From an uncultured Nitrospira sp. (lineage in GTDB: Bacteria; Nitrospirota; Nitrospiria; Nitrospirales; Nitrospiraceae): a DNA stretch of 64,000 bases. Under the pieces are notes generated by a model. That model ran no database searches. It was not told the origin of the DNA and saw nothing but the letters and a program-made list of their open reading frames with translations. Both the position numbers and the translations under genes were made by a program. Positions within the stretch are counted from its first letter, which is position 1. Each line of letters starts with the position of its first letter. The stretch lies in the NCBI GenBank assembly GCA_902500995.1, contig CABVSR010000007.1, forward strand, positions 62,001-126,000, in the 5' to 3' direction. This document shows positions 1-64,000 of the stretch, piece by piece.

Positions 1-1124
1 CCTCCGCGATGGCCGTCGCTGACACGATGATCGGCGGACAACGACGCGGTCACGACCGGCCGCGGGACGACCAGCCCGTCCGCCACCCAGGGCCGTTCGA
101 CCACCTTGCCGAAGCCCACCAAAGCCACTTGCGGAGGATAAATGACCCCGAACACGGTTTCCACCCCTTGTTCGCCCAGGCTGGTGACGGTGATGGTGGG
201 GTCCGACAGTTCCGAACTCCGTAACGAACCGGCGCGGGTCCGTTTGACGAGATCCTGGAATCGTTGCATCAGCTCGCTGAGGCCGGCACGGTCGGCATCG
301 TGCAGGGCAGGCGCCACGAGGCCTCCCTGGCGGAGGGAAATCGCCGTGCCGATATGAATCCGCTCGCTCCTGACCGCCTCGCCTTCTTTCCACAGCGCAT
401 TGAGTTCGGGGACCTGCCTGAGTGCGAGGGCGACTGCTTTGATGAACAGGACGCTCACGAGCAGCCGTTCTGTCACCGGGCGGCGCCCATTCTCCGCGGT
501 GAGCCACGCCAAGGCACGGCTCAGGTCGATGGTGGTGCTGAGATAATAGTGCGGGATCTCGCGTTTGGAGCGAGCCATGGCGGCGGCGATGGTTTGACGC
601 ATGCGCGCCTGGCGATCAGCCGCGTTGGCCGATGTGGCGACGCCCACGGCGCCCTTGGCAGCGCGGGTGATATCGTCCAGCGTGATGGCTCCTTCCGGCC
701 CTGTACCCCGAAGCCCCGTCGGGTCAATCCCTCGCTCGGCGGCCAGCGTTCTGGCTGCGGGAGAGATGCGCAGGCGGCTGCCTGGCAGCGGTGAGGCGGC
801 CGTTCCGGTATCGGGCTGGAGGACGGGTTGGGTGGACACCGGCTGCGGCGTGAAGAGTTGTGGCCGGGATGGGGCGGCTGCCGGTTGCCCTTCCTCGCGA
901 ATGACGGCCATCACCGTGCCGACCGGGATCTTGTCTCCGGGCTTGGCCAGCAACCGTTCGATGATCCCGGTGGCATGGCATTCGACCTCGATGGCCGCCT
1001 TGTCCGTATCGACCTCCGCGATGATGTCCCCCTTGGTGACCCGCTCGCCGACCCGCTTTTTCCATTGCACCAAGGTCCCCTCGGTCATGTCCGCGCCGAG
1101 GGTGGGCATGACAAAGTCAGCCAT
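1..1124 (-). CDS. pdhC: Pyruvate dehydrogenase E2 (dihydrolipoamide acetyltransferase), C-terminus cut by window edge
   Basis: E2 moves the acetyl group from E1 to CoA on a swinging lipoyl arm and forms the core of the cytosolic 2-oxoacid dehydrogenase complex. The ATG at 1124 follows a GGAG-type ribosome site. One lipoyl domain spans about residues 1-80, with the lipoyl lysine at K42 in [12 protein letters not shown] peripheral subunit-binding domain lies around residues 115-150 ([13 protein letters not shown]). The acyltransferase domain follows, and its catalytic DHRVSDG (H366, D370) lies at the extreme left edge, so only some tens of residues are missing. It is the last visible gene of the acs-pdhA-pdhB-E2 operon, about 90 bp after pdhB. 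E3 is not seen and could lie beyond the edge. Closely related acetoin or branched-chain E2 proteins are the alternative; the neighbours favour pyruvate. Confidence 0.95.
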
Positions 1125-1212
1125 GAGAGAGACTCCGTGAAGCGTGAAGCGCGAAAGGTGAAACGTACAATGGAACGGGCGATGCGTGACAGAGCAACAG
1201 CCGATCCATCGA

Positions 1213-2184
1213 TTATCCCAGCAACCTGCGAACCGCCCGCACGATCTTTTCTGCCGACGGCAGCGCCGCCTCTTCCAAATGTTTCGGGTAGGGGATCGGC
1301 ACCTCCTCACTGCAGACTCGTACGACCGGGGCGTCCAACTCGTAAAACGCCTGCTCCATGATCACGGCGGAGACTTCCGCGGCGAAACTCCCGGTGCGCC
1401 AGGCTTCATCGATGACGACGGCTCGGTGCGTTTTCCGGACCGAGCTCAGTATCGTGTCGCGATCAAGCGGGCGTAGGATCCGCAGATCCACTACTTCGGC
1501 CTCGATGCCCTCCTGCGCCAGACGTGCGGCGGCGGCCAACGTTTTCCAGAGGCTGCCGCCGAAGGTCAGCAGGCTCATATCCTTGCCGGGACGACGGACG
1601 GCCGCATGCGAGATGTCCACCGCAACCGGGTTCGTTTCCAAAGGCCCTTCCATGGCATAGAGATAGGCGTGTTCGAAGATAAACACGGGGTCCGGTTGTT
1701 CCAGGGCCGTCAGCAGCATGCCTCGCGCATCGGTGACCGTCGCGGGTGTCAGGACGGTGATGCCGGGGATATGCGCGTACCAGCCCTCCAAGCTGTGGGA
1801 ATGTTGCGCAGCCACCTGCCGACCGGCTCCCGTGGCCATGCGGACCACCAACGGCACGCTGAATTGCCCGCCGGACATGTGCCGGAGCGTGGCGGCATTG
1901 TTCATGATTTGATCCAGCGCCAGCAGGCTGAAGTTGACGGTCATGACCTCCACGATCGGACGCATGCCGCCGAGCGCAGCGCCGATGCCTGCCCCGACGA
2001 ACGTGCTTTCGGACAGCGGCGTGTCCCGAATGCGTTCCGGGCCGAATTCATCGAGAAACCCCTTGCTGCAGGCGTACGTCCCGCCGTACCTGCCGACGTC
2101 CTCTCCCATGAGAAAGACGCGAGGATCGCGCTGCAAGGCCTCCCGCATGCCGCTTCGTACCGCTTCTCTGTAGGTGATATTCAT
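1213..2184 (-). CDS. pdhB: Pyruvate dehydrogenase E1 component, beta subunit
   Basis: The beta subunit of the alpha2beta2 thiamine-diphosphate E1 enzyme, which decarboxylates pyruvate and reductively acetylates the E2 lipoyl group. The 323-residue length is normal for the family. Typical E1-beta blocks are visible: [10 protein letters not shown] near residue 30, the RIRDTPLSE block, and the C-terminal transketolase domain with [14 protein letters not shown] at 2184 (MNITYREAV) is preferred over an in-frame TTG nine bases upstream, because E1-beta proteins normally begin at this point; the ribosome site is weak either way. It follows pdhA by 26 bp and is co-transcribed with it. The family also includes acetoin dehydrogenase beta, which I cannot strictly exclude. 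Confidence 0.95.
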
Positions 2185-2210
2185 GGCATCCAACTATGAG
2201 CACAGAGCAC

Positions 2211-3230
2211 TCAGCGATCGGCACTCGGCGTTTGGCTGATGGCGGACAACTGATCGCCGACAGTTCGGCTGTACACGTCGGTCGTCAGATCTTCGACCGG
2301 TTCCCAAGGGCCCGCCTCCGCGAAGGCGACTGCGTCCTCAACCTCGGCGGCGATCGACGCGTTCAGGTTGTCCCAATCCTCGTCCTGCAAGAGTTTGGCG
2401 GCACGCAGTGCCTGTTGAAAGGTGACGATCGGGTCGCGCTGTTTCCATGCGTTCACTTCATCCTTGGTGCGATAGAGCTCGGCGTCATACATCGAGTGGG
2501 CACGGAAGCGGTACGTGTGGTACTCCAGAAAGAACGGCCCGTGGCCTTGTCGCACGAACTCGACCGCGCGGCGTGTGGCGAGCTCGACCGCCAGGACATC
2601 CATCCCGTCGACCGATTCGGCTCCCAGCGCGTAGGCCCTCGCTTTGGCGGCAATGTCCGGTTGCGATTGGTGGCGGGCCAGGGCCGTGCCCATGGCATAG
2701 AGGTTGTTCTCGCAGAGGAACAGCACCGGCAGGTTCCACAGGGCGGCGAGGTTCAATGATTCATGAAATTCACCTTCGGCCACGGCGCCGTCGCCGAAAT
2801 AGCAGGCGGTGACGCGGGCGCGGCCTTGTAGCTTGTCGGCGAGCGCCAACCCCAGCGCCACGGGTAATCCGCCGCCGACGATCGCAAGTCCGCCGTAGAA
2901 GCGGCGTGAGGCGTCGAAGAAGTGCATGGAGCCGCCGCGCCCGCGCGCGCAGCCGGTCGTTTTACCGAACAACTCGGCCATCAACGATCGCATGGAGGTG
3001 CCACGGACGAGCGCATGGCCGTGTTCCCGGTAGGTGGCGACGATGGCATCGTCATTCATCAAGGCGGGAATGGAGCCGGCGGCCACGGCTTCTTCGCCGA
3101 TATACAGGTGGAGAAACCCGTGGATCTTTCCGAGTTGGTAGAGCTCCGCTGCCCGTTCTTCGAATCGGCGGATCCGCAACATCTGCCGCAGTAGCTCCAC
3201 GCCCTGCTCGCGCGTCATCGAGGCCGTCAT
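2211..3230 (-). CDS. pdhA: Pyruvate dehydrogenase E1 component, alpha subunit
   Basis: The thiamine-diphosphate-binding subunit of E1, 339 residues. The ThDP motif starts at GDG (residues 146-148) and ends at NN (175-176), the standard spacing. The regulatory/phosphorylation-loop block RFRAHSMYD of bacterial E1-alpha is present near residue 245. The N-terminal region ([14 protein letters not shown]) is typical. Its ATG overlaps the stop of the upstream acetyl-CoA synthetase gene by four bases (ATGA), so the two are translationally coupled. Pairing E1 with an acetate-activating enzyme suggests that the operon feeds acetyl-CoA pools from both pyruvate and acetate. This physiological reading is inference. 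Confidence 0.96.
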
Positions 3231-4993
3231 GAACCGCTCTCCAATGTCGAGGTGTCGCCTTCCGGCAAGCCCAATTCGCGCGCCTTCAGGAGCCGTCGCA
3301 TGATCTTGCCGCTTCTCGTCTTCGGCAGGGTCGGCAGAAACGCGATCTCCTTCGGGGCCACCACTGCGCCGAGGCGCGCCCGCGCAAAGCCGAGCAATTC
3401 TCGTTTGAGCGCGTCGTTCGGCTCGTAGCCGTCCTTCAGTGAGACAAAGGCTTTCACGAGTTCCATGGCGACGGGGTCCGGTTTGCCGATCACCGCGGCT
3501 TCCGCCACGGCCTGGTGCTCGATGAGGACACTTTCGACTTCAAAGGGACCGATGAGATGCCCCGAGGTCTTGATGACATCGTCCGCTCGGCCCACGAACC
3601 AGAAATACCCGTCCTTATCCTGCCTGGCCACGTCGCCGGTGAGATACCAGCCGTCTGCAAAACATTTTCGGTACCGTTCCGGTTCATGCCAATAGCCGCG
3701 GAACATCGAAGGCCACCCTGGGCGCAGCGCCAACTCCCCCTGTTGGCCAGGCTCGGTCACCGGCTCCACCTCCCCCGAATCGGATCGTTTCACGATCGCG
3801 GCGTCGATGCCGGGCAGGGGGCGTCCCATGGAACCGGGGCGGACATCCATGGCCGCATAGTTGGCGATCATGATGCCGCCGGTTTCGGTTTGCCACCAGT
3901 TGTCGTGAAACGGGCGACCGAAGGCCTGCTCTCCCCACACGACCGCTTCGGGGTTCAGCGGTTCTCCCACACTGGCAAGAAAGCGCAGTTTCTCTAAATG
4001 ATACTGTCTGACGGGAGACAAGCCGACTTTCATCATCATGCGGATGGCGGTCGGTGCCGTGTACCAGACTGTCACCCCCTGGTCTTGCAGGATGCCGTAC
4101 CATCGTTCGGCATCGAACTCGGCTTCATCCACGATGCTGGTCAGTCCGTTGGTGAGCGGCGCAATGATGCCATAGGAGGTGCCGGTGACCCAGCCGGGAT
4201 CAGCGGTGCACCAGAAGATGTCGTCGGAATGAAAGTCGAGGGCCAGTTTCCCCGTGATGTGGTGGGCCACTACGGCTCCATGGACATGGACCGCACCCTT
4301 AGGTGTGCCGGTCGTCCCGCTGGTGAAATGCAGCAGCGCCGGATCTTCGGGATCGGTTGCTCCGATCCGATAGTCGCCTGAGGCTTGCTGAAGAAGATGA
4401 TGAAAGTCGGCTGTGCCTGCTTGTGTCGGCATCGACTGCTCGTCGCCGACCAGCAAAATGTGCTCCAGATGAGGCAGGGCCTCTCGAATGGCGGCCACCT
4501 TTCGTTGATAGAGGGCGGCCGTGGTTACGAGGACCTTGGCCTGGCCGATCGTCAGTCTGGCCCGAATCGGTTCCGGTCCGAACGCAGAGAACAACGGACA
4601 GAAGATTGCGCGGTGTTTCAGGGTACCCAGTGCCGCGATGGACAGCTCCGGGATGCGCCCGGTGAGTGCATAGACCCGGTCACCCTTGGCGACGCCGAGT
4701 GCCTGCAAAACGTTGGCAAAGCGGTTCGTCAGCTCATCCAGCCGGCGGTAGGAGTAGTCGTCAACGGCGCCGTTCTTGCCGAGCCACCTGATGGCCGTCC
4801 GTTGCGCGAGCGGTCCTGCCGAGTGCCGCGTAACGGCTTCATGAGCAATGTTCAGTCCCTGTCCTGCCGGGAGTCCATCCAGTTCGTCGCGTGCCTGGTC
4901 CCATGAGAAGCTCCTGCGCACCGTCTCATAGTCGTGGAGGTTCGGGATGACGTCCCAATCCCGTCTCGATTTGATGATGGGGTTCCAAGGCAT
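3227..4993 (-). CDS. acsA: Acetyl-CoA synthetase (acetate-CoA ligase, AMP-forming)
   Basis: Activates acetate to acetyl-AMP and then acetyl-CoA in the cytosol. At 588 residues it matches the shorter Bacillus AcsA type. The adenylate-forming A3 signature [11 protein letters not shown] lies at about residues 223-233. The acetate-specific stretch [14 protein letters not shown] and the WWQTETGG block follow. The C-terminal hinge/lysine motif PKTRSGK puts the catalytic lysine at K563; this lysine is the known target of acetylation control in the family. It is the first gene of the pdh operon, and its promoter should lie in the 390-bp space toward the zinc-ribbon gene. A propionyl-CoA synthetase specificity cannot be excluded from sequence alone. 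Confidence 0.94.
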
Positions 4994-5382
4994 ACCGGTT
5001 GTGATGCTCCGAGCATAGGTTCTGCAAGGCGTAGACCATCGAAAGACATCCCTGCGGCAGAGTCAAACGCGGGAATTTTCGTTGGTCCTGTTAAAGTCGC
5101 CTCGATGGTGAGGGGGGCGGCTGTAGCATTATTCAGCAGAGATGGAGAATCGCCGTGGACAATCGACTCACCGGGAAATCTGGATGCCGCCGGTTGCACC
5201 ATTGAGGGGCGAGAGGAGAATGAACCGCATCTGGCGCAGGGATGCCTGGTCTTCGCCGGAGTGGACTATAGAAAGATTCTGCCAGAGGTGGAGGGCGAAG
5301 GGCGCATGAATCCTTTTTGCGCAATCCTGTTCAAATGAGGCATCAGGAACAACACCACGCTCACAGAAAGGCGAGACCATAC
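4994..5382. other. Divergent intergenic region, no gene supported
   Basis: This space separates the minus-strand acs-pdh operon from the plus-strand zinc-ribbon gene, so it should carry promoters for both. The reading frames that cross it have no family resemblance and no good ribosome sites. I could not pick out a convincing -35/-10 pair. Confidence 0.5.
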
Positions 5383-5601
5383 ATGGAGATTCATACGACA
5401 GCAATAGCAGGCGATCGATGCCTGCGGTGCGGTGGATTTATGGTGCCGGAGGAGATCCGCGAGGTCAATCAGCTGGGATGGCGTTGCGTCATGTGCGGGG
5501 AGCACATTGATCCGCTCATCCTCGAACATCGACGGAAGATGAGCACTCCGGAAGGCGCGAGACAATTGTTGGAGAAACGCGAAAAGGCCGGGCTGAACTA
5601 G
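5383..5601 (+). CDS. Small zinc-ribbon protein
   Basis: A 72-residue protein with two CxxC pairs (C13/C16 in RCLRCGG and C35/C38 in RCVMCGE), the layout of a four-cysteine zinc ribbon, followed by a charged helical tail. The ATG at 5383 is preferred because it follows an AAAGGCGAG ribosome-binding stretch and starts just before the first cysteine pair; the frame is open further upstream without a comparable site. Proteins of this type are often cytosolic nucleic-acid or protein adaptors, but the specific role here is unknown. It stands alone, diverging from acsA. Confidence 0.75.
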   Translation: MEIHTTAIAGDRCLRCGGFMVPEEIREVNQLGWRCVMCGEHIDPLILEHRRKMSTPEGARQLLEKREKAGLN

Positions 5602-6051
5602 GGAGGAAAAGATAGAGCCGAGCGGAGGTTGGTTCAGAGAGCGTCCTTCAACTCTGGAGGCCTTGGAGGGGCTTCAGGCTTCCCGCTTCGCACCTGCGGG
5701 CCTGCTCACCACCCCTGCGCTTGACCTCGGTGTCCGTCTCTGTTCCTCTCACCGAACCCTCCGCTCACTTCCTAGATAACGTCGGTTCGTCGGCGGTCAA
5801 CCGGCTCAGCCTCAACGGGAGATGGTTTCACCACAGAGAAATACATGCTGTGGCGTTATAGGGCAGCGGAATCGAGAGATCAGCCCGATCATTTCCCGTT
5901 CCGTGGTATTCGTTTCCAAACTTCTTGTTTCCTCGTCTGTTCTTCATACCTGGACGTCGCCACTTCCTTCCCTCCCCGCGCTTGCCTCTGGCATAACCTA
6001 TGCTGGTTCACATGATGATGCGGCGTCCTTCGTAGCCGCGAGGAGGACTAT
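5602..6051. other. Gene-free stretch
   Basis: About 450 bp with no supported coding frame. Reading frames here give low-complexity Ser/Arg/Pro peptides and no start with a ribosome site except the one belonging to the next gene (GAGGAGGAC just before 6052). No tRNA or obvious repeat was recognised. Confidence 0.5.
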
Positions 6052-6468
6052 ATGCGACTCATCCAAGACATCAAGTGGATGGCGGCAGCCTGCCTGCTGG
6101 TTGCGAGCGTCATCATCCCCGGTGTCGGCCTGGTTACCGGAGCCGGGGATCAGGACTGGCTCGATGCGATGACGCAGGCGGTGCTGGCTGAGCAAGCGAG
6201 GGAGGAAGGAGCAGGAAGCCCGTTCGTGCCCTATGTCACGCAACTGGCGGCCGTCCGCGCACAGCTTGCCCAGAATGACGGCGAAGGGGTGTATCACAGC
6301 ATGAACCGGTTCATGGATATGCTCCAGGCGCGGGAGGAGGGGATTGCGGCCGAGGCGGCGGAGCGGCTGTTCGACTATTGTTATCGCGTGACCCCGGCGC
6401 GGTATCACGACGTGTCGCGGCATCTGCACCGGATGAGTGGGTTTGTGGTTGGTGCGCCATCGGTTTGA
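6052..6468 (+). CDS. Exported protein of unknown function
   Basis: 138 residues. A hydrophobic segment follows a short charged N-terminus (about residues 9-29, AAACLLVASVIIPGVGLVTG), suggesting a signal peptide or membrane anchor. The remainder is predicted alpha-helical and rich in Ala, Glu and Arg, with a DYCYRVTPARYHDVSRHLHRM segment near the C-terminus. An unusually strong ribosome site (GAGGAGGAC) sits just before the ATG, which supports expression. I do not recognise the family. It is followed by the broken Fic gene and is not clearly in an operon. Confidence 0.65.
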   Translation: MRLIQDIKWMAAACLLVASVIIPGVGLVTGAGDQDWLDAMTQAVLAEQAREEGAGSPFVPYVTQLAAVRAQLAQNDGEGVYHSMNRFMDMLQAREEGIAAEAAERLFDYCYRVTPARYHDVSRHLHRMSGFVVGAPSV

Positions 6469-6553
6469 GACTGCCTTTGCCGAGACGGTAGGCCTCCCAC
6501 AATTTGCTGGATGTGGTTTGAAGGGGTTGTACCGGCTTCGGCGCCATGCAAGA

Positions 6554-7367
6554 ATGGGCATCATGTCAGCAGATGGTAGTGATTCCGGAGATCGCGAAGC
6601 ACTGGAAGCCAGGTTTCGCCGCTGGCGAGCGACCCATCGAACCCCCAGCACGGTCCTCGGGGCGCATCGCGAGGTCATGCTGGAACGCGTCTCTCAATCC
6701 ATGGCGTTCGAAGGCGAGCCCGTGACAGTCTCTCGTCTGAAAACCCTCCTGGAGCAATCCGGCCCATGGTCGAAGACCCCGGACACCTAGGTTCCACCCG
6801 TTCGTTCGACACGACGCAAGGCGCCTTGACCTTCCTGAACTTTCTGAGCGGCTGGCCGTCGCGCTCGCGCGTATCCTCGATCGGATCTTGCGAACTCCCG
6901 CCCAGGACATCGTCATGACGTCGGAATGGTTGTGTGAGAGACATCGCGAGTTGGCCGGAGCTCTGTTTCCCGATTGGGCGGGACGATTCCGGACGACCGA
7001 CGTGAAGGTGGGCATCTTGGAACCACCGGCTTTTTATCAAGTGCCGATGCTGGTGCGATCCTTCTGTGATGATCTGGCCGAGCGGCTACGTCATCTCCAG
7101 GAGGACGACCTTAGCCACATTGCCTCAATACTGGCCTAGGTAGACTGGCGCTTCCAGTGGATTCATCCGTTTAAGGACTTCAACGGCCGTATCGGCCGGA
7201 TAGTCCTCGCGGCACTCCTCTACAAACTTGCTCTACCGCCGGTCGAAACGGCGCCGACCGATCCTGATGGCCGTCGTTCCTACCTTGAAGCCCTGCGAGC
7301 CGGGGATGCAGGCGACCTCGCGCCACTTCAACAACAGTGGATTGTCCGGCTCTCAGCAGCCATCTGA
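6554..7367 (+). pseudogene. Broken Fic-family AMP transferase gene (frameshift plus in-frame stop)
   Basis: Fic enzymes transfer AMP or related groups to target proteins. The N-terminal piece (6554-6790) carries SMAFEG, which matches the autoinhibitory (S/T)xxxE(G/N) motif. The reading then shifts to another frame between about 6750 and 6790. It continues as LPELSERLAVALARILD and on through WAGRFRTTDVKVG. It meets an in-frame TAG at 7137-7139, and only after that reaches the catalytic core HPFKDFNGRIGR at about 7170-7205, ending at 7367. The order of conserved parts is intact, so this is a recently damaged single gene rather than chance similarity. Sequencing error could explain one lesion but less easily both. 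An undamaged copy would encode a single-domain Fic protein of class II type. Confidence 0.8.
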
Positions 7368-7385
7368 GGCGGCGAAGCCCTCGCC

Positions 7386-8387
7386 TCACCAGTACAGGTA
7401 CAACGCCGCCACGATCCCGAAAAACTCGGACGAATTTTGCCCATTCAGGCTGATCCAGGGACCGGCCAGCACGCCCACATGCTGATTCCAGCTGTGTTCC
7501 AATGCCGGGGCGATGGTGACCAGATTGCTAAACCCTCGTCCGACAAGTGCCGGTCGGCCTTGGGCATCGAGGCCGGGGTCTCCTGAAAAATGGGTGGCGT
7601 TCACGGTCTGAAATCCGATATCGAGGGCCAGCACCAGGCGGCGGGTCAGGCTGTATTCCGCGGCGACCGTCACCGTGGTGACCGATCCGGGCGTGACCCG
7701 TCCTGCTGTGCCGAATCCTCCGCCGTAGGCATTGAATCCCCGCACGTCGACCGAGGAATAGATGCCGTATGTCGCGTTGAATCGGTAACGCAAGACATGC
7801 TCTCCTCCGAAGGGGATCGCTTTCTCGAGGGCGATTCCGAATGTGGTTGCGTAGGCGCCGCCTCCGGTCCGTTCCAGGTCCGCCGTCGCGGGGGTCAAAT
7901 CCGAATAGCGGCCGGTGGGAAAGATCTCTTGCATCCAGAATCGGACATTGGGTACCCACGATTCCGGAGGACTGCGCCAGGCTTGGACTCCCAGCTGGAC
8001 TGGAAAGTCGCCGAACCCACCGGAAGAGTCGCCTCGCGCGTGGTTCCCGATCCATTGGGGCGCGATTTGGATATCGACCGAGTCGATAGGGCCGTAAACG
8101 ATGTAGGTTTGTTGGGTGAGGCTCTGGGAAGTTGTGGCCGATTGGAGTCGCCAGTTGTGGTTATACAAGCCGCCGTACCGCGTGTAGAACACATAGGGCT
8201 GTACTATTGTGTGCCCTTGCCCCAGGTTGGTCCCCCGGGTGGAGAGGAGCGTCCCGGTAAACCATGGCGCAGTTTGGGACGGGTCGGTGGTCGGCTCGCC
8301 TCGGGAGGCGTCGATGCCGCAGATAAGGATGAAGAACAGGCAGAGCAGCAGGCTGCCGGAATGACAATGCCCCGCGCGGATGGTCAT
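7386..8387 (-). CDS. Outer-membrane beta-barrel protein
   Basis: 333 residues with a signal peptide (SLLLCLFFILICGIDASRG, cleavage near residue 30). The mature chain is rich in alternating aromatic and glycine residues, as expected of amphipathic beta-strands. The C-terminus ends ALYLYW, with the terminal aromatic residue recognised by the BAM machinery. It resembles the broad family of putative transporters/phenol-pathway MetA-like outer-membrane proteins, but I cannot name a substrate. It is minus strand and convergent with the Fic pseudogene, with the cytochrome gene behind it in the same direction. A start at 8387 gives a normal n-region. Confidence 0.8.
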   Translation of the reverse strand: MTIRAGHCHSGSLLLCLFFILICGIDASRGEPTTDPSQTAPWFTGTLLSTRGTNLGQGHTIVQPYVFYTRYGGLYNHNWRLQSATTSQSLTQQTYIVYGPIDSVDIQIAPQWIGNHARGDSSGGFGDFPVQLGVQAWRSPPESWVPNVRFWMQEIFPTGRYSDLTPATADLERTGGGAYATTFGIALEKAIPFGGEHVLRYRFNATYGIYSSVDVRGFNAYGGGFGTAGRVTPGSVTTVTVAAEYSLTRRLVLALDIGFQTVNATHFSGDPGLDAQGRPALVGRGFSNLVTIAPALEHSWNQHVGVLAGPWISLNGQNSSEFFGIVAALYLYW

Positions 8388-8510
8388 GTCGATCGGATAC
8401 GGTGGAATCAGGTTCTCGTCCGACCGATGCTACCCCGTTTGAGGTGGAACAGGTAATGAATTGACGATTGCTGCGCGTCTTGTTCGCTCAGAGGCGGAAA
8501 GGAATGCGGG

Positions 8511-8948
8511 CTAGTACGGACTCTTGCTCGGAGTGGAGGCGCTCTGTCTGAGCGCTGCCAGATAGGCGAGGATGTCGGTGATCTCCTGATCGCTTAGCGT
8601 CGAATCCGGAAACATGCCGCTTCCGGGATGGCCTTCACGGATCGCGCGAAAGCGGGCCTTGTTGTCTTTGAGGATTTGTGCCGCGCGGTTGCGGAGATCC
8701 GGCGCCGAAGCCGACTGCTTCGCGATCGCTGCCACCGTCTCCGGCTTGAGTGACGGCTTCTTGTCGATCGCTCCGTCCACGCCGTGGCAGTAATGGCAAA
8801 TGCCTTTGCCGTTAAAGAGCGTCTGCCCACGTGTGGCGTCACCCTTCATGGCGGTGGCCGTGCCGCCCGGCTCAGCCAGAACTCGGTTTGGCGCAGCGAA
8901 CAAGAGGAAGGCGAAAAGGAATCCCGAGTAACAGAATCGTGTCAGCAT
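8511..8948 (-). CDS. Small exported c-type cytochrome
   Basis: 145 residues from the ATG at 8948, which directly precedes a signal peptide (FLFAFLLFAAPNRVLAEP). One heme-binding motif CHYCH (C51, C54, H55) is followed by a class I cytochrome fold. A methionine in GHPGSGMFPDS is the likely distal ligand, and the C-terminal helix has ITDILAYLAAL. It therefore acts as a periplasmic electron carrier. An AGGA ribosome site lies about ten bases before the ATG; a longer reading from 9035 adds a basic stretch before the signal peptide and is less likely. The redox partner is unknown. Confidence 0.88.
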   Translation of the reverse strand: MLTRFCYSGFLFAFLLFAAPNRVLAEPGGTATAMKGDATRGQTLFNGKGICHYCHGVDGAIDKKPSLKPETVAAIAKQSASAPDLRNRAAQILKDNKARFRAIREGHPGSGMFPDSTLSDQEITDILAYLAALRQSASTPSKSPY

Positions 8949-9156
8949 CACTTGTGTCCTGAGGTACAAGCCCTGTTCGCCCAGTATGCCGCGACGATGC
9001 CGCGAACACAATGGCGTTTCTCCGGTTGGATTCATCCGCGTTTCCTACCGGGCGAGCGGCCGGCCTGCATCTCCCGACGGGTGGCTTGGTATAATGCTGG
9101 ATGCTCTCACGCGGCACTGTCGCCGCCGGACGAATTCACCATGAAGGAGGGACGAC

Positions 9157-9549
9157 ATGAGGAAGGCCCCCAAACAGATTTCCAAGACCGGCGAGAAGCG
9201 GAAGACCCCCACATTCTCCAGTCCGTTGGCCCGCAAAACCGCGGCGGCTCAACAACAACAAAAGAAAAGCGATGTGACGGCAGCCATGGAGTTATCCCAA
9301 CGGAAAGCCGCGCTGCAAAGTTCGCCGAAGGTGTCTGCCGCGTTGGTACGAACCGTGGAAGCGGCCAGACTCCGGCGCAAGAAGGCGGCCATTACGGCGG
9401 CGATGGAAGAATCCCAACGAAGCGCCGATATCCAGCGCAAGCCGCTCTCATCGAAAGACCTGGAGCGGGCGGTAGCGGCCGGCGAGCGTCTGCGCGCGAA
9501 GGCGGCCATCACGGCGGCCTTGGAAGAATCGCAGCGGCGGTCGAGTTGA
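9157..9549 (+). CDS. Basic three-repeat protein of unknown function
   Basis: 130 residues, very rich in Ala, Lys, Arg, Gln and Ser and without aromatic residues beyond one Phe. A unit of about 39 residues is present three times, marked by VTAAMELSQR, ITAAMEESQR and ITAALEESQR. The region between marks contains VSAALVRTVEAARLR and LSSKDLERAVAAGERLR. The repeats are predicted helical. A GGAGGGACGAC ribosome site precedes the ATG. The composition suggests a nucleic-acid-binding or histone-H1-like role, but that is inference; I recognise no family. It diverges from the cytochrome gene. Confidence 0.65.
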   Translation: MRKAPKQISKTGEKRKTPTFSSPLARKTAAAQQQQKKSDVTAAMELSQRKAALQSSPKVSAALVRTVEAARLRRKKAAITAAMEESQRSADIQRKPLSSKDLERAVAAGERLRAKAAITAALEESQRRSS

Positions 9550-10027
9550 CAGGAAAGCTGACGTAAGTTGCTCGCCTTGTGTGACTCTGCCAAACAGTCT
9601 TGACCCCCGGGGGCTCAGGGGAGGTCTCAACGTAATATGCCCAGACACTCAGGGACGGCATTCGACCTAGCCTGACTGTGCGTGATATTCCCCTTGACTG
9701 GTGAACCCGTCGCTTGTCGTGAACACGTGAGTTTCCGGACTCAGCGTGAAGGTACGCAGCGTGCCCCTAATTGCCCCAATAAGTGTATTGCCTCCTGAAG
9801 AATCTTGCTACAGTCGAAAGATCCCCATCTCGGCCTTCATTGGGCCCGATGTTCACCTTAGCCGCATCAGCAATGGGCAAAGGCGCTGCCTGGCTGCATT
9901 ACGTGTTCATGGCAGTGAACTTGCTGCTACGTAGAATAAGCGGCGACTTACGCCAAGCCCCACTTGTTATATGGTCGCCCCGCGTCAGGGGCACGATCAA
10001 CGATCGGCTGTCCCGGAAGGACCTTCA
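9550..10027. other. Gene-free stretch upstream of the regulator
   Basis: No supported coding frame. A perfect CCCCCGGGGG palindrome lies at 9604-9613. The region presumably contains the promoter of the response regulator at 10028, but I could not assign one with confidence. Confidence 0.45.
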
Positions 10028-10696
10028 GTGTCAGAAGCTGATCAACAGAAGAAGAAGCCTCGGGTCATCATCGTAGACGATCAGGCCGTTGTTGCGGCGG
10101 GAATTCGCAAGCTGATCGAGCCGGAGTGTGAAGTGATCGCTTGTGTTGAGGACGGCCGGGTGCTTCTTGCTGAGGCGGAGAGGTTGCGGCCTGACATTAT
10201 CCTGATGGAAGTGCTGCTCCCGTCGCTCAACGGTATGGATGCGGCTCGGTACCTCGCCAGAAGAGTGCCTGAAAGCAAAATCGTTTTCTTGAGTATCGAC
10301 GGCAGGCACGTGGAGGAGGCCTTTAGGGCGGGCGCTTCGGCGTACCTCCTGAAACGTTCGCAACCATCAGAATTAACTCAGGCGATTCACGCCGTATTGA
10401 GGGGGCAGTGCTACCTTACTCCGCTTATCGCCGAAAACGTGGTGAAGAGGCGTACGAATGCGGCACAGGGCAAGCTGAGGAGTCCGGCCTTGTCTTCCCT
10501 GACCCCTCGGCAGCGAGAAGTGTTGCAGTTGATCGCGGAAGGGCGGGGGACGAAAGAAGTCGCGACCTTGCTCAATATCGCGGTCAAGACCGTCGAATTC
10601 CACAAGTTCCGCATCATGGACCAGCTGAATCTTCACTCCACCGTCGCGCTCGCAAAACATGCCATCCTTGAAGGGCTTGTCCGGCTTGAGTATTGA
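10028..10696 (+). CDS. NarL/LuxR-type response regulator with Glu at the phosphoacceptor position
   Basis: 222 residues. The receiver domain (about 10-128) keeps the acidic pair D17/D18, the conserved Ser/Thr position (S89) and lysine K109. Where the phosphorylated Asp should be, the sequence reads ILMEVLLPSLNG, with E61 (GAA, 10208-10210). The C-terminal LuxR helix-turn-helix (LTPREREVL-like, LTPRQREVLQLIAEG) is intact, so it should bind DNA. The GTG at 10028 follows GGAAGGACC at good spacing; the frame extends upstream to 9971 without such a site. It precedes the large PEP-CTERM gene in the same direction and is the natural candidate regulator of the exosortase cluster. No partner kinase is adjacent. 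An Asp-to-Glu change often mimics phosphorylation, but this is not proven here. Confidence 0.9.
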   Translation: MSEADQQKKKPRVIIVDDQAVVAAGIRKLIEPECEVIACVEDGRVLLAEAERLRPDIILMEVLLPSLNGMDAARYLARRVPESKIVFLSIDGRHVEEAFRAGASAYLLKRSQPSELTQAIHAVLRGQCYLTPLIAENVVKRRTNAAQGKLRSPALSSLTPRQREVLQLIAEGRGTKEVATLLNIAVKTVEFHKFRIMDQLNLHSTVALAKHAILEGLVRLEY

Positions 10697-10720
10697 TAGT
10701 CGCCCATCTGTTGCTCGACT

Positions 10721-10730
10721 TTGAGCTCAA
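10721..10730. promoter_or_regulatory. Perfect 10-bp palindrome upstream of PEP-CTERM gene
   Basis: TTGAGCTCAA is a perfect dyad located 116 bp before the PEP-CTERM gene start and just after the NarL-type regulator gene. NarL-family dimers bind inverted repeats, so it may be an operator. A 10-bp palindrome can also arise by chance. Confidence 0.25.
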
Positions 10731-10846
10731 GTAATCTTCCCAGTTTCCAGGCTTCCGCGTTTGAGCGTAGGGTACAGGCCGTATTCCGGCAGTGCCCCTT
10801 GTGCGAGCGAGGCCTGGCCGACCATCGCTCTGGAAGGAAGCCGACC

Positions 10847-13171
10847 ATGTTCCCTCTCAGTCCAGGTGTGTCTCTTCGAGTTCTGTGCTGGCAGTTACTG
10901 ACCTTGCTCCTGATGGCGCCTGGTGAGCTCCTCGCCATTCAGATCGCACCCAACCCAAATCCAGACGGCAATACGATCACGATCACGCCAGCCACGCCTG
11001 CTGAAAATCTCGTGCCCTTCACCAATGTGGGGGTCATCAACATTCAGCCATCCGCGTCTCTGTCCAACGCGAGCCGGTTCGAAAACTTTGGCGGGCTCTT
11101 CACTGCCGGGGCGATCACGAATGCAGGTGAATTCATCAACAACAGAGTATTCACTCTGCAGGAAGGATCACGATTCAACAACCTGACCTCCGGTCTCTAT
11201 AGCGGCTCCCAAGGTTCCGTCGGCGTCAGCGGCAGTTTTGTCAATGAAGGCGCCGTGACGCACAGCCTTGGCCACATTATCGTCGGAGAACGAGGTGAGT
11301 ACATTCAGCGACAGAGCCCAGGGTCTTCCGTAACGCCCACGACCACCACTCCTGACGCGCCGTTTACAAATCGGGGGCGTGTGCACATCGCTGCCGGTGA
11401 CTTCATTATCGACCCACTGAGTGTGCGTGCTGCGTCGGCGACGTATGATCAATCTTCCACCGGCACGACTCAGATCGACGCAAGGCTGCACAGTAACGGC
11501 GGTACGGTGCGCAACGCGGGCGCGATCACGGTCGGAGCCACCGGCCAGTATCTCCAGCAAAGTTCCAGCCCTCAATTCCTGGCCGGCAGCACCGCGAATA
11601 CCGGCAGCTTTGCCAACGCGGGCACGACGAACATCAACACCGGGGTCTTTGAGAACAGCAGAGGCTTTTCCAATACGGGAACGGTCCGTATCGGCGAAAG
11701 TGCCTCCTTTACCAATAAAGACTCCGCTTTCTATTTTCAGCCGTTCGGCGGTACGACAAAAATCGATGGGAAGTTTATCAGCAGCGGAGATGTGCAGAAC
11801 GGGGGGACGATCACCGTGAGCACAACAGGATTGTATAGTCAGGTAACTGGTAAGTCGTCGACCTCCTCTGCAGGTAATCCAGGAACCTTTACCAATGCGG
11901 GTGAAGTGCGTATTGGTCAAGGAACAGCATTTACCAATGTTATGCTTTCGATGCACCCGTCACCGTCGGGGGAGTACTTACAGCAGTCGAGCGGGACGAC
12001 AAGAGTCGACGGTATATTCGCCAACAGTGCCCGGGTGGATAACGCAGGGGCTGTGACTGTCGGGGCAGGAGGGCAGTATGTCCAAAAAGCGACCCCCGGC
12101 GGCTCCCCCACGATGGGCACCACCAATAGCGGCACTTTTAGCAACGCGGGTACGGTGCGCATCGGCGAGGGAACGGTTTTTAGCAACTTCCCAAGGCTGG
12201 AACCGGGCTCAGCAGTTCCGGTTGGCGGGCAGTATATTCAACAGGCCGGCGGTACGACGCAGCTCGATGGCACATTCTTCAACGGCGGCGGGCGTGTGAC
12301 CAACGACGGGACGATCACCGTCGGGGCGACGGGCACATACAGCCAGACACGCTCCGCTGCGCCGGTGCCGGGGACCCCGATGACGGTCAACGCCGGCAGC
12401 TTTTCCAATGCGGGATCCACGTCGATCAATGCCGGGTCCTTCGTTAATCAAGCCAACGTGGCCAACTCCGGCTCGTTTCAGATCGGTGTCAACGGCGCGG
12501 CAACGTTCACCAACCAAGGCAGCCTCGTGAATGCCGGAACATTGGAGGTGGGAACTCTCGGCCATGTGACCGGCACTGGAACCTACTCCCAAACCGTCGC
12601 GACGGCCCACACCATCGTCAACGGGACGTTCGCCCACACCGTCAGTCTTCAGGCCGGCACCTTAACCGGCGCCGGGACGATTCAGGGAGCTGTTCAGAAC
12701 AGCGGCGGCCTGCTGCTGCCCGGCAACAATGGATTGGGGATGCTCACGATTAAGGGCCAGTATGCGCAAGGACCAGGTGGGACCTTCGGCGTCAATTTGG
12801 CCGGGTTGAATCCGGGGGTCACATACGGACTGCTCGCGGTGCAGGGGACAGGAACCGCGGTGACATTGAACGGGAATCTCAAAGTCGGGCTGTTGAACGG
12901 CTTTTCTCCGTCGCTGGGCAATACCTTTGGCATCCTGACTTGCACGGGCTGCACCATCGGCGGAAGTCTGCGCGGCCTCTCCTTGCCGGCTTTGGCCTCG
13001 GGCTTGGACTGGTCGGTCCGATTCGTGGATGCGCTCGGCACGCTGCAATTGGCGGTAGTCTCGACACCTACCGCCTCTGCTCCCGAACCGGCCACGCTCG
13101 TTTTGGTTGGCTCCGGATTCGCGGGATTGCTGGCATGGAGACGGCGGAAGAGCGGGAGAACCAAACGGTGA
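10847..13171 (+). CDS. Large repetitive PEP-CTERM surface protein
   Basis: 774 residues. A signal peptide (VLCWQLLTLLLMAPGELLA) follows the ATG at 10847, which has a GGAAGG ribosome site. The body is a long run of degenerate units rich in Gly, Asn, Thr and Ser, marked by recurring phrases such as FTNAGEVRIGQG, QQSSGTTRVDG and NAGAVTVGAGGQY, as in beta-helical adhesins. It ends in a PEP-CTERM sorting tail: PEP at 746-748, a hydrophobic helix, then RRRKSGRTKR. The protein should be exported and processed by the exosortase encoded at 16465. The signal peptide and tail indicate surface or extracellular matrix location; the ligand is unknown. The repeats may vary in number between strains. Confidence 0.9.
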   Translation: MFPLSPGVSLRVLCWQLLTLLLMAPGELLAIQIAPNPNPDGNTITITPATPAENLVPFTNVGVINIQPSASLSNASRFENFGGLFTAGAITNAGEFINNRVFTLQEGSRFNNLTSGLYSGSQGSVGVSGSFVNEGAVTHSLGHIIVGERGEYIQRQSPGSSVTPTTTTPDAPFTNRGRVHIAAGDFIIDPLSVRAASATYDQSSTGTTQIDARLHSNGGTVRNAGAITVGATGQYLQQSSSPQFLAGSTANTGSFANAGTTNINTGVFENSRGFSNTGTVRIGESASFTNKDSAFYFQPFGGTTKIDGKFISSGDVQNGGTITVSTTGLYSQVTGKSSTSSAGNPGTFTNAGEVRIGQGTAFTNVMLSMHPSPSGEYLQQSSGTTRVDGIFANSARVDNAGAVTVGAGGQYVQKATPGGSPTMGTTNSGTFSNAGTVRIGEGTVFSNFPRLEPGSAVPVGGQYIQQAGGTTQLDGTFFNGGGRVTNDGTITVGATGTYSQTRSAAPVPGTPMTVNAGSFSNAGSTSINAGSFVNQANVANSGSFQIGVNGAATFTNQGSLVNAGTLEVGTLGHVTGTGTYSQTVATAHTIVNGTFAHTVSLQAGTLTGAGTIQGAVQNSGGLLLPGNNGLGMLTIKGQYAQGPGGTFGVNLAGLNPGVTYGLLAVQGTGTAVTLNGNLKVGLLNGFSPSLGNTFGILTCTGCTIGGSLRGLSLPALASGLDWSVRFVDALGTLQLAVVSTPTASAPEPATLVLVGSGFAGLLAWRRRKSGRTKR

Positions 13172-13313
13172 GGACGGAACGTCACCGGGACTATTACAAT
13201 GCAACCATTACGTTGTGTGACGCGAAAAAAGAGATTGTAACGATTACGGCCGGCGGGATTTCGGCGTAAGTACTCCATCGTGATGCGGCCCTATCGCAGA
13301 GGAGGATGACGAT

Positions 13314-14174
13314 ATGCCTACGAGATCAATGCGACGCCTGACGGTCTTCATACTCGGCCTGTGCCTGTCGGCGCCGTCGCTGGCCGGAGCCGGCTCGATC
13401 GTCTTTTCGGACTTCGGAGCGATTCTGGACACGGTCGATGCCTTTCGATCCGCCATCGGAGGCGCCAACAACGGCAATGCCGCCGGGCCCTTCACGACGG
13501 GCCGCAGAGAAATCAATTGGGATGGCGGCGGGGCCAATGCGCAGCCCTTGGTCAACATGCCCAAGGATCTGTTCTTGAATAACCGCGGCGCTTTTTACGA
13601 ACCGGCCGCCACGACCTTTTCCATCAGCGGCCAAGCCGCCCCCAATGACGCGACGCTGGCGCGGTTCGGCAACATCAATTCCACCTATCCCAACACCTTC
13701 ACTTCTTTCAGCAGCCCGCGTATTTTTGCCCCGACCAACAGCATCGTCACGGAGCAACTGTTCTTTCAGCCCGGGTCGAACAAAAATATTCCCGCCGTCA
13801 CGACGGCGTTCGGCGCCGTCTTCACCGACGTCGATCGCGCGCGGACCACGTCCATCGAATATTTCGGGGCCAACAATAAGTCACTGGGCAAGTTCTTCGT
13901 CCCTCCCGCCAACAATGGCCTGTCCTTTCTCGGGGTCAAGTTCGACGGCGGTGAGCTGATCAGCCGGGTATCGATCACCACCGGCGATACGGTGCTGGGG
14001 CCGAATGACGGAGGCGCCGTCGATGTGGTGGCCATGGACGACTTCATTTACGCCGAGCCCAAGTCCGCGGCGGCGGCAGGCGCGCCGGAACCGGGGACCT
14101 TGCTCCTGCTAGGCGGCGGCCTCGTGGGGTTGCTCTGGACCGGCAGGTCGGTGAGGCTGACGTTGCCCTCGTGA
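13314..14174 (+). CDS. PEP-CTERM exported protein
   Basis: 286 residues with a signal peptide (LTVFILGLCLSAPSLAGAG) and a C-terminal PEP-CTERM tail (PEP at 258-260, then LLLLGGGLVGLLW and a short basic end). The central domain contains TAFGAVFTDVD and SIEYFGANNKSLG followed by FLGVKFDGGE. These resemble extracellular beta-sandwich domains common in PEP-CTERM proteins, so no enzyme activity is claimed. A GAGGAGGATGACGAT ribosome site precedes the ATG. It lies 142 bp after the large PEP-CTERM gene and 46 bp before the TPR lipoprotein gene, so it is probably part of the same expression unit. Confidence 0.9.
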   Translation: MPTRSMRRLTVFILGLCLSAPSLAGAGSIVFSDFGAILDTVDAFRSAIGGANNGNAAGPFTTGRREINWDGGGANAQPLVNMPKDLFLNNRGAFYEPAATTFSISGQAAPNDATLARFGNINSTYPNTFTSFSSPRIFAPTNSIVTEQLFFQPGSNKNIPAVTTAFGAVFTDVDRARTTSIEYFGANNKSLGKFFVPPANNGLSFLGVKFDGGELISRVSITTGDTVLGPNDGGAVDVVAMDDFIYAEPKSAAAAGAPEPGTLLLLGGGLVGLLWTGRSVRLTLPS

Positions 14175-14220
14175 GGGGTGCCGCCGGCTATTTCTCCTGA
14201 GGGGCTGGAAGGACCGGCAG

Positions 14221-16425
14221 GTGGCTGAGGCATGGTCTTTATCCGTGGCTGTTATGGCAAAGTGGAGCGGGCGTTGCTGCCTTGTGGCCCTTGTGCCGCT
14301 CCTTGTTTCATGTTCCGAGCCGCCGGCCGACCGGGCCGCCCGGCACGAACATCGCGGGGATGCCTACGTTGAGCAGGAGCAGTTCCGCGAGGCGGTGATC
14401 GAGTATAAAAACGCCGCGCGGGATAGTCCCGCTCGAGCCGATCTGCACTGGAAGCTGGCCTCGGCCGCGTTACGCACCGGCGATGTGTCTGCCGCCTTCA
14501 CGGCGCTCAAGCGAGTCGTGCAACTTGACCCCCGGCACTTCGACGCGCATTGGTCGTTAGGGGATCTCTATCTGGCCGCCGGCAAAACCGGCGAAGCCGA
14601 GCAACTCGCCGAAGGCCTGCTCCTCGCGCGTCCTCAGCATCCCGCCGGATATCTGCTTCGTGCCGGCGCCTCCCTCGCCCAGGACCGGATCGCAGAGACT
14701 ATCGAATCTCTCAAACAAGCCGCTGCGCTCGATCCCACCATGCTGCGGCCCCGGATTGCCCTTGCCAATCTCTATTTCACCCGGCGCGATTTCAGGGAAG
14801 CCGGCGAGTGGTACGCGCGAGCGCTGGAAGCTGACTCAGCCTCCGTGGAGGCGCGCCTAGCCCACGGATACTTTCTGTGGGCGACGGGGTCGGTGGCGGA
14901 GGGGAAACAGGAATTTCAGAAGGCGCTGGAGATCGGCCGGGATCAGGAATTCGTCAAACTGCTGCTCGCCGAGCGGTACGTGGCGCTGGGCCGTCGCGAT
15001 GAGGCCGAACAGGAGCTTGCCGGACTCGTTACCGGCATGAATTCCCGCAAGGCCAAGAAAGCCCTCATCGAGTTGAAGCTGGCCGGCGGGCAGGTGGCGG
15101 CAGCCAAGCCCCTTGTGAACAGCCTGCTCGAGGCCGATGAGCACGATGCTCTGGGACTCTATTTCAACGGGCGCATCGCCCTCGCGGAGAATGATCTGCT
15201 GCAAGCCGTGAGTCTGTTCGAGCAATCCATCGGCCGGGATGCGGTCCTGGCCGGACCGCACCTCTACCTCGGACTGGCGCGCATGGCGCAAAACCGTGTC
15301 GATGCCGCGCAGAAAGAACTCCAGGAAGCGATCAGGTTGCAGCCGGACAACGACACAGCCCATCTGACACTCGCCAAGTTGTATCTCGTCCAGCAACAAC
15401 CCGCTGAAGCAGAAGGTCATGCCTGGCAGGCGTTACGCTCGAACCCTTCGAACCCCGAAGCGGCCCTCGTCGCCGGAGACGCGCTGACCCAAGCGAAGAA
15501 CTGGGCTAAGGCTCAAGAGGTGTACGGTGAAGTCGTCAGGCAACTTCCCGGACAGGCGGCCGGCTATGTGAAGCTGGCGGCGCTCAACCGGTTTCAAGGA
15601 AAGCCCTCCGAGGCGGTGCCGTTGTATGCTCAAGCCCTGTCGCGTGCCCCTGATGATCTGGTTATTCTGCAGCACTATCTGATGACTCTTGTGGAATCGA
15701 AGCGGGCTGAAAAGGCAGACCGCGTTCTCGGGGAGTATCTGACCAAAGCTCCGCGGGATCCAAATGTCTGGCGGCTCGCGGGCCTGCACTATGTGGCTCA
15801 GCGCCGGCTGGATCAAGCCGAGAAAGCCTTCCGGAAGGCGGCTGACTTGGCGCCGGATGCGGCCCTGGTGCACTATGAACTCGGACAATTCTATCTCCTC
15901 GAGCGCAAACTGCCCGCTGCCGAGGCGGCGTTGCAGGCTGCGTTGAAACGCGAGGAGAGCAATCCGGAGATCCATACGGCTCTGGGCATGGTGCTGGCGT
16001 CGGAGGGGAGGACCGATGCGGCCAATGGTCATTATCGCCGGGCTGTCCAGCTTGATCCGCACAATGCCGTGGCGGCGAATAATCTTGCAGCCAGCCTCAG
16101 TGAACAACAAGAGCTGGACGATGCGTTAGGATTGGCCCTGGCCGCCCTCGATCGGGCGCCTTCGAATGCAGCCATCAAAGATACGCTGGGGTGGATTTAT
16201 TACAAGAAGCACCGGTTTGAGGATGCCCATCGGCTGCTCACCGAAGCCTCGGCGGCGCTTCCGCAGCATCAGGTCGTCCGATACCACCATGCGCTGACGC
16301 TCGCTAAGGTCGGCAAGCAGGAGGAGGCGCTGGCCGAATTGAAAACAGCGCTCTCGATTCCTGGCGGTTTCCCAGAGGCTGATCGCGCGGCTCGGATGAT
16401 CGCATCGAATAAGGTTGAAGAGTGA
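14221..16425 (+). CDS. TPR-repeat lipoprotein of the PEP-CTERM system (PrsT-like)
   Basis: 734 residues. A lipobox (LVSC, Cys31) follows a hydrophobic segment, so the mature protein is lipid-anchored. Nearly the whole remainder is tandem TPR helices, for example GDAYVEQEQFREAVIEYKNAA near the N-terminus and LEVAL-like LALAALDRAPSNAAIKDTLGW near the C-terminus. PrsT-family TPR lipoproteins are genomic companions of exosortases, which fits its place directly upstream of one. The GTG at 14221 has GGAAGGACC seven bases away; an ATG at 14254 would shorten the n-region but lacks a good site. The likely role is a periplasmic scaffold for export or surface assembly (inferred). Confidence 0.88.
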   Translation: MAEAWSLSVAVMAKWSGRCCLVALVPLLVSCSEPPADRAARHEHRGDAYVEQEQFREAVIEYKNAARDSPARADLHWKLASAALRTGDVSAAFTALKRVVQLDPRHFDAHWSLGDLYLAAGKTGEAEQLAEGLLLARPQHPAGYLLRAGASLAQDRIAETIESLKQAAALDPTMLRPRIALANLYFTRRDFREAGEWYARALEADSASVEARLAHGYFLWATGSVAEGKQEFQKALEIGRDQEFVKLLLAERYVALGRRDEAEQELAGLVTGMNSRKAKKALIELKLAGGQVAAAKPLVNSLLEADEHDALGLYFNGRIALAENDLLQAVSLFEQSIGRDAVLAGPHLYLGLARMAQNRVDAAQKELQEAIRLQPDNDTAHLTLAKLYLVQQQPAEAEGHAWQALRSNPSNPEAALVAGDALTQAKNWAKAQEVYGEVVRQLPGQAAGYVKLAALNRFQGKPSEAVPLYAQALSRAPDDLVILQHYLMTLVESKRAEKADRVLGEYLTKAPRDPNVWRLAGLHYVAQRRLDQAEKAFRKAADLAPDAALVHYELGQFYLLERKLPAAEAALQAALKREESNPEIHTALGMVLASEGRTDAANGHYRRAVQLDPHNAVAANNLAASLSEQQELDDALGLALAALDRAPSNAAIKDTLGWIYYKKHRFEDAHRLLTEASAALPQHQVVRYHHALTLAKVGKQEEALAELKTALSIPGGFPEADRAARMIASNKVEE

Positions 16426-16464
16426 TCCAGCAACCGTGGCGCTGATGGTGAGTGAGGCCGGCCC

Positions 16465-18051
16465 GTGGAGAACTCGTTCGTCAATTCTTCTCAAGCTCTG
16501 GAACAAGTAGAACCAGGACGCTCTCTCGCGGGCGAGCGCGCATTCCGCTTCCGCCATGGTCAGGTCTGGCTCCGGGCATTGGGAGTCGGCATTCCTCTCG
16601 CAATCCTCTGCGCTCCCATCGCCGGCGACCTCGTCGATCTCTGGTCGAATCGATACGGCTTTTCGCACGGGTTCCTCGTGCCGCTGGTCAGTCTGTACCT
16701 GGGCTGGCTCCAATGGCCGAGGTTGCAGCAGATCCCTCCTCAGCCGGCCATCGTGGCGGGATGGCTCTGGCTGGCCTCGGCGACCGCTTTACTGCTGGCG
16801 AGCGAAGCCGCCGGGGTCATCACCACGGGAAGCGCGGCGTTCATACTGGTTCTCGCCGGGCTCGTGCTGCTGCTGTGCGGGTACACCTATCTAAAAGCCC
16901 TGGCATTTCCGCTTGCCTATTTGCTGTTCATGACGCCGGTGCTCGACGTCCTGACCGAGCCGCTGGTCTGGCCGTTTCAGCTCCTGACCGCCGGTATGTC
17001 GGCGAGTCTGTTGCAGGTGCTCGGCATTCCCGTTCTGCTGGATGAACACATCCGTCTCATTCTGCCTACTGTGACATTGGAAGTGGTGCGCGAATGTAGC
17101 GGGGCTGGATTGCTCATCGCTGTCTTGGCTATCGGATTGCCGCTCGCCTACCTCACGTTGCAAGCCTGGTGGAGCCGGATCATCTTGGTGCTGTCCTCGG
17201 TGGCCGTCGCAATTGTGGCGAATTGGGTACGCGTGGCGGTCATGGGGATATACGCGCAAGCGGGCGGCAAGGATTTGCACGGGCCCTACCACATTCTCCA
17301 GGGACTGTTCGTCGATTGGGTCGCGTTCGGGTTCTTATTTCTCGGGGCCTGGTTGCTGGGCAGATTGGAGAGGGTTGCTCCAGGCGTGACGCCACCCCCT
17401 GCGCAGCAATGGTCTCCGGGACACATTCCGCCGGTTACGGCCTCGCCTCGCGCTTGGTGGCTGGCATGCATCACCCTGACGGCGGCGGCGCTCGCATTCT
17501 ATGCGCTCGATCGCGGGGCGAGCGGACTCACGAAAGATCTGGCGACATTCCCGGCCGTGATCGGGGACTGGGTCGTGGACTCCGAGCCGAACCACGAGCC
17601 GCTCGCCCTGTTGCCGGATGCTGATCAATCTCTTGCGCGGACCTATCGCACGTTGGACGGCCGGCGCGTGCATCTGTACATCGGGTATACGAGGTCGCAA
17701 CGTCAGGGAACGGAACTGGTGGGCATGGCGACGGCTCCGCTTCATGAGAAGGCCATCGCAACGGCTGTAGCGGTGGGAGCGGGATCGCAGGCGGCGAATC
17801 GCACGAGCCTAGACCAGCGCCGCCAGTCCATTCCGGCTCTGTTTTGGTACCACGTCGATGGGACAGGCTATGCGGGCCGGTATCAGGCCAAATTGGCCAC
17901 GGTCACCCAGGCCCTTCTGCGCGGTCGCACCGATGGGGCCCTCGTGCTGCTGTCCGCCGAGCCGCGCCATGATCAGAACGCAGCGCAGTGGCGAGCGCAG
18001 GAAGAGTTTGCCGGACTGCTGGTTCCGCTCATGCGGGAGTATCTGCCATGA
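16465..18051 (+). CDS. Exosortase fused to an EpsI domain
   Basis: 528 residues. The N-terminal half is a multi-pass membrane exosortase with the catalytic set visible: Cys211 in VVRECSGAG, Arg256 in ANWVRVAVMGIY, and His276 in GPYHILQG. This transpeptidase-like enzyme cuts PEP-CTERM tails of exported proteins at the cytoplasmic membrane. After a transmembrane segment near residues 330-350, the C-terminal region (FPAVIGDWV onward) matches the EpsI/DUF3485 domain found with exopolysaccharide systems. Fused Xrt-EpsI proteins are known from exosortase A type loci. The GTG at 16465 follows GTGAGGCC. The next gene overlaps its stop by four bases, so they form an operon. The two PEP-CTERM genes upstream are the expected substrates. 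Confidence 0.92.
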   Translation: MENSFVNSSQALEQVEPGRSLAGERAFRFRHGQVWLRALGVGIPLAILCAPIAGDLVDLWSNRYGFSHGFLVPLVSLYLGWLQWPRLQQIPPQPAIVAGWLWLASATALLLASEAAGVITTGSAAFILVLAGLVLLLCGYTYLKALAFPLAYLLFMTPVLDVLTEPLVWPFQLLTAGMSASLLQVLGIPVLLDEHIRLILPTVTLEVVRECSGAGLLIAVLAIGLPLAYLTLQAWWSRIILVLSSVAVAIVANWVRVAVMGIYAQAGGKDLHGPYHILQGLFVDWVAFGFLFLGAWLLGRLERVAPGVTPPPAQQWSPGHIPPVTASPRAWWLACITLTAAALAFYALDRGASGLTKDLATFPAVIGDWVVDSEPNHEPLALLPDADQSLARTYRTLDGRRVHLYIGYTRSQRQGTELVGMATAPLHEKAIATAVAVGAGSQAANRTSLDQRRQSIPALFWYHVDGTGYAGRYQAKLATVTQALLRGRTDGALVLLSAEPRHDQNAAQWRAQEEFAGLLVPLMREYLP

Positions 18052-19169
18052 AGACGGGCGCCCCGCTGACCATCCGTTCCGCCACGTCCCTCGAAGCCTT
18101 CAAGGGATTGGCCCCAGAATGGGAGGCGTTGCTCGACAGGGTGCCGGGTCATAGCCTGTTCCTCACCTGGGACTGGTTGTACTCCTGGGCCACGCATTAT
18201 CTGGGAGACGGGCAGATCAGAATTCTTTTGGCGTTCGACGACCGCGAACGTTTGGTCGGCATTGCGCCGTTCTTCCTTCGAACGAGAAGACGAGGTGTGA
18301 TCTCGGTTCGAGAGCTGAGGTTTCTCGGCAGCGAGGCCGTCTGCTCGTCCTATCTCGATTGTCTTGCGCAGGAGCCTCACAAGCCTGCTCTGATTCAGAG
18401 TCTCTATCACTATTTGTTTACGGAGGCGCGTGGTCAGTGGGACATCCTGACCTTGTCTGATCTGCCGGCGGAATCATCCACGTTCGATCTCTTCAGCGAC
18501 CTGTTCGATCAGCCGGGCAAGGTCGGGGAGATCATTGGCACGACCTGCTGCCCGGTGATCCGGCTGCCGGGCGATGTCACGACCTATCGCGCCGGGCTCG
18601 GGCGAAACCGGCGGTATGGCCTGCAACGAAAGACGACGCGCCTGCGGAAGGCCGGGCGGTTGGAGTTCACTCGTGCCACCAGCCCCGCCGAAGTGGAGGA
18701 CGCCTTTGAGTCGGTGATCGACCTCCATCAACAGCGCTGGAACGGTCGACCGGGCGGTGGCGTGTTTGCCGATGGCCGGGCGAAACGGTTTCACCGGGAC
18801 ATCGTGCGGGTCATGAGCGAACGCGGGCGCGCCAGTATCGACAGGCTGTTGCTGGAGGGACGACCGATCGCCGGGATCTACGGATTTACGTATCGGGGTG
18901 TCTATTATTTTTATTTGCCGGGCTTCGATCCGGACGCGATTCCACAGGCCAGTCCGGGACGGCTGCTGTTGCATCACCGTATCGAGCAGGCCTTAGGCGA
19001 CGGCGAACGGATGGTGGATCTGCTGCAGGGCGCGCCGCCCTACAAGCTCGAATGGTCGAACGATGTGCGGCGATCCATCACGGTGCGCTGGTACAACCGG
19101 TCTGCGCGGGCCGTGGCGCTCAAGCTGCTGGAGAGCGGCAAACAGGCAGCCAAAATCTTGCTGCGGTAG
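18048..19169 (+). CDS. GNAT/FemAB-type transferase of the exosortase locus
   Basis: 373 residues. The C-terminal part (about 160-330) has the Acetyltransf_6 (CelD/BcsL) layout. Visible marks are RNRRYGLQRKTTRL, VIDLHQQRWNGRPGG, and YYFYLPGFDP followed by a DLLQGAPPYKLEWSND end. Such proteins, often called FemAB family, recur beside exosortase and exopolysaccharide genes and are thought to acylate or aminoacylate a cell-surface polymer. The ATG overlaps the exosortase stop (ATGA), giving translational coupling. The true donor and acceptor are unknown. Confidence 0.85.
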   Translation: MKTGAPLTIRSATSLEAFKGLAPEWEALLDRVPGHSLFLTWDWLYSWATHYLGDGQIRILLAFDDRERLVGIAPFFLRTRRRGVISVRELRFLGSEAVCSSYLDCLAQEPHKPALIQSLYHYLFTEARGQWDILTLSDLPAESSTFDLFSDLFDQPGKVGEIIGTTCCPVIRLPGDVTTYRAGLGRNRRYGLQRKTTRLRKAGRLEFTRATSPAEVEDAFESVIDLHQQRWNGRPGGGVFADGRAKRFHRDIVRVMSERGRASIDRLLLEGRPIAGIYGFTYRGVYYFYLPGFDPDAIPQASPGRLLLHHRIEQALGDGERMVDLLQGAPPYKLEWSNDVRRSITVRWYNRSARAVALKLLESGKQAAKILLR

Positions 19170-19214
19170 CGCGGCGAGAAGCCGGTACACGTTCGTGACA
19201 AGGAGGCGCCGGTT

Positions 19215-20321
19215 GTGAAATTGGTCGTGACCGTCGATGTGGAAGAGGATCAATGGGGCATCGTTCCGCATGCTCAAGCGACCGCGCGCAATGTGTATCG
19301 TCTTCCGAGGTTGCAGAAGGTGCTGAATGAGTTCGGCATCATCCCGACGTACCTTCTGACCTATCCGGTGGTGCGTGACCCCTGTGCGGTCGGGATCCTG
19401 CGAGCAATCCTGGATGCCGGCGAGTGTGAGATCGGGATGCACTGCCATCCGTGGAACACGCCGCCCTATGAGGAGCGTTTAAGTAACCACAACAGTATGC
19501 TCTGCAACCTCCCGCCGACCCTGCAGTTCGACAAGTTGCAACGGCTGCACGAAGCCATTGAGAACCATCTTGAGATCGCTCCCGTGGCATTCCGGAGCGG
19601 CCGGTGGGGGTTCGATGCGGGAGTCGCCCGAAACATTGTCCGGCTTGGGTATCGTCTCGATACCTCTGTGACTCCCTACACATCCTGGGCACAAGCCTCC
19701 GGTCCCGACTTTTCAGACGTGTCCCCCCGGCCGTACACCTTCACCCAAGGTCTTCGTAACGGGCTGGATTCGAACGGCCGGCTGGCGGAAATACCGGCCA
19801 CCATCGGCTATCTCCATGGGGAGTTTCAGGCCTGCGCCAGATTGATCCAGCGGCTCAACCGCGCCCCGCTTGGCGGATTCAAACTCGGCAGCCTGCTGTC
19901 ACGGCTGCGTCTCCTGCGGAAGGTGTGGCTCTCCCCCGAAATGGAAACGCCGGCCATGATGATGCAACTTGTCCGGCAGATGCGCAGCCAAGGGTATGAA
20001 TGGCTCAACCTCGTGTTCCACTCCTCGGCGTTGCTGGGCGGATGCGGACCGTTCGTGCGCACAAAAGACGACGAACCGCGGTTTCTGAACAACCTCCAGA
20101 GGTTCCTCCGCTTGGCCAGTCAGGCGGGAGTTCAACCCGTTCCTCTCTCCCAAGCCGCCGGCTCGCTTTCGGCCGGGTCGAACCGGATGGGGTCAGCTCG
20201 GCCTGCGACTTCACAAAGCTATTTGCCCGATCGTGTGATGCCTACATACAACGTCGCAGAACCGATCGCCGCGCAGCGTGGCATCGCGGTCGCCGTGAGC
20301 CAGGCGCCTCCCACCAGTTGA
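19215..20321 (+). CDS. Polysaccharide deacetylase family protein of the exosortase locus
   Basis: 368 residues. The NodB-type metal site is visible: TVDVEED with Asp8 near the N-terminus, and MHCHPWNTP giving His76 and His78. The substrate-groove motif FRSGRWG comes at about 127-133. Such enzymes remove acetyl groups from N-acetylated sugars in exopolysaccharide or peptidoglycan. No signal peptide is apparent, so it may act in the cytoplasm on precursors; that is typical of the XrtA-associated form. The GTG at 19215 is preceded by AAGGAGG at ideal spacing. The C-terminal 60 residues, after GVQPVPLSQAAG, are low in structure and unlike the family. It is the last gene of the exosortase block. 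Confidence 0.85.
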   Translation: MKLVVTVDVEEDQWGIVPHAQATARNVYRLPRLQKVLNEFGIIPTYLLTYPVVRDPCAVGILRAILDAGECEIGMHCHPWNTPPYEERLSNHNSMLCNLPPTLQFDKLQRLHEAIENHLEIAPVAFRSGRWGFDAGVARNIVRLGYRLDTSVTPYTSWAQASGPDFSDVSPRPYTFTQGLRNGLDSNGRLAEIPATIGYLHGEFQACARLIQRLNRAPLGGFKLGSLLSRLRLLRKVWLSPEMETPAMMMQLVRQMRSQGYEWLNLVFHSSALLGGCGPFVRTKDDEPRFLNNLQRFLRLASQAGVQPVPLSQAAGSLSAGSNRMGSARPATSQSYLPDRVMPTYNVAEPIAAQRGIAVAVSQAPPTS

Positions 20322-20363
20322 AGTCTCTCAAGACCAAGCCGGTTGAGACGTATCGGGCGCCGC

Positions 20364-21245
20364 TTATTTCCCCGCATGCTGGCCGGGGAGGCGAAAGAAC
20401 TTCGCGACGTCGTCAACGACCGGCACGCCGGTCGGATTGAACCAACTCAGCGCGCTCGCAATCCCCACATGCCCGATGTTTCGGTAGATCTCCGCCTGGA
20501 CCTCTCCGCCCGTTGCCCGGATCCGCGCCACGAGTTTCTCCAAGTTGGAGAGCCTGACGGTGTTGTCCGCATCGCCATGGAGCAACAGCATCGGCGGCTG
20601 CCGGCCGTCAATGAAGGTGGTCGCCTGCATGGTGGGATAATTGCCGGGAGGTCCGAACATATCCTGCAAATCGGGCTCATCGGGGGTAAAGGCGTAAGGG
20701 CCGGCAAGCCCCGCAAAATCTTGGATCACGGAGGAACGATCCTTCCCTTCGTCGGCAAGATAACGGGCATCCGTGGCGAGGAGCGCGCCGATATGCGCTC
20801 CGGATGAATGTCCCGCGACATGGATACGCGCCGGATTCCCGTGATACCGGGCAATGTTGTCGTGGACCCAGGCCAGCGCTTTGGCGCCATCCTGGACAAA
20901 GACGGGGAAGCGCACGGCCGGATACTTTCGCACGTCGGGAATGACGACGATAAAATTGCGGTCCGTGAACGTTTTGCCGACGAACCGGTAGTCGTCTTTG
21001 TCCCCGAACGTCCAGCGACCCCCGTAAAAGAAGACGATGACATCCAGGTTCTGGCCCTCTGATCCGGCCGGACGATAGATGTTCAGTTGTTGGGACTGCT
21101 CGGTTCCATAGGCGACGCCGGCAATCTCGTCCATATCTCCGAGGCGAGACGGGACATTGATCAAGGTGAAGCCCGCCTGCGCGCAAGCGGAGGTCATCGA
21201 TAGGAGGCAGATCATCGCGATCCGGCACAGATGTCTCACATTCAT
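20364..21245 (-). CDS. Alpha/beta-hydrolase (esterase-like), probable lipoprotein
   Basis: 293 residues from the ATG at 21245. The signal segment ends in a lipobox-like TSAC (Cys21), so it may be lipid-anchored in the periplasm. The hydrolase core includes FFYGGRWTFGD at the oxyanion position (family consensus is HGGG, here YGGR), the nucleophile motif GHSSGA (Ser147), and LLLHGDADNTV, which contributes the acid. A histidine in IGHVGI is the probable third member of the triad. These features match carboxylesterase/BD-FAE type hydrolases; substrate unknown. It is convergent with the polysaccharide deacetylase gene. Confidence 0.82.
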   Translation of the reverse strand: MNVRHLCRIAMICLLSMTSACAQAGFTLINVPSRLGDMDEIAGVAYGTEQSQQLNIYRPAGSEGQNLDVIVFFYGGRWTFGDKDDYRFVGKTFTDRNFIVVIPDVRKYPAVRFPVFVQDGAKALAWVHDNIARYHGNPARIHVAGHSSGAHIGALLATDARYLADEGKDRSSVIQDFAGLAGPYAFTPDEPDLQDMFGPPGNYPTMQATTFIDGRQPPMLLLHGDADNTVRLSNLEKLVARIRATGGEVQAEIYRNIGHVGIASALSWFNPTGVPVVDDVAKFFRLPGQHAGK

Positions 21246-21472
21246 TCTCGTTCTCGTGGCTGCTCCTCCGCTCAACAAGGGTTGACGCCGGGTCTCCTGA
21301 TCCAATTCCGAAGTCAGTCCATCGTAGCAAGTTTATGAGCGCCTTTCTCAAGGGATGCCGGACGGATGATTACTCGACTAGGGAAATGCCTTGTAGACAA
21401 TACGTATAGCGGTGATATGGTCAGGTCACCAGGCTGAATTGTGTCGGTGTCACCGGGAGAAACGAGCTCCAC

Positions 21473-21862
21473 ATGACGTCTTTTATGAGCCGGTACTCAG
21501 CCCAGACCTATGCATTGATGCGTATCGTGACCGGGTTCTTGTTCCTCTGGCACGGGACGCAAAAGCTGTTTGGTGTGCCCATGCCGCCGCCGATGCAACT
21601 GCCGCCCTTTGTGGTCGCCGTGGCGGGTCCGATTGAGCTGTTCGGCGGATTCCTGGTCATGATCGGCCTCTTTACGAGTTGGGTTGCGTTTCTCTGCAGC
21701 GGATTAATGGCCTTTGCCTATTGGATGGCGCATGGCACCCAAGCGTTACTGCCCATCCAGAACATGGGGGAGCTGGCCGCGCTGTATTGCTTTGTGTTTC
21801 TCTATCTCTCGGCGCAAGGGTCCGGCATCTGGAGCGTGGATGCGGCACGCAAGTCGGGCTAG
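21473..21862 (+). CDS. DoxX-family membrane protein
   Basis: 129 residues with four predicted membrane segments, of the DoxX type: RIVTGFLFLWHGTQKLFG in helix 1, AGPIELFGGFLVMIGLF in helix 2, then two more hydrophobic spans. DoxX proteins are small quinone- or thiosulfate-linked redox membrane proteins in some organisms and are of unknown function in others. The ATG at 21473 has a plausible site upstream; an ATG at 21485 is possible. Its stop codon lies within the first bases of the palindromic repeat, so the repeat was inserted at or just beyond its 3' end. Confidence 0.85.
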   Translation: MTSFMSRYSAQTYALMRIVTGFLFLWHGTQKLFGVPMPPPMQLPPFVVAVAGPIELFGGFLVMIGLFTSWVAFLCSGLMAFAYWMAHGTQALLPIQNMGELAALYCFVFLYLSAQGSGIWSVDAARKSG

Positions 21863-22017
21863 TAGGCTGCGGAAAAACTCGAATAGCCCGCAGGATGCGT
21901 AAAAAGGCCGTCCGGCAAGGCCGCAGCGAACGAAGAGGCGAATCGTACTCGTGCCGTACGGTGAGCCTCTGACTGATGCGAGAACGCCGCTGGCGGACTT
22001 TTTCCGCATCCTGCTAG
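21859..22017. repeat. Palindromic 159-bp MITE-like repeat
   Basis: The two ends are imperfect inverted copies: CTAGTAGGCTGCGGAAAAA on the left, and CTAGCAGGATGCGGAAAAA on the right read on the other strand. The interior contains further pairing (GAGGCG with the facing GCCTC around 21936-21968 and GTAC arms), so the element can fold into a long hairpin. No coding frame exists. It lies exactly between the stop of the DoxX gene and the start region of the YjbQ gene. I remember similar short palindromic elements scattered in Nitrospira genomes but cannot check copy number here. Only one copy was found in this window. Confidence 0.75.
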
Positions 22018-22035
22018 ATGCGTTCCAAAGCCGAC

Positions 22036-22434
22036 ATGAGTCATCGATTGCGGATCAAGACGACCGCGCCGAAGCAAATCATCGATCTCACCGATACGAT
22101 CCAGGCATTGGTTCATCAAGCCAACCTGAACCAGGGGTTGTGTTCCGTCTTCGTGAGTCATACGACCGCGGCGATCACCACCGGAGAAATCGGGGAAGGG
22201 ACGGAGCAGGATTTTTTGCAGATCATCGAGGAGATCATTCCTCGCATTCAGTTCCGCCACGCGCACGATCCGTCACATGCCTGGTCCCATATGGCGTCCT
22301 CTCTCCTGGGCCCATCCCTGACAATTCCTGTGTCAGCCGGTCGACTCGTGGTCGGAACCTGGCAGTCCGTCATGCTGGTGGAGTTGGACGGCCCGCGGGA
22401 GCGCGAGGTCTCTGTCACGTTGCTTTCCTGCTGA
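22036..22434 (+). CDS. YjbQ family (UPF0047) protein
   Basis: A 132-residue member of the YjbQ family, small trimeric proteins with a conserved metal site. The family marks are visible: FVSHTTAAITTGE early on, then the RHAHDPSHAWSHMASSLLGPS block and GTWQSVMLVELDGPRERE near the C-terminus. Some homologues show secondary thiamine-phosphate synthase activity; the physiological role is unclear. An in-frame ATG at 22018 directly abuts the palindromic repeat and would add six residues. Neither start has a clear ribosome site, and the repeat may have displaced the original 5' region. Confidence 0.9.
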   Translation: MSHRLRIKTTAPKQIIDLTDTIQALVHQANLNQGLCSVFVSHTTAAITTGEIGEGTEQDFLQIIEEIIPRIQFRHAHDPSHAWSHMASSLLGPSLTIPVSAGRLVVGTWQSVMLVELDGPREREVSVTLLSC

Positions 22435-22481
22435 CCCCTGTTCGCGCGCGGGCGATTCTCCGCCGCCCACGCGGGGAATTG

Positions 22482-23669
22482 ATGAGCTTGCCGATGGCCA
22501 TTCGTATCTTTGTCCTCAGCATGGCGCTCCCATTGTTGCCAGGATGCCTCTCACCTATTGCGATGCATCAAGCCGTACTCTCCTATGACCAGACCGTGAC
22601 GCAGGTCAGCAGCGAGCAATTGCTATTGAATATCGTCCGGGCTCGCTATCATCGGCCGGTGCACTTCACGACGGTATCCAGCGTGGCCGCGACGTTTGAT
22701 TTTCGCATGACGGCCGGCATTACTCCGCCGGAGGGGGATTCCCGGGGGCTTGTGGCGCCGTTGTTCAGCACGACCGTGGCCGAAAATCCCACCGTCACGA
22801 TTATTCCGATGGACGGAGCGGAGTTCGAGCAACGCCTCCTGACGCCGCTGGAAGAGCAACGATTTCTCGCGCTCCTCGAACTCGGCGGAGATCTTGGGAT
22901 GGCCCTCCGTATGATGGGCGCCGCCATGCGGGTGGAGACAGACAAGGGTGTGATGGTGGTGAAAAATGATCCGGGAGTACCGGCGGAGTATGAGGACTAT
23001 CGTCGGAAAAGTCTGCATCTCAGCGTCTTGCATCGCAACCACCGGCTCTTCATCGAGCCCGTGATGGTCGAGCAAGTGTGGGAAGGCATCATGGAGAAGG
23101 GGCCTTCCCCCGCCGATGTGCTCCAGGCGCTGGACAAGGGATATCGCTGGAGGAAAACGGGTGCCGATCGGTACACCTTGAATCGGTCGCGGGTCCTCCT
23201 TTGCAATTACGATGTCGCGCGGCACCCTGATTGGCGCAGCGAGGTGTTCAAAGACCTCATGGATTGGCCGCCCAACGAAATTCTGGTCGATATCCGGCCC
23301 GACTATCCGGGCGGGGAAGTGCCGTTCCAGGGGCGCATCAGTCTGCGCAGTTTCAACTCCGTGCTGCAGTTTCTCGCCCGCGGCATGAGTGATCGCCGGG
23401 AGTACGCCGTTGACCAAGATCCACGCACAGGCCTCGTCCAGGTTAATCCGCCCCACACACTCGAGATCGTCGAGACGAGCGCCCTGCCTCCCAATGCCGT
23501 CTTTTCCATCAAGTACAACGATCGCTTTTATTCCGTGGAGGAAACGCCGTCAGCGGCAGGAGAAGGGGCGAACTGGAATTTGAAAGCATTCAGCATGTTG
23601 TACCAGCTGTTTCAGATGACGCAAAAACCGGTGATCGCTCCTGTACCGGGTATCGCAATCGCCAAGTAG
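22482..23669 (+). CDS. Conserved outer-envelope lipoprotein of unknown function
   Basis: 395 residues with a lipoprotein signal (MALPLLPGC, Cys22). The region just after it, SSEQLLLNIVRARYHRPVHF, is characteristic of a family of uncharacterised bacterial lipoproteins. A second conserved region includes FNSVLQFLARGMSDR and a C-terminal YNDRFYSVEE. The ATG at 22482 has GGGGAATTG ahead of it. The frame is open far upstream, where it shadows YjbQ in another frame and must be ignored. It is transcribed with YjbQ. No enzyme motif is visible. Confidence 0.82.
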   Translation: MSLPMAIRIFVLSMALPLLPGCLSPIAMHQAVLSYDQTVTQVSSEQLLLNIVRARYHRPVHFTTVSSVAATFDFRMTAGITPPEGDSRGLVAPLFSTTVAENPTVTIIPMDGAEFEQRLLTPLEEQRFLALLELGGDLGMALRMMGAAMRVETDKGVMVVKNDPGVPAEYEDYRRKSLHLSVLHRNHRLFIEPVMVEQVWEGIMEKGPSPADVLQALDKGYRWRKTGADRYTLNRSRVLLCNYDVARHPDWRSEVFKDLMDWPPNEILVDIRPDYPGGEVPFQGRISLRSFNSVLQFLARGMSDRREYAVDQDPRTGLVQVNPPHTLEIVETSALPPNAVFSIKYNDRFYSVEETPSAAGEGANWNLKAFSMLYQLFQMTQKPVIAPVPGIAIAK

Positions 23670-24007
23670 CGACGATCCATCGTGCAGCAGTCCTTTCAAC
23701 GAACGGTTTGCGCCCGCGACTCACCCGGCATTCGCGCGGTTCGAATGTCATCACCCGATGCCGAAGTCGGGAAGAAAATGTTGCGTCATACAGCGCATTG
23801 ATTCGGCGATCACTTCTCAGAACACTCATCGTCTAGATATAGAGGGCGACACAATGAGATCCCCAAATTGTTGTGTCGGACAGTTTGCTAGCGAGACTCA
23901 TGAAAAATTCGTAGTGTGTAGTTTGGGGAAATCTGCTAGGGTTGGGGCGCATTCGCCTTGTTCGCCTTGATGGACATGTAAGTCCGCCGCGATTCGAGGA
24001 GGTCACG
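23670..24007. other. Gene-free region with inverted repeats
   Basis: This space before the small zinc protein is A/T-richer than its surroundings and has no coding frame. It holds inverted repeats at 23847-23928 and a 9-bp tandem duplication (TTCGCCTTG twice, 23952-23969). It probably contains the promoter for the 24008 gene. Confidence 0.5.
23847..23928. repeat. Nested inverted repeats upstream of zinc-ribbon gene
   Basis: CGACACAA (23847-23854) is matched by TTGTGTCG (23871-23878), with 16 bases between. A second dyad pairs CCCCAAA (23861-23867) with TTTGGGG (23922-23928). The first could be an operator or hairpin, the second a longer-range fold. No function can be assigned from sequence alone. 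Confidence 0.45.
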
Positions 24008-24178
24008 ATGCCTAGTCCTCAACTCGAGCCCACCACGACACGGACGCTCACGTGCCTGCACATGCGACTGATCGATCGTATCCGGTGCGAGGATGAACAG
24101 GAGCCTCCCCGGTATCGATGTCTGGAATGCGGGGCCGTCATTCAAGAGCCCAAGCCTGCAACAAAGCCCTCCGCATAA
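24008..24178 (+). CDS. Very small zinc-binding protein
   Basis: 56 residues with Cys/His positions C16, H18, C27, C38 and C41 (RYRCLECGAVI at the end), arranged like a compact zinc ribbon or knuckle. The ATG has a near-perfect GAGGAGGT site at the right distance, which supports translation; the frame is open from 23942 without such a site. No family can be named. It is probably a cytosolic adaptor or regulator. The gene stands alone. Confidence 0.6.
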   Translation: MPSPQLEPTTTRTLTCLHMRLIDRIRCEDEQEPPRYRCLECGAVIQEPKPATKPSA

Positions 24179-24465
24179 TCCTCCTCTCCGGCGTTCGGCT
24201 CGCGTCTGATCGCGGCGAATCAGCCCACAGGCCATCACTGCCTGCTCGGGATGCAGCCTGCCGGCGCATAAGTCTTTCCCTGGTCATCCGCTCCCTCCAC
24301 CGCCGCTTCGCTGATATCCTCCGACTGCATGCTCCAGGCCCGGCTCGCCGGCCGGTTTCCCGGCCGGTTGCAGCCACGATCATCGTTCAGTAGAGTAAGA
24401 GTGCGGATCATCATTCCGCGTCCGGCGGGCAGGTCTGTGTAACCACTCACAAGGAGACATGGACG

Positions 24466-25104
24466 GTGAGTCGCAACAAGCTGGTGGCGGTCGGGTTGCT
24501 CCTTTGGTATTTGGCCGTGTCGGTCTGGATGGCTCAGGCTCCGGTCGATCCTCAATTCTGGTTGCTGGCGAGTATTCTTCCGGCCCTGTTCGTCGTGCTC
24601 CTGGTGGCGACGCATCGGATTCTTCCCTTCTCGCACACGTCCTATGCGCTGATCACGGCCTTTCTCACTTTGCATACGATCGGCGTGCACTACACCTATG
24701 CGGAAGTGCCGGTCGGACTGTGGATGGACAAGGCATTGCATCTCGGGCGCAATCATTTTGATCGCATCGTGCATTTCAGTTTCGGCTTCTTGCTCGCCTA
24801 TCCGATGGAGGAGTTGTTCCGTCTGAGCGCCAGCATCCGGGGATGGGTGGTGTATTATCTCCCGGTCATGACCGTGCTCGGGTTGAGCGGATTGTGGGAA
24901 ATCATTGAATCGTGGGTGGCCCGCGCGGTGCATCCGGAGCTGGGCGTGACCTATTTGGGTTCGCAGGGCGATATCTGGGACGCGCAAAAAGACATGGCCG
25001 CCGCGCTCTATGGCGCCCTGCTTTCTATGACCATTCTCCTGATCCTGCGCGCGCTGCGGGGGGCGGAGACAACCTTGGAGTCAGAAGCGGCCTTTTCAGA
25101 GTAG
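24466..25104 (+). CDS. DUF2238 (YjdF-like) membrane protein, first of a tandem pair
   Basis: 212 residues with about six hydrophobic segments. The family signature HYTYAEVPVG (near residue 85) and FDRIVHFSFGFLL (about 110) are visible, as well as the late SQGDIWDAQKDMAAALYG block. Its biochemical role is unknown; it is an inner-membrane protein in Escherichia coli homologues. The GTG start at 24466 follows AAGGAGA at usable spacing. The neighbour eight bases downstream is clearly a paralogue, so the two form a duplicated operon. Confidence 0.85.
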   Translation: MSRNKLVAVGLLLWYLAVSVWMAQAPVDPQFWLLASILPALFVVLLVATHRILPFSHTSYALITAFLTLHTIGVHYTYAEVPVGLWMDKALHLGRNHFDRIVHFSFGFLLAYPMEELFRLSASIRGWVVYYLPVMTVLGLSGLWEIIESWVARAVHPELGVTYLGSQGDIWDAQKDMAAALYGALLSMTILLILRALRGAETTLESEAAFSE

Positions 25105-25112
25105 CCTGAAAC

Positions 25113-25796
25113 ATGCTCGCAGCAGCCAGACAGCAACGGGGAAGCCTGCAGCCTGACCATCGCCGGATCGCGATGGGGCTGTTGCTGGGGTATGGCGTGA
25201 TCTGGGTCTGGTTGGCAATCGAGCCGGTCAGTCGCCAGGATTGGTTGCTCGAAAATCTCCTGGCCGTCGCACTCGTGGCGGTCCTTGTCCTGACCTACCG
25301 GCGGTTCTCGTTTTCTCTCACCTCCTACTCGCTCATCGCCGGATTCATGGTGCTTCACGCAATCGGCGCCCACTATACCTACGCGGAAGTGCCGTTCGGT
25401 TTCTGGCTCAAAGACCTGGGAGGATTGAGCCGGAACCCGTTCGACAGGATCGTCCATTTTGCCTATGGCCTCCTGCTGGTCTATCCCTTGCGGGAATTGC
25501 TGGTGCGCCTGGCAGGGGTGCAGGGGAGCTGGGCTTATGTGATGCCGGTGAGCAGTATCCTCGCGCAGAGCGGGTTTTTCGAGGTGGTCGAAGCAATCGT
25601 CGCGATGATCGTCAGCCCGGAATTGGGGAGCATGTACCTCGGCACCCAGGGAGATGAGTGGGATGCCCAGAAAGACATGGCCGCGGCCTTCGGCGGTGCC
25701 GTTCTGACGATGGTGATGACGGCGGCCCTCTTCGCGCGCCAGCATCCGCAGGAGCAGCGCTCTTCAACCCGCCATGCGCCAAGCGTGGTCCATTAA
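25113..25796 (+). CDS. DUF2238 (YjdF-like) membrane protein, second of a tandem pair
   Basis: 227 residues, closely alike to the preceding gene. It shares HYTYAEVPFGFW, RNPFDRIVHFAYG, a WDAQKDMAAAFGGAV block and the same hydrophobic pattern. It differs in a longer N-terminus. Its start lies 8 bp after the first copy's stop, consistent with tandem duplication and co-expression. Two copies may form a hetero-oligomer or may have diverged. No enzymatic residues are obvious. It is convergent with the CBS gene. Confidence 0.85.
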   Translation: MLAAARQQRGSLQPDHRRIAMGLLLGYGVIWVWLAIEPVSRQDWLLENLLAVALVAVLVLTYRRFSFSLTSYSLIAGFMVLHAIGAHYTYAEVPFGFWLKDLGGLSRNPFDRIVHFAYGLLLVYPLRELLVRLAGVQGSWAYVMPVSSILAQSGFFEVVEAIVAMIVSPELGSMYLGTQGDEWDAQKDMAAAFGGAVLTMVMTAALFARQHPQEQRSSTRHAPSVVH

Positions 25797-25842
25797 GATT
25801 CGGCTCCGGGATACCGCTGTGCCGCTTCCGCTACGGGCCCCG

Positions 25843-26280
25843 TTACGGCCAATAGATTGCCTTGGCCTTCACGTAGGCGAACACCACATCGCGCCGCGCG
25901 ACCATGCCGACCAGTTTCTGATCCTTCACCACCGGAACGCGAATCAGATGCCGCTCCTGCAGCAGATGTATGAGTTGCATGATCGGCGTTTCTTCCGTGG
26001 TACTGATGACGTCTTTCGTCATCATGTCCGACACGGAAAGCTCCCGGAGATCTTTCCCCTGCTCGACGGCCTTCAGCAGGTCAAACTCCGTGACGAGCCC
26101 GCGCAATGTCCCGTCCTTCTCGACGACCGGTAAGCTCCCGAAGCTGTGCTCGCTCAAGATTTCCGCCACGGTCATGGCGCTCGATGTCGGGCTGGTCGTG
26201 ACCACCGCATCCTCCATGATTTGTCTCACCACCAGCGAATCGGGATTACAGCCTCGTGCGAAATATTCTGTGGCCCTCAT
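25843..26280 (-). CDS. CBS-domain pair protein
   Basis: 145 residues containing two CBS motifs (about 18-75 and 83-140), the second with IRVPVVKDQKLVGMVARRD. CBS pairs bind adenosine nucleotides and act as energy sensors in trans or in other proteins. The ATG at 26280 has AAGGAGGATCCT before it. There is no effector domain, so it is likely a stand-alone nucleotide-sensing module. Three CBS proteins occur in this window. Confidence 0.85.
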   Translation of the reverse strand: MRATEYFARGCNPDSLVVRQIMEDAVVTTSPTSSAMTVAEILSEHSFGSLPVVEKDGTLRGLVTEFDLLKAVEQGKDLRELSVSDMMTKDVISTTEETPIMQLIHLLQERHLIRVPVVKDQKLVGMVARRDVVFAYVKAKAIYWP

Positions 26281-26681
26281 AGGATCCTCCTTCTTAGGCT
26301 GTAGGTGGAGTGAGTGACAGGATACCGGGACTGAGGCAGACCTCCCTCCCACAGGAAAAGAGCAAGCCTGATGCCTGCTCAGGCGCGCTCTCGGCCGTTA
26401 CACACAGAGCCATAGACCCGTGTTCGCGGGTCATCGAGGGCCCGGCTGTGGATATTCGCGCCACCTCGAAACCGTCGGACTGCGGAAAATCTCCGCAGTT
26501 CAGCGCGAGCAATGGTCGCTGATCGAGCAATTCGTTCCGATTCACGGCCCACCGCCAGGCAGAGGACTTGGCATGCCTGTTGCGGTTGGAGGTTGAGCCG
26601 GTGGAGCGTTTCGGACCTCCGCCTGCGGGAATCATTGTGACGTGGGGTTAGTTCTGGATCGGGATCAGGAGCCCACGGAGG
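26281..26681. other. Divergent intergenic region with a stem-loop
   Basis: Between the CBS gene and the small lipoprotein gene; no coding frame is supported. A perfect 7-bp stem (CTGCGGA/TCCGCAG, 26480-26498, 5-base loop) is present but lacks a T-run. The promoters for both flanking genes should lie here. Confidence 0.4.
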
Positions 26682-26897
26682 ATGGAGACCACAACCGGTA
26701 CCGTCGTTGTTTTGGTCACGATTATGACGCTCTCGACCGCCGCCTGCGCGCCGCCGACGCCCAAGGTAGAACAGCGGCCGGCCTCCGTCCCTCACCACAT
26801 CGCGCCTGGACCGCAGGAACCCGTTCGAGAGATGGATCCTTCCTTTCGCCCGCTGGCGCGGAAAGGCAGCCTGAGAGCGGCGGCTCAGCATGGGTAA
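26682..26897 (+). CDS. Small lipoprotein
   Basis: 71 residues. A hydrophobic stretch ends in a lipobox STAAC (Cys22), after which the chain is Pro-rich and low in structure. AGGAG lies about 10 bases before the ATG. Its stop codon is inside the first codons of the flavoprotein gene (8-bp overlap), so the two are co-translated. It may anchor or escort the flavoprotein, but no evidence beyond proximity exists. Not assigned to a family. Confidence 0.5.
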   Translation: METTTGTVVVLVTIMTLSTAACAPPTPKVEQRPASVPHHIAPGPQEPVREMDPSFRPLARKGSLRAAAQHG

Positions 26898-27477
26898 ACG
26901 CATCCTCATTATCCAGGGCCATCCTGACGGGCAGGCTCGCCATTTTTGCCATGCCTTGGCCGACGAATATGCGAAGGGTTCCGAAGAGGGTGGCCATGCA
27001 GTCAGGCGGGTCGAGGTCGCGATGGTGAACGTTCCGCTCCTGCGCACGAAGGCGGATTTCGAGACTGGGCAACCGCCGGAGTCTATCAAGCAGGCGCAAG
27101 AGGCGATTTGCTGGGCCGATCACCTCGTGATTCTCTATCCGTTGTGGTTGGGATCGATGCCGGCTCTGCTCAAAGGTTTCTTTGAACAGGTGTTTCGTCC
27201 GGGAATGGCATTCGAGTACGGCGCAAAGGGGGGAATGGCGAAAAAGTTACTCGCCGGCAAGTCAGCGCGGATATTCGTGACCATGGGTATGCCTGCACTC
27301 GTGTATCGATGGTGGTACCTCGCCCACAGTCTCAGGAGTTTCCAGCGCAACATTCTCGCCTTCTGCGGCATCAGACCCGCGAAGGCGACGCTCATTGGAG
27401 GCATTGAAGGCCTGAACGATCAACAGCGCGCCGGATGGTTGGATGAGGCCCGGAGATTGGGCCAGCGCGCGCAATAG
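26890..27477 (+). CDS. Flavodoxin-fold NAD(P)H:quinone oxidoreductase family protein
   Basis: 195 residues of the Flavodoxin_2 (NQO1/KefF-like) type. The FMN phosphate loop is IIQGHPDGQARHF. A second conserved stretch, ILYPLWLGSMPALLKGFF (about 81-98), forms the flavin edge. The family reduces quinones or acts as an ancillary subunit of K+ efflux systems. The 8-bp overlap with the lipoprotein gene indicates coupling. A late extension (YRWWYLAHSLRSFQRNIL) is typical of the KefF/MdaB group. Electron acceptor unknown. Confidence 0.85.
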   Translation: MGKRILIIQGHPDGQARHFCHALADEYAKGSEEGGHAVRRVEVAMVNVPLLRTKADFETGQPPESIKQAQEAICWADHLVILYPLWLGSMPALLKGFFEQVFRPGMAFEYGAKGGMAKKLLAGKSARIFVTMGMPALVYRWWYLAHSLRSFQRNILAFCGIRPAKATLIGGIEGLNDQQRAGWLDEARRLGQRAQ

Positions 27478-27531
27478 ACCGGGAATCGCGTATCTTTGTG
27501 CTGCCTCGCGGAAAGAGCCTCGGCCTGCGTA

Positions 27532-28197
27532 TCACTGGCGGGCAACCGGATGAAGGCGGGTTTTCGCCAGGGAGGTATCGGCAAACATCTCATCGCGAAT
27601 CTGCGCGACGGCCTGACCCAGCGCGCGATTGAGGCGATCGCCGGGATGCACGTCGCTGTTAGGTGTGTAATCTTCGTTGAACGTGGCATGCCCGACATAG
27701 GACCCGATGACCTCGCCTGTGGGCTTGAGCAGGGTCAGTGTGAGATGGATCTCACCGTTGGTCGTATAACTATTCACGCGGAATAGATTGGCAAGCTTGT
27801 TGGAATAGTAGGGGATGAAGGTCCACAGTTTCCGGCGGTCGTGTTCGAAAAACCGGTCGATGCGCCCGGTGAGGATGAGGTCAGGGGCCGGATCGTAGGT
27901 GCTCACGTTCCGGAACACCCGGTGCGCCGCCAATTCCGCCGTTACCTGCTGCGTAATCGATTGCGTCAATTGCGAGGGCGGATGATTCGAATAGTCATCG
28001 GCGACCACGCCATAGTGTGAATGCCCGAAGCGCAGGTCGTCGGCGGCGACAAAGGGGTGCACTTCAACGACGGCATCGATCGTGCGATTGAATTCGGCCG
28101 GAGGCAGCACCAGGTGCGGTTCATAGGTCGTCGAGCAGCCGCCGACCAACACCACGAGCAGCAATACCTGGAGTGTCCTCTGGAGCGCCGTCACCAT
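27532..28197 (-). CDS. Envelope lipoprotein of unknown function
   Basis: 221 residues with a lipoprotein signal (VLLLVVLVGGC, Cys21). The core contains SQLTQSITQQVTAELAAHRVF, ILTGRIDRFFEHD and a GEIHLTLTLLKPTGEVIG strand pattern. These resemble uncharacterised outer-membrane lipoproteins with a LptE/YajG-like layout, but no confident assignment is possible. The stop lies 54 bp from the flavoprotein gene on the other strand (convergent). Confidence 0.75.
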   Translation of the reverse strand: MVTALQRTLQVLLLVVLVGGCSTTYEPHLVLPPAEFNRTIDAVVEVHPFVAADDLRFGHSHYGVVADDYSNHPPSQLTQSITQQVTAELAAHRVFRNVSTYDPAPDLILTGRIDRFFEHDRRKLWTFIPYYSNKLANLFRVNSYTTNGEIHLTLTLLKPTGEVIGSYVGHATFNEDYTPNSDVHPGDRLNRALGQAVAQIRDEMFADTSLAKTRLHPVARQ

Positions 28198-28262
28198 GGC
28201 CTATTGTAAGGCCGGGATGCCGGCTGCACGTAACTAGGTGATTCCCCTGCAGGGCCTATCCG

Positions 28263-28580
28263 TTACTGGTTGTAGAGCAACTTCCGGCATTCGGCCAGAA
28301 TGTAGACGGGCCTCGTGTCCTTGCCGTTCTTATCCGGGTTGTGACCGATCGCCATCCCCGTGATCACCATGCCCGGTGGACATTTCCAATGATCGACCCT
28401 CAGCATCCCGCCCAACCCGAACGCATCCGGGAACCGCCATGAAGTCGGACGTTTTGTTGTCGTATCTCTCTCGATACGGCGCAGCACAATGGGATACGGC
28501 TCGCTCGTCGCCGATGAGCGTTCGATTTGACAGCGCCTGCCTCGACGCGTAGGTTCTGGTCGAACTTTTTTCCCATTCAC
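28263..28580 (-). CDS. Uncertain small protein, possibly a gene remnant
   Basis: A 105-residue frame whose last 47 residues look like a real domain: [19 protein letters not shown] followed by a Cys-containing end ([13 protein letters not shown]). The first half is rich in Arg and Thr, lacks a signal peptide and resembles random translation. The start is only 15 bp from the methyltransferase start on the other strand. A shorter start near 28406 is possible. Could be a remnant of a larger exported protein. Not recognised. Confidence 0.35.
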
Positions 28581-28595
28581 CGAAAGGACGAGACG

Positions 28596-29609
28596 ATGGC
28601 CGGTCGCCTTGTAGTTCCTAATCGACTGCTGGAACTCGGGTTCGGGTTTTGGGGTTCGAAGACCTTATTGTCGGCGGTGGAGCTCGGTCTGTTCACTGAA
28701 CTCGCAAGACGCTCGCAGGATGCCAAGGCGCTGGCGAAACGGCTGAAGCTCAATCCGCGAAGCGCGCGCGACTTCTTCGACGCCTTGGTCGCTTTGGGGA
28801 TGCTGAAGCGAGTGGGTGTGAAGTATGCCAATACCCCCGAGACCGCCTTATTCCTGGATCGCGCCAAGCCAAGTTATGTCGGCGGCATGCTGGAGATGTG
28901 TAACGCGCGGCTCTATGGATTCTGGGGATCGCTGACCGAAGCGCTGCGCACCGGCCGGCCGCAAAACGAAATCAAAACGGGAGAGGATTTCTTCGGCACG
29001 CTCTATGCGGACCCGCAGCGGCTGGACGGATTTCTCAAAGCGATGACCGGACTGAGTCAGGGAACGGCCCGAGCCATCGCCGCGAAATTTCCGTGGAAAC
29101 GGTATCGCTCGTTTGCCGACATCGGCTGCGCCCAAGGCTGCGTGGCGGTTGAAATCGCCCTGGCGCACCGGCATCTCACCGGCCAGGGGATGGATCTTCC
29201 CGTGGTGCGGCCGGTGTTCGAGGCCTATGTCAAAGCGAAGAAACTGCAGAAGCGCGTGACGTTTCACCCGGGAGACTTTTTCAAGGAGCCCTTGCCTAAG
29301 GTGGAGGTGCTCATCATGGGGCACATCCTGCACGACTGGGATCTGAAGGAGAAGATGATGCTCCTGCGCAAGGCCCATGCGGCGCTGCCCGCCGGCGGCG
29401 CCTTAATTGTGCATGAGGCGCTGATCGATGATGCCCGCAACACGAACGCCTTCGGTTTGTTGATGAGCCTCAATATGCTCATCGAGACCGAGGGCGGTTT
29501 CGATTTCACCGGCGTGGATTGCCGGCAGTGGATGAAGAAAGCCGGTTTCACACGAACCAAGGTCGAAAAACTGGCGGGGCCCGATTCGATGGTGATCGGA
29601 ATCAAATGA
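28596..29609 (+). CDS. SAM-dependent O-methyltransferase (plant COMT/ASMT type)
   Basis: 337 residues. An N-terminal winged-helix/dimerisation region (about 20-95, [19 protein letters not shown]) precedes a class I Rossmann domain. The SAM loop is [10 protein letters not shown] (about 170-180). [19 protein letters not shown] holds the HDW motif characteristic of this O-methyltransferase group. The end carries the [10 protein letters not shown] helix. Methyl transfer to a small hydroxylated molecule is likely; substrate unknown. The ATG at 28596 follows AAAGGACGAG. The frame is open upstream to 28527 but without a site. Confidence 0.85.
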
Positions 29610-29695
29610 CGCCTGGGTGCCGTCCCCCTCGAATCCATGACCGAACAGGCGAGAGAAGTCTGACTTGCCCGCTTGTCTTCCCGTAAGATGCGGCC

Positions 29696-30493
29696 ATGAA
29701 GCCTCGGACATCCACATGGCCGCTTCCTTCGCAGGATGACTGGTCCACGCCGTTTGCCGAGGTCTTGCTGGAGCAGCTTGATCTCCGCCCGGGGCTGAGC
29801 ATACTCGACATTGCGTCCGGCCATGGCATTCCGGCCTTCTATCTCGCCGACCAGATGGGGCCGACCGGCTCGGTGACCGCCATCGATGCCAACCGCGCCC
29901 AGGTGACCAGCGCGCGCCTGATTCAAGGAGAGGCGCTGCCCTGGTTACGCTTCGAGTGCCTCGACATGCGGGCGCTGCCTGCCGGCTTCCCGATGTTCGA
30001 GCGCATCACCGGCAATCTCTCCGTCATGTTCCTGCGGCCGGACCGGTTTGAGGCGATGCGCCAACTGGTCGATCACCTGAAGCCGGGCGGCCAGCTCGTA
30101 TTGACCTTTCCCTCGCTCGGCACGTTCGATTCAATCTGGCAACGTATCGACCAGGAAATGAGCCGATACGGGCTGACCATCGAGCGTGAACGGTTGGCGG
30201 CGCATGTGGCGGAGCGGCCTTCCGCAGCGGAGGCGCGGGGATGGCTCGAACGGTTGGGGTTGGAACGGATCGTTGCCGTGGAACGGCCGCTGGAGGTGGT
30301 CAGCGGCGACGGCGCGGCGTTTCTACAGCATCCGCTTCTGCGGGGTGGGTTTCTTGACGATGCCTACGAATGTTTCGACGATTTGAAGTTGGCCGAACAG
30401 GTGATGACTCGCGTCTCCCTTGACCTTGATCGCATGCGCCCGTTGCTGGCGCAGCGTTGCGCGATCGGCGGATGGAAGCCGGCCACAGGGTGA
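29696..30493 (+). CDS. Class I SAM-dependent methyltransferase
   Basis: 265 residues. The SAM-binding loop is ILDIASGHGIPAFYLAD (about 35-52). A carboxylate follows the second strand in VTAIDANRAQV, and motif IV is around FERITGNLSVMFL. The C-terminal half is variable and probably binds the substrate. UbiE/small-molecule methyltransferases are similar; the substrate cannot be named. It is downstream of the O-methyltransferase gene and convergent with the TerC gene. Confidence 0.82.
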   Translation: MKPRTSTWPLPSQDDWSTPFAEVLLEQLDLRPGLSILDIASGHGIPAFYLADQMGPTGSVTAIDANRAQVTSARLIQGEALPWLRFECLDMRALPAGFPMFERITGNLSVMFLRPDRFEAMRQLVDHLKPGGQLVLTFPSLGTFDSIWQRIDQEMSRYGLTIERERLAAHVAERPSAAEARGWLERLGLERIVAVERPLEVVSGDGAAFLQHPLLRGGFLDDAYECFDDLKLAEQVMTRVSLDLDRMRPLLAQRCAIGGWKPATG

Positions 30494-30511
30494 ACCAGAC
30501 CTGCCGCTCCA

Positions 30512-31267
30512 TTATGATCGCGGTTCCTCGGCGTAGCGGCTGTGCAGTTTAAGCGGCGCAGCCCGTTTTTTGCGCATGCGGATATTCAGCATCTCGACGG
30601 TCACCGAGAAGGCCATGGAGAAGTAGATGTAGCCTTTGGGCACGTGCACGTCGAAGCCTTCGACCATCAAGGTCACGCCGACCAGAATCAAGAACGACAG
30701 GGCTAAAATTTTGATCGTCGGGTGCGCCTCCACAAAATCGCCGATGGCCTTGGCCGCCATCAGCATCACGACGACGGCCAGGATGATGGCCACCGCCATG
30801 ATCGACACATGCTCGACCAGACCCACCGCCGTAATGACGGAATCCAAGGAGAACACGATATCCAGGAGCGCGATCTGGAAGAGCACCATCCCGAGGCCGG
30901 CCGCTCCCATCGGGCGGTGGCCTTCTTCGACCCCTTCGAGGCTGTTGTGAATTTCATGGGTGGCCTTGGCCATCAGGAACAGCCCGCCCCCGATCAAAAT
31001 GACATCGCGGCCTGAGACGCCGTGACCGAGGATGGTGACCCAGGGCTTCGTCAACCCCATGACCCAGGAAATCGAAAACAGCAACCCCAGCCTGGCCATC
31101 ATCGCAAGGCCCAGTCCCACTCTGCGCGCGACGGCGCGTTGCGATTCCGGCAGGCGGCCGACCAGGACGGAGAGGAAGATGATGTTGTCGATCCCGAGCA
31201 CGATTTCCAGCGCGGTGAGGGTTCCAAGGGCGATCCAAATTTCCGGATTGGCAAGCCAGTCCAACAT
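30512..31267 (-). CDS. TerC-family integral membrane protein
   Basis: 251 residues with seven predicted membrane segments. The family motif LEIVLGIDNIIFLS is near the N-terminus, and DIVFSLDSVITAVG is the internal repeat, each with acidic residues within the membrane. TerC proteins are linked to tellurite resistance, metal export (Mn2+) and co-translational metalation of exported enzymes. ATG at 31267 (MLDWLANPEIW) has GGAG six bases upstream; ATG at 31279 would add four residues. It ends 18 bp from the methyltransferase stop (convergent). Confidence 0.9.
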   Translation of the reverse strand: MLDWLANPEIWIALGTLTALEIVLGIDNIIFLSVLVGRLPESQRAVARRVGLGLAMMARLGLLFSISWVMGLTKPWVTILGHGVSGRDVILIGGGLFLMAKATHEIHNSLEGVEEGHRPMGAAGLGMVLFQIALLDIVFSLDSVITAVGLVEHVSIMAVAIILAVVVMLMAAKAIGDFVEAHPTIKILALSFLILVGVTLMVEGFDVHVPKGYIYFSMAFSVTVEMLNIRMRKKRAAPLKLHSRYAEEPRS

Positions 31268-31482
31268 CAGCGGCTCCATTCGTCTATGAGGGGGCGAGTG
31301 ACTCGATCCGTTAGGCGTGAGGGTGCGGGAACATCACGTCTCGGTGGAGTCTACCGTTCGAGGCAGATTGGCGCAATCAAAACGTGGAGAGTCGTGGGGC
31401 GCAGTCAGACCGGATCCGTGGGCTGACTCGGATGAGCCCGGATGAACAATCGATGAATTGTCGCGGCCGACGAGACCTCTGC

Positions 31483-32334
31483 TCAGGAGGCGCCGCGTTT
31501 CAGAAAGTCGGGCCGGTCCCGGATGGCGACCATCTTCACGAGATCTCTGATGGACAGCACTCCCACGACCTTCTCGTGTTCGGTCACGGCGAGATGGCGA
31601 ATGCGTTTGGCCGCCATGCGTTCACTGGCGTCGCGAATGGTCCGGTTGATATCGATGTCGAGCAAGGGCGAGTTCATGAGCGCGCCGACACGCATCGCCT
31701 CCGGATCGAGCTGATAGGCGAGGAGCTTCCGCACGAGGTCGCCTTCGGTGATGATCCCGACGAGCTCATCCGCCTCGATGACGAATAGCGCGCCGATGTG
31801 CTTGTCGGCCATCCGTTGGGCGGCGGCCATGGCCGTTTCATCGCTGCCGATGGTTTCGATGGCCTTTTGCATGAGGACACTCAGCGGCCGGTACACATTC
31901 GTCAGCGCTTGAACCGGCCCGCCGTCGGCATCCACGAAATGGCGCACGAGGTCGCGGATGGAGATCACGCCCAGCACATCCGTCCCTTCGGTCACGACCA
32001 GGTGCCGCACGTTTTTGCCTTGCATCAGATGACTGGCATCGACCATCGGCCGATCCGGCGTAATCGTGATGAGCGGGCTGCTCATGATATCGGCCATGCT
32101 GGTTCGAGAGGGCACCCGGCCGGATGCCAGCACCTTGGAGACGAGATCCGTTTCGGTCACGATGCCCGCAATGCGGCAATCGTTGTGGGGCCGATCGAAC
32201 GATTCGATCAACACCGAGCCGATGCTCCGTGTCCGCATTTTGGTGGCGACCGTCACCACGGACGTATCCTGAGGAACCACTTCCAACTGCCGGTGCATGT
32301 AATCACTGACGCGCGATCCAGGTGCGGTGGTCAT
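31483..32334 (-). CDS. Four-CBS-domain protein
   Basis: 283 residues built of two CBS pairs. Repeating marks: VTETDLVSKVLASG, VLGVISIRDLVRHFV, LVGIITEGDLVRKLL and VVGVLSIRDLVKMV. CBS pairs sense ATP/AMP/SAM-type nucleotides. There is no effector domain. The ATG at 32334 has AAAGGACAG before it; longer readings lack a site. It lies near the P-type ATPase gene on the same strand, 101 bp beyond its stop. Confidence 0.85.
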   Translation of the reverse strand: MTTAPGSRVSDYMHRQLEVVPQDTSVVTVATKMRTRSIGSVLIESFDRPHNDCRIAGIVTETDLVSKVLASGRVPSRTSMADIMSSPLITITPDRPMVDASHLMQGKNVRHLVVTEGTDVLGVISIRDLVRHFVDADGGPVQALTNVYRPLSVLMQKAIETIGSDETAMAAAQRMADKHIGALFVIEADELVGIITEGDLVRKLLAYQLDPEAMRVGALMNSPLLDIDINRTIRDASERMAAKRIRHLAVTEHEKVVGVLSIRDLVKMVAIRDRPDFLKRGAS

Positions 32335-32434
32335 ACGACTGTCCTTTCTGTGGCAGCTGTGGCTCGGCGACACCGCAGAACCGCTGCCGATGATTCTGTA
32401 CGAAGTGGAATCGTGTCATGCATCCATCATCCCG

Positions 32435-35215
32435 TCAACCTGCCTGCCGCATTCGCAGGCGCCCGGCCAAAGATTTTTTGAATCCGTCCGCCAGCAGCAG
32501 GCCGATCGCTCCCAACGCCAGCGGGCCGAAGATCCAGGCGGGCAATGCGGCCGTACCGATCACGAGATGCCCGAGCGGGCTGTACGTGAGAATCAGCAGG
32601 ATGGCGAGTTCGACCGCGACCCCCACCAGCAGGAGCGGATTGCTCAGCCAGCCGAGCCGGAACGCGGACAAGCGGTCGGACCGGCAGGCGAAGACATTCG
32701 CTACCTGAGCGGCGACGATACCGGCAAAGGTCACGGTTGTGGCTTCTTTATACAGAGCGGAATTCCAGTCCAGGTGCTCTCCCCAGGTCCACCCTTCGCT
32801 GTGCAGGTAGAGGAAAAATCCTCCCATGGCAATGCCGGCCTCGATCATTCCCAGAAACGCATAGGCCCTCAGGAGCACCTCCCGGTTCAAGAGCCGCTCC
32901 GTTCTCGGTCTCGGTGGTTCATCCATGATGCCGCTATGGGGCCGTTCGGCGGCCAGCGCCAAGGCCGGCACCATGTCCGTGCCCAGGTCGACGGCGAGCA
33001 TTTGCGGCACCGTCAGGGCCAGCGGAATCGATGACAAGCCATAGGCGAGATAGGGCACGACTTCCGGCACGTTACTCGCCAAGACGTAGGTCATGAATTT
33101 GCGAATATTGAGAAACACGGCACGGCCCTCTTCGATCGCGCTCACAATCGTGGCAAAGTTGTCGTCGAGCAAAATCATCGACGCCGTTTCCTTTGCCACG
33201 TCCGTGCCGCTTTCCCCCATCGCAATGCCGATATCCGCCAGTTTCAGCGCCGGCGCATCGTTCACCCCGTCGCCGGTGACCGCCACCACTTCGCGCATCT
33301 CCTTCAAGGCCGACACAATCCGCATTTTATGCCGGGGCGCCATGCGGGCGAAGACGGGGTCCGGCTCGCCGGGAGCCGTCGGAGTGAGCAGTTGCCGGAG
33401 TTGCTCATCGTTGAAACGGTCCACCTGCGCCCCTTCGATGACGGGCACGAAACGCCCCGGCTCGGCGACCGGAGACTCCGGTGCCAGGCCGATCCTGCTC
33501 GCGATGGCCAGGGCAGTCATCGGATGATCGCCGGTGATCATGACGACGCGAATTCCGGCCTTCCGGCATTTACGGATCGCCTCCGGCACCTCCCGGTGCG
33601 GTGGGTCCATCATGGCTACAAGCCCGAGAAACGTCAGCCCCTGTTCGAGACTGTCGGCCTCCAGGTCATCGACCCCGCGCTCCACTTCGCGCATGGCCAG
33701 AGCCAGCACTCGGTACGCCTGCCGGGCGAAGGCGTGACTCTGTGCCAGGATCTTTTTTCGCCCGTCGAGGGTGAGCTCCGTAGCGGCCGATGATCCTTGC
33801 TGCCTGGTGCAGCGGGGGAGAATCGACTCCGGCGCCCCTTTGGTGAAGGCCAGTAAACGGCCGTCGCTCCAGTGCAGCGTCGTCATGCGCTTGCGGTCGG
33901 CATCGAAGGGCCACTCGCCCATGCGCCGCAGCGGTGGGCGATGGAGCAACCCATGGTCTGCGGCAAACTCCAGGAGCGCCGTTTCCGTCGGGTCGCCGGC
34001 GACCTGACTGCGGCCATCCGGCCGGCGTGTACGTTTGGCATTGTTGCAATGGATCATCGCGTCGAACAGCGGGCGCCACCGTTCGGCTTCCGCCGCGCTG
34101 ATGAGGCGGTTCCTCGCGAACAGGCAGCCCTCTCGGGATTCGACGATGAGATCATCGACATAGAGCTTGTCGAGGCGCATACGGTTTTCCGTCAGGGTAC
34201 CGGTTTTGTCGGTGCAGATGACGGTGGTACAGCCCAGCGTTTCGACGGCGGCGAGATGTTTGATGAGCGCCTTGCGCTGAGCCATGCGCTGGCTGCCCAT
34301 GGCCAAAGCCAGGGTGACGGTGGGCAGGAGTCCTTCGGGGACGTTGGCGACGATGATGCCGATGCCGAACATGGCGCTGCTCCAGAACCCGAGTCCCATG
34401 CCGATGCCAATGGCGAAAAACCCGAAGCCCATGGCCAGGGACAAGCCGGCCACCACGCGCGTCACCTTCACGATTTCCTGCTGGAGTGGGCTCAAGCCCG
34501 ATTGGACGGAGGTCGCGAGATGGGCAATCTTGCCGAATTCGGTGTTGAGGCCGGTGGCAAAAACCACGGCCTGGCCATGGCCCGACAGGACGGTCGTGCC
34601 GGCGAAAGTGAGGTTAGCGATCTCGAGCGGGTGGCCATCGGTGATGGGCTCGGCCGTTCGCCGCTGCGGGTTCGATTCCCCGGTGAGCGACGAATTATCC
34701 ACGCGCATCCCGCTGACCTCGGTGAGCCGGGCATCCGCGGGCACCTGCTCGCCTTCTTCCAGGACGAGCACGTCGCCGGGCACGAGTTCGCTGCGGGCGA
34801 TCTGCTGCTGTTGCCCGTCTCGAATCACCCAGGCCTTGGCGGGCAACATGCCGCGCAACGTCTGCACTGCTCGCTCGGCCCGATATTCCTGAAAGAACGC
34901 GAACACCGCATTGATGAGGATGACACCGAGGATGGCCCATCCCAGCATCGCCATCCCTTCCCCAGGATGGAGAGTCTCGGCGAGGAAGGCCAAGCCTGCG
35001 GCCAGCCAGAGCAGCAGGGCGAGGAAATGCGTGAACTGACGGGCAAACCGGCCGATGAGCGGCGCGCCCCTCAAGGCCTGCAGACTATTCGGCCCGTATT
35101 TGAGGGATCGTTTGCGTACGTCGTCCTCGGAGAGGCCCTGCGGTGAGGTGGCGAGCGCGCGGAACACCTGGCTGGGCGCCAGGCGGCAGATGTCCAAGGC
35201 TGTCAGCTCAGGCAC
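32435..35215 (-). CDS. P-type cation ATPase, Na+/K+-ATPase-like (P2C-like)
   Basis: 926 residues, full length for the class. The phosphorylated aspartate is D336 in CTDKTGTLTEN; TGES is at 178-181. The TM4 ion-binding stretch reads VANVPEGLLPTVTLA, and the TM5-TM6 region contains SNVPEVVPYL and DLGTDMVPALALA. These three segments match animal Na+/K+- and H+/K+-ATPases (P2C) better than Ca2+ pumps (P2A). The start is GTG at 35215 with GAGGGTGGC upstream. Its start overlaps the stop of the Usp gene by 8 bp, so both form one operon. The ion pumped is inferred to be a monovalent cation but is not shown. The beta subunit of animal pumps is absent. Confidence 0.92.
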   Translation of the reverse strand: MPELTALDICRLAPSQVFRALATSPQGLSEDDVRKRSLKYGPNSLQALRGAPLIGRFARQFTHFLALLLWLAAGLAFLAETLHPGEGMAMLGWAILGVILINAVFAFFQEYRAERAVQTLRGMLPAKAWVIRDGQQQQIARSELVPGDVLVLEEGEQVPADARLTEVSGMRVDNSSLTGESNPQRRTAEPITDGHPLEIANLTFAGTTVLSGHGQAVVFATGLNTEFGKIAHLATSVQSGLSPLQQEIVKVTRVVAGLSLAMGFGFFAIGIGMGLGFWSSAMFGIGIIVANVPEGLLPTVTLALAMGSQRMAQRKALIKHLAAVETLGCTTVICTDKTGTLTENRMRLDKLYVDDLIVESREGCLFARNRLISAAEAERWRPLFDAMIHCNNAKRTRRPDGRSQVAGDPTETALLEFAADHGLLHRPPLRRMGEWPFDADRKRMTTLHWSDGRLLAFTKGAPESILPRCTRQQGSSAATELTLDGRKKILAQSHAFARQAYRVLALAMREVERGVDDLEADSLEQGLTFLGLVAMMDPPHREVPEAIRKCRKAGIRVVMITGDHPMTALAIASRIGLAPESPVAEPGRFVPVIEGAQVDRFNDEQLRQLLTPTAPGEPDPVFARMAPRHKMRIVSALKEMREVVAVTGDGVNDAPALKLADIGIAMGESGTDVAKETASMILLDDNFATIVSAIEEGRAVFLNIRKFMTYVLASNVPEVVPYLAYGLSSIPLALTVPQMLAVDLGTDMVPALALAAERPHSGIMDEPPRPRTERLLNREVLLRAYAFLGMIEAGIAMGGFFLYLHSEGWTWGEHLDWNSALYKEATTVTFAGIVAAQVANVFACRSDRLSAFRLGWLSNPLLLVGVAVELAILLILTYSPLGHLVIGTAALPAWIFGPLALGAIGLLLADGFKKSLAGRLRMRQAG

Positions 35216-36113
35216 GCCACCCTCGCACGATGAGGACCGAGCAGGGCGCGTATTTCAACAAAGTTTCCGAGACGCTCCCCAGCTGCAGCCGTTCGGAACC
35301 GGTCAATCCTCGCGAGCCGGCCACGAGCAGATCGATGTTGGGCGAGGTCGCTTGCCGGAGCAGCGCATCGGTCACATGATCAAACTGCACCTCCGGCGTG
35401 ACTGCATAACCGTCGGCCAGAAAACGGGCGCGCAACCTCTCCACCAGTTGCTCGGCTGCCTGGCGCTTCGGCGCCGAGATCTGTTCCACCTGGTCCCTCG
35501 ACAGGTATTGACTCGCCAGTTCGGTGACGGCCGGCTCGACTACGGACAGGACCGTGACCCTCGCCGTATCCGGGAGGAATTGTCTGCACAGGAAACTACA
35601 GGCGCCTTGCGAATGTTTCGACGTGTCGGCCGCCACGAGGACGTGCGAGAGACTGGTGAGCGGCCGTTTCACCACCAGCACCGGGCAAGGGGCTAAGGCG
35701 CTGACTTTGCGGGAGACACTGCCGAGCAAATAATGTTCGGCATCGCTCAAGCCGCGGGAGCCCACGACGAGCAGGTCGGCTTTCTTGCGTCTGGCGACCT
35801 TCGCGATGGTGTCGGCCACGCGGCCGTAGGCGAGCATCGTGTCGATGGTGGTGCGAGGTTTCGTCGCGGCTTGCTTCAGCGCGGTTTTCGCGAGGCCTTC
35901 GAAGCGGCGCAGCACCTGATCGCCGGCTTTGGTCATGGCGGCGATGGCCTGCTTGGAAACCGACGCAAGTTTGCGCGCGGAAGATTTCAACGATGCGCTG
36001 TCTACGACATGCAGCAGGGTGACGGTATCAGGGGGGCGGCCGGCGACCGCTTCCAGCATTTGTACGCTCCACTTGGCAAATTCCGATCCGTCTACCGCAA
36101 TGACCATCTTCAT
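35208..36113 (-). CDS. Tandem universal stress protein
   Basis: 301 residues, two UspA domains in one chain (about 1-140 and 145-295). Each has the nucleotide-loop form GSRGL(x)9G-S: VVGSRGLSDAEHYLLGSVS in the first, VAGSRGLTGSERLQLGSVS in the second. The N-terminal AVDGS is typical. ATP-binding Usp proteins respond to stress and starvation. ATG at 36113 has GAGGAGCGG nearby. The 8-bp overlap with the downstream ATPase gene suggests that the Usp either senses the energy state for the pump or is simply co-expressed. Confidence 0.9.
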   Translation of the reverse strand: MKMVIAVDGSEFAKWSVQMLEAVAGRPPDTVTLLHVVDSASLKSSARKLASVSKQAIAAMTKAGDQVLRRFEGLAKTALKQAATKPRTTIDTMLAYGRVADTIAKVARRKKADLLVVGSRGLSDAEHYLLGSVSRKVSALAPCPVLVVKRPLTSLSHVLVAADTSKHSQGACSFLCRQFLPDTARVTVLSVVEPAVTELASQYLSRDQVEQISAPKRQAAEQLVERLRARFLADGYAVTPEVQFDHVTDALLRQATSPNIDLLVAGSRGLTGSERLQLGSVSETLLKYAPCSVLIVRGWRA

Positions 36114-36441
36114 CGTTGCCGCTCCTCTGTGGCCTGCTGTCCATTCCGGATGATGGTCTGCATTGGATATGCCTGAACGAGATCGGACTTCAAAGGGGGT
36201 ATTCCGTACGATGCCGCATGCGGGGACGCTCCGGCCCCGCCGGTGGATCATCGCGCTGCGGCGTTTTGCAGCAGTGCCGCCCTCTAGCCTGGGGTAATTG
36301 GCCTCAGTGATGGCGCCAGCGGCAAGCGCTGCGGGGGACGCTGTGATCGGGCGGAGGCCGGCCATGCGCGGTGGCCAAGGTCGAAACGGCCACGTCAGTC
36401 AGGCATCACGATTGCGTGGGCACCGGGTGGGAGGAACCGAC
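36114..36441. other. Divergent intergenic region
   Basis: Between the Usp-ATPase operon and the exported protein gene. No coding frame with a ribosome site is supported. It should carry promoters for both directions; none was assigned with confidence. Confidence 0.45.
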
Positions 36442-36972
36442 ATGGCGCAGAGAGACCTGTTCGGACTGATTGCAGGATGCCTGATCATGACTCTGGGGCT
36501 GGCGGCAGAAGCTGATGCCTCGCCGGTGGTCGCCCACGTGCTTCCCAACGGTGAGGCAATCGAATTGGACATTCCGACGGACATCGGCATCCAGAAGGAG
36601 CAACTCCCGCTGTATCACAGCGGGCTGGTACGGTACTTCAGCGCCGGGATCGGTCATGTCGAGCGGACCGCCGAGTACCCGCCCTTTTCGTTGAAGCTGG
36701 TCTTTACTGCCGGTGGGAAGCCCTTTGTGTCCGGGGTCGCGGTCACGCTTCGTCAGGCGAAAGCAGGAACAGTGGTGACGATTCCGAATGAGCACAATAC
36801 CGGGCCTTGGCTGTTCATCGACCTGCCCGATGGGACCTATGAACTCGCGGCCACCTTGGGGGGTGTCACGCAGCGGGTCAAGGAGATCAAGGTGCGACGA
36901 GGTCATGTGCTCACGCAGCATGTCCGCTGGGCCGAGGACCGGAGTCCCGCCTTACCTGCGCAGGCCGAGTAG
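36442..36972 (+). CDS. Exported protein of unknown function
   Basis: 176 residues with a signal peptide (LIAGCLIMTLGLAAEADAS). The mature chain carries strand-like segments such as PPFSLKLVFTAGGKPFVSGV and GPWLFIDLPDGTYELAATL, as in small beta-sandwich (carboxypeptidase-regulatory-like) folds. The ATG at 36442 follows GGGAGGAACCGAC; the longer frame from 36298 is not used. It lies 45 bp before a CBS gene in the same direction. Family not recognised. Confidence 0.7.
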   Translation: MAQRDLFGLIAGCLIMTLGLAAEADASPVVAHVLPNGEAIELDIPTDIGIQKEQLPLYHSGLVRYFSAGIGHVERTAEYPPFSLKLVFTAGGKPFVSGVAVTLRQAKAGTVVTIPNEHNTGPWLFIDLPDGTYELAATLGGVTQRVKEIKVRRGHVLTQHVRWAEDRSPALPAQAE

Positions 36973-37017
36973 CAGCGAGGTTGTACCGATTTCACGGATC
37001 GATGACGAGGAGGAAGC

Positions 37018-37482
37018 ATGGTGACGAAACGCAAGGTGCCGGCGAAACGATCTTCCGCCACAGGGCGCAAACCCCTGCGGTTCGAAGATCTGACGGTGAA
37101 GGACATCGTGAGTCCGCGCGTCCAGGCGGCTCGTCTTGACCTCGCAGGCGAACAGGTGGCGGCGTTGCTGGTGAAGGTGGGAGGCGCGATGCCGGTCGTG
37201 GACAAGTCGAAACAGCTGGTCGGCGTAGTGAGCGAGCACGATGTGCTGCTGGCCATAGATGAAGAACCTGCCTGGGGAACGCGGAGGGTACAGGATCTGA
37301 TGAGCGCCAACCCCTATTCGGTAAGGCCGGAGACCAGTTTGCCCACGCTGGTGCATGTGCTGACCGAAAGCGATCTCCTCTCGGTGCCTGTCGTGAATGG
37401 TGCGAACCGGCTGCTGGGCGTCGTCACCCGCCGGGATGTAATCCGGGCGGTATTGCGCCGCGCTGTGAAACGGCGATCCTGA
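37018..37482 (+). CDS. CBS-domain pair protein
   Basis: 154 residues. After a basic N-terminal tail (MVTKRKVPAKRSS), two CBS motifs are present (about 25-85 and 92-150), with LVGVVSEHDVLLAID and LLGVVTRRDVIRAVL. Probably an adenine-nucleotide sensor; no effector domain. The basic tail could bind nucleic acid or be flexible. It is downstream of the exported protein gene. Confidence 0.82.
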   Translation: MVTKRKVPAKRSSATGRKPLRFEDLTVKDIVSPRVQAARLDLAGEQVAALLVKVGGAMPVVDKSKQLVGVVSEHDVLLAIDEEPAWGTRRVQDLMSANPYSVRPETSLPTLVHVLTESDLLSVPVVNGANRLLGVVTRRDVIRAVLRRAVKRRS

Positions 37483-37566
37483 GCGGATATCGGCGAGACG
37501 TGTGTGCCGAAACAGATGTTCCCTGAAACGGATGCGCCTGATGCTAGGGAACAGGATGCCAGGCGG

Positions 37567-37986
37567 TCATGTCGGATTCCGCAGGTCGGGGTAAAGCGTC
37601 GCCAGATCCTCTCCCTGCCGCCAGTCGTACCGTGTGACATCGACGAGATGGCCTTCCTCCTCGCGATCGATCCACAATTCCCACCGGCCGTCTTGATCGG
37701 GATCGTACCAGTAAAACAGCGGGTGCGAGGCCACATCCGGCTCCTGTGAGGCAGGATCGTCGAAGGAGATGCCGAGAATGTGGCGAGCGGTGCGATAGTC
37801 GACCTGACCGTTCCCACGCAACGAGTAGTCTCGAAACAGGAACCCGACCGCCGAATCGAAGGTCTGCTCGATGAGCAATTCATCCGCCGGTTCATCGGGG
37901 AGGTGGGACTCAGCGCGAGCGGCAACCGGCCACAGCAGGCAGAACGACAAGCAGGCCGGCAGGCAATAGGTCCATCTGGTATTCAT
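37567..37986 (-). CDS. Exported protein with EF-hand-like acidic loop
   Basis: 139 residues. Signal peptide (LPACLSFCLLWPVAARAES) after the ATG at 37986, which has an excellent GGGAGGATGCC site. The mature protein has a segment DPDQDGRWELWIDREEEG that resembles an EF-hand/dockerin-like calcium loop (D-x-D-x-D-G). It has no other known domain. Probably periplasmic. The gene is isolated from its neighbours, convergent with the CBS gene. Confidence 0.7.
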   Translation of the reverse strand: MNTRWTYCLPACLSFCLLWPVAARAESHLPDEPADELLIEQTFDSAVGFLFRDYSLRGNGQVDYRTARHILGISFDDPASQEPDVASHPLFYWYDPDQDGRWELWIDREEEGHLVDVTRYDWRQGEDLATLYPDLRNPT

Positions 37987-38228
37987 GGCATCCTCCCTTC
38001 GCCTACATGGATCGGTGCCTATCTCATCGTTGCACGACAACGCTCAGGGTCACGCTGGAGAAGTACCTAGTTCCGACACCTCCGGACCCTAAGGCGCTCA
38101 CAGGGAGGAGAATGGTGCTGGGCACGTATGTCGTTGATGTGTCACGTCATTCAGCAGAAAGATGGAACGCGTCCGGGCGGAACTGTTGGAATGGGGTGCC
38201 CTTCTCTGTCTGGCGCCTCCGTCATCGA

Positions 38229-39662
38229 TCACCGGCGATGGGGGCGCTGGCGTGGCGGCGGGCAGGCCTTCGGCCGTTGCAGGTCGTCAGGGATCCGGGT
38301 GGCGTCATCCAGACAGGCTTGATCCAGTTGCGCTTGCACGAGTCCCACCGCGCCGCTCAAGTTGGCCCCGCGTAAATTCGCCTGCTGGAGATGGGCATGG
38401 TTGAGCTGAGCTCCCGTCAAATCCGCCGCGCTCAAGTTTGTGCCTCGCAGCGTGGCTTCCTGCAAATTGGCTTGGACCATGATGCTGCGACTCAGGTCGG
38501 CCTCGCTCAAATCGGCCGAAACGAGATTGGCCAGTTCGAGGTTTGCCTCCGCAAGCCGGGCTTGCTGCAAATGGGCCTTCGGCGCATAGACTTCGGTCAG
38601 GTCGGCTTTCTGCAGATCCGTCCGCGACAGGTGCGCGTCGATGAGGACCGCGTGATGCAACCGCGCGCCGTGCAGATTGGCTCCGGACAGATGGGCCTTG
38701 TACAAGACCGTCATCGTCAGGGTGGCGGAATCGAGGCGGGCCTTGGCCAGGTTGGCTCCTTCCAGGTTCGCATTTTCAAGATTGGCTCGTTGGAGGTTGG
38801 CCCCGGTCAGCCGCGCGTAACGAACATCCGCCCCGCGGAGACTGGCCTCGTGAAGATCTGCGCCGGCCAGTGAGGCGTCGTCGAGATAGGCGCCGTCCAA
38901 ATCGGCTTCGACCAGCGACGCGCCGTCGAGCGTAGCGCTGTCAAGGAGCGCGCCTTGGAGATTGGCCTGCCGCATCTCGGCTTGCCGGAGGTTGGTCCGG
39001 CGCAGGTCGGTTCCGGCCAGGTCGGCATCGGTCAGGTTGGCCTTCGAGAGGTTCGCGCCATAGAAATATCCGTCCAGGAGGCTGGCGCCGCGCAGGTCCG
39101 CGAGTTGTAAATTCGCATCCTCGAAATGGGCCCGTTCCAACAGCGCTTCCTTGAACAAAGCGCCTTGAAGATTGGCTCCGTAAAAGGCCGCCTCGTCTGC
39201 GGAGACTCGATTGAGACGGGCCTTCGCGAGCAGCGCTTTGCGCAGGTCGGCGCCTTCCAGATTGGCGTCGTCGAGAATGGCGAGGGAAAGGTCTGCGCCG
39301 GTGAGGTGCGCTTGGACCAGGTTCGCGCTCCGCAGGTTCGATCCGTTCAACAAGGCGCCTTCCAGATTGACCCGTTCGAGGTTGGCCCCTGCCAGACGCA
39401 GGTGCCGCAGGTCCGTCCGGCAGAGATTGGCCCGTCGGCCATCGGAAGCGTCTCGATCCTCCAGCCAGCGGGCATGGGCCAGCAGTACCTTGTCCAAGAG
39501 TTTTGCCGCGGGGCGCGTGCGCTGATAGTGGCTTTCACAGCTGCCGGCGGATGTGGATGCAGGCGCGGGTTTCGCCGCGGCATACGCACCGGCGGGCGTG
39601 GAGAGCAGCGCGGTGGTCATCCAGCCGGCAACGACCAGGGCGGACAGGGGATGTCGATTCAT
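38229..39662 (-). CDS. Exported pentapeptide-repeat protein
   Basis: 477 residues with a signal peptide ([20 protein letters not shown]). From about residue 85 to 455 it is an almost unbroken run of A(D/N)LxX pentapeptides ([20 protein letters not shown] and similar), which fold as a right-handed quadrilateral beta-helix. A short Cys-containing segment ([16 protein letters not shown]) precedes it, and a Cys/Pro-rich tail ends it. Cytosolic pentapeptide proteins such as gyrase inhibitors are shorter; this long form with a signal peptide should act in the periplasm or at the cell surface. ATG at 39662 follows GAAGGAGGCCCC. Role unknown. Confidence 0.85.
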
Positions 39663-39728
39663 CAAGGGGCCTCCTTCACAGGTATGGGTGCCGTTCCTGG
39701 CTGGAGCGGCAGGTCCGTTCGCATAGGC

Positions 39729-41063
39729 TCATGTGTTGCGGTCTACTTGTTGCGCCAATTGTTCGAGCGCCTCGGCAATCCGAACGTCATAGGGCGCAGC
39801 CCGGTCCAACCGACGGAGCGCATCCGGAAGTTCCGCCAACGCCGCTTGTGCGTAGTCGCGAATCTCCTGGATCGAGGGGCTCGAGGCGGATCGATGACCT
39901 CTCTGCATGACCTGCCGCAAGAGAGGCCGGCCCGGCAGCGTTTCGTTCGCGACCGTGATGGTGTCTCCACCCAGGCGTCCATCCGGCCCCAGCCGGCGAT
40001 AGACCTGCTTGCTCCCGGGCCACGTCGCTTTGCCTTCTGAGCGCTTGCGGCAAGGTCTCCCGGCATAATCCTGGAGTTTGTAGGCGCAGTCCAGATAGGG
40101 TGCATCGGCTGAGGTGGTCATGGCGGTGCCGACTGCGAACCGGTCGATCGGCGCCTCACTTCCTACCAGTGCCTCCACCCGGTCCTCATCGAGGTTCCCG
40201 CTGGCAAGGATGGTGGTCTCCGCAAGCCCTCCACGATCGAGGATCTGCCGCACCTTCCGTGCATGGTCAGCCAGGTCCCCGCTGTCCAGACGTACCCCAT
40301 GGACAGCAATGCCTTGGCTCTTCAGCCGGGGGGCCAGGGCGACCACCTTTTCCGCCGCAGCTTCCGTATCATAGGTGTCGATGAGGAGAACGACATTGCG
40401 CGGGTGCGCTTGGGCAATATGCAGGAAAGCCTCGGTTTCGTCGAGATGGGCCTGCACAAAGGAATGGGCCATGGTGCCGTAAGTCGGAATGGCGAACCGT
40501 GCTCCGGCCAGGACGTTCGACGTGCCTGCGAATCCGGCCAGGTAACTGGCGCGGGCGGCCAACAATCCGGCTTCCCCTCCGTGGGAGCGGCGCAGGCCGA
40601 AATCGATGAGTGGTTTCCCGTCTGCCGCCAGGACCGAGCGGCAGGCTTTCGAGGCGACCATGGTTTGGAAATTCAGGAGATTCATCACCCTGGTTTCGAC
40701 GACTTGCGCTTGCGGGAGGGGCGCGGTGATGCGGAGGATCGGTTCGTGCGGGAAAAACAGCGTGCCTTCCGGCATGGCGTGGACGTCGCCGGTGAAGCGC
40801 ATGGCGCGGAACGCGTTCAGTGTTGCCGGAGTAAAGGTCCCCGTGTTCGCGAGCCAGTCGATATCGCCCTCCGAGAAATGAAACGTCTCGAGATAGGAGA
40901 GGACCTGGTCCAATCCGGCCGCCATGAAGAAATTCCGGCGGGCGGGCAACTTGCGGACGAAAAATTCGAAGACCGCGTCGCCCGTCATGTCCCGGGCGAG
41001 GTAGGCCTGGGCCATCGTCAATTCGTATAGGTCGGTGAGCAGTGCTTCGGACAGAGCGTTCAT
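39729..41063 (-). CDS. pncB: Nicotinate phosphoribosyltransferase
   Basis: Converts nicotinate and PRPP (with ATP) to nicotinate mononucleotide in the NAD salvage pathway, in the cytosol. 444 residues, normal for the class. The N-terminal LLTDLYELTMAQAYL is a hallmark. IDFGLRRSHGGEAG (about 150-165) holds the active-site region, and GTMAHSFVQAH contains the catalytic histidine. VRLDSGDL and IDRFAVGTAM bind the phosphoribosyl group. The start overlaps the pncA stop by four bases, coupling the two consecutive salvage steps. Confidence 0.95.
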   Translation of the reverse strand: MNALSEALLTDLYELTMAQAYLARDMTGDAVFEFFVRKLPARRNFFMAAGLDQVLSYLETFHFSEGDIDWLANTGTFTPATLNAFRAMRFTGDVHAMPEGTLFFPHEPILRITAPLPQAQVVETRVMNLLNFQTMVASKACRSVLAADGKPLIDFGLRRSHGGEAGLLAARASYLAGFAGTSNVLAGARFAIPTYGTMAHSFVQAHLDETEAFLHIAQAHPRNVVLLIDTYDTEAAAEKVVALAPRLKSQGIAVHGVRLDSGDLADHARKVRQILDRGGLAETTILASGNLDEDRVEALVGSEAPIDRFAVGTAMTTSADAPYLDCAYKLQDYAGRPCRKRSEGKATWPGSKQVYRRLGPDGRLGGDTITVANETLPGRPLLRQVMQRGHRSASSPSIQEIRDYAQAALAELPDALRRLDRAAPYDVRIAEALEQLAQQVDRNT

Positions 41064-41641
41064 GCGAGCCCTTGCTCATAACAGAGCGGGATTGCTCCGG
41101 CTGACACCATCGATTCCACGGCCCGCCTCCCATCTTCAGGGCGGACGTTTACCGCCCGCACTGCATCGACCAGCAGATACACCGCATAGCCGAGCCGGAG
41201 AGCCTCCTCCACCGTTTGGAGTACACAATAGTCGGTTGCGAGGCCTCCGACGAACAGTCTCGTGATACCGGCGGTCTGAAGATCGGCATGCAAAGAAGTG
41301 CCCTGGAACCCGGAGTACGCGTCGCTCGCCGGATCGGTACCTTTGGACATGACGATGGCCGAGGAGGGCAGATGGAGCGACGACGGGAATTCCGCGCCTC
41401 GAGACCCTGCGATGCAGTGCGCGGGCCAAGGTCCTCCCTGGGCATGGAAGGAACAGTGATTGGGCGGATGCCAATCGCGCGTGGCGAAGATGGGGGCAGA
41501 CGCGTCGACAAACAGGTCCAGATATCGTTGCAGAGCCGCAATGACGGCCTCTCCTTGCGTCACCGCGAGGGTTCCGCCGGGCAGAAAATCGTTTTGAACG
41601 TCTACGACGATCAGTGCATCGCCGGGTCGGAGGCCATTCAT
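41060..41641 (-). CDS. pncA: Nicotinamidase
   Basis: Hydrolyses nicotinamide to nicotinate, feeding the next gene's phosphoribosyltransferase. 193 residues. The catalytic triad is visible: Asp14 (VVDVQNDF), Lys100 (VMSKGTDP) and Cys139 (ATDYCV). The metal-binding histidines/aspartate lie in RDWHPPNH and the following GGPWPAHC. Cytosolic. The four-base overlap with pncB indicates a tight operon. The same enzyme class activates pyrazinamide in mycobacteria; that has no bearing here. Confidence 0.95.
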   Translation of the reverse strand: MNGLRPGDALIVVDVQNDFLPGGTLAVTQGEAVIAALQRYLDLFVDASAPIFATRDWHPPNHCSFHAQGGPWPAHCIAGSRGAEFPSSLHLPSSAIVMSKGTDPASDAYSGFQGTSLHADLQTAGITRLFVGGLATDYCVLQTVEEALRLGYAVYLLVDAVRAVNVRPEDGRRAVESMVSAGAIPLCYEQGLA

Positions 41642-41674
41642 GAAGGCCTTGGCGGAATCAGCCGCATCTACCGT

Positions 41675-42058
41675 TTAATGCCCTTGCTGAACGAGCTGGC
41701 GGATATAGGCCAGCGCGTCCTGCCGCTCCGTTTCGGTCAATTGCTCCTGCCACTCATGCATCGGGCTGAAGACAACCCCGTGCTCGATCGTTCGGAGCAG
41801 TTCTTCGTCTGATTTGAGAAAGGACTTAAATCGATGAAAATTGGCAGGGGGGACCGTCAGGGCGGCGGCGTCAGGTCCGTCACCCCGGCCGCCTGCCCCG
41901 TGGCACGCCAGACAATGCCGCTCATAGACGGCTTTACCCTTGACGGCATCCGGCGGGAATTCCTGGGCGCCCGCAGAGTCGCCGGTTGCCACCGGCGTGA
42001 GGAGCAGCGTGGCGGCGAAAAACAGAGGGCGAGAGCCTGAGAGCCGAAATGTTCGCAT
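41675..42058 (-). CDS. Small exported c-type cytochrome
   Basis: 127 residues. Signal peptide (LFFAATLLLTPVATGDSAGA) after the ATG at 42058. One heme motif CLACH (C49, C52, H53) and a class I-type fold with a methionine in SPMHEW as the probable distal ligand. The C-terminal helix RQDALAYIRQLV is typical. Periplasmic electron carrier. A site (GAGGAGACTCGG) lies upstream. It sits between the zinc-ribbon gene and pncA on the same strand; partner unknown. Confidence 0.88.
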   Translation of the reverse strand: MRTFRLSGSRPLFFAATLLLTPVATGDSAGAQEFPPDAVKGKAVYERHCLACHGAGGRGDGPDAAALTVPPANFHRFKSFLKSDEELLRTIEHGVVFSPMHEWQEQLTETERQDALAYIRQLVQQGH

Positions 42059-42075
42059 GATTGGCCGAGTCTCCT

Positions 42076-42240
42076 CTAGCTTTTCTTGGTCGTGTGCGCG
42101 ATGAACGTGGAGAAATGCTGCTGCAATTTCGTGCTGCCGCAGGCCGGACATTGTACCTCGCCTTTTTCATGTTGTTTCAACGTCACGACGATCAGGGATT
42201 CTTTTCCGCAATCCAGACAGGTGTAATCATACATCGGCAT
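42076..42240 (-). CDS. FmdB-type small zinc-ribbon protein
   Basis: 54 residues, short enough to be missed by length-filtered gene finding. It starts MPMYDYTCLDCGKE and has two CxxC pairs (C8/C11 and C31/C34 in CPACGS), the arrangement of FmdB-like (putative regulatory) zinc ribbons. The ATG at 42240 follows GAGGTGTCC. It is 17 bp from the cytochrome gene and 34 bp from the Lon-type protease gene on the same strand. Role unknown; the family includes putative regulators of formamidase operons and small proteins of unknown function. Confidence 0.75.
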   Translation of the reverse strand: MPMYDYTCLDCGKESLIVVTLKQHEKGEVQCPACGSTKLQQHFSTFIAHTTKKS

Positions 42241-42274
42241 GGACACCTCGCTTGGAACGAGACATCTGTTCCGG

Positions 42275-44686
42275 CTAATCCTCGACCCTGTTCTCTGCTT
42301 CCGCCTCGCCCCAGGTCGCGACGATTTGCGCCATCTCTTTCATGCGGGCGGCGGTTCGGCCATAAATGCTTTCCGGCGGGAAGGTTCCTTCCGCGCCGCG
42401 TTCGCCTGCGGGAACTCCGATGAGGAGCTCCAGCGCCTCGTCGGCCGTATCGACACCGTAGACGGCAAAGCGGCCTTCTTCCACGGCCGTGACCACGTCC
42501 CGATTCAGGGCCAGGTGTTTGATGTTCCGCGCGGGAATGAGGACCGCTTGCTTGCCTGTGAGGCCTCGCCGCTTGCACGACTCGAAAAAGCCTTCGATTT
42601 TTTCGTTGACGCCGCCGATGGGTTGAATCTCTCCGAGCTGGTTCACCGAGCCGGTCACGGCCAGAGATTGCCTGACAGGCAGGTCGGCCAGGCTGGAGAG
42701 CACGGCCGCCAGCTCGGCCACGGCGGCGCTGTCGCCTTCGACTTCGGAGTACGTTTGCTCGAAGGTCAAGGTCGCATTCAGGGCGAAGGGCTGCATGCCG
42801 GCGAACTTTCCCGCCAAGAATCCGGCCAATGTCATCACTCCTTTGCTGTGAATTTCTCCGGCCAGATCGACCTCGCGTTGAATGTCGATCACACCCTTCG
42901 TGCCGACATAGGTCCGAGCGGTAATTCTGATTGGACGGCCGAAGCAGTAGCCGCCCAGCTCGTAGACGGACAATCCATTGACTTGGCCGATCACGTCGCC
43001 CTGGAGATCCACCATCAATGTGCCCTCGGCGATTTCGCCCTGGAGCCACTGCTCGGGCAGATCGGCGCGGCGCCGTTGATGCGCCAGCGCCGACTCGACG
43101 TCCGCGGCGGCCACCACGACATGCCCGCTCTTTTGGGCCCAATATCCGGCTTCGCGAATCAAGTCGCTGACCAGGCTGAATCGCAGCGACAGCCGGTCGT
43201 GCCGGTCGGCAAACCGGAACCCCTGACGGATGACTGCCGCCACCGCGTCCGCGCCGAAGTGCGGCAACCCTTCCTCGCGGCAGAGTCTGGACACGAATCG
43301 CGCATATTGCCGTTCCTGCCGCGCATCGTGCGGGACTTCCACGTCGAAGTCGGCCTTCACCTTGAAGAGTTTGGAAAAGTCTTCCTCGTAGGCCTGCAGC
43401 AGATGATAGATGCCGGCGGTGCCGACCAGGATGACCTTGACTGAGACAGGAATCGGCTCCGGGCGCAGGCCGGCCGTGGCGAATCCATAAAACTCCGACG
43501 GGTCCTCGATGGTCACCGCCCCGGTCTTGATGACGCGCTTCAAGGCCTCCCAGGAGAAAGGTTGGCGCAGCAGATCGAGCGCCTGCAGGATGAGATACCC
43601 GCCGTTGGCCTGCAACATGGCACCTGGCCGGATCTCGGTGAAGTCGGTATACATCACGCCGAGATGGGCACGCCGTTCGATCTTCCCGATCAGGTTGCTG
43701 TAGGTCGGATGCGATTCGTCTATGACGGGAGCGCCGGCGGCTGGATCCCTGGCCACGATCAGGTTCACGGCAAATCGTGTCATGTCGGGACGGCGTGATG
43801 GCTCCAGGCCCGGAATCGAGAGGACCGGTCCGGTATGCGGCAGGAAGTCCCGATACTGATGCACGATGTCGTCATGGACCCGCTGCAAATAAGTGAGGAC
43901 CGGTTGCGAGGATTGGTAGGCTTGCTGCAGCGCGTCGTAGGCGCCTTTCATCACGTTGGCGACGATCTGGTGGTCCAAGAGATGCAACGCCTGTTCGGCG
44001 TCCCGTTCCAGGCCATGCAGGCGGACATGAAATTCGCGGATGTCGCTCTCCAGCGATTGCCGCCGCCCGGACAATTCTTCCCGGGCCGACTCAGCGAGCT
44101 CCTCCATTTCCTTCTCAGTCATCGGGTGGTCGTCTTTGAGGGGAACCAGCGCGAACCCGCCCGCGGTCTCTTCGAACACGAAGCCGCGCTGCCGGCAGAG
44201 GATGGTGAGATCGTGAAAGAGGCCTTTCTTTTTCCCTTCCGTCTCTTCGATGATTTTCGCCTTGGCATCGAGGTATTTCTTCCCTTCGAAGGCCGCGGGA
44301 ATGTCACGGCGAAGCCCTTCGAGGAAGGTGCTCATGTCGCGTTTGAAGGCTGCGCCTTGCCCCGCCGGAAACGAGAGGCAGGCCGGTCGGGATGGGTCCT
44401 GGAAATTATGGACGAAACACCAGTCCGGCGGGGTCGGCGCCGTCTGAGCCAGCCGCTGGACCATCTGCCGGACCAGCGTGCCTTTGCCGGTGCCTACCGG
44501 ACCTGAGACGAAGATGTTGAAGCCGGGGCTCTTCATCTGCAGGCCGAATTCCAACGCCTCGACCGCCCGTTCCTGCCCGATCGTCTCCTCAAGCGCCTCC
44601 ACCTGGCTCGTATCGTCGAATCCCAAGCGGGTGGGATCGACAGATGGAGCCAGGAGAGAAGCCGGTAATCTATGCCTGTCCAGCAT
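42275..44686 (-). CDS. Lon-type AAA+ protease (LonB/LonH-like)
   Basis: 803 residues. AAA+ ATPase with Walker A SGPVGTGKGT (61-70), interrupted by a long helical, coiled-coil-rich insertion (about 130-300). The C-terminal S16 protease domain has the catalytic Ser653 in EVEGDSAAVAEL and Lys696 in GGVNEKIEGFF, with the 43-residue Ser-Lys spacing seen in Lon. It lacks the N-terminal substrate domain of housekeeping Lon, and resembles the YcbZ/LonH group. ATP-driven degradation of damaged or regulatory proteins is inferred. The start has TAGGACCGACACG upstream. It lies 10 bp after the HPF-like gene, so it is in the same operon. Confidence 0.93.
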   Translation of the reverse strand: MLDRHRLPASLLAPSVDPTRLGFDDTSQVEALEETIGQERAVEALEFGLQMKSPGFNIFVSGPVGTGKGTLVRQMVQRLAQTAPTPPDWCFVHNFQDPSRPACLSFPAGQGAAFKRDMSTFLEGLRRDIPAAFEGKKYLDAKAKIIEETEGKKKGLFHDLTILCRQRGFVFEETAGGFALVPLKDDHPMTEKEMEELAESAREELSGRRQSLESDIREFHVRLHGLERDAEQALHLLDHQIVANVMKGAYDALQQAYQSSQPVLTYLQRVHDDIVHQYRDFLPHTGPVLSIPGLEPSRRPDMTRFAVNLIVARDPAAGAPVIDESHPTYSNLIGKIERRAHLGVMYTDFTEIRPGAMLQANGGYLILQALDLLRQPFSWEALKRVIKTGAVTIEDPSEFYGFATAGLRPEPIPVSVKVILVGTAGIYHLLQAYEEDFSKLFKVKADFDVEVPHDARQERQYARFVSRLCREEGLPHFGADAVAAVIRQGFRFADRHDRLSLRFSLVSDLIREAGYWAQKSGHVVVAAADVESALAHQRRRADLPEQWLQGEIAEGTLMVDLQGDVIGQVNGLSVYELGGYCFGRPIRITARTYVGTKGVIDIQREVDLAGEIHSKGVMTLAGFLAGKFAGMQPFALNATLTFEQTYSEVEGDSAAVAELAAVLSSLADLPVRQSLAVTGSVNQLGEIQPIGGVNEKIEGFFESCKRRGLTGKQAVLIPARNIKHLALNRDVVTAVEEGRFAVYGVDTADEALELLIGVPAGERGAEGTFPPESIYGRTAARMKEMAQIVATWGEAEAENRVED

Positions 44687-44696
44687 CGTGTCGGTC

Positions 44697-45242
44697 CTAC
44701 AATTTGAGCAGATGCGATCGCTGAACGATGGTGGCGTGCAGGCCCTTCTCGCCGGGCTCGCTTTCGAATAAGACTTCCACCCCGTCTTCCATCTCGGTGA
44801 ACGACATGCCTTTCAGGGCATTTTTGTGGAAATAGACCTCTCCGCCGCCATCCATCAAAATGAATCCGTATCCCTGTTCTGGAAACACCTTGCTCACGAC
44901 CCCGCGGAGCTGCGGCAAGGGCTCCGCGCGGATTACCTTATCCGCGCGTTTCTCACGAAATTTCCGCAATTCGATCGCCACGGCATCGAAGGCGGCCCGG
45001 ATCGCTTCTTCGAACGTCTTATCTTCTTTGCGGGAGGTAATCGTCTGCCTGGCCGGCACCGTGACCAGCACGAGCGCCTCCGCGACATTGTCCAATTTCT
45101 TATGATGGCGGTTTTTGGTGAGCGTCACGCGGCCGTGAATGATGTCGTCATGGCCACGCTGCAACGCGGCCATACGTTCTTCGATTTCCGTCTTCCAACG
45201 CGGGGTCATTTCGATATTGCGGCTTTCGACTTCCAGATTCAT
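44697..45242 (-). CDS. Ribosome-hibernation factor (HPF/RaiA) fused to a cold-shock domain
   Basis: 181 residues. The N-terminal part (1-105) is a HPF/RaiA-type domain (LEVESRNIEMTPRWKTEIEE and the basic VPARQTITSRKEDKTF loop) that binds the ribosome decoding centre in stationary phase. The C-terminal part (about 112-180) is a cold-shock domain, with RNA-binding motifs GYGFI (124-128) and VYFHK (136-140). This fusion should hold ribosomes inactive and bind RNA, but the combined function is inferred. The ATG at 45242 has GAGGAGGACGC. It heads the operon with the Lon-type protease. Confidence 0.9.
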   Translation of the reverse strand: MNLEVESRNIEMTPRWKTEIEERMAALQRGHDDIIHGRVTLTKNRHHKKLDNVAEALVLVTVPARQTITSRKEDKTFEEAIRAAFDAVAIELRKFREKRADKVIRAEPLPQLRGVVSKVFPEQGYGFILMDGGGEVYFHKNALKGMSFTEMEDGVEVLFESEPGEKGLHATIVQRSHLLKL

Positions 45243-45528
45243 GCGTCCTCCTCTCGTCTCAAATGGAACCGTCATTCTCCGTTTCCTGTCTCAGCAAGGC
45301 ACATGCCCCTCCGGATGGTGTTGCACGGCAGCCGGCCCCGGGATGAATCGCCTGAAAGTGAGGCATTTGCGCATGAGGAGTCGAACAAGTCGAGTGTGGT
45401 CTCCGGGTCACTGGCGCATAATTCCTCAGTGGACTGAGCCGAGCTGAAGCCCAATGCGCCAGTTCCCTGCGGATCAGGCTCGGCATGCGCGGCTCTTTTC
45501 GGGAACATGTTTTGCGTGGGGGTGTCGT

Positions 45529-46617
45529 ATGCCGGTACTGAAGAAAGCCGCCCTGGAAGCCTATCTCAAGACGCGCTTCGGCCCGACGGTGGAGTTGCAG
45601 GCCTATGGCCCGATCGGTAAGGAAACGAAAGGCGCGCGGTACAAACGATACGGGTATGGCGCTCCGATCCGATTGACCTTTCGCGAGAAGGGCAAACCGA
45701 TCCGACAAGTCGTATTGGGCACGATGAGCCCCGGTCCGTTCGGCCATGAACATCCGGCTGATCGGGCGCAGGCGATGTTATGGGATTATGACTGTTACGG
45801 CCGGCTTCCCGGGCATATCGATGCGCTGGATGTTGGCGCCTTCACCGCGCGCGGCGAGTTGATGTCGGTCGCTACGGCCAAAGAATTTTTCTTGCTGACC
45901 GACTGGTCGGAAGGGGAGACGTATCACAAGGATCTCGAACGGCTGGCGCAAGCGGGCAGGCCGACCGCGCTGGACCGGAAGCGGACCGCTGCGCTTGCCG
46001 ACTATTTGGCGACGATTCACCGGCTGAAGCGCAAAGACCCTCAACTCTACCGCCGCCGCCTGCGTGAATTGCTCGGCCACGGCGAATGTATCATGGGACT
46101 CACCGATAGTTACCCTGACCGGTTCGGCTTCATCACGCAGGATCTGCTCCAACGTATCGAAGTCGCCTGTAACCAGTGGCGCTGGCGGTTGCGCGGCAAA
46201 CATGCGCGCCTCTCGCAGGTCCACGGTGATTTTCACCCCTGGAACGTGCTGTTCCGCCGGGGGGCCGACTTTTCCGTCCTGGACCGGTCGCGGGGCGAAT
46301 GGGGAGAACCGGCCGATGACGTCACGTCCATGTCGATCAATTATCTGTTCTTCTCGCTCTGCCGGCACGGCACATTAAAAGGCTCGCTTGAGGTGCTGTT
46401 TCATTCATTCTGGGAGCGGTATTTGAGCCGAAGTCACGATCAAGATGTCTTGGCTGCGACGGCCCCGTTTTTCGCCTTCCGGGGGTTGGTGTTGGCGAGC
46501 CCGCTCTGGTATCCGAAGTTGACCCTGGCTGTGCGGAGAAAAATATTCCGGTTCATCGAAAATGTGCTGGCGGTGCCGCGATTCGATCCGGCCGATGTGA
46601 ACCGCTACTGCGACTGA
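45529..46617 (+). CDS. APH-type small-molecule kinase
   Basis: 362 residues of the APH/choline-kinase fold. The catalytic Brenner-type motif is VHGDFHPWNVLF; the metal-binding motif is SVLDRSRGEWGEPADDV, where the family consensus Asp is followed by RSR. The N-terminal lobe is less conserved. Such proteins phosphorylate sugars, choline or other small molecules; substrate unknown. ATG at 45529 follows a GTGGGGGTG stretch. The next gene is an APS-kinase-like enzyme, with which it is co-transcribed. Confidence 0.85.
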   Translation: MPVLKKAALEAYLKTRFGPTVELQAYGPIGKETKGARYKRYGYGAPIRLTFREKGKPIRQVVLGTMSPGPFGHEHPADRAQAMLWDYDCYGRLPGHIDALDVGAFTARGELMSVATAKEFFLLTDWSEGETYHKDLERLAQAGRPTALDRKRTAALADYLATIHRLKRKDPQLYRRRLRELLGHGECIMGLTDSYPDRFGFITQDLLQRIEVACNQWRWRLRGKHARLSQVHGDFHPWNVLFRRGADFSVLDRSRGEWGEPADDVTSMSINYLFFSLCRHGTLKGSLEVLFHSFWERYLSRSHDQDVLAATAPFFAFRGLVLASPLWYPKLTLAVRRKIFRFIENVLAVPRFDPADVNRYCD

Positions 46618-46682
46618 GGCATAGTGACGACCGGCCCGTTGCGTGGCGCAATGGCGCGATCCATCACATGGAGCACAGGACC

Positions 46683-47204
46683 ATGGCTCCTTTCGCACTC
46701 TGGATTACCGGCCTCCCCGCTTCCGGGAAAAGCTCGATCGTCGCGCGGCTCTTGCCCAAACTGGCCTCGCTGGATATCACGGCCGAGGTGTTGGAGTCGG
46801 ATGCCGTCCGTCGCATCCTGACGCCGGAGGCCAGCTACGCCCAAGAGGAGCGAGACCTCTTCTACCGGGCCTTGGGCTTCATGGGGGGGCGATTGCTGGC
46901 GCATGGAGTGAACGTGATCATCGATGCGACCGCGAGCCGCCGCGTCTACCGGGACTTTGCCCGCACGCAGATTCCTGGCTTGCTGGAGGTATCGATCGAA
47001 TGCCCGTTGCATGTCTGCATGGAGCGGGATAAGAAGGGGACCTACCGGCGGGGACTGCAGGGCGAGTCCTCCACGGTGCCGGGCTTGCAGGAGCCCTATG
47101 AAGCACCGCTCTCGCCGGATTTGGTCATCAATACGACGGAGCTGTTACCCGACGCGGCCGCCGATCAGATTGTGGCGCTAATCCGCTCGCGGCGTCAAAG
47201 TTGA
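46683..47204 (+). CDS. APS-kinase-like P-loop kinase
   Basis: 173 residues. Walker A GLPASGKSS (10-18) begins a P-loop kinase fold; DATASRRVYRDFAR and ERDKKGTYRRGLQGESST match adenylylsulfate kinase (CysC) blocks. ATG at 46683 has GGAG at good distance; 46668 is less likely. Its neighbour is an APH-type kinase and no sulfate-activation genes are present, so the substrate need not be APS. A role in phosphorylating a different small molecule is possible. Confidence 0.8.
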   Translation: MAPFALWITGLPASGKSSIVARLLPKLASLDITAEVLESDAVRRILTPEASYAQEERDLFYRALGFMGGRLLAHGVNVIIDATASRRVYRDFARTQIPGLLEVSIECPLHVCMERDKKGTYRRGLQGESSTVPGLQEPYEAPLSPDLVINTTELLPDAAADQIVALIRSRRQS

Positions 47205-47277
47205 AGGAGGCAGAGCTCTCTGCCCAAACCTTCTATAGGCTGACACCGCCTGCGCGATCAATTCTCGGAGGGCATCC

Positions 47278-49188
47278 ATGCCCGCCTCGCTCAAACACAT
47301 CCATCCCGGGACTCCGATGGGCGCCACCCTGGTGGCCGGCGGGGCCACGTTCCGCTGCTGGGCTCCGCAGGCCAAGTCCGTGTATGTCCTGGGCGACTTC
47401 AACCAGCGCGTGCGTGACGACGCCGCCCTGCTCACGCGGGATCAGCAGGGCCACTGGCGGGGCTTCATCCCGGGGGTGAAGGATCGGCAGCGCTACATGT
47501 TCTACGTCGTGGGTTCAGGGAGCGAGGGACCCAAGCGCGACCCCTATGCTCGCGAGCTCGAGTCGCCGTTTCCCGCCGAATGTATCATTCGCCGCACCGA
47601 TTTCCCCTGGCACGAGAGCGGCTATGTCACGCCGCCGTTTCATGAGTTCGTCATCTATCAGCTGCACGTCGGCACCTTCTTCACGCCGAATCTGCCGCGT
47701 AAAGGCGGGACTTTCCTCGACGTGGCGCGCAAGCTGCCTTATCTGGCCGAGCTCGGCGTGACGGCGCTGCAACTCCTGCCCATACAGGAATTCCAGACCA
47801 GCTTTAGCCTCGGGTACAACGGAACCGACTATTTTTCGCCTGAAATGGATTTCGCGGTGGCCGACGCGGATCTGCCCGCCTATCTGGCGGAGATCAACAA
47901 GCTGCTGGATGCGAAGGGCTTGCGCCGATATCAGGCCGCTGACTTGCGCGGCGAAATGAACCAGCTCAAGGCGCTGGTCGACCTGGCGCATGTTCACGGC
48001 CTGGCTGTGTTGCTTGATGTCGTCTACAACCATGCGGGCGGGGACTTCGGCGATCAAAGCCTCTATTTCTTCGACCGGCAGAATCCTGCCGGAGGCCAGC
48101 GGAACTCCCTCTATTTTACGGACATCGGCCATGCGGGCGGGCTGGTCTTCGACTATTCCAAGCCGGAGGTGCGCGATTTCCTGATTCAGAATGCGAAGTT
48201 CTTTGTGAGTGAGTACCGGATCGATGGATACCGGTACGACCAGGTGAGCGTGATCGATCATGACGGCGCGCCGCACGGATGGCGGTTTTGCCAGGACCTC
48301 ACATCGACCCTCCATGCGCACCGGCCGGCGACCCTGCACCTTGCCGAGTATTGGGGCGTGAATCCTTTTATCGTGGCGCCGACGCCTGCCGGGGCCGGGT
48401 TTGATACGACATTGACCGATGGCCTACGTATTGCCATTCGCGATGTCATCGGCCAAGCGAGCGCGCCGGATGAGCGGTCCTTGAATATGGCAGGGTTGGC
48501 GAAGAGTCTCTGGCCTGAAGGGTTTGCGGAAGCGTGGCGATTTGTGCAAGGCCCTGAGAACCACGATATCGTGTACAAAGGGCGCGAACCGCGTATCGCA
48601 CGGCTGGGCGATCCGAGCAACGCGCGATCCTGGTTTGCACGGAGCCGGGCGCGCGTGGCGACCGGCCTCAGCCTGACGGCGCCGGGCATCCCCATGTTGT
48701 TCATGGGGCAGGAGTTTCTGGAGGACAAACAGTGGGCGGACGACTTCGTGTCCCACCGCGACCTGCTGCTCCATTGGGCCGGCCTCGATCAAGGCGACAA
48801 GCAGATGCTGGATCACCTGCGGTTTACGCGGGACCTGCTGGCGCTGCGCCGCCGATTGCCGGCACTGCGCGGGCAGGGGTTCCGCGTAACTCATGTGCAT
48901 GATCAGAACCGGGTGCTGGTCTTCCATCGCTGGGTTGAAGGGGAAGGGCATGATGTGATGGTGGTTCTGCATCTGGCCAACTTCACCCGTGTCGGATACC
49001 GGATCGGTTTTCCCGGCTCGGGAGAGTGGCGCGAAGTGTTGAACAGCGATGCGTATGAAAACTGGATCAACGCCGGCGTGGCGGGCAATCAGGGCCGTGT
49101 CGTCGCGAGCGAGCACGCTCTGCACGGATTCCGCGACTCCGCCGACATGGTGCTGCCAGCGAATAGCATCCTGATGTTTACCCGCTAG
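47278..49188 (+). CDS. GH13 family glucan enzyme (branching-enzyme/amylase type)
   Basis: 636 residues. An N-terminal CBM48-like domain (RCWAPQAKSVYVLGDFNQ) precedes the (beta/alpha)8 barrel. All four GH13 conserved regions are seen: DVVYNHAG, GYRYDQVSV (nucleophile Asp), LAEYWG (acid/base Glu) and PENHDI. The order and the N-terminal domain fit alpha-glucan branching enzymes or malto-oligosyltrehalose trehalohydrolases. I cannot choose between branching and hydrolysis. ATG at 47278 has GGAGGGCATCC. It follows the two kinase genes, so carbohydrate storage metabolism is plausible for the group. Confidence 0.85.
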   Translation: MPASLKHIHPGTPMGATLVAGGATFRCWAPQAKSVYVLGDFNQRVRDDAALLTRDQQGHWRGFIPGVKDRQRYMFYVVGSGSEGPKRDPYARELESPFPAECIIRRTDFPWHESGYVTPPFHEFVIYQLHVGTFFTPNLPRKGGTFLDVARKLPYLAELGVTALQLLPIQEFQTSFSLGYNGTDYFSPEMDFAVADADLPAYLAEINKLLDAKGLRRYQAADLRGEMNQLKALVDLAHVHGLAVLLDVVYNHAGGDFGDQSLYFFDRQNPAGGQRNSLYFTDIGHAGGLVFDYSKPEVRDFLIQNAKFFVSEYRIDGYRYDQVSVIDHDGAPHGWRFCQDLTSTLHAHRPATLHLAEYWGVNPFIVAPTPAGAGFDTTLTDGLRIAIRDVIGQASAPDERSLNMAGLAKSLWPEGFAEAWRFVQGPENHDIVYKGREPRIARLGDPSNARSWFARSRARVATGLSLTAPGIPMLFMGQEFLEDKQWADDFVSHRDLLLHWAGLDQGDKQMLDHLRFTRDLLALRRRLPALRGQGFRVTHVHDQNRVLVFHRWVEGEGHDVMVVLHLANFTRVGYRIGFPGSGEWREVLNSDAYENWINAGVAGNQGRVVASEHALHGFRDSADMVLPANSILMFTR

Positions 49189-49367
49189 TACCGCCTCATA
49201 AGACGTCTGTGTAGCTGAGACGACCTCACGCTGCGGCACATATTCCACCCGCAATTCGCACCATCGGCGACAGACTCCCCGGCCACCTGGGCATAGAGTC
49301 ACCATGTCAGTAGGAACTCAGGCGGAATGGTGCGCGATGGTGCGATAGAACGAGACAGGAGGTCATG

Positions 49368-49688
49368 ATGAAGCGGCAAATCCTGGCGATGCTGATCTTC
49401 GTGTGGGGAATCGGATCAATGAGCCTGGCCCAGGCATTTCAAACTGCGGTGGTCTTCCCGGTCAGTTCGATCGAGCACGTGGATTCACGGAACCAAGTCC
49501 TCACGTTCAAGACGGAGGACGGGCAGGTGCGGATGTTTCGCGTGGCGGAATCAGTGGGGATGAAGCGGGAGTCCTTTGCGAAGGGTGACATCGTCCGTAT
49601 CGAAGTCGATCTTGACGACCAAATCGTCAACATCGCCAAGATCCCTCAGACGTCGTCTTCCTCTCACGGATTCTGGCGAACGAAGTGA
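49368..49688 (+). CDS. Small exported protein of unknown function
   Basis: 106 residues with a signal peptide (ILAMLIFVWGIGSMSLAQA). The mature chain is a compact beta-rich domain with FKTEDGQVRMFRVAE and GDIVRIEVDLDDQIVNIAK. AGGAGG lies five bases before the ATG at 49368 (an ATG three bases earlier is too close). Family not recognised. It is isolated from the GH13 gene by 179 bp. Confidence 0.65.
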   Translation: MKRQILAMLIFVWGIGSMSLAQAFQTAVVFPVSSIEHVDSRNQVLTFKTEDGQVRMFRVAESVGMKRESFAKGDIVRIEVDLDDQIVNIAKIPQTSSSSHGFWRTK

Positions 49689-49739
49689 TTCCCCCTTATG
49701 GTGATCGCCTCGTTGTCGGCGGGACCATCGACAGAGCAG

Positions 49740-50585
49740 TTAGAGTTTCCACCACGAAGCGACGGCGGGATGAGGTCTTGCGCGGAGCGGGCGCGTTTGA
49801 ATCCATTGGTCCAGGAAACGAAGCCCTGCCTGGCGGCAGTAGTCCGCGGCGATGGCCGCCTCCTCCGTTCCCTGATTGACCATGAAAAAGAAGCCCTTCT
49901 CCGTCAGGTTGAGTGCGATGCTGTCAAAAAGCCGCGCCGGGGAAAAGATCCTGAGGGGCAGTCGCCATGCCAGCACCGGCGACGGCGTCACGAAGGGGTA
50001 CCAGGCAGTGATCACGTCGGCCTGTTTCTCCACCTTGCAATAGTCAGCCACCACAAATGACGTCTGCGGGAGCGGCGCGATGTAACCGCAGGCCGCATCG
50101 TAGCGGCTGTAGCCGGTCGGGTAGAGACGGAATCCTTCCACATCGATTCCTGTCAGCGTCGCCGGACGAAAGAAGGCGTGAAGAGCTCGTGCATACCAGA
50201 AGTTTGCGCAGCCCACATCCGTGACGGCGAGGCCTTGCGGAACATGGCGGTTCTTGGCCGTCCACGCCTGGTCGAGGATATCAATATACGTATAATTGGC
50301 CAGCGCAGTATGGCGGCCATAGTGGGATTCGAAACGTACGGCATATCGCGCCTGCAATTCATCGATGCGCTCGACCTGCCACGGTGCCAACCCCGAGAGA
50401 CTACCGATCGGCGTTTCATGGTATGGCCGTCTCGACCAGCGTAGACCTTCCGACAAGCGAAACCACAGCCCATGATAAAGCGACCGGCAGCGCTGAATGA
50501 GGGTGTAGTAGTGAACCGGCGGAGCAAGACCGGAAAGAATCGCATCTTTGTCAGTCGCCCGTCCCGCCTTTGTGAATGATCCCAT
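49740..50585 (-). CDS. SAM-dependent methyltransferase-like protein
   Basis: 281 residues from the ATG at 50585; the upstream part of the frame belongs to no gene. The SAM-binding loop is VTDVGCANFWYARALH (about 115-130), followed by a carboxylate in LTGIDVEGFRL, and a fourth motif around VITAWYPFVTPSP. The first 100 residues are less conserved, with RIDELQARYAVRFESHYG helical features. Substrate unknown. Neighbouring genes are unrelated to it. Confidence 0.72.
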   Translation of the reverse strand: MGSFTKAGRATDKDAILSGLAPPVHYYTLIQRCRSLYHGLWFRLSEGLRWSRRPYHETPIGSLSGLAPWQVERIDELQARYAVRFESHYGRHTALANYTYIDILDQAWTAKNRHVPQGLAVTDVGCANFWYARALHAFFRPATLTGIDVEGFRLYPTGYSRYDAACGYIAPLPQTSFVVADYCKVEKQADVITAWYPFVTPSPVLAWRLPLRIFSPARLFDSIALNLTEKGFFFMVNQGTEEAAIAADYCRQAGLRFLDQWIQTRPLRARPHPAVASWWKL

Positions 50586-50755
50586 CCAAGAAGTTTCCCC
50601 CACCTGTCCATATCCGCCAATGAAAAACTGAAAGCGGCACGGGTTGTTTAATCTACACGTTAGATCACCGGAGACCGCTCCTATGTGCGGTTCAGTGAAT
50701 TCTCCAACTCCGGTCTGGACTACACCGTCGTCGAGGATCTGCGACCTGGCGAAAT

Positions 50756-51172
50756 TTACGATCGCTGCTTGAGGTGCTGCAAGAACGTCGCGACCGAGAC
50801 GATTTCCACGGAGGCCACCCGGCGAAGGGTAAGCAGATCGTCGTCGCCGCTGACAAGCCAACGTGCGCCGGCTGTCTTGGCGCAGGCGACGAATTTGGCG
50901 TCGTCCTTGTCGCGTAGCTCAGGAACAGGGAATGACGTTGCCTTGACCGTCTCGACAAATGGAAGCAGTTCGTCTTCGAGCAGTGCACGAATCTCCGCTG
51001 AACTGAGTGTGAACTTCGGATAGGCCAACACCCGAATGTACTCATCGAGGATCAAGGCCGACACGATGGGGCGGATTCGACCGGATTGCCAGGCAGGGAC
51101 GAGCTGGGATGGTGGGCCGGAAAAAAGCAGGGCGGAAACAATCACGTTGGTGTCGAGGACGGCTCGGATCAC
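50756..51172 (-). CDS. PIN-domain toxin (type II toxin-antitoxin)
   Basis: 138 residues of the PIN family 'putative toxin component' type. The conserved acids are visible: Asp7 in AVLDTNVIVSALL, then acidic residues in LILDEYIRVL, LRDKDDAKFVAC and GDDDLL. PIN toxins are Mg2+-dependent RNases that cleave RNA when not bound by the antitoxin. The GTG at 51172 overlaps the antitoxin stop by four bases (GTGA); ATG at 51202 is a longer alternative. MIRAVLDTNV is the usual start of the family. Expression is coupled to the antitoxin gene. Confidence 0.85.
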   Translation of the reverse strand: MIRAVLDTNVIVSALLFSGPPSQLVPAWQSGRIRPIVSALILDEYIRVLAYPKFTLSSAEIRALLEDELLPFVETVKATSFPVPELRDKDDAKFVACAKTAGARWLVSGDDDLLTLRRVASVEIVSVATFLQHLKQRS

Positions 51173-51417
51173 CGCTTGCGGCCTCGCCGGCTTCGTGTCC
51201 ACTCGATGGCCTTGTCGATATCGTTCGGTTCGAGCCCGAGTGCTGCGATTTTGAGGCGTATGGCGGAGAGCCGGGAGCCTGCATCCGAGAGAGTGACCGG
51301 TCGAAGAATCAGAGTCCCGTCCTTAGTCGTGATATCGAAGTAGTCGGTATCGGGGATCTCCTCCAGCGCTTTCTTGGGTAATGTGACTTGGTTTTTTGAA
51401 GTCTTTTTTGCGAGCAT
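51169..51417 (-). CDS. AbrB-family antitoxin
   Basis: 82 residues. The N-terminal swapped-hairpin DNA-binding domain is seen in KTSKNQVTLPKKALEEI (about 5-21), typical of AbrB/SpoVT antitoxins. The C-terminal tail (about 50-82) should wrap around and neutralise the PIN toxin. GAGAGGT precedes the ATG at good spacing. The upstream region carries an inverted repeat that could serve as an autoregulatory operator. The toxin gene overlaps its end. Confidence 0.85.
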   Translation of the reverse strand: MLAKKTSKNQVTLPKKALEEIPDTDYFDITTKDGTLILRPVTLSDAGSRLSAIRLKIAALGLEPNDIDKAIEWTRSRRGRKR

Positions 51418-51432
51418 ACGTACCTCTCGTAG

Positions 51433-51449
51433 AGTAAGGATATCTTACT
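51433..51449 (-). promoter_or_regulatory. Palindromic operator/promoter of the toxin-antitoxin pair
   Basis: AGTAAG (51433-51438) is matched by CTTACT (51444-51449) with a five-base centre, 16-32 bases upstream of the antitoxin start. Read on the minus strand, TAAGAT inside it resembles a -10, and TTGCGG lies 18 bases before it as a possible -35. A second dyad (GACCT at 51451-51455, AGGTC at 51459-51463) sits in the spacer. Antitoxin binding here would repress the pair; the binding itself is inferred. Confidence 0.5.
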
Positions 51450-51562
51450 GGACCTCCTAGGTCATCCGCAAACTCCTTCCATCTTCCGACATGAATCCCC
51501 GGCTTCATGAATGGCTGGCAGGGAGTCGGATCCCGCCCTCGCATCGAAGTCGATCTAACAAC

Positions 51563-51602
51563 TTGTATCCCTTCGGATACAGCCGTATCTCGCTCGATAC
51601 AA
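51563..51602. repeat. Cluster of GTATC/GATAC hairpins
   Basis: TGTATCC (51564-51570) pairs with GGATACA (51575-51581) around a CTTC loop. GTATC (51585-51589) pairs with GATAC (51596-51600). The outer arms TTGTATC (51563-51569) and GATACAA (51596-51602) can also pair. This makes alternative folds possible, as in an attenuator or protein-binding array. It lies in the 311-bp gap between the antitoxin and GNAT genes, in which no gene is supported. Confidence 0.45.
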
Positions 51603-51728
51603 CCTCTGATCCGTGAAGCGGTTCGATTCGGCTCAACGTCGGCCGCACCCGCGACGCCGTGCGGGACACCCGTGCTTCAAGACGCGGGACTAAATGGACG
51701 GATAACGCTGGTCCAAGCGACGGCATCA

Positions 51729-52232
51729 TCATGACCCCGGCTGTTCGCTGCTTGCGGGACTCTTGTCTGATCTCGTGAAGTCTTTCTCCGGAACCAGTGC
51801 CTTCTCCATTTTCCGGTGTGGAATGCCGGCATCGAGAAACAGATCGCCGACGGCACGGAAGCCGGCTCGTTCATAAAACCCGATCGCGTGGGTCTGCGCC
51901 GAGAGTGTGACGCGGTTGAGCTTTTGCCTGAAGGCGAGATCGAGTAACGCCTCCAGCAACGCGCGGCCCGCGCCGCGACCGCGCCAGGCCTTGAGCACGG
52001 CCATTCTGCCGATCGTGCCGTTGGTTTGCATGCGCGCGGTGCCGATGGCTTCACCCGCCTCGTTCCAGGCGAGCGCGTGGGCACAATGTGAATCGAGCCC
52101 GTCCCATTCCAATTCTTCCGGCACGCTCTGTTCATGGATAAAGACAGTGATGCGGACGGGCCGGATCACCTGTTCCGCTCGAGACCAGTCCACGAGTTCC
52201 ACGCGGATGGCTTCATCCCGATTCTTCTTCAC
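51729..52232 (-). CDS. GNAT-family N-acetyltransferase (YjcF-like)
   Basis: 167 residues. The acetyl-CoA pyrophosphate loop is RMAVLKAWRGRGAGRALLEALL (R/Q-x-x-G-x-G/A), preceded by IRITVFIHEQSVPEELE-like strands and followed by YERAGFRAVGDLFLDAG, which matches the YjcF-type group. It probably acetylates a small molecule or protein; substrate unknown. GTG at 52232 has GGGAGAACG upstream; a longer start at 52283 is possible. Its gene lies next to the toxin-antitoxin pair but in the same direction without overlap. Confidence 0.82.
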   Translation of the reverse strand: MKKNRDEAIRVELVDWSRAEQVIRPVRITVFIHEQSVPEELEWDGLDSHCAHALAWNEAGEAIGTARMQTNGTIGRMAVLKAWRGRGAGRALLEALLDLAFRQKLNRVTLSAQTHAIGFYERAGFRAVGDLFLDAGIPHRKMEKALVPEKDFTRSDKSPASSEQPGS

Positions 52233-52990
52233 GATTTCGTTCTCCCGGGAATTTCCCAGTGCCAATGTGACTGCAACCACCATGACAATGAACTAGACCA
52301 TCCAGAGTGTCTCCGCAACCGATGCCGTTCGCCGGCCGGGTCAATTTCACTTCTGTTTTGGCGGATCGGCGATCACATGGTACCGTGATGCCACGTAGTC
52401 ATCAATGAGGCATGACGCGTGGTTCATGGTCGCGGCGGGAAGAAGGAGGCTGACGAGTGATGGCTCAACGGCGAATCGTTCGAAGCGCGGCGTTACGGAA
52501 AGGCCGGACGGGAATGTGGCATGCCTGGTGCCATGCCGGCGGGCAGGCGGCGCGGCCATCCCTGTTCAGTTGGGATTTTCTGCGATCGGTATGGACGCTC
52601 CTATGCAATGTGACCCGGCGACGGGACGGTCGAGGGGCTGATCGCCGCTTCACCTGGGGGCCGGAGCGTATCGGCTGCACTGCCCCGCGTTCCCCCGGCG
52701 TCTATGGACGCATGAATTGATCCTAGCCGCAGGCTTTCGTTCCTCTCCTCTCCAAATCGCTCCTTTCATCTCTGGCTAGTCCCTCACGCCACCCAGGCTT
52801 GATAGCCCGGCAGTCGCCCATTCAGCAAGGCCTCGACCGCATCAGCCTCGCCCGCTCATCGTCCCTTCACCGGCCGGAAAGAAGCTATTGACCCGCCGAG
52901 CGGTTGAGGCGAAGATGCGGCAGCGCCGCGCTGGTCCTACTGAACAGTGTTGATCATCTTGGCAACAGATCGAACGATGAGGGGAAACCT
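52233..52990. other. Gene-free stretch
   Basis: About 760 bp with no supported gene. Frames here, including one running 52457-52720, give Arg-rich peptides without domains or good start sites. It should contain the promoter of the Usp gene at 52991. No repeat or RNA gene was recognised. Confidence 0.45.
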
Positions 52991-53845
52991 ATGAAAGTGC
53001 TGATCGCGACGGATGGATCCAAGTATGGCAAGTGGGCGACCGAGTGGGTGGCGAGAATGCCCTTCGCGGAGAAGCCGGACGTGAGTCTGCTGCATGTCAC
53101 GGATATCGAGGCGTTGCGCGCGCCGGTCATGTTTCAGCCGGTGGTCATCGGCAATGAGCCCTTTATCCAGGAAGAAATCAAACGCATCGAGGCGCGCGGG
53201 AAAACCACCATGGCCGAAGCCAAGGCGCAGATGGCCTCTCTGAAGTTGAAGGGGAAACTGCTGTCGGAGCGCGGGCCTGCCGGTCCGACCATCCTTGATC
53301 GCGCGCCTCAGCGGGACGGCCTGGTGGCGATCGGGAGCCGCGGGTTAGATGCGCTCGACCGGCTGATGCTGGGCAGCATCTCAGCGCAAGTCACCCTGCA
53401 TGCTCCCTGCTCGGTACTGGTCGTGAAGGAAGCGCCGCGTCCTGTGAGTCGGATCCTCTTCGCGGCCGACGGATCGAAGGCGTCGGACAAGGCCCTGCGG
53501 TTTCTCCTGACCAAGCTGCAGCCGGAGGCTCGGGAAGGCCTTGAGCCGATCGACGTGGTGGTGACGCATGCGATGCCGTTCCTCAAGTACCCGGAGCTGA
53601 AAGAAGCCGGCGCTCGCCTGGTCGAGCAATGCGCCAACAAACTGATCAAGGCCGGGTACGTGGTCGATGAAGTGGTACAACTCGGCAAACCGGCCGAGGA
53701 GATCTTAAAAGTGGCGTCCAAGAAGAAGGTGGATTTGATTGTGACCGGAGCCAAGGGCATGGGCGCGGTCGCCCGGTTTCTGCTGGGAAGCGTGTCTACC
53801 AAGGTCGTGCAGCAGAGCCCCTGCTCGGTGCTCGTGGTCCGATAA
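52991..53845 (+). CDS. Tandem universal stress protein
   Basis: 284 residues with two UspA domains. The first has LIATDGSKYGKWATEW and AIGSRGLDALDRLMLGSIS; the second has FAADGSKASDKAL and VTGAKGMGAVARFLLGSVS, the glycine-rich loops that bind ATP. ATG at 52991 has GAGGGGAAACC upstream; the longer frame lacks this. It lies about 190 bp before the CzcB-type gene in the same direction and may belong to the same stress or metal response unit. A second tandem Usp of different sequence occurs at 35208. Confidence 0.9.
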   Translation: MKVLIATDGSKYGKWATEWVARMPFAEKPDVSLLHVTDIEALRAPVMFQPVVIGNEPFIQEEIKRIEARGKTTMAEAKAQMASLKLKGKLLSERGPAGPTILDRAPQRDGLVAIGSRGLDALDRLMLGSISAQVTLHAPCSVLVVKEAPRPVSRILFAADGSKASDKALRFLLTKLQPEAREGLEPIDVVVTHAMPFLKYPELKEAGARLVEQCANKLIKAGYVVDEVVQLGKPAEEILKVASKKKVDLIVTGAKGMGAVARFLLGSVSTKVVQQSPCSVLVVR

Positions 53846-54036
53846 TTGGGACGTACTGGCGGCGCATCTCGGGAGGCGAGCAGGCCGCTGTGGCATTTCA
53901 CCCCGTTTCTCCTCTCAAGAGCGTAGCAAAACGCTGCGATGACTGTGTCATTTCTGTGAAATTCGACTCCCCTCCGCGGCATGGTCCCTGCTGTTCTTCA
54001 GACACAGCAGGGGCGTGCAGAATAGACCATCGGCGC

Positions 54037-55275
54037 ATGACCTATCAGGTAACGGCTCCAACCGGTGCGGTGAGGCGGCAGCTTCGGCGGCTCGGGGGAT
54101 CGCTTTGCCTTGCGGGTCGTACCCTCCTGGTCGCGTCGTGGCTGGCGTCCGGGATGGGGTGTGACCGGGATCCGTCGGCCTCGCCGCCGTCTGTCAGGCC
54201 TGCCAGTCGAGCTGCCGATGGCGTGGTGCAGCTGACTGCTGCCGAATCGGCTCGGGCAGGCATTCACGTCGCCACGGTACAAAAAGAGCCGTTTGTCTTA
54301 CATCGCGAATTCCCGGCGACGATCCACGCCAATGAGAATGAATCGGCAGAAGTCACGACCCTGATCCGGGGGCGAGTCGTCGAGGTGCTGGTCGACGCGG
54401 GCAAGGACGTGAAGAAAGGCGAACGGCTGGCATTGCTCGATAGCGCGGATTTGGGGATGGCCGAAGGCCTGTATCTCAGAGCGGCGGCGCGGCAGCACGA
54501 AGCGCAACTCGCGCATGAGCGGGCGGCCAACCTGCATGAGCATCGCGCCATCAGCCTGGCCGAGCTGCAACGCCGGGAGGCGGAAATGAAAACGGCGCAG
54601 GCCGAGGCGAGGGAGGCGGCTCACCGGTTGACCCTCCTCGGCGTGCCCAAGCAGGAAGTGCAACGCCTCGACCGGGAGCGGACGATCCGTTCGGACATCG
54701 CGATCCGGGCGCCGTTCGCGGGGCGTGTGATCATGCGGAACATCACGCGCGGGGAAGTGGTGGAGACCTCGCGGAACTGCTTCACCATCGCCGACCTGTC
54801 CGATGTCTGGGTGATCGCGAGCGTCCCGGAGAAAGACGTGCAGTTTATCCGTTTGAATCAGACCGTCCACGTCGTGGTCGCCGCCTACCCCCATGGGCTG
54901 TTTTCCGGACGCATGACCTACATCAGCGATGTGCTGGATCCGGAGACCAGAACGATGCGCATCCGCGTCACCGTGCCCAATCCGGATCGCGCGTTGAAAC
55001 CGGAAATGTTCGCCATGGTCCGCGTCGATGTTTCTCCGCAGCCGGCTGTCATGGCGGTGCCGTTGGCCGCCGTCCAGCAGGACGGATCGGGCAAACTCCT
55101 GTTCGTGCGGCAGGGGGAGAATCGATTCGAGCCGCGCCGGGTTGTGCTGGGCGATGAACAGGACGGGCGGGTCATTGTGCTGGAGGGGTTGCGCGAAGGA
55201 GAAGAGGTGGTCGTCAAGGGAGCCTTTGCGATCCGGTCCGAACTCGATATCCACAAAGTTGAGCCCACCCAATGA
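54037..55275 (+). CDS. RND efflux membrane-fusion protein (CzcB-type)
   Basis: 412 residues. A signal segment ends in GMGC, possibly lipid-anchored. The HlyD-type periplasmic adaptor has lipoyl halves (TLIRGRVVEVLVDAGKDVKK and SDIAIRAPFAGRVI), a coiled-coil hairpin (about 145-215), and a C-terminal MP domain with MFAMVRVDV. Heavy-metal RND adaptors have this layout. The start at 54037 has a weak site; a GTG or upstream ATG is possible but would not match the signal. The stop overlaps the RND pump start by four bases. No outer-membrane factor gene is adjacent. Confidence 0.88.
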   Translation: MTYQVTAPTGAVRRQLRRLGGSLCLAGRTLLVASWLASGMGCDRDPSASPPSVRPASRAADGVVQLTAAESARAGIHVATVQKEPFVLHREFPATIHANENESAEVTTLIRGRVVEVLVDAGKDVKKGERLALLDSADLGMAEGLYLRAAARQHEAQLAHERAANLHEHRAISLAELQRREAEMKTAQAEAREAAHRLTLLGVPKQEVQRLDRERTIRSDIAIRAPFAGRVIMRNITRGEVVETSRNCFTIADLSDVWVIASVPEKDVQFIRLNQTVHVVVAAYPHGLFSGRMTYISDVLDPETRTMRIRVTVPNPDRALKPEMFAMVRVDVSPQPAVMAVPLAAVQQDGSGKLLFVRQGENRFEPRRVVLGDEQDGRVIVLEGLREGEEVVVKGAFAIRSELDIHKVEPTQ

Positions 55276-58200
55276 TTCTTGCGCTGCTGGAATTCTCCCT
55301 GCGCCAGCGCATCCTTATTCTCGGCCTGGCCTGCGCCTGCGCCGCGGCCGGGCTGTTCGCCTTCCAATCGATCCCGATCGACGCTTATCCCGACGTGACC
55401 AACGTGCAAGTGCAGGTGTTGACGGAAGCCCCGGGGCTCTCGCCGGTAGAAATCGAACGCTTCATCACCTATCCGATCGAACTGCAGATGAACGGTCTGC
55501 CGGGACTGACGGAAATACGTTCCATCTCCAAATTTGCCCTCTCCCAACTCACGGTTGTGTTCGCGGATGATGTGGATGTGTATTTTGCCCGGCAGCTCGT
55601 GCTGGAGCGGATCATGGCGGTGCGCGACCGATTGCCGACGGGCATCGAGCCGGTCATGGCGCCGGTGACGACCGGGCTGGGAGAAATCTACCAATATTAT
55701 CTCGATGGGGCGAAGGGAGCGGACCGCGATGCCGCGCTGGTGGAAGAAGAGCTGACGAATCAGCGGACGGTGCAGGACTGGGTGCTCCGCCCTTTGCTGA
55801 AGGGCGTGCCGGGCGTTATCGATGTGAACGGCCTTGGCGGGTTCGTCAAACAGTATCAAGTGCTGGTGAACCCCGACAAGTTACGAAAATACAGCCTCAC
55901 GCTGCAGGACATTTTTGACGCGGTGGAACAGAACAATGCCAATGCCGGCGGCAATGTGCTGGAGCGCCATGCTGAACGCGCCATCGTGCGCGGGCTGGGA
56001 CTCATCAAGAGCCTCGCCGACATCGAGCGCATCGTCGTCAAAGAAAAAGACGGCGTGCCGGTGTTCGTGCGGGATGTGGCGGAGGTCCGTATCGGGCATG
56101 CGGTGCGGCATGGGGCGGCGCTACTGAACGGGGAGCGCGAGGTGGTGGCCGGCACCGTGTTGATGCTGCGCGGGGGCAATGCGCGGGATGTCGTGCAAGC
56201 GGTGAAACGGCGAACGGAGGCGATCCAGCGGGAGGGGATTCTGCCGGATGGACTCACCATCGTGCCCTTCTATGACCGCATCGAACTCGTCACCGCCGCC
56301 ATCCATACCGTGCGCGATGCCTTGATTGAAGGCGTGGTCCTGGTCACGCTGGTCTTTTTTCTCTTTCTCGGCCATGTGCGAAGCGCGATCGTGGTGACGG
56401 CGTCGCTGCTGGTCACGCCGTTGATCACGTTTCTGGTGATGCAGCGGCTGGGACTGTCGGCCAACCTGATGACCTTGGGTGGGCTGGCGATCGGCATCGG
56501 TGAAATCGCCGACGGATCGCTGGTCGTGGTGGAAAACATCTATCGCCATTTGTCGGAGCACCGGCTGCAACAGCGATCCCGATTGGAGGTGATTTTGCGG
56601 GCGACCAACGAGGTCGGGCGGCCGATCCTGTTCGGGATTCTCATCATCAGCGTCGTCTTTCTTCCCTTGATGACGCTCCACGGCATGGAAGGGAAAATGT
56701 TCGCGCCCCTGGCCTACACGCTCGTCATTTCCCTGTTGGCCTCGGTGATCGTCACCTTGACCCTGTCCCCGGTGCTGGCCTCGTTTGTTTTGCGCGGCGA
56801 CCATCCGCAAGAAACCCGCCTGACGCGGTGGATGAAGGCGCAGTATCAACCGCTGCTCCGGTGGACGCTCGACCATCGCGCAGCCGTGCTGCTGGGTTCG
56901 ACGGCGGTTGTGCTGGCCAGCGTGAGTCTGGTGCCGTTCGTCGGGCGGGAGTTCATTCCCATTCTGGAGGAGGGCGCGCTGACCCCGCAGATTGTGCGCC
57001 TGCCCAGCGTCTCGTTGGACGAATCGATCGCCATCGAAAAACAGACCCAGCAAGTCATGCTGGAATTTCCGGAGGTGCGGATGTCGGTGAGCAAGATCGG
57101 GCGGCCGGATATCGCCGTGGGCCCGGAGGAGCCCAACGAAAGCGACCCGATCGTCACGCTCCGCCCGCGCGAGACCTGGACCACCGCGCAGACACAGTCC
57201 CAACTCGTGGACGCGATCAGAAAACGCCTGGCGGAAATCCCCGGCATTTCCGTGCTGATGAGCCAGCCGATTCAGGAGCGGGTCGATGAGCTGATTTCCG
57301 GGATCAGGACCGAATGCGCCATCAAGTTGTTCGGCGACGATCTCGATCTGCTGTACCGGCATGCCGAAGGCATCGCCGACCTGATGCGGACGATCGAAGG
57401 TGTCAAAGACGTGAAAGTCGAGCAGGTCGCGGGGCAACCCTATCTCACGATCGATATCCATCGCGAGAAAATCGCCCGCTACGGGATCAACGTCTCGGAT
57501 GTGCAGGATATCATTACCACCGCGGTCGGAGGAAAACCGGCGACGCAGGTGTACGAGGGCGAGCGGCGATTTCAGCTGATCCTCCGTTTCCCGGAAGCGT
57601 CCCGCAACAGCATCGGCGCGATCGGAGAGATCCGGGTGCGATCGGCTGCCGGCGCGCCGATTCCCTTGAGCGAACTGGCCGCGATCGAGATGCGGGAAGG
57701 ACCGGCGCGAATCAGCCGCGAGCAGGCGAAGCGGCGGATCTATATCGGCTTCAATGTCGTGGGACGGGACATCGGGAGTGTCGTCGACGAGGGCCGGAAG
57801 CGGTTGGCTGAGGAAGTCCGGTTGCCGCAAGGGTACACTGTGGCCTGGGGCGGCGCGTTTGAGAATATGGAACGGGCGAATGCGCGCTTGTTGCTGGTGG
57901 TGCCGATCACCCTTGGATTAGTGTTTTTCCTCCTCTTTTGGGCGTTCCATTCGCTGCGGTATGCGGGATTGATCATTCTCAATCTCCCGTTCGCGTTGAT
58001 CGGCGGGGTGGTCTCGCTGTGGTTCACCGATCAGTATTTGAGTGTGCCGGCCTCGATCGGCTTCATTGAACTGTTCGGGTTGGCGGTCGGCAACGGCATC
58101 GTGCTCGTCTCGTACATCAATCAGTTGCGCAATGAGGGGCAGCAGACGGAGGCGGCGATCCTCGCGGGCTGCGTGCTCCGGCTGCGGCCGGTCGTGATGA

Positions 58201-58400
58201 CGATGATGACGACCCTGTTGGGCCTCCTCCCCCTGGTGTTGGCGCAGGGGATCGGCGCGGAGGTGCAGCGGCCATTGGCCACGGTGGTAATCGGCGGACT
58301 GTTCACCTCGACGGCCTTGACCCTGCTCGTGCTGCCGGCGTTATACCGCACGTTCGCCGAACAGGAGGTGACGAAGGAACATGCCCCGGAGTGGGTGTAG
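55272..58400 (+). CDS. Heavy-metal-type RND efflux pump (CzcA/CusA family)
   Basis: 1042 residues, complete for HME-RND. Twelve membrane segments; N-terminal IPIDAYPDVTNVQVQV is typical. The TM4 region reads AIGIGEIADGSLVVVENIY, with the acidic residues used for proton relay. Two large periplasmic loops are present, with the internal repeat (IVDEGRKRLAEEVRLPQGY). Exports metal cations or other substrates from periplasm to outside, driven by the proton gradient. The substrate cannot be deduced; CzcA and CusA differ mainly in TM4 details. The gene overlaps czcB-type by four bases. Confidence 0.93.
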   Translation: MILALLEFSLRQRILILGLACACAAAGLFAFQSIPIDAYPDVTNVQVQVLTEAPGLSPVEIERFITYPIELQMNGLPGLTEIRSISKFALSQLTVVFADDVDVYFARQLVLERIMAVRDRLPTGIEPVMAPVTTGLGEIYQYYLDGAKGADRDAALVEEELTNQRTVQDWVLRPLLKGVPGVIDVNGLGGFVKQYQVLVNPDKLRKYSLTLQDIFDAVEQNNANAGGNVLERHAERAIVRGLGLIKSLADIERIVVKEKDGVPVFVRDVAEVRIGHAVRHGAALLNGEREVVAGTVLMLRGGNARDVVQAVKRRTEAIQREGILPDGLTIVPFYDRIELVTAAIHTVRDALIEGVVLVTLVFFLFLGHVRSAIVVTASLLVTPLITFLVMQRLGLSANLMTLGGLAIGIGEIADGSLVVVENIYRHLSEHRLQQRSRLEVILRATNEVGRPILFGILIISVVFLPLMTLHGMEGKMFAPLAYTLVISLLASVIVTLTLSPVLASFVLRGDHPQETRLTRWMKAQYQPLLRWTLDHRAAVLLGSTAVVLASVSLVPFVGREFIPILEEGALTPQIVRLPSVSLDESIAIEKQTQQVMLEFPEVRMSVSKIGRPDIAVGPEEPNESDPIVTLRPRETWTTAQTQSQLVDAIRKRLAEIPGISVLMSQPIQERVDELISGIRTECAIKLFGDDLDLLYRHAEGIADLMRTIEGVKDVKVEQVAGQPYLTIDIHREKIARYGINVSDVQDIITTAVGGKPATQVYEGERRFQLILRFPEASRNSIGAIGEIRVRSAAGAPIPLSELAAIEMREGPARISREQAKRRIYIGFNVVGRDIGSVVDEGRKRLAEEVRLPQGYTVAWGGAFENMERANARLLLVVPITLGLVFFLLFWAFHSLRYAGLIILNLPFALIGGVVSLWFTDQYLSVPASIGFIELFGLAVGNGIVLVSYINQLRNEGQQTEAAILAGCVLRLRPVVMTMMTTLLGLLPLVLAQGIGAEVQRPLATVVIGGLFTSTALTLLVLPALYRTFAEQEVTKEHAPEWV

Positions 58401-58418
58401 AAGGCTCCGGGAGAACCT

Positions 58419-60944
58419 ATGCTGAAAGCAACTCCATTCTGGGCCTTGCCCGCGGACGACGTGCTGCGAACCTTGTCGGCCCGGCGAGCAGGGTTGACCA
58501 CCGCAGAGGCTGACGCGCGGCAGATGATCTCTGCCACCACCCGACTCAGGCCAGAGCCGAATGGCCGACCGATACGGCAGCTGCTGGCGCAGTTTCGAAG
58601 TCCCATCGTGCTCATCCTACTGGTTGCCGCCGGCCTGTCGTTTTTTCTGGCCGAACGCGGCGACGCGCTGATTATCCTCGGCATCATTGTGGCCGGCGCC
58701 ACGTTGAGCTTCTGGCAGGAGTATAGTGCCGCGCGTGCCGTTGCCGCGCTGCTCGCGCTGGTGCAGATCACGGCGCGCGCCTGGCGGGACGGGGAGTTGA
58801 GAGAGGTGCCGGCCGATCAGATCGTGCCGGGCGACATCATCGAACTGTCGGCCGGTTCGAGCCTCCCCGGCGACGCCTTGGTGCTGGAAGCAAAGGATTT
58901 GTTCGTCGATGAAGCGGCCCTGACTGGGGAGACCTATCCGGTCGAAAAATCAGTTGCAACGATCGCCGCCGACGCGCCGACCGCGAGACGCGCCAACAGC
59001 CTCTTTCTCGGCACCCATGTTGTCAGCGGGCAGGCCCGGGTCGTCGTCGTGGCGGTGGGAAAAGAGACGGAATTCGGCCGCCTCGCCCAGCGCATGGCGG
59101 CCAGGAAGCCCGAAACGGAATTCGAGCGGGGCGTGCGGCGATTCGGGTATCTGCTCCTCGAAGTGACGCTGCTGCTCGTCTTGGCGATTTTTGCGGTGAA
59201 CGTCTATCTGGAGCGGCCGGTGCTCGAATCCTTCCTCTTCTCGATGGCGTTGGCGGTCGGACTGACGCCGCAATTGCTGCCGGCCATCATCAGCGTCAAT
59301 CTCTCGCACGGCGCGAAGCGCATGGCCCGGCAGCACGTCGTGGTCAAGCGGCTGGCGGCCATCGAAAATTTCGGGAGCATGAATGTCTTGTGCTCGGACA
59401 AGACCGGGACCTTGACCGAAGGCTCCATGCGCCTCCATGCCGCGCTGGATCTCGACGGCCGGCCGAGCGAGCGGGTGTTGTTCCACGGGCATGTCAACGC
59501 GATGTTCGAAACCGGATTTCCCAACCCCTTGGATGAAGCCCTGCGGCGGCACCGCGCCTTCGATCTCTCCGACTATCGCAAGGTGGAAGAAGAGCCCTAC
59601 GATTTTGTTCGCAAGCGGCTGTCCGTGCTGGTGGCTACGCCGCACGCCCATCTGCTGATTACCAAAGGCGCGGTCGAGAGCATGCTGGCAGTCTGTCACC
59701 ACGCCGAGCAGAAGGACGGGACGTTGTTGTCGATGGACCTGGTACGCGAGTCGGTCCGGGAGCAGGTGCGCGGTCTCAGCAGCCAGGGGTTTCGCACGCT
59801 TGCGGTGGCCTGGCGGGATCTAGGCGCCATCGATCGCGTGTCAAAAGAACATGAAGCGGAGATGACGTTTCTGGGTTTGCTGGTGTTCGACGATCCTCCC
59901 AAGGCCGGCATGACCGACACGATTGCGCTGCTCCGCAAGCTGGGAGTGGCCTTCAAAATGGTGACGGGCGATCAGGCGTTGGTGGCGGCCCACGTGGGGC
60001 AACAGGTCGGCTTGGCGCATCCGCGGCTCGTGACCGGTCGCGATCTGCGCGGCATGAGCGATGAGGCGTTGCGCGCACGGGCGAGTGAGGTGGACATTTT
60101 CGCGGAAATCGAGCCGAATCAGAAGGAACGCATCATCCGCGCGCTACGCGACTCGGGACACGTGGTCGGCTATCTCGGCGACGGCATCAACGACGCGCCT
60201 GCTCTCCACGCGGCGGATGTCGGGATTTCCGTCGATCGCGCCGTCGATGTCGCCAAGGAGGCGGCCGATCTGGTGTTGTTGCAACAGGACTTGAGTGTGC
60301 TGGCAGAAGGGGTCCGGGAGGGCCGGCGCACCTTCGCGAACACGCTCAAATATGTGTTCATGGCGACCAGCGCGAACTTCGGCAATATGTTCAGCATGGC
60401 CGGCGCCTCCCTGTTTTTGCCCTTTCTCCCGTTACTGCCGAAACAGATTCTGCTGACGAATGTGCTGACTGACATTCCGGAAATGACGATTGCGACCGAT
60501 CAGGTTGATCCTGAACTGATCGACCGGCCTCGAAGGTGGGATATTCCTTTCATCCGCCGATTCATGCTGACCTTCGGGTTGGTGAGTTCGTGCTTCGATT
60601 ACCTCACGTTCGGGGTCTTGCTGCTGGCGCTGCATGCCACGACCGGCCAATTCCGGACGGGCTGGTTCGTCGAGTCCGTGCTGTCCGCGTCACTGATCGT
60701 GCTGGTGATTCGTACGCGCCGCCCCTGCCTGACCAGTCGCCCGTCCGGGCCATTGCTGCTCTCGACGTTGCTGGTGGTGCTTGTGACGATTGCGCTTCCC
60801 GTGACGCCGCTGGGCGCGTTTCTGGGACTGGAGCCGTTGCCGGCTGCCTTCTGGATGGCGCTGCTTGGAATCCTGCTGGCGTATGTCGCGGCGGCCGAAC
60901 TGGCGAAGCAGGTGTTCTACCGGCAGGCGAACAATGGTCACTGA
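58419..60944 (+). CDS. P-type ATPase of the magnesium/P3B class
   Basis: 841 residues. TGET at 169-172; the phosphorylated D327 in CSDKTGTLTEG; hinge GDGINDAP near residue 590. The TM4 stretch GLTPQLLPAIISVNL and NFGSMNVLCSDKTG match MgtA/MgtB-like P3B pumps rather than P2A calcium pumps. Ion specificity is inferred to be Mg2+ or another divalent. ATG at 58419 has GGGAGAACC; it lies only 18 bp after the RND pump, so it is in the same operon. The N-terminal A-domain is shorter than in MgtA. Confidence 0.9.
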   Translation: MLKATPFWALPADDVLRTLSARRAGLTTAEADARQMISATTRLRPEPNGRPIRQLLAQFRSPIVLILLVAAGLSFFLAERGDALIILGIIVAGATLSFWQEYSAARAVAALLALVQITARAWRDGELREVPADQIVPGDIIELSAGSSLPGDALVLEAKDLFVDEAALTGETYPVEKSVATIAADAPTARRANSLFLGTHVVSGQARVVVVAVGKETEFGRLAQRMAARKPETEFERGVRRFGYLLLEVTLLLVLAIFAVNVYLERPVLESFLFSMALAVGLTPQLLPAIISVNLSHGAKRMARQHVVVKRLAAIENFGSMNVLCSDKTGTLTEGSMRLHAALDLDGRPSERVLFHGHVNAMFETGFPNPLDEALRRHRAFDLSDYRKVEEEPYDFVRKRLSVLVATPHAHLLITKGAVESMLAVCHHAEQKDGTLLSMDLVRESVREQVRGLSSQGFRTLAVAWRDLGAIDRVSKEHEAEMTFLGLLVFDDPPKAGMTDTIALLRKLGVAFKMVTGDQALVAAHVGQQVGLAHPRLVTGRDLRGMSDEALRARASEVDIFAEIEPNQKERIIRALRDSGHVVGYLGDGINDAPALHAADVGISVDRAVDVAKEAADLVLLQQDLSVLAEGVREGRRTFANTLKYVFMATSANFGNMFSMAGASLFLPFLPLLPKQILLTNVLTDIPEMTIATDQVDPELIDRPRRWDIPFIRRFMLTFGLVSSCFDYLTFGVLLLALHATTGQFRTGWFVESVLSASLIVLVIRTRRPCLTSRPSGPLLLSTLLVVLVTIALPVTPLGAFLGLEPLPAAFWMALLGILLAYVAAAELAKQVFYRQANNGH

Positions 60945-61084
60945 GCCGGCAGCTCCACTTCCGTAATTCCTACTCCTGCCGTGGCTCTGCAATCGATCAT
61001 CTCCTTGACTGTGGATGATGATGTAGTACAACCAAAGAAGCTCGTTCGCTCTGCTTCCACGCTCCACTCCGCACGAGGACGCCC

Positions 61085-62602
61085 ATGCCTGCTTCTCCGC
61101 ACTCGCCCGACGCCCGCTCCTATGATCCGCAGGTGTTGCTGAACTCGCAGCCGGTCATTGTGACGGTGATCGACCCTGCCGACCATGCCGTGCAGTTCCA
61201 GAACCGGACCAGTCTCGGAACGTTCGGCGACATGGCCGCCTCCCGCTGCCATGACAAGATTGCCGGAAAGCCGAGTCCCTGTGAATTTTGCCGTATGCCC
61301 GACGCGTTGACCGGAGATGCGGTGGTTTCGGAACAGGTCGACATGCCGGACGGGCGGCGCCTGCTGTTCCATTGGGCCAAGGCGCCGACGCGGGACGGCC
61401 GCGTCCATGTCATCGAGACCATCATCGATCTGACGCAGCGCAAGCAGGATGAGCAAAGCCTACGGCAGTCGCAGAAGATGGAGGCGCTGGGACGATTGGC
61501 CGCCGGCATCGCGCATGACTTCAATAATCTGCTCATGGTGGTCATCGGCCACGCGCACCGGGTCGCGCAGCAACTGGGATCGCATCCGCTGCACCACGAA
61601 GTTGAAATGATCGGGCAGGCCGGCAGCCGGGCCGCGGCGTTGACGAAGAAGTTGCTGACCTTCAGCCGGCGGCAGGTGTTGGAGCAGCGGGACGTGCCGC
61701 TCAATACGTTAATTCGCGACATGGAAGATATCTTGCGGCGGCTGATCGGCGAACAGATTCAGACGGTCATTGTGGTGAATCCCCAGGCCGGGCATGTCCT
61801 TGGCGATCCGGTGCAAATTGAGCAGGTCTTGTTGAATCTCGCCCTGAATGCCCGCGACGCCATGGCGGAAGGGGGTATTTTGACAATCGAAACGGGCAAT
61901 GCCGATTTGGATGGGGAGTATGCGCGCACGCACCCCGGCGCGATCCCCGGCCCCTACGTCACCCTGGCAGTCGAAGATACAGGGTGCGGGATCGATGCCG
62001 AAACCCTCTCCCACATTTTCGAGCCGTTTTTTACCACGAAGGGATTCGAGAAGGGCACGGGATTGGGGTTGGCGACCGTCTATGGCATCGTGAAGGAAAG
62101 CCGCGGATACATCGAGGTGACGAGCCAGCCGGGACGAGGCTCGCGCTTTACGGTGATGTTGCCGCGCGTGCAGTCGCAAACCTCGGACGGCGAACAGGTG
62201 GTGATCCCGGCGCGCGTCCCGGCGCCTTCAGCGACCATTCTCCTGGTGGAAGACGATGAGGGGATTCGGCGTCTTGTGACGGCCGTGCTGCGGGATCAAG
62301 GTTATGAAGTCCTGGCGGCGGCCGACGGCGTCGAGGCGCTCCAGATGTTGCAGGTACGGAAGGGCGGCTGCGACCTGTTGATTACCGATGTGATCCTCCC
62401 GCGCATGAAGGCCTCTGTGTTGGCGCAGGGGGCGAGGACGATGTTTCCCTCGATCAAAGTCCTCTATATCTCCGGCTATGCCGGAGACATGCTGGCGTCC
62501 CATGGGGTGGATGCGCAGGGTGCCTACCTGCAAAAACCATTTCTCCCTCAGGCCATCATCGACAAAGTCGCTGAATTGATCCCGGCCGTTTCTCCGCGAT
62601 AA
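61085..62602 (+). CDS. Hybrid histidine kinase with CxxC-containing sensor
   Basis: 505 residues without membrane segments. A PAS-like N-terminal sensor (about 15-120) has Cys/His residues in SRCHDKIAGKPSPCEFCRM (C55, C66, C69). HisKA has His144 (IAHDFNNLLMVV), followed by HATPase with DTGCGID, FEPFFTTK and GTGLGL. A C-terminal receiver has D435 (LLITDVILP). Senses and phosphorelays; the C-H-C-x-x-C grouping may bind metal, heme or an Fe-S cluster, but this is inference. GAGGACGCCC precedes the ATG. The gene follows the metal-transport operon by 140 bp. Confidence 0.9.
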   Translation: MPASPHSPDARSYDPQVLLNSQPVIVTVIDPADHAVQFQNRTSLGTFGDMAASRCHDKIAGKPSPCEFCRMPDALTGDAVVSEQVDMPDGRRLLFHWAKAPTRDGRVHVIETIIDLTQRKQDEQSLRQSQKMEALGRLAAGIAHDFNNLLMVVIGHAHRVAQQLGSHPLHHEVEMIGQAGSRAAALTKKLLTFSRRQVLEQRDVPLNTLIRDMEDILRRLIGEQIQTVIVVNPQAGHVLGDPVQIEQVLLNLALNARDAMAEGGILTIETGNADLDGEYARTHPGAIPGPYVTLAVEDTGCGIDAETLSHIFEPFFTTKGFEKGTGLGLATVYGIVKESRGYIEVTSQPGRGSRFTVMLPRVQSQTSDGEQVVIPARVPAPSATILLVEDDEGIRRLVTAVLRDQGYEVLAAADGVEALQMLQVRKGGCDLLITDVILPRMKASVLAQGARTMFPSIKVLYISGYAGDMLASHGVDAQGAYLQKPFLPQAIIDKVAELIPAVSPR

Positions 62603-62685
62603 ACATCTTCACGCGGTGCGCCTGCTATGATCGAATCCCATCCGGCTCGCGTCCGGGTGGCCTGCTTCGGGAGCCGGGGAGAGAC

Positions 62686-63054
62686 TTATTGCCAGGAGAC
62701 GCCGGGAAGCGAGATGACGCGTTCTGTTTCGGCCGTCGATTGTGCGTCAAGAAGCAGGTCGTAGACCAGTTTCACGCGGCTCCGCACCTCTGCCGAGAGC
62801 GCCAGGAATTCCACGCCGAAGGCCTCATTGCTGGTCCAGGTGACGACGGCGGGTTTGATCTCGATGGGGTCGAGGCGATCGGGCAGCGAGATCCGCAGCG
62901 TCAACCGCATCCCGCAGTGCACCTTCGCGCCGGTCTGTTGAATCTTACATCCGCCGGGAGAAAAATCCCGCACCACGCCCTGGCTGCTCCCCTTGGGACT
63001 CAGCACATCGATCGGTCGATTCATCTCCACTCGTACGTTCTTACGTTTTGCCAT
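62686..63054 (-). CDS. PilZ-domain protein
   Basis: 122 residues. The c-di-GMP binding motifs are seen: an arginine-rich start (RKNVR, R4-R8) for RxxxR and the DFSPGG motif (D30, S32, G35) for DxSxxG. A beta-barrel of strands follows (LTLRISLP). Acts as a cytosolic c-di-GMP receptor, often tied to surface polysaccharide or motility. GGAAGGACCGAGGG lies before the ATG. It is convergent with the histidine kinase gene. Confidence 0.88.
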   Translation of the reverse strand: MAKRKNVRVEMNRPIDVLSPKGSSQGVVRDFSPGGCKIQQTGAKVHCGMRLTLRISLPDRLDPIEIKPAVVTWTSNEAFGVEFLALSAEVRSRVKLVYDLLLDAQSTAETERVISLPGVSWQ

Positions 63055-63099
63055 CCCTCGGTCCTTCCATGATCGGCTGGTCTGCTTGGTCCACGCGGT

Positions 63100-64000
63100 T
63101 TAAATGGCGGGCTGCATGAGCGATTCCGTGAGGGTGCGAAATGCAGGATCCAGCATGAGTCGCCTGAAGGACACATCCTGCCTGGGGTCCGGTATCGGAT
63201 CTCGCTCCGGGCTCCGGCGAAAGTGCAGGAAGGCGGCGTGGAGCGCTTGCATGGCTCCGTCTCGTTCGTTCATTCCGGCATAGGTGCGGGCGAGATCGTA
63301 GTGAAACAACGGATTCCCCGGGTCTTGCGACAGTCCATACTCGATCGTCGCTTTGGCGCGCGCCAGGTCGCCGGTTGTGGCATAGGCAATGCCCAGGTTG
63401 TGGACGAGCACACGCCAGAGGGACCTGTCCAGGACAGGATGCATTCGTTCGAGGGCGATGGCCTGTTCGTAATGCGAGATGGCTTGATTGAATTGTCTCC
63501 GCAGATAGGGCGCGCTGCCTGCTCGAAAATGATCCAGGCTGCCGGCCGTAGGCGCCGGTACGATGGTGAGGCTCCTCAGCAGGTTGCGTAGCGTCGGCTC
63601 GCCTCCGGTGTTCGAAACGGGTTGTGAAAGATGGATGTCGGCGTACACGTTTTCCTTGCTCATGCAGGCGAAGAGGTGTCGTTGATCCGGCCGCCCGCCG
63701 CCGGTCTCGTCCAAGAGCAGTTCGAAGAGAGGTTGTTGTTGTATCTCGCTGCGTGCGGGGGCTGCCGGGTGAGTCGCTGCAACCGTCTGTGCGATGCGGC
63801 TCAGATGCGTGAGGCAGCCCTGCTCCGTGGCCTGACCGGAGACTGCTTCCAGCGTGATCGAGACGTGTAGACCGGTGGCGTCCTCTGTGGCGAGGAAGTA
63901 GCGGCGGCTGTCGGGCTTGACGCCATCTGCCTGAACACGGAACCCGGTGGTATCGAGACTCACGGCCCAGGTCTTGTCGATGAGGGCGATGTTCGCCCGG
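63100..64000 (-). CDS. TPR-repeat protein, N-terminus cut by window edge
   Basis: The frame is open to the right edge of the window and reads IALIDKTWAVSLDTTGF into the main body, so the start lies outside. The visible part (about 300 residues) has an N-terminal region without recognised domain, then TPR helices (HYEQAIALERMHPVLDRS, HNLGIAYATTGDLARAKATI, FHYDLARTYAGMNERDGAM). Function unknown; such proteins are scaffolds. The C-terminus (FRTLTESLMQPAI) ends 45 bp from the PilZ start. Confidence 0.8.
   Translation of the reverse strand, partial: RANIALIDKTWAVSLDTTGFRVQADGVKPDSRRYFLATEDATGLHVSITLEAVSGQATEQGCLTHLSRIAQTVAATHPAAPARSEIQQQPLFELLLDETGGGRPDQRHLFACMSKENVYADIHLSQPVSNTGGEPTLRNLLRSLTIVPAPTAGSLDHFRAGSAPYLRRQFNQAISHYEQAIALERMHPVLDRSLWRVLVHNLGIAYATTGDLARAKATIEYGLSQDPGNPLFHYDLARTYAGMNERDGAMQALHAAFLHFRRSPERDPIPDPRQDVSFRRLMLDPAFRTLTESLMQPAI

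Follow-up and report, generated by a model that had tools for sequence, protein, structure and literature searches.

Gene content of the locus

Open reading frame and profile searches revealed seven genes in a row, all on the + strand, at positions 10028-20321 of the window (the whole 64,000-nucleotide stretch of DNA analysed). The source genome (G000; 3.97 Mb, 97.6% complete) carries the locus on contig C7 (174,877 bp). Comparison of genome collections placed its nearest named relatives in Nitrospira, N. defluvii among them; the host is a bacterium of the nitrite-oxidiser type. The features are as follows.

10028..10696, +: LuxR/NarL-type response regulator (PF00072, Response_reg; PF00196, GerE)
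10847..13171, +: PEP1, large secreted cargo, a predicted β-helix, with signal peptide and C-terminal PEP-CTERM (PF07589, AlphaFold2, Foldseek)
13079..13153, +: PEP-CTERM tag within PEP1 (APEP invariant in eight orthologues)
13314..14174, +: PEP2, second PEP-CTERM cargo (PF07589, TIGR02595, orthologues)
14254..16425, +: PrsT-like TPR lipoprotein (TIGR02917 score, lipobox LLVSC)
16465..18051, +: XrtW exosortase-EpsI fusion (NF038142, PF09721, PF11984, invariant columns, tree)
18048..19169, +: GNAT, Acetyltransf_6, FemAB-like (PF13480; no signal peptide)
19215..20321, +: CE4/NodB-fold deacetylase-like enzyme, PDA (structure match; no signal peptide)

The gene set, order and span given in a preliminary description of this DNA were thus borne out for all seven genes, as was its four-base overlap between exosortase and GNAT, which in the sequence is ATGA at 18048-18051 with the TGA stop of XrtW inside it. 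At least eight loci share this overlap, the divergent L060 and L061 among them. The regulator starts at a GTG (10028) whose position is kept in relatives. The start of PEP1 was placed at 10847, correcting an earlier call, and that of the TPR gene is likelier to be 14254 than 14221, since residue 12 of the longest open reading frame agrees with relatives. The locus is a real and coherent version of a known type of exosortase system, and the XrtW family itself is already catalogued.

XrtW and the TPR lipoprotein

The exosortase fusion matches the XrtW model NF038142 over its full length (profile positions 1-494 of 494; 561.9 bits, cut-off 425), with an exosortase domain at residues 34-298 (PF09721) followed by an EpsI/DUF3485 domain at residues 334-527 (PF11984). 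Cys211, Arg256, and His276 are invariant in 20 aligned sequences, XrtA included, and the protein contains eight hydrophobic stretches, so that it has both the Cys/Arg/His set and the multi-pass membrane character used to recognize exosortases. As an exosortase, XrtW would be expected to cleave or transpeptidate PEP-CTERM substrates. In the tree, the XrtW proteins of this type of module form one clade (100/99), separated by long internal branches from the remaining XrtW proteins of the phylum, with which they share ∼30-42% identity. The literature search returned nothing relevant on XrtW or on exosortases paired with FemAB, and only passing mentions, beyond PMC1569441, that join Nitrospira with exosortases or PEP-CTERM. 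The TPR protein, which carries the lipobox LLVSC, scores 311.3 bits against the PrsT model TIGR02917 (cut-off 312.2) and is termed PrsT-like because it falls just below that cut-off.

PEP1 and PEP2, the adjacent cargo

Both cargo proteins have N-terminal hydrophobic segments and lie above the PF07589 and TIGR02595 cut-offs. PEP1 reaches 30.0 bits with PF07589 (cut-off 20.7); PEP2 passes narrowly with both models (21.5 bits with PF07589; 17.5 bits with TIGR02595, cut-off 16). Orthologues of PEP2 are sporadic in relatives (L047, L053, and L054; 85-89% identity), and the one in L047 likewise terminates in a PEP-CTERM. PF07589 has two sites in the whole source genome, namely PEP1 and PEP2.

PEP1 varies between 486 and 1034 amino acids across relatives, by whole repeat blocks. 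Its AlphaFold2 model is an all-β solenoid (pLDDT 80.7, pTM 0.74), for which the best Foldseek match is Antigen 43 (1.7e-8), followed by other autotransporters. VIA-align, whose lists were read for the presence of matches and not for their absence, superimposed the model on Vag8 (Z 23.6, 296 residues, 3.0 Å) and pertactin (Z 20.7, 417 residues, 4.6 Å), and residues 597-740 on the autochaperone of IcsA (Z 11.0). Homology between PEP1 and the autotransporters is not claimed, because β-helices match one another widely. The Pfam search of PEP1 gave PEP-CTERM-type models only and no autotransporter domain, and PEP1 does not qualify as a type V autotransporter, having a PEP-CTERM at its C terminus and no β-barrel translocator. 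The predicted architecture is that of an autotransporter passenger with no barrel and with a PEP-CTERM tag at its end. Other phyla are known to have PEP-CTERM proteins with autotransporter-associated repeats. The suggestion that the system is built around one large repeat protein holds in that PEP1 is central, and the repeat protein is now a predicted β-helix.

GNAT and the deacetylase-like enzyme

GNAT is assigned by its Pfam match (PF13480, Acetyltransf_6, E 2e-34). PDA scores below threshold with Pfam PF01522 (12.9 bits, cut-off 23.1), is not matched by TIGR03006, the deacetylase model of XrtA systems, and found no match of substance in a sequence search of the PDB. As these sequence searches gave nothing firm, structure comparison was used. 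The PDA model (mean pLDDT 62.5, pTM 0.66) is confident in its core only, and this core matches 3rxz (Foldseek E 1.5e-5; VIA-align Z 17.0, 224 aligned residues, 3.7 Å) and ArnD (Foldseek E 2.0e-5; VIA-align Z 14.3), which makes the predicted fold clearly that of CE4/NodB enzymes. The conserved part spans residues 1-316 and includes Asp8, Glu10-Asp12, His76, His78, Arg130, Asp149, and His269, a set that fits the CE4 motifs with an HxH variant and would provide candidate metal ligands.

GNAT and PDA have neither a signal peptide nor a hydrophobic segment and are therefore probably cytosolic, acting on a precursor. The substrate of ArnD is a lipid-linked sugar. GNAT and PDA may serve to prepare the exosortase acceptor.

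Conservation, selection, and loss of the module

The order [regulator]-[PEP-CTERM gene(s)]-TPR-XrtW-GNAT-PDA is found in about 12 genomes of the same genus or family (loci L043-L047, L049, L050, L053-L055, and L058 with L072), so the search for conserved order in relatives proposed in the preliminary description returned a recurrent TPR-XrtW-GNAT-PDA core in Nitrospira. The loci lie mostly at one chromosomal site, with flanking genes that are common to them and unrelated to the module; where the flanks are annotated, which is in part, the family matches in relatives were to SufBD-like, PGA_cap, and cytochrome c genes. Pairwise comparison gave dN values well below dS for each gene compared (XrtW 0.21/0.98, GNAT 0.14/1.14, PDA 0.14/1.13, PEP1 0.20/1.04), with dN/dS of ∼0.1-0.3, a rough figure where the high dS values are close to saturation. 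Purifying selection together with a gene order conserved across the genus argues that the row is not a product of chance.

The core is constant and the cargo variable: four PEP-CTERM genes are present at L055, and L049 encodes a DUF3494 ice-binding protein with a PEP-CTERM instead. Across 29 genomes of the genus, which are related and hence not independent, PEP-CTERM proteins occur in 14 of the 15 with XrtW and in 4 of the 14 without it (Fisher p 0.0005); the four exosortase-free genomes all lack them. This co-occurrence is partly built in, as cargo and sorter adjoin and are lost in one deletion. Such deletions have left remnants. In G104 (L065) and G107 (L066), the regulator is followed, at equal spacing, by a PDA fragment of ∼50 residues and everything between is gone, and a 248-residue PDA remnant is left in G075 (L064); exosortases and PEP-CTERM proteins are missing from all three. 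A fourth genome, G072, retains XrtW-GNAT-PDA and has lost PEP1 and the N terminus of the TPR protein. These remnants and the partial loss indicate that the bacteria can do without the system, which tends to disappear as a whole.

Exopolysaccharide context and second exosortases

A search of contig C7 with PF00535 (GT2) and PF00534 (GT4) found no glycosyltransferase over its 174,877 bp; each model matches 31 places elsewhere in the genome, 62 matches in all. The description of the module as compact and without glycosyltransferases is thereby upheld, the orthologous loci sharing both its order and its unrelated flanks. A large glycosyltransferase cluster adjoining the locus in all relatives, which the description had named as the finding that would speak against it, was looked for among the annotated flanking genes, and relatives do not always carry one.

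Farther out in the phylum the setting is different. All eight XrtW loci examined there (L097-L104) lie inside exopolysaccharide-type clusters with asparagine-synthase-like and AMP-ligase genes, several also with chain-length or glycosyltransferase genes, and the XrtW proteins of genus g6 are likewise found within such clusters. L097 and L098 each encode a PDA homologue (43% identity) plus a separate TIGR03006 deacetylase, and L098 a GNAT homologue (32% identity). Because all eight distant loci have this setting, the compact form looks derived, probably from an exopolysaccharide-linked XrtW locus.

The source genome also encodes a second exosortase, XrtA, on contig C11, in an exopolysaccharide-type cluster with chain-length/kinase, priming glycosyltransferase, PseB/PseC-like, and WecB genes, and more than one exosortase is present in 9 of the 11 canonical module genomes. 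Glycan supply in trans is therefore possible. These findings speak to some extent for an ordinary exopolysaccharide-coupled exosortase system with its glycosyltransferases elsewhere, in which a cluster such as the XrtA/Pse-type one on C11 would provide the glycan and GNAT and PDA would decorate the polymer precursor, as the GNAT and PDA homologues in some of the distant clusters might suggest. The 62 glycosyltransferase matches add little to this case, since such enzymes occur in nearly every genome. Against it, XrtW is the sole exosortase of G089 (99% complete), whose two PEP-CTERM proteins both lie in the module; G110 has one exosortase too, but that genome is 66% complete. Furthermore, XrtA is preceded by its own PEP-CTERM-like protein of 54-60 amino acids in the source genome and five relatives, which suggests separate pairings of sorter and cargo. 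On balance, coupling to an exopolysaccharide made elsewhere is the most serious competitor, with perhaps one chance in four of being correct.

The adjacent response regulator

In 9 of 12 module genomes the regulator lies directly upstream of the module and in the same orientation, an arrangement from which a regulated surface-matrix operon, with the regulator as its dedicated switch, could be proposed. It is absent beside the module at L043, L049, and L055, and it is retained in G104 and G107 after the module was deleted. Between these two species, which share a common deletion junction, the regulator gene shows dN 0.029 and dS 0.224 (ratio 0.13); this purifying selection after module loss indicates that the regulator still does something without the module. 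A dedicated switch was consequently rejected as a candidate on both distribution and persisting selection. Regulation through sigma-54 was likewise rejected: no -24/-12 site was found to precede the regulator, PEP1, PEP2, or the TPR gene, and PrsK (TIGR02916, E 1e-50) was not found in the source genome or in 27 of 28 relatives, being present in a single genome of the genus (28 of 29 without). The preliminary description had credited the module with its own candidate regulator; given the three loci without it, its selection after module loss, and the lack of a PrsK/PrsR pair, this claim does not stand, and a dedicated switch is very improbable. The regulator is instead a neighbor that may influence the operon and is not a dedicated part of it.

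Still less credible is a decaying relic of an exopolysaccharide locus with no present function, for although the remnants in G104, G107, and G075 and the partial loss in G072 show dispensability, here all seven reading frames are unbroken, and each gene compared has a dN well under its dS.

Proposed function

Taken together, these data favor, at a probability of roughly 0.66, a compact and self-contained XrtW exosortase system with its own cargo, in which GNAT and PDA act on the precursor of an acceptor; the parts of this reading that go beyond the observed genes are that the cargo is cleaved, that it reaches the surface, and that the two enzymes serve an acceptor. The GNAT and PDA homologues that adjoin XrtW in the clusters at L097 and L098 also count in favor of this reading. 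PEP1 and PEP2 would be exported by Sec, after which their PEP-CTERM tails would retain them in the inner membrane. XrtW, with its Cys-Arg-His set and fused EpsI domain, would then cut or transpeptidate them at the PEP motif. The TPR lipoprotein, which is PrsT-like, perhaps serves as scaffold or chaperone, and the β-helix PEP1 may finally reside on the cell surface, either as an adhesin or as a protein of the matrix. For GNAT, which is translationally coupled, and for the CE4-type PDA a cytosolic role is proposed: their substrate would be a precursor, in the most likely case an amino sugar linked to a lipid or nucleotide, which could later serve the sorted proteins as acceptor or anchor. To our knowledge, the exosortase acceptor and the exact reaction are still unsettled.

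Against this reading stand, besides the partly built-in co-occurrence, the core-only confidence of the PDA model, and the partial annotation of flanks in relatives, two further observations. The second exosortase in 9 of 11 canonical genomes could share cargo or supply glycan, and G072 keeps XrtW, GNAT, and PDA but is without PEP1 and the TPR N terminus. A more specific proposal, that this is an exosortase pathway without a dedicated exopolysaccharide, in which XrtW delivers a PEP-CTERM-tagged, barrel-less β-helix to the surface onto a free-amine sugar-lipid acceptor made by PDA and GNAT, is unlikely, its odds lying below even those of exopolysaccharide coupling. The earlier phrase "minimal surface-matrix assembly system" is sound as regards compactness and too broad otherwise, as GNAT and PDA are probably cytosolic and most module genomes have a second exosortase.

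Most exosortase systems sit in large exopolysaccharide clusters and have many scattered substrates. The unusual aspect of this locus is that sorting enzymes related to those normally embedded in large sugar-polymer gene clusters are found here in a short conserved row. Four core genes, one or two adjacent substrates, and module-free sister species constitute a reduced system for testing exosortases, in which it can be asked which parts are required for cleavage, anchoring, and surface exposure of one cargo. The locus also points to an unnamed CE4-like family and to a barrel-less autotransporter-like cargo in the ecologically important Nitrospira.

Comparison with known systems

PDA resembles the CE4/NodB deacetylases, ArnD included, in its predicted fold, its conserved Asp and His residues, and its lack of a signal peptide, and differs from them in lying below Pfam and NCBIfam detection and in its HxH motif variant. 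PEP1 shares with autotransporter passengers (Antigen 43, pertactin, and the IcsA autochaperone) a predicted β-helix and an autochaperone-like cap near the C terminus, whereas it has no β-barrel translocator or Pfam autotransporter domain and ends in a PEP-CTERM tag. With other members of XrtW (NF038142), the enzyme has in common the full-length match, the exosortase-EpsI fusion, and the invariant Cys-Arg-His; the module clade lies outside exopolysaccharide clusters, whereas other XrtW proteins of the phylum are found in exopolysaccharide-type clusters or other settings.

The classical EpsH/XrtA system with PrsK/PrsR/PrsT likewise combines PEP-CTERM cargo, an exosortase, a PrsT-type TPR lipoprotein, a deacetylase, and FemAB/GNAT-type enzymes. 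Here, in contrast, the cargo lies beside the exosortase and comprises two genes only, no glycosyltransferase cluster, PrsK, or sigma-54 motif was found at the locus, and PDA has no TIGR03006 match. In Haft et al. 2006 (PMC1569441), the sigma-54 DNA motif is reported in proteobacteria only, epsH is nearly always found among exopolysaccharide genes, and more than 65% of PEP-CTERM genes are apparently single-gene operons. The latter two patterns, an exopolysaccharide-embedded epsH and single-gene-operon cargo, are both departed from by the present module.

Genes Flanking the Module and Its State in G072

The module is flanked in the window by the following genes.

9157-9549: basic protein of 130 aa with repeated TAAxEESQR-like units, upstream of the regulator
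20364-21305 (-): BD-FAE-type esterase gene, convergent with the end of the module

Fragments matching the repeat protein lie close to the regulator in the module loci L045 and L047 and in L065 and L066, which keep the regulator after module deletion, and no homologue of the esterase was seen among the orthologous module loci. The following interval belongs to genome G072.

L046:3140-3540: PEP1 missing, from the regulator to a truncated TPR gene

The absence of PEP1 here suggests that the module has partly decayed in G072.

Divergent XrtW Sets and Other Candidate Exosortase Cargo

A divergent XrtW-GNAT-deacetylase set with an oppositely oriented TPR gene was observed at L060 (G069), L061 (G086), and L062 (G077). 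The L060 set adjoins genes for a TonB-dependent receptor, an ABC transporter, and TonB, and the PEP-CTERM protein next to it partially matches a sulfite-dehydrogenase-like sequence.

Six genomes (G061, G064, G055, G098, G052, and G058) encode an exosortase and lack a PF07589 protein; therefore, their exosortases may act on variant tags.

Directly 5' of the EPS-linked XrtA, the second exosortase, lies a PEP-CTERM-like protein of 54-60 aa, located in the module's own genome as follows.

L041:10711-10875 (contig C11): mini PEP-CTERM-like protein, directly upstream of XrtA

Apart from a start rich in aromatic residues and a glycine linker, it contains little beyond its PEP-CTERM-like tail (VPGPETLLAFAIGFAAFVVWRAKR), and the PF07589 profile misses the own-genome copy. 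The protein is also found upstream of XrtA in G072, G092, G043, G116, and G083, with weaker versions in G052, G077, and G055.

Homologues of PEP2 (identity ~40%) occupy separate sites (L074, L075, L076, L077, and L078), where the C-terminal tail is of the VPAPA type, as opposed to APEP.
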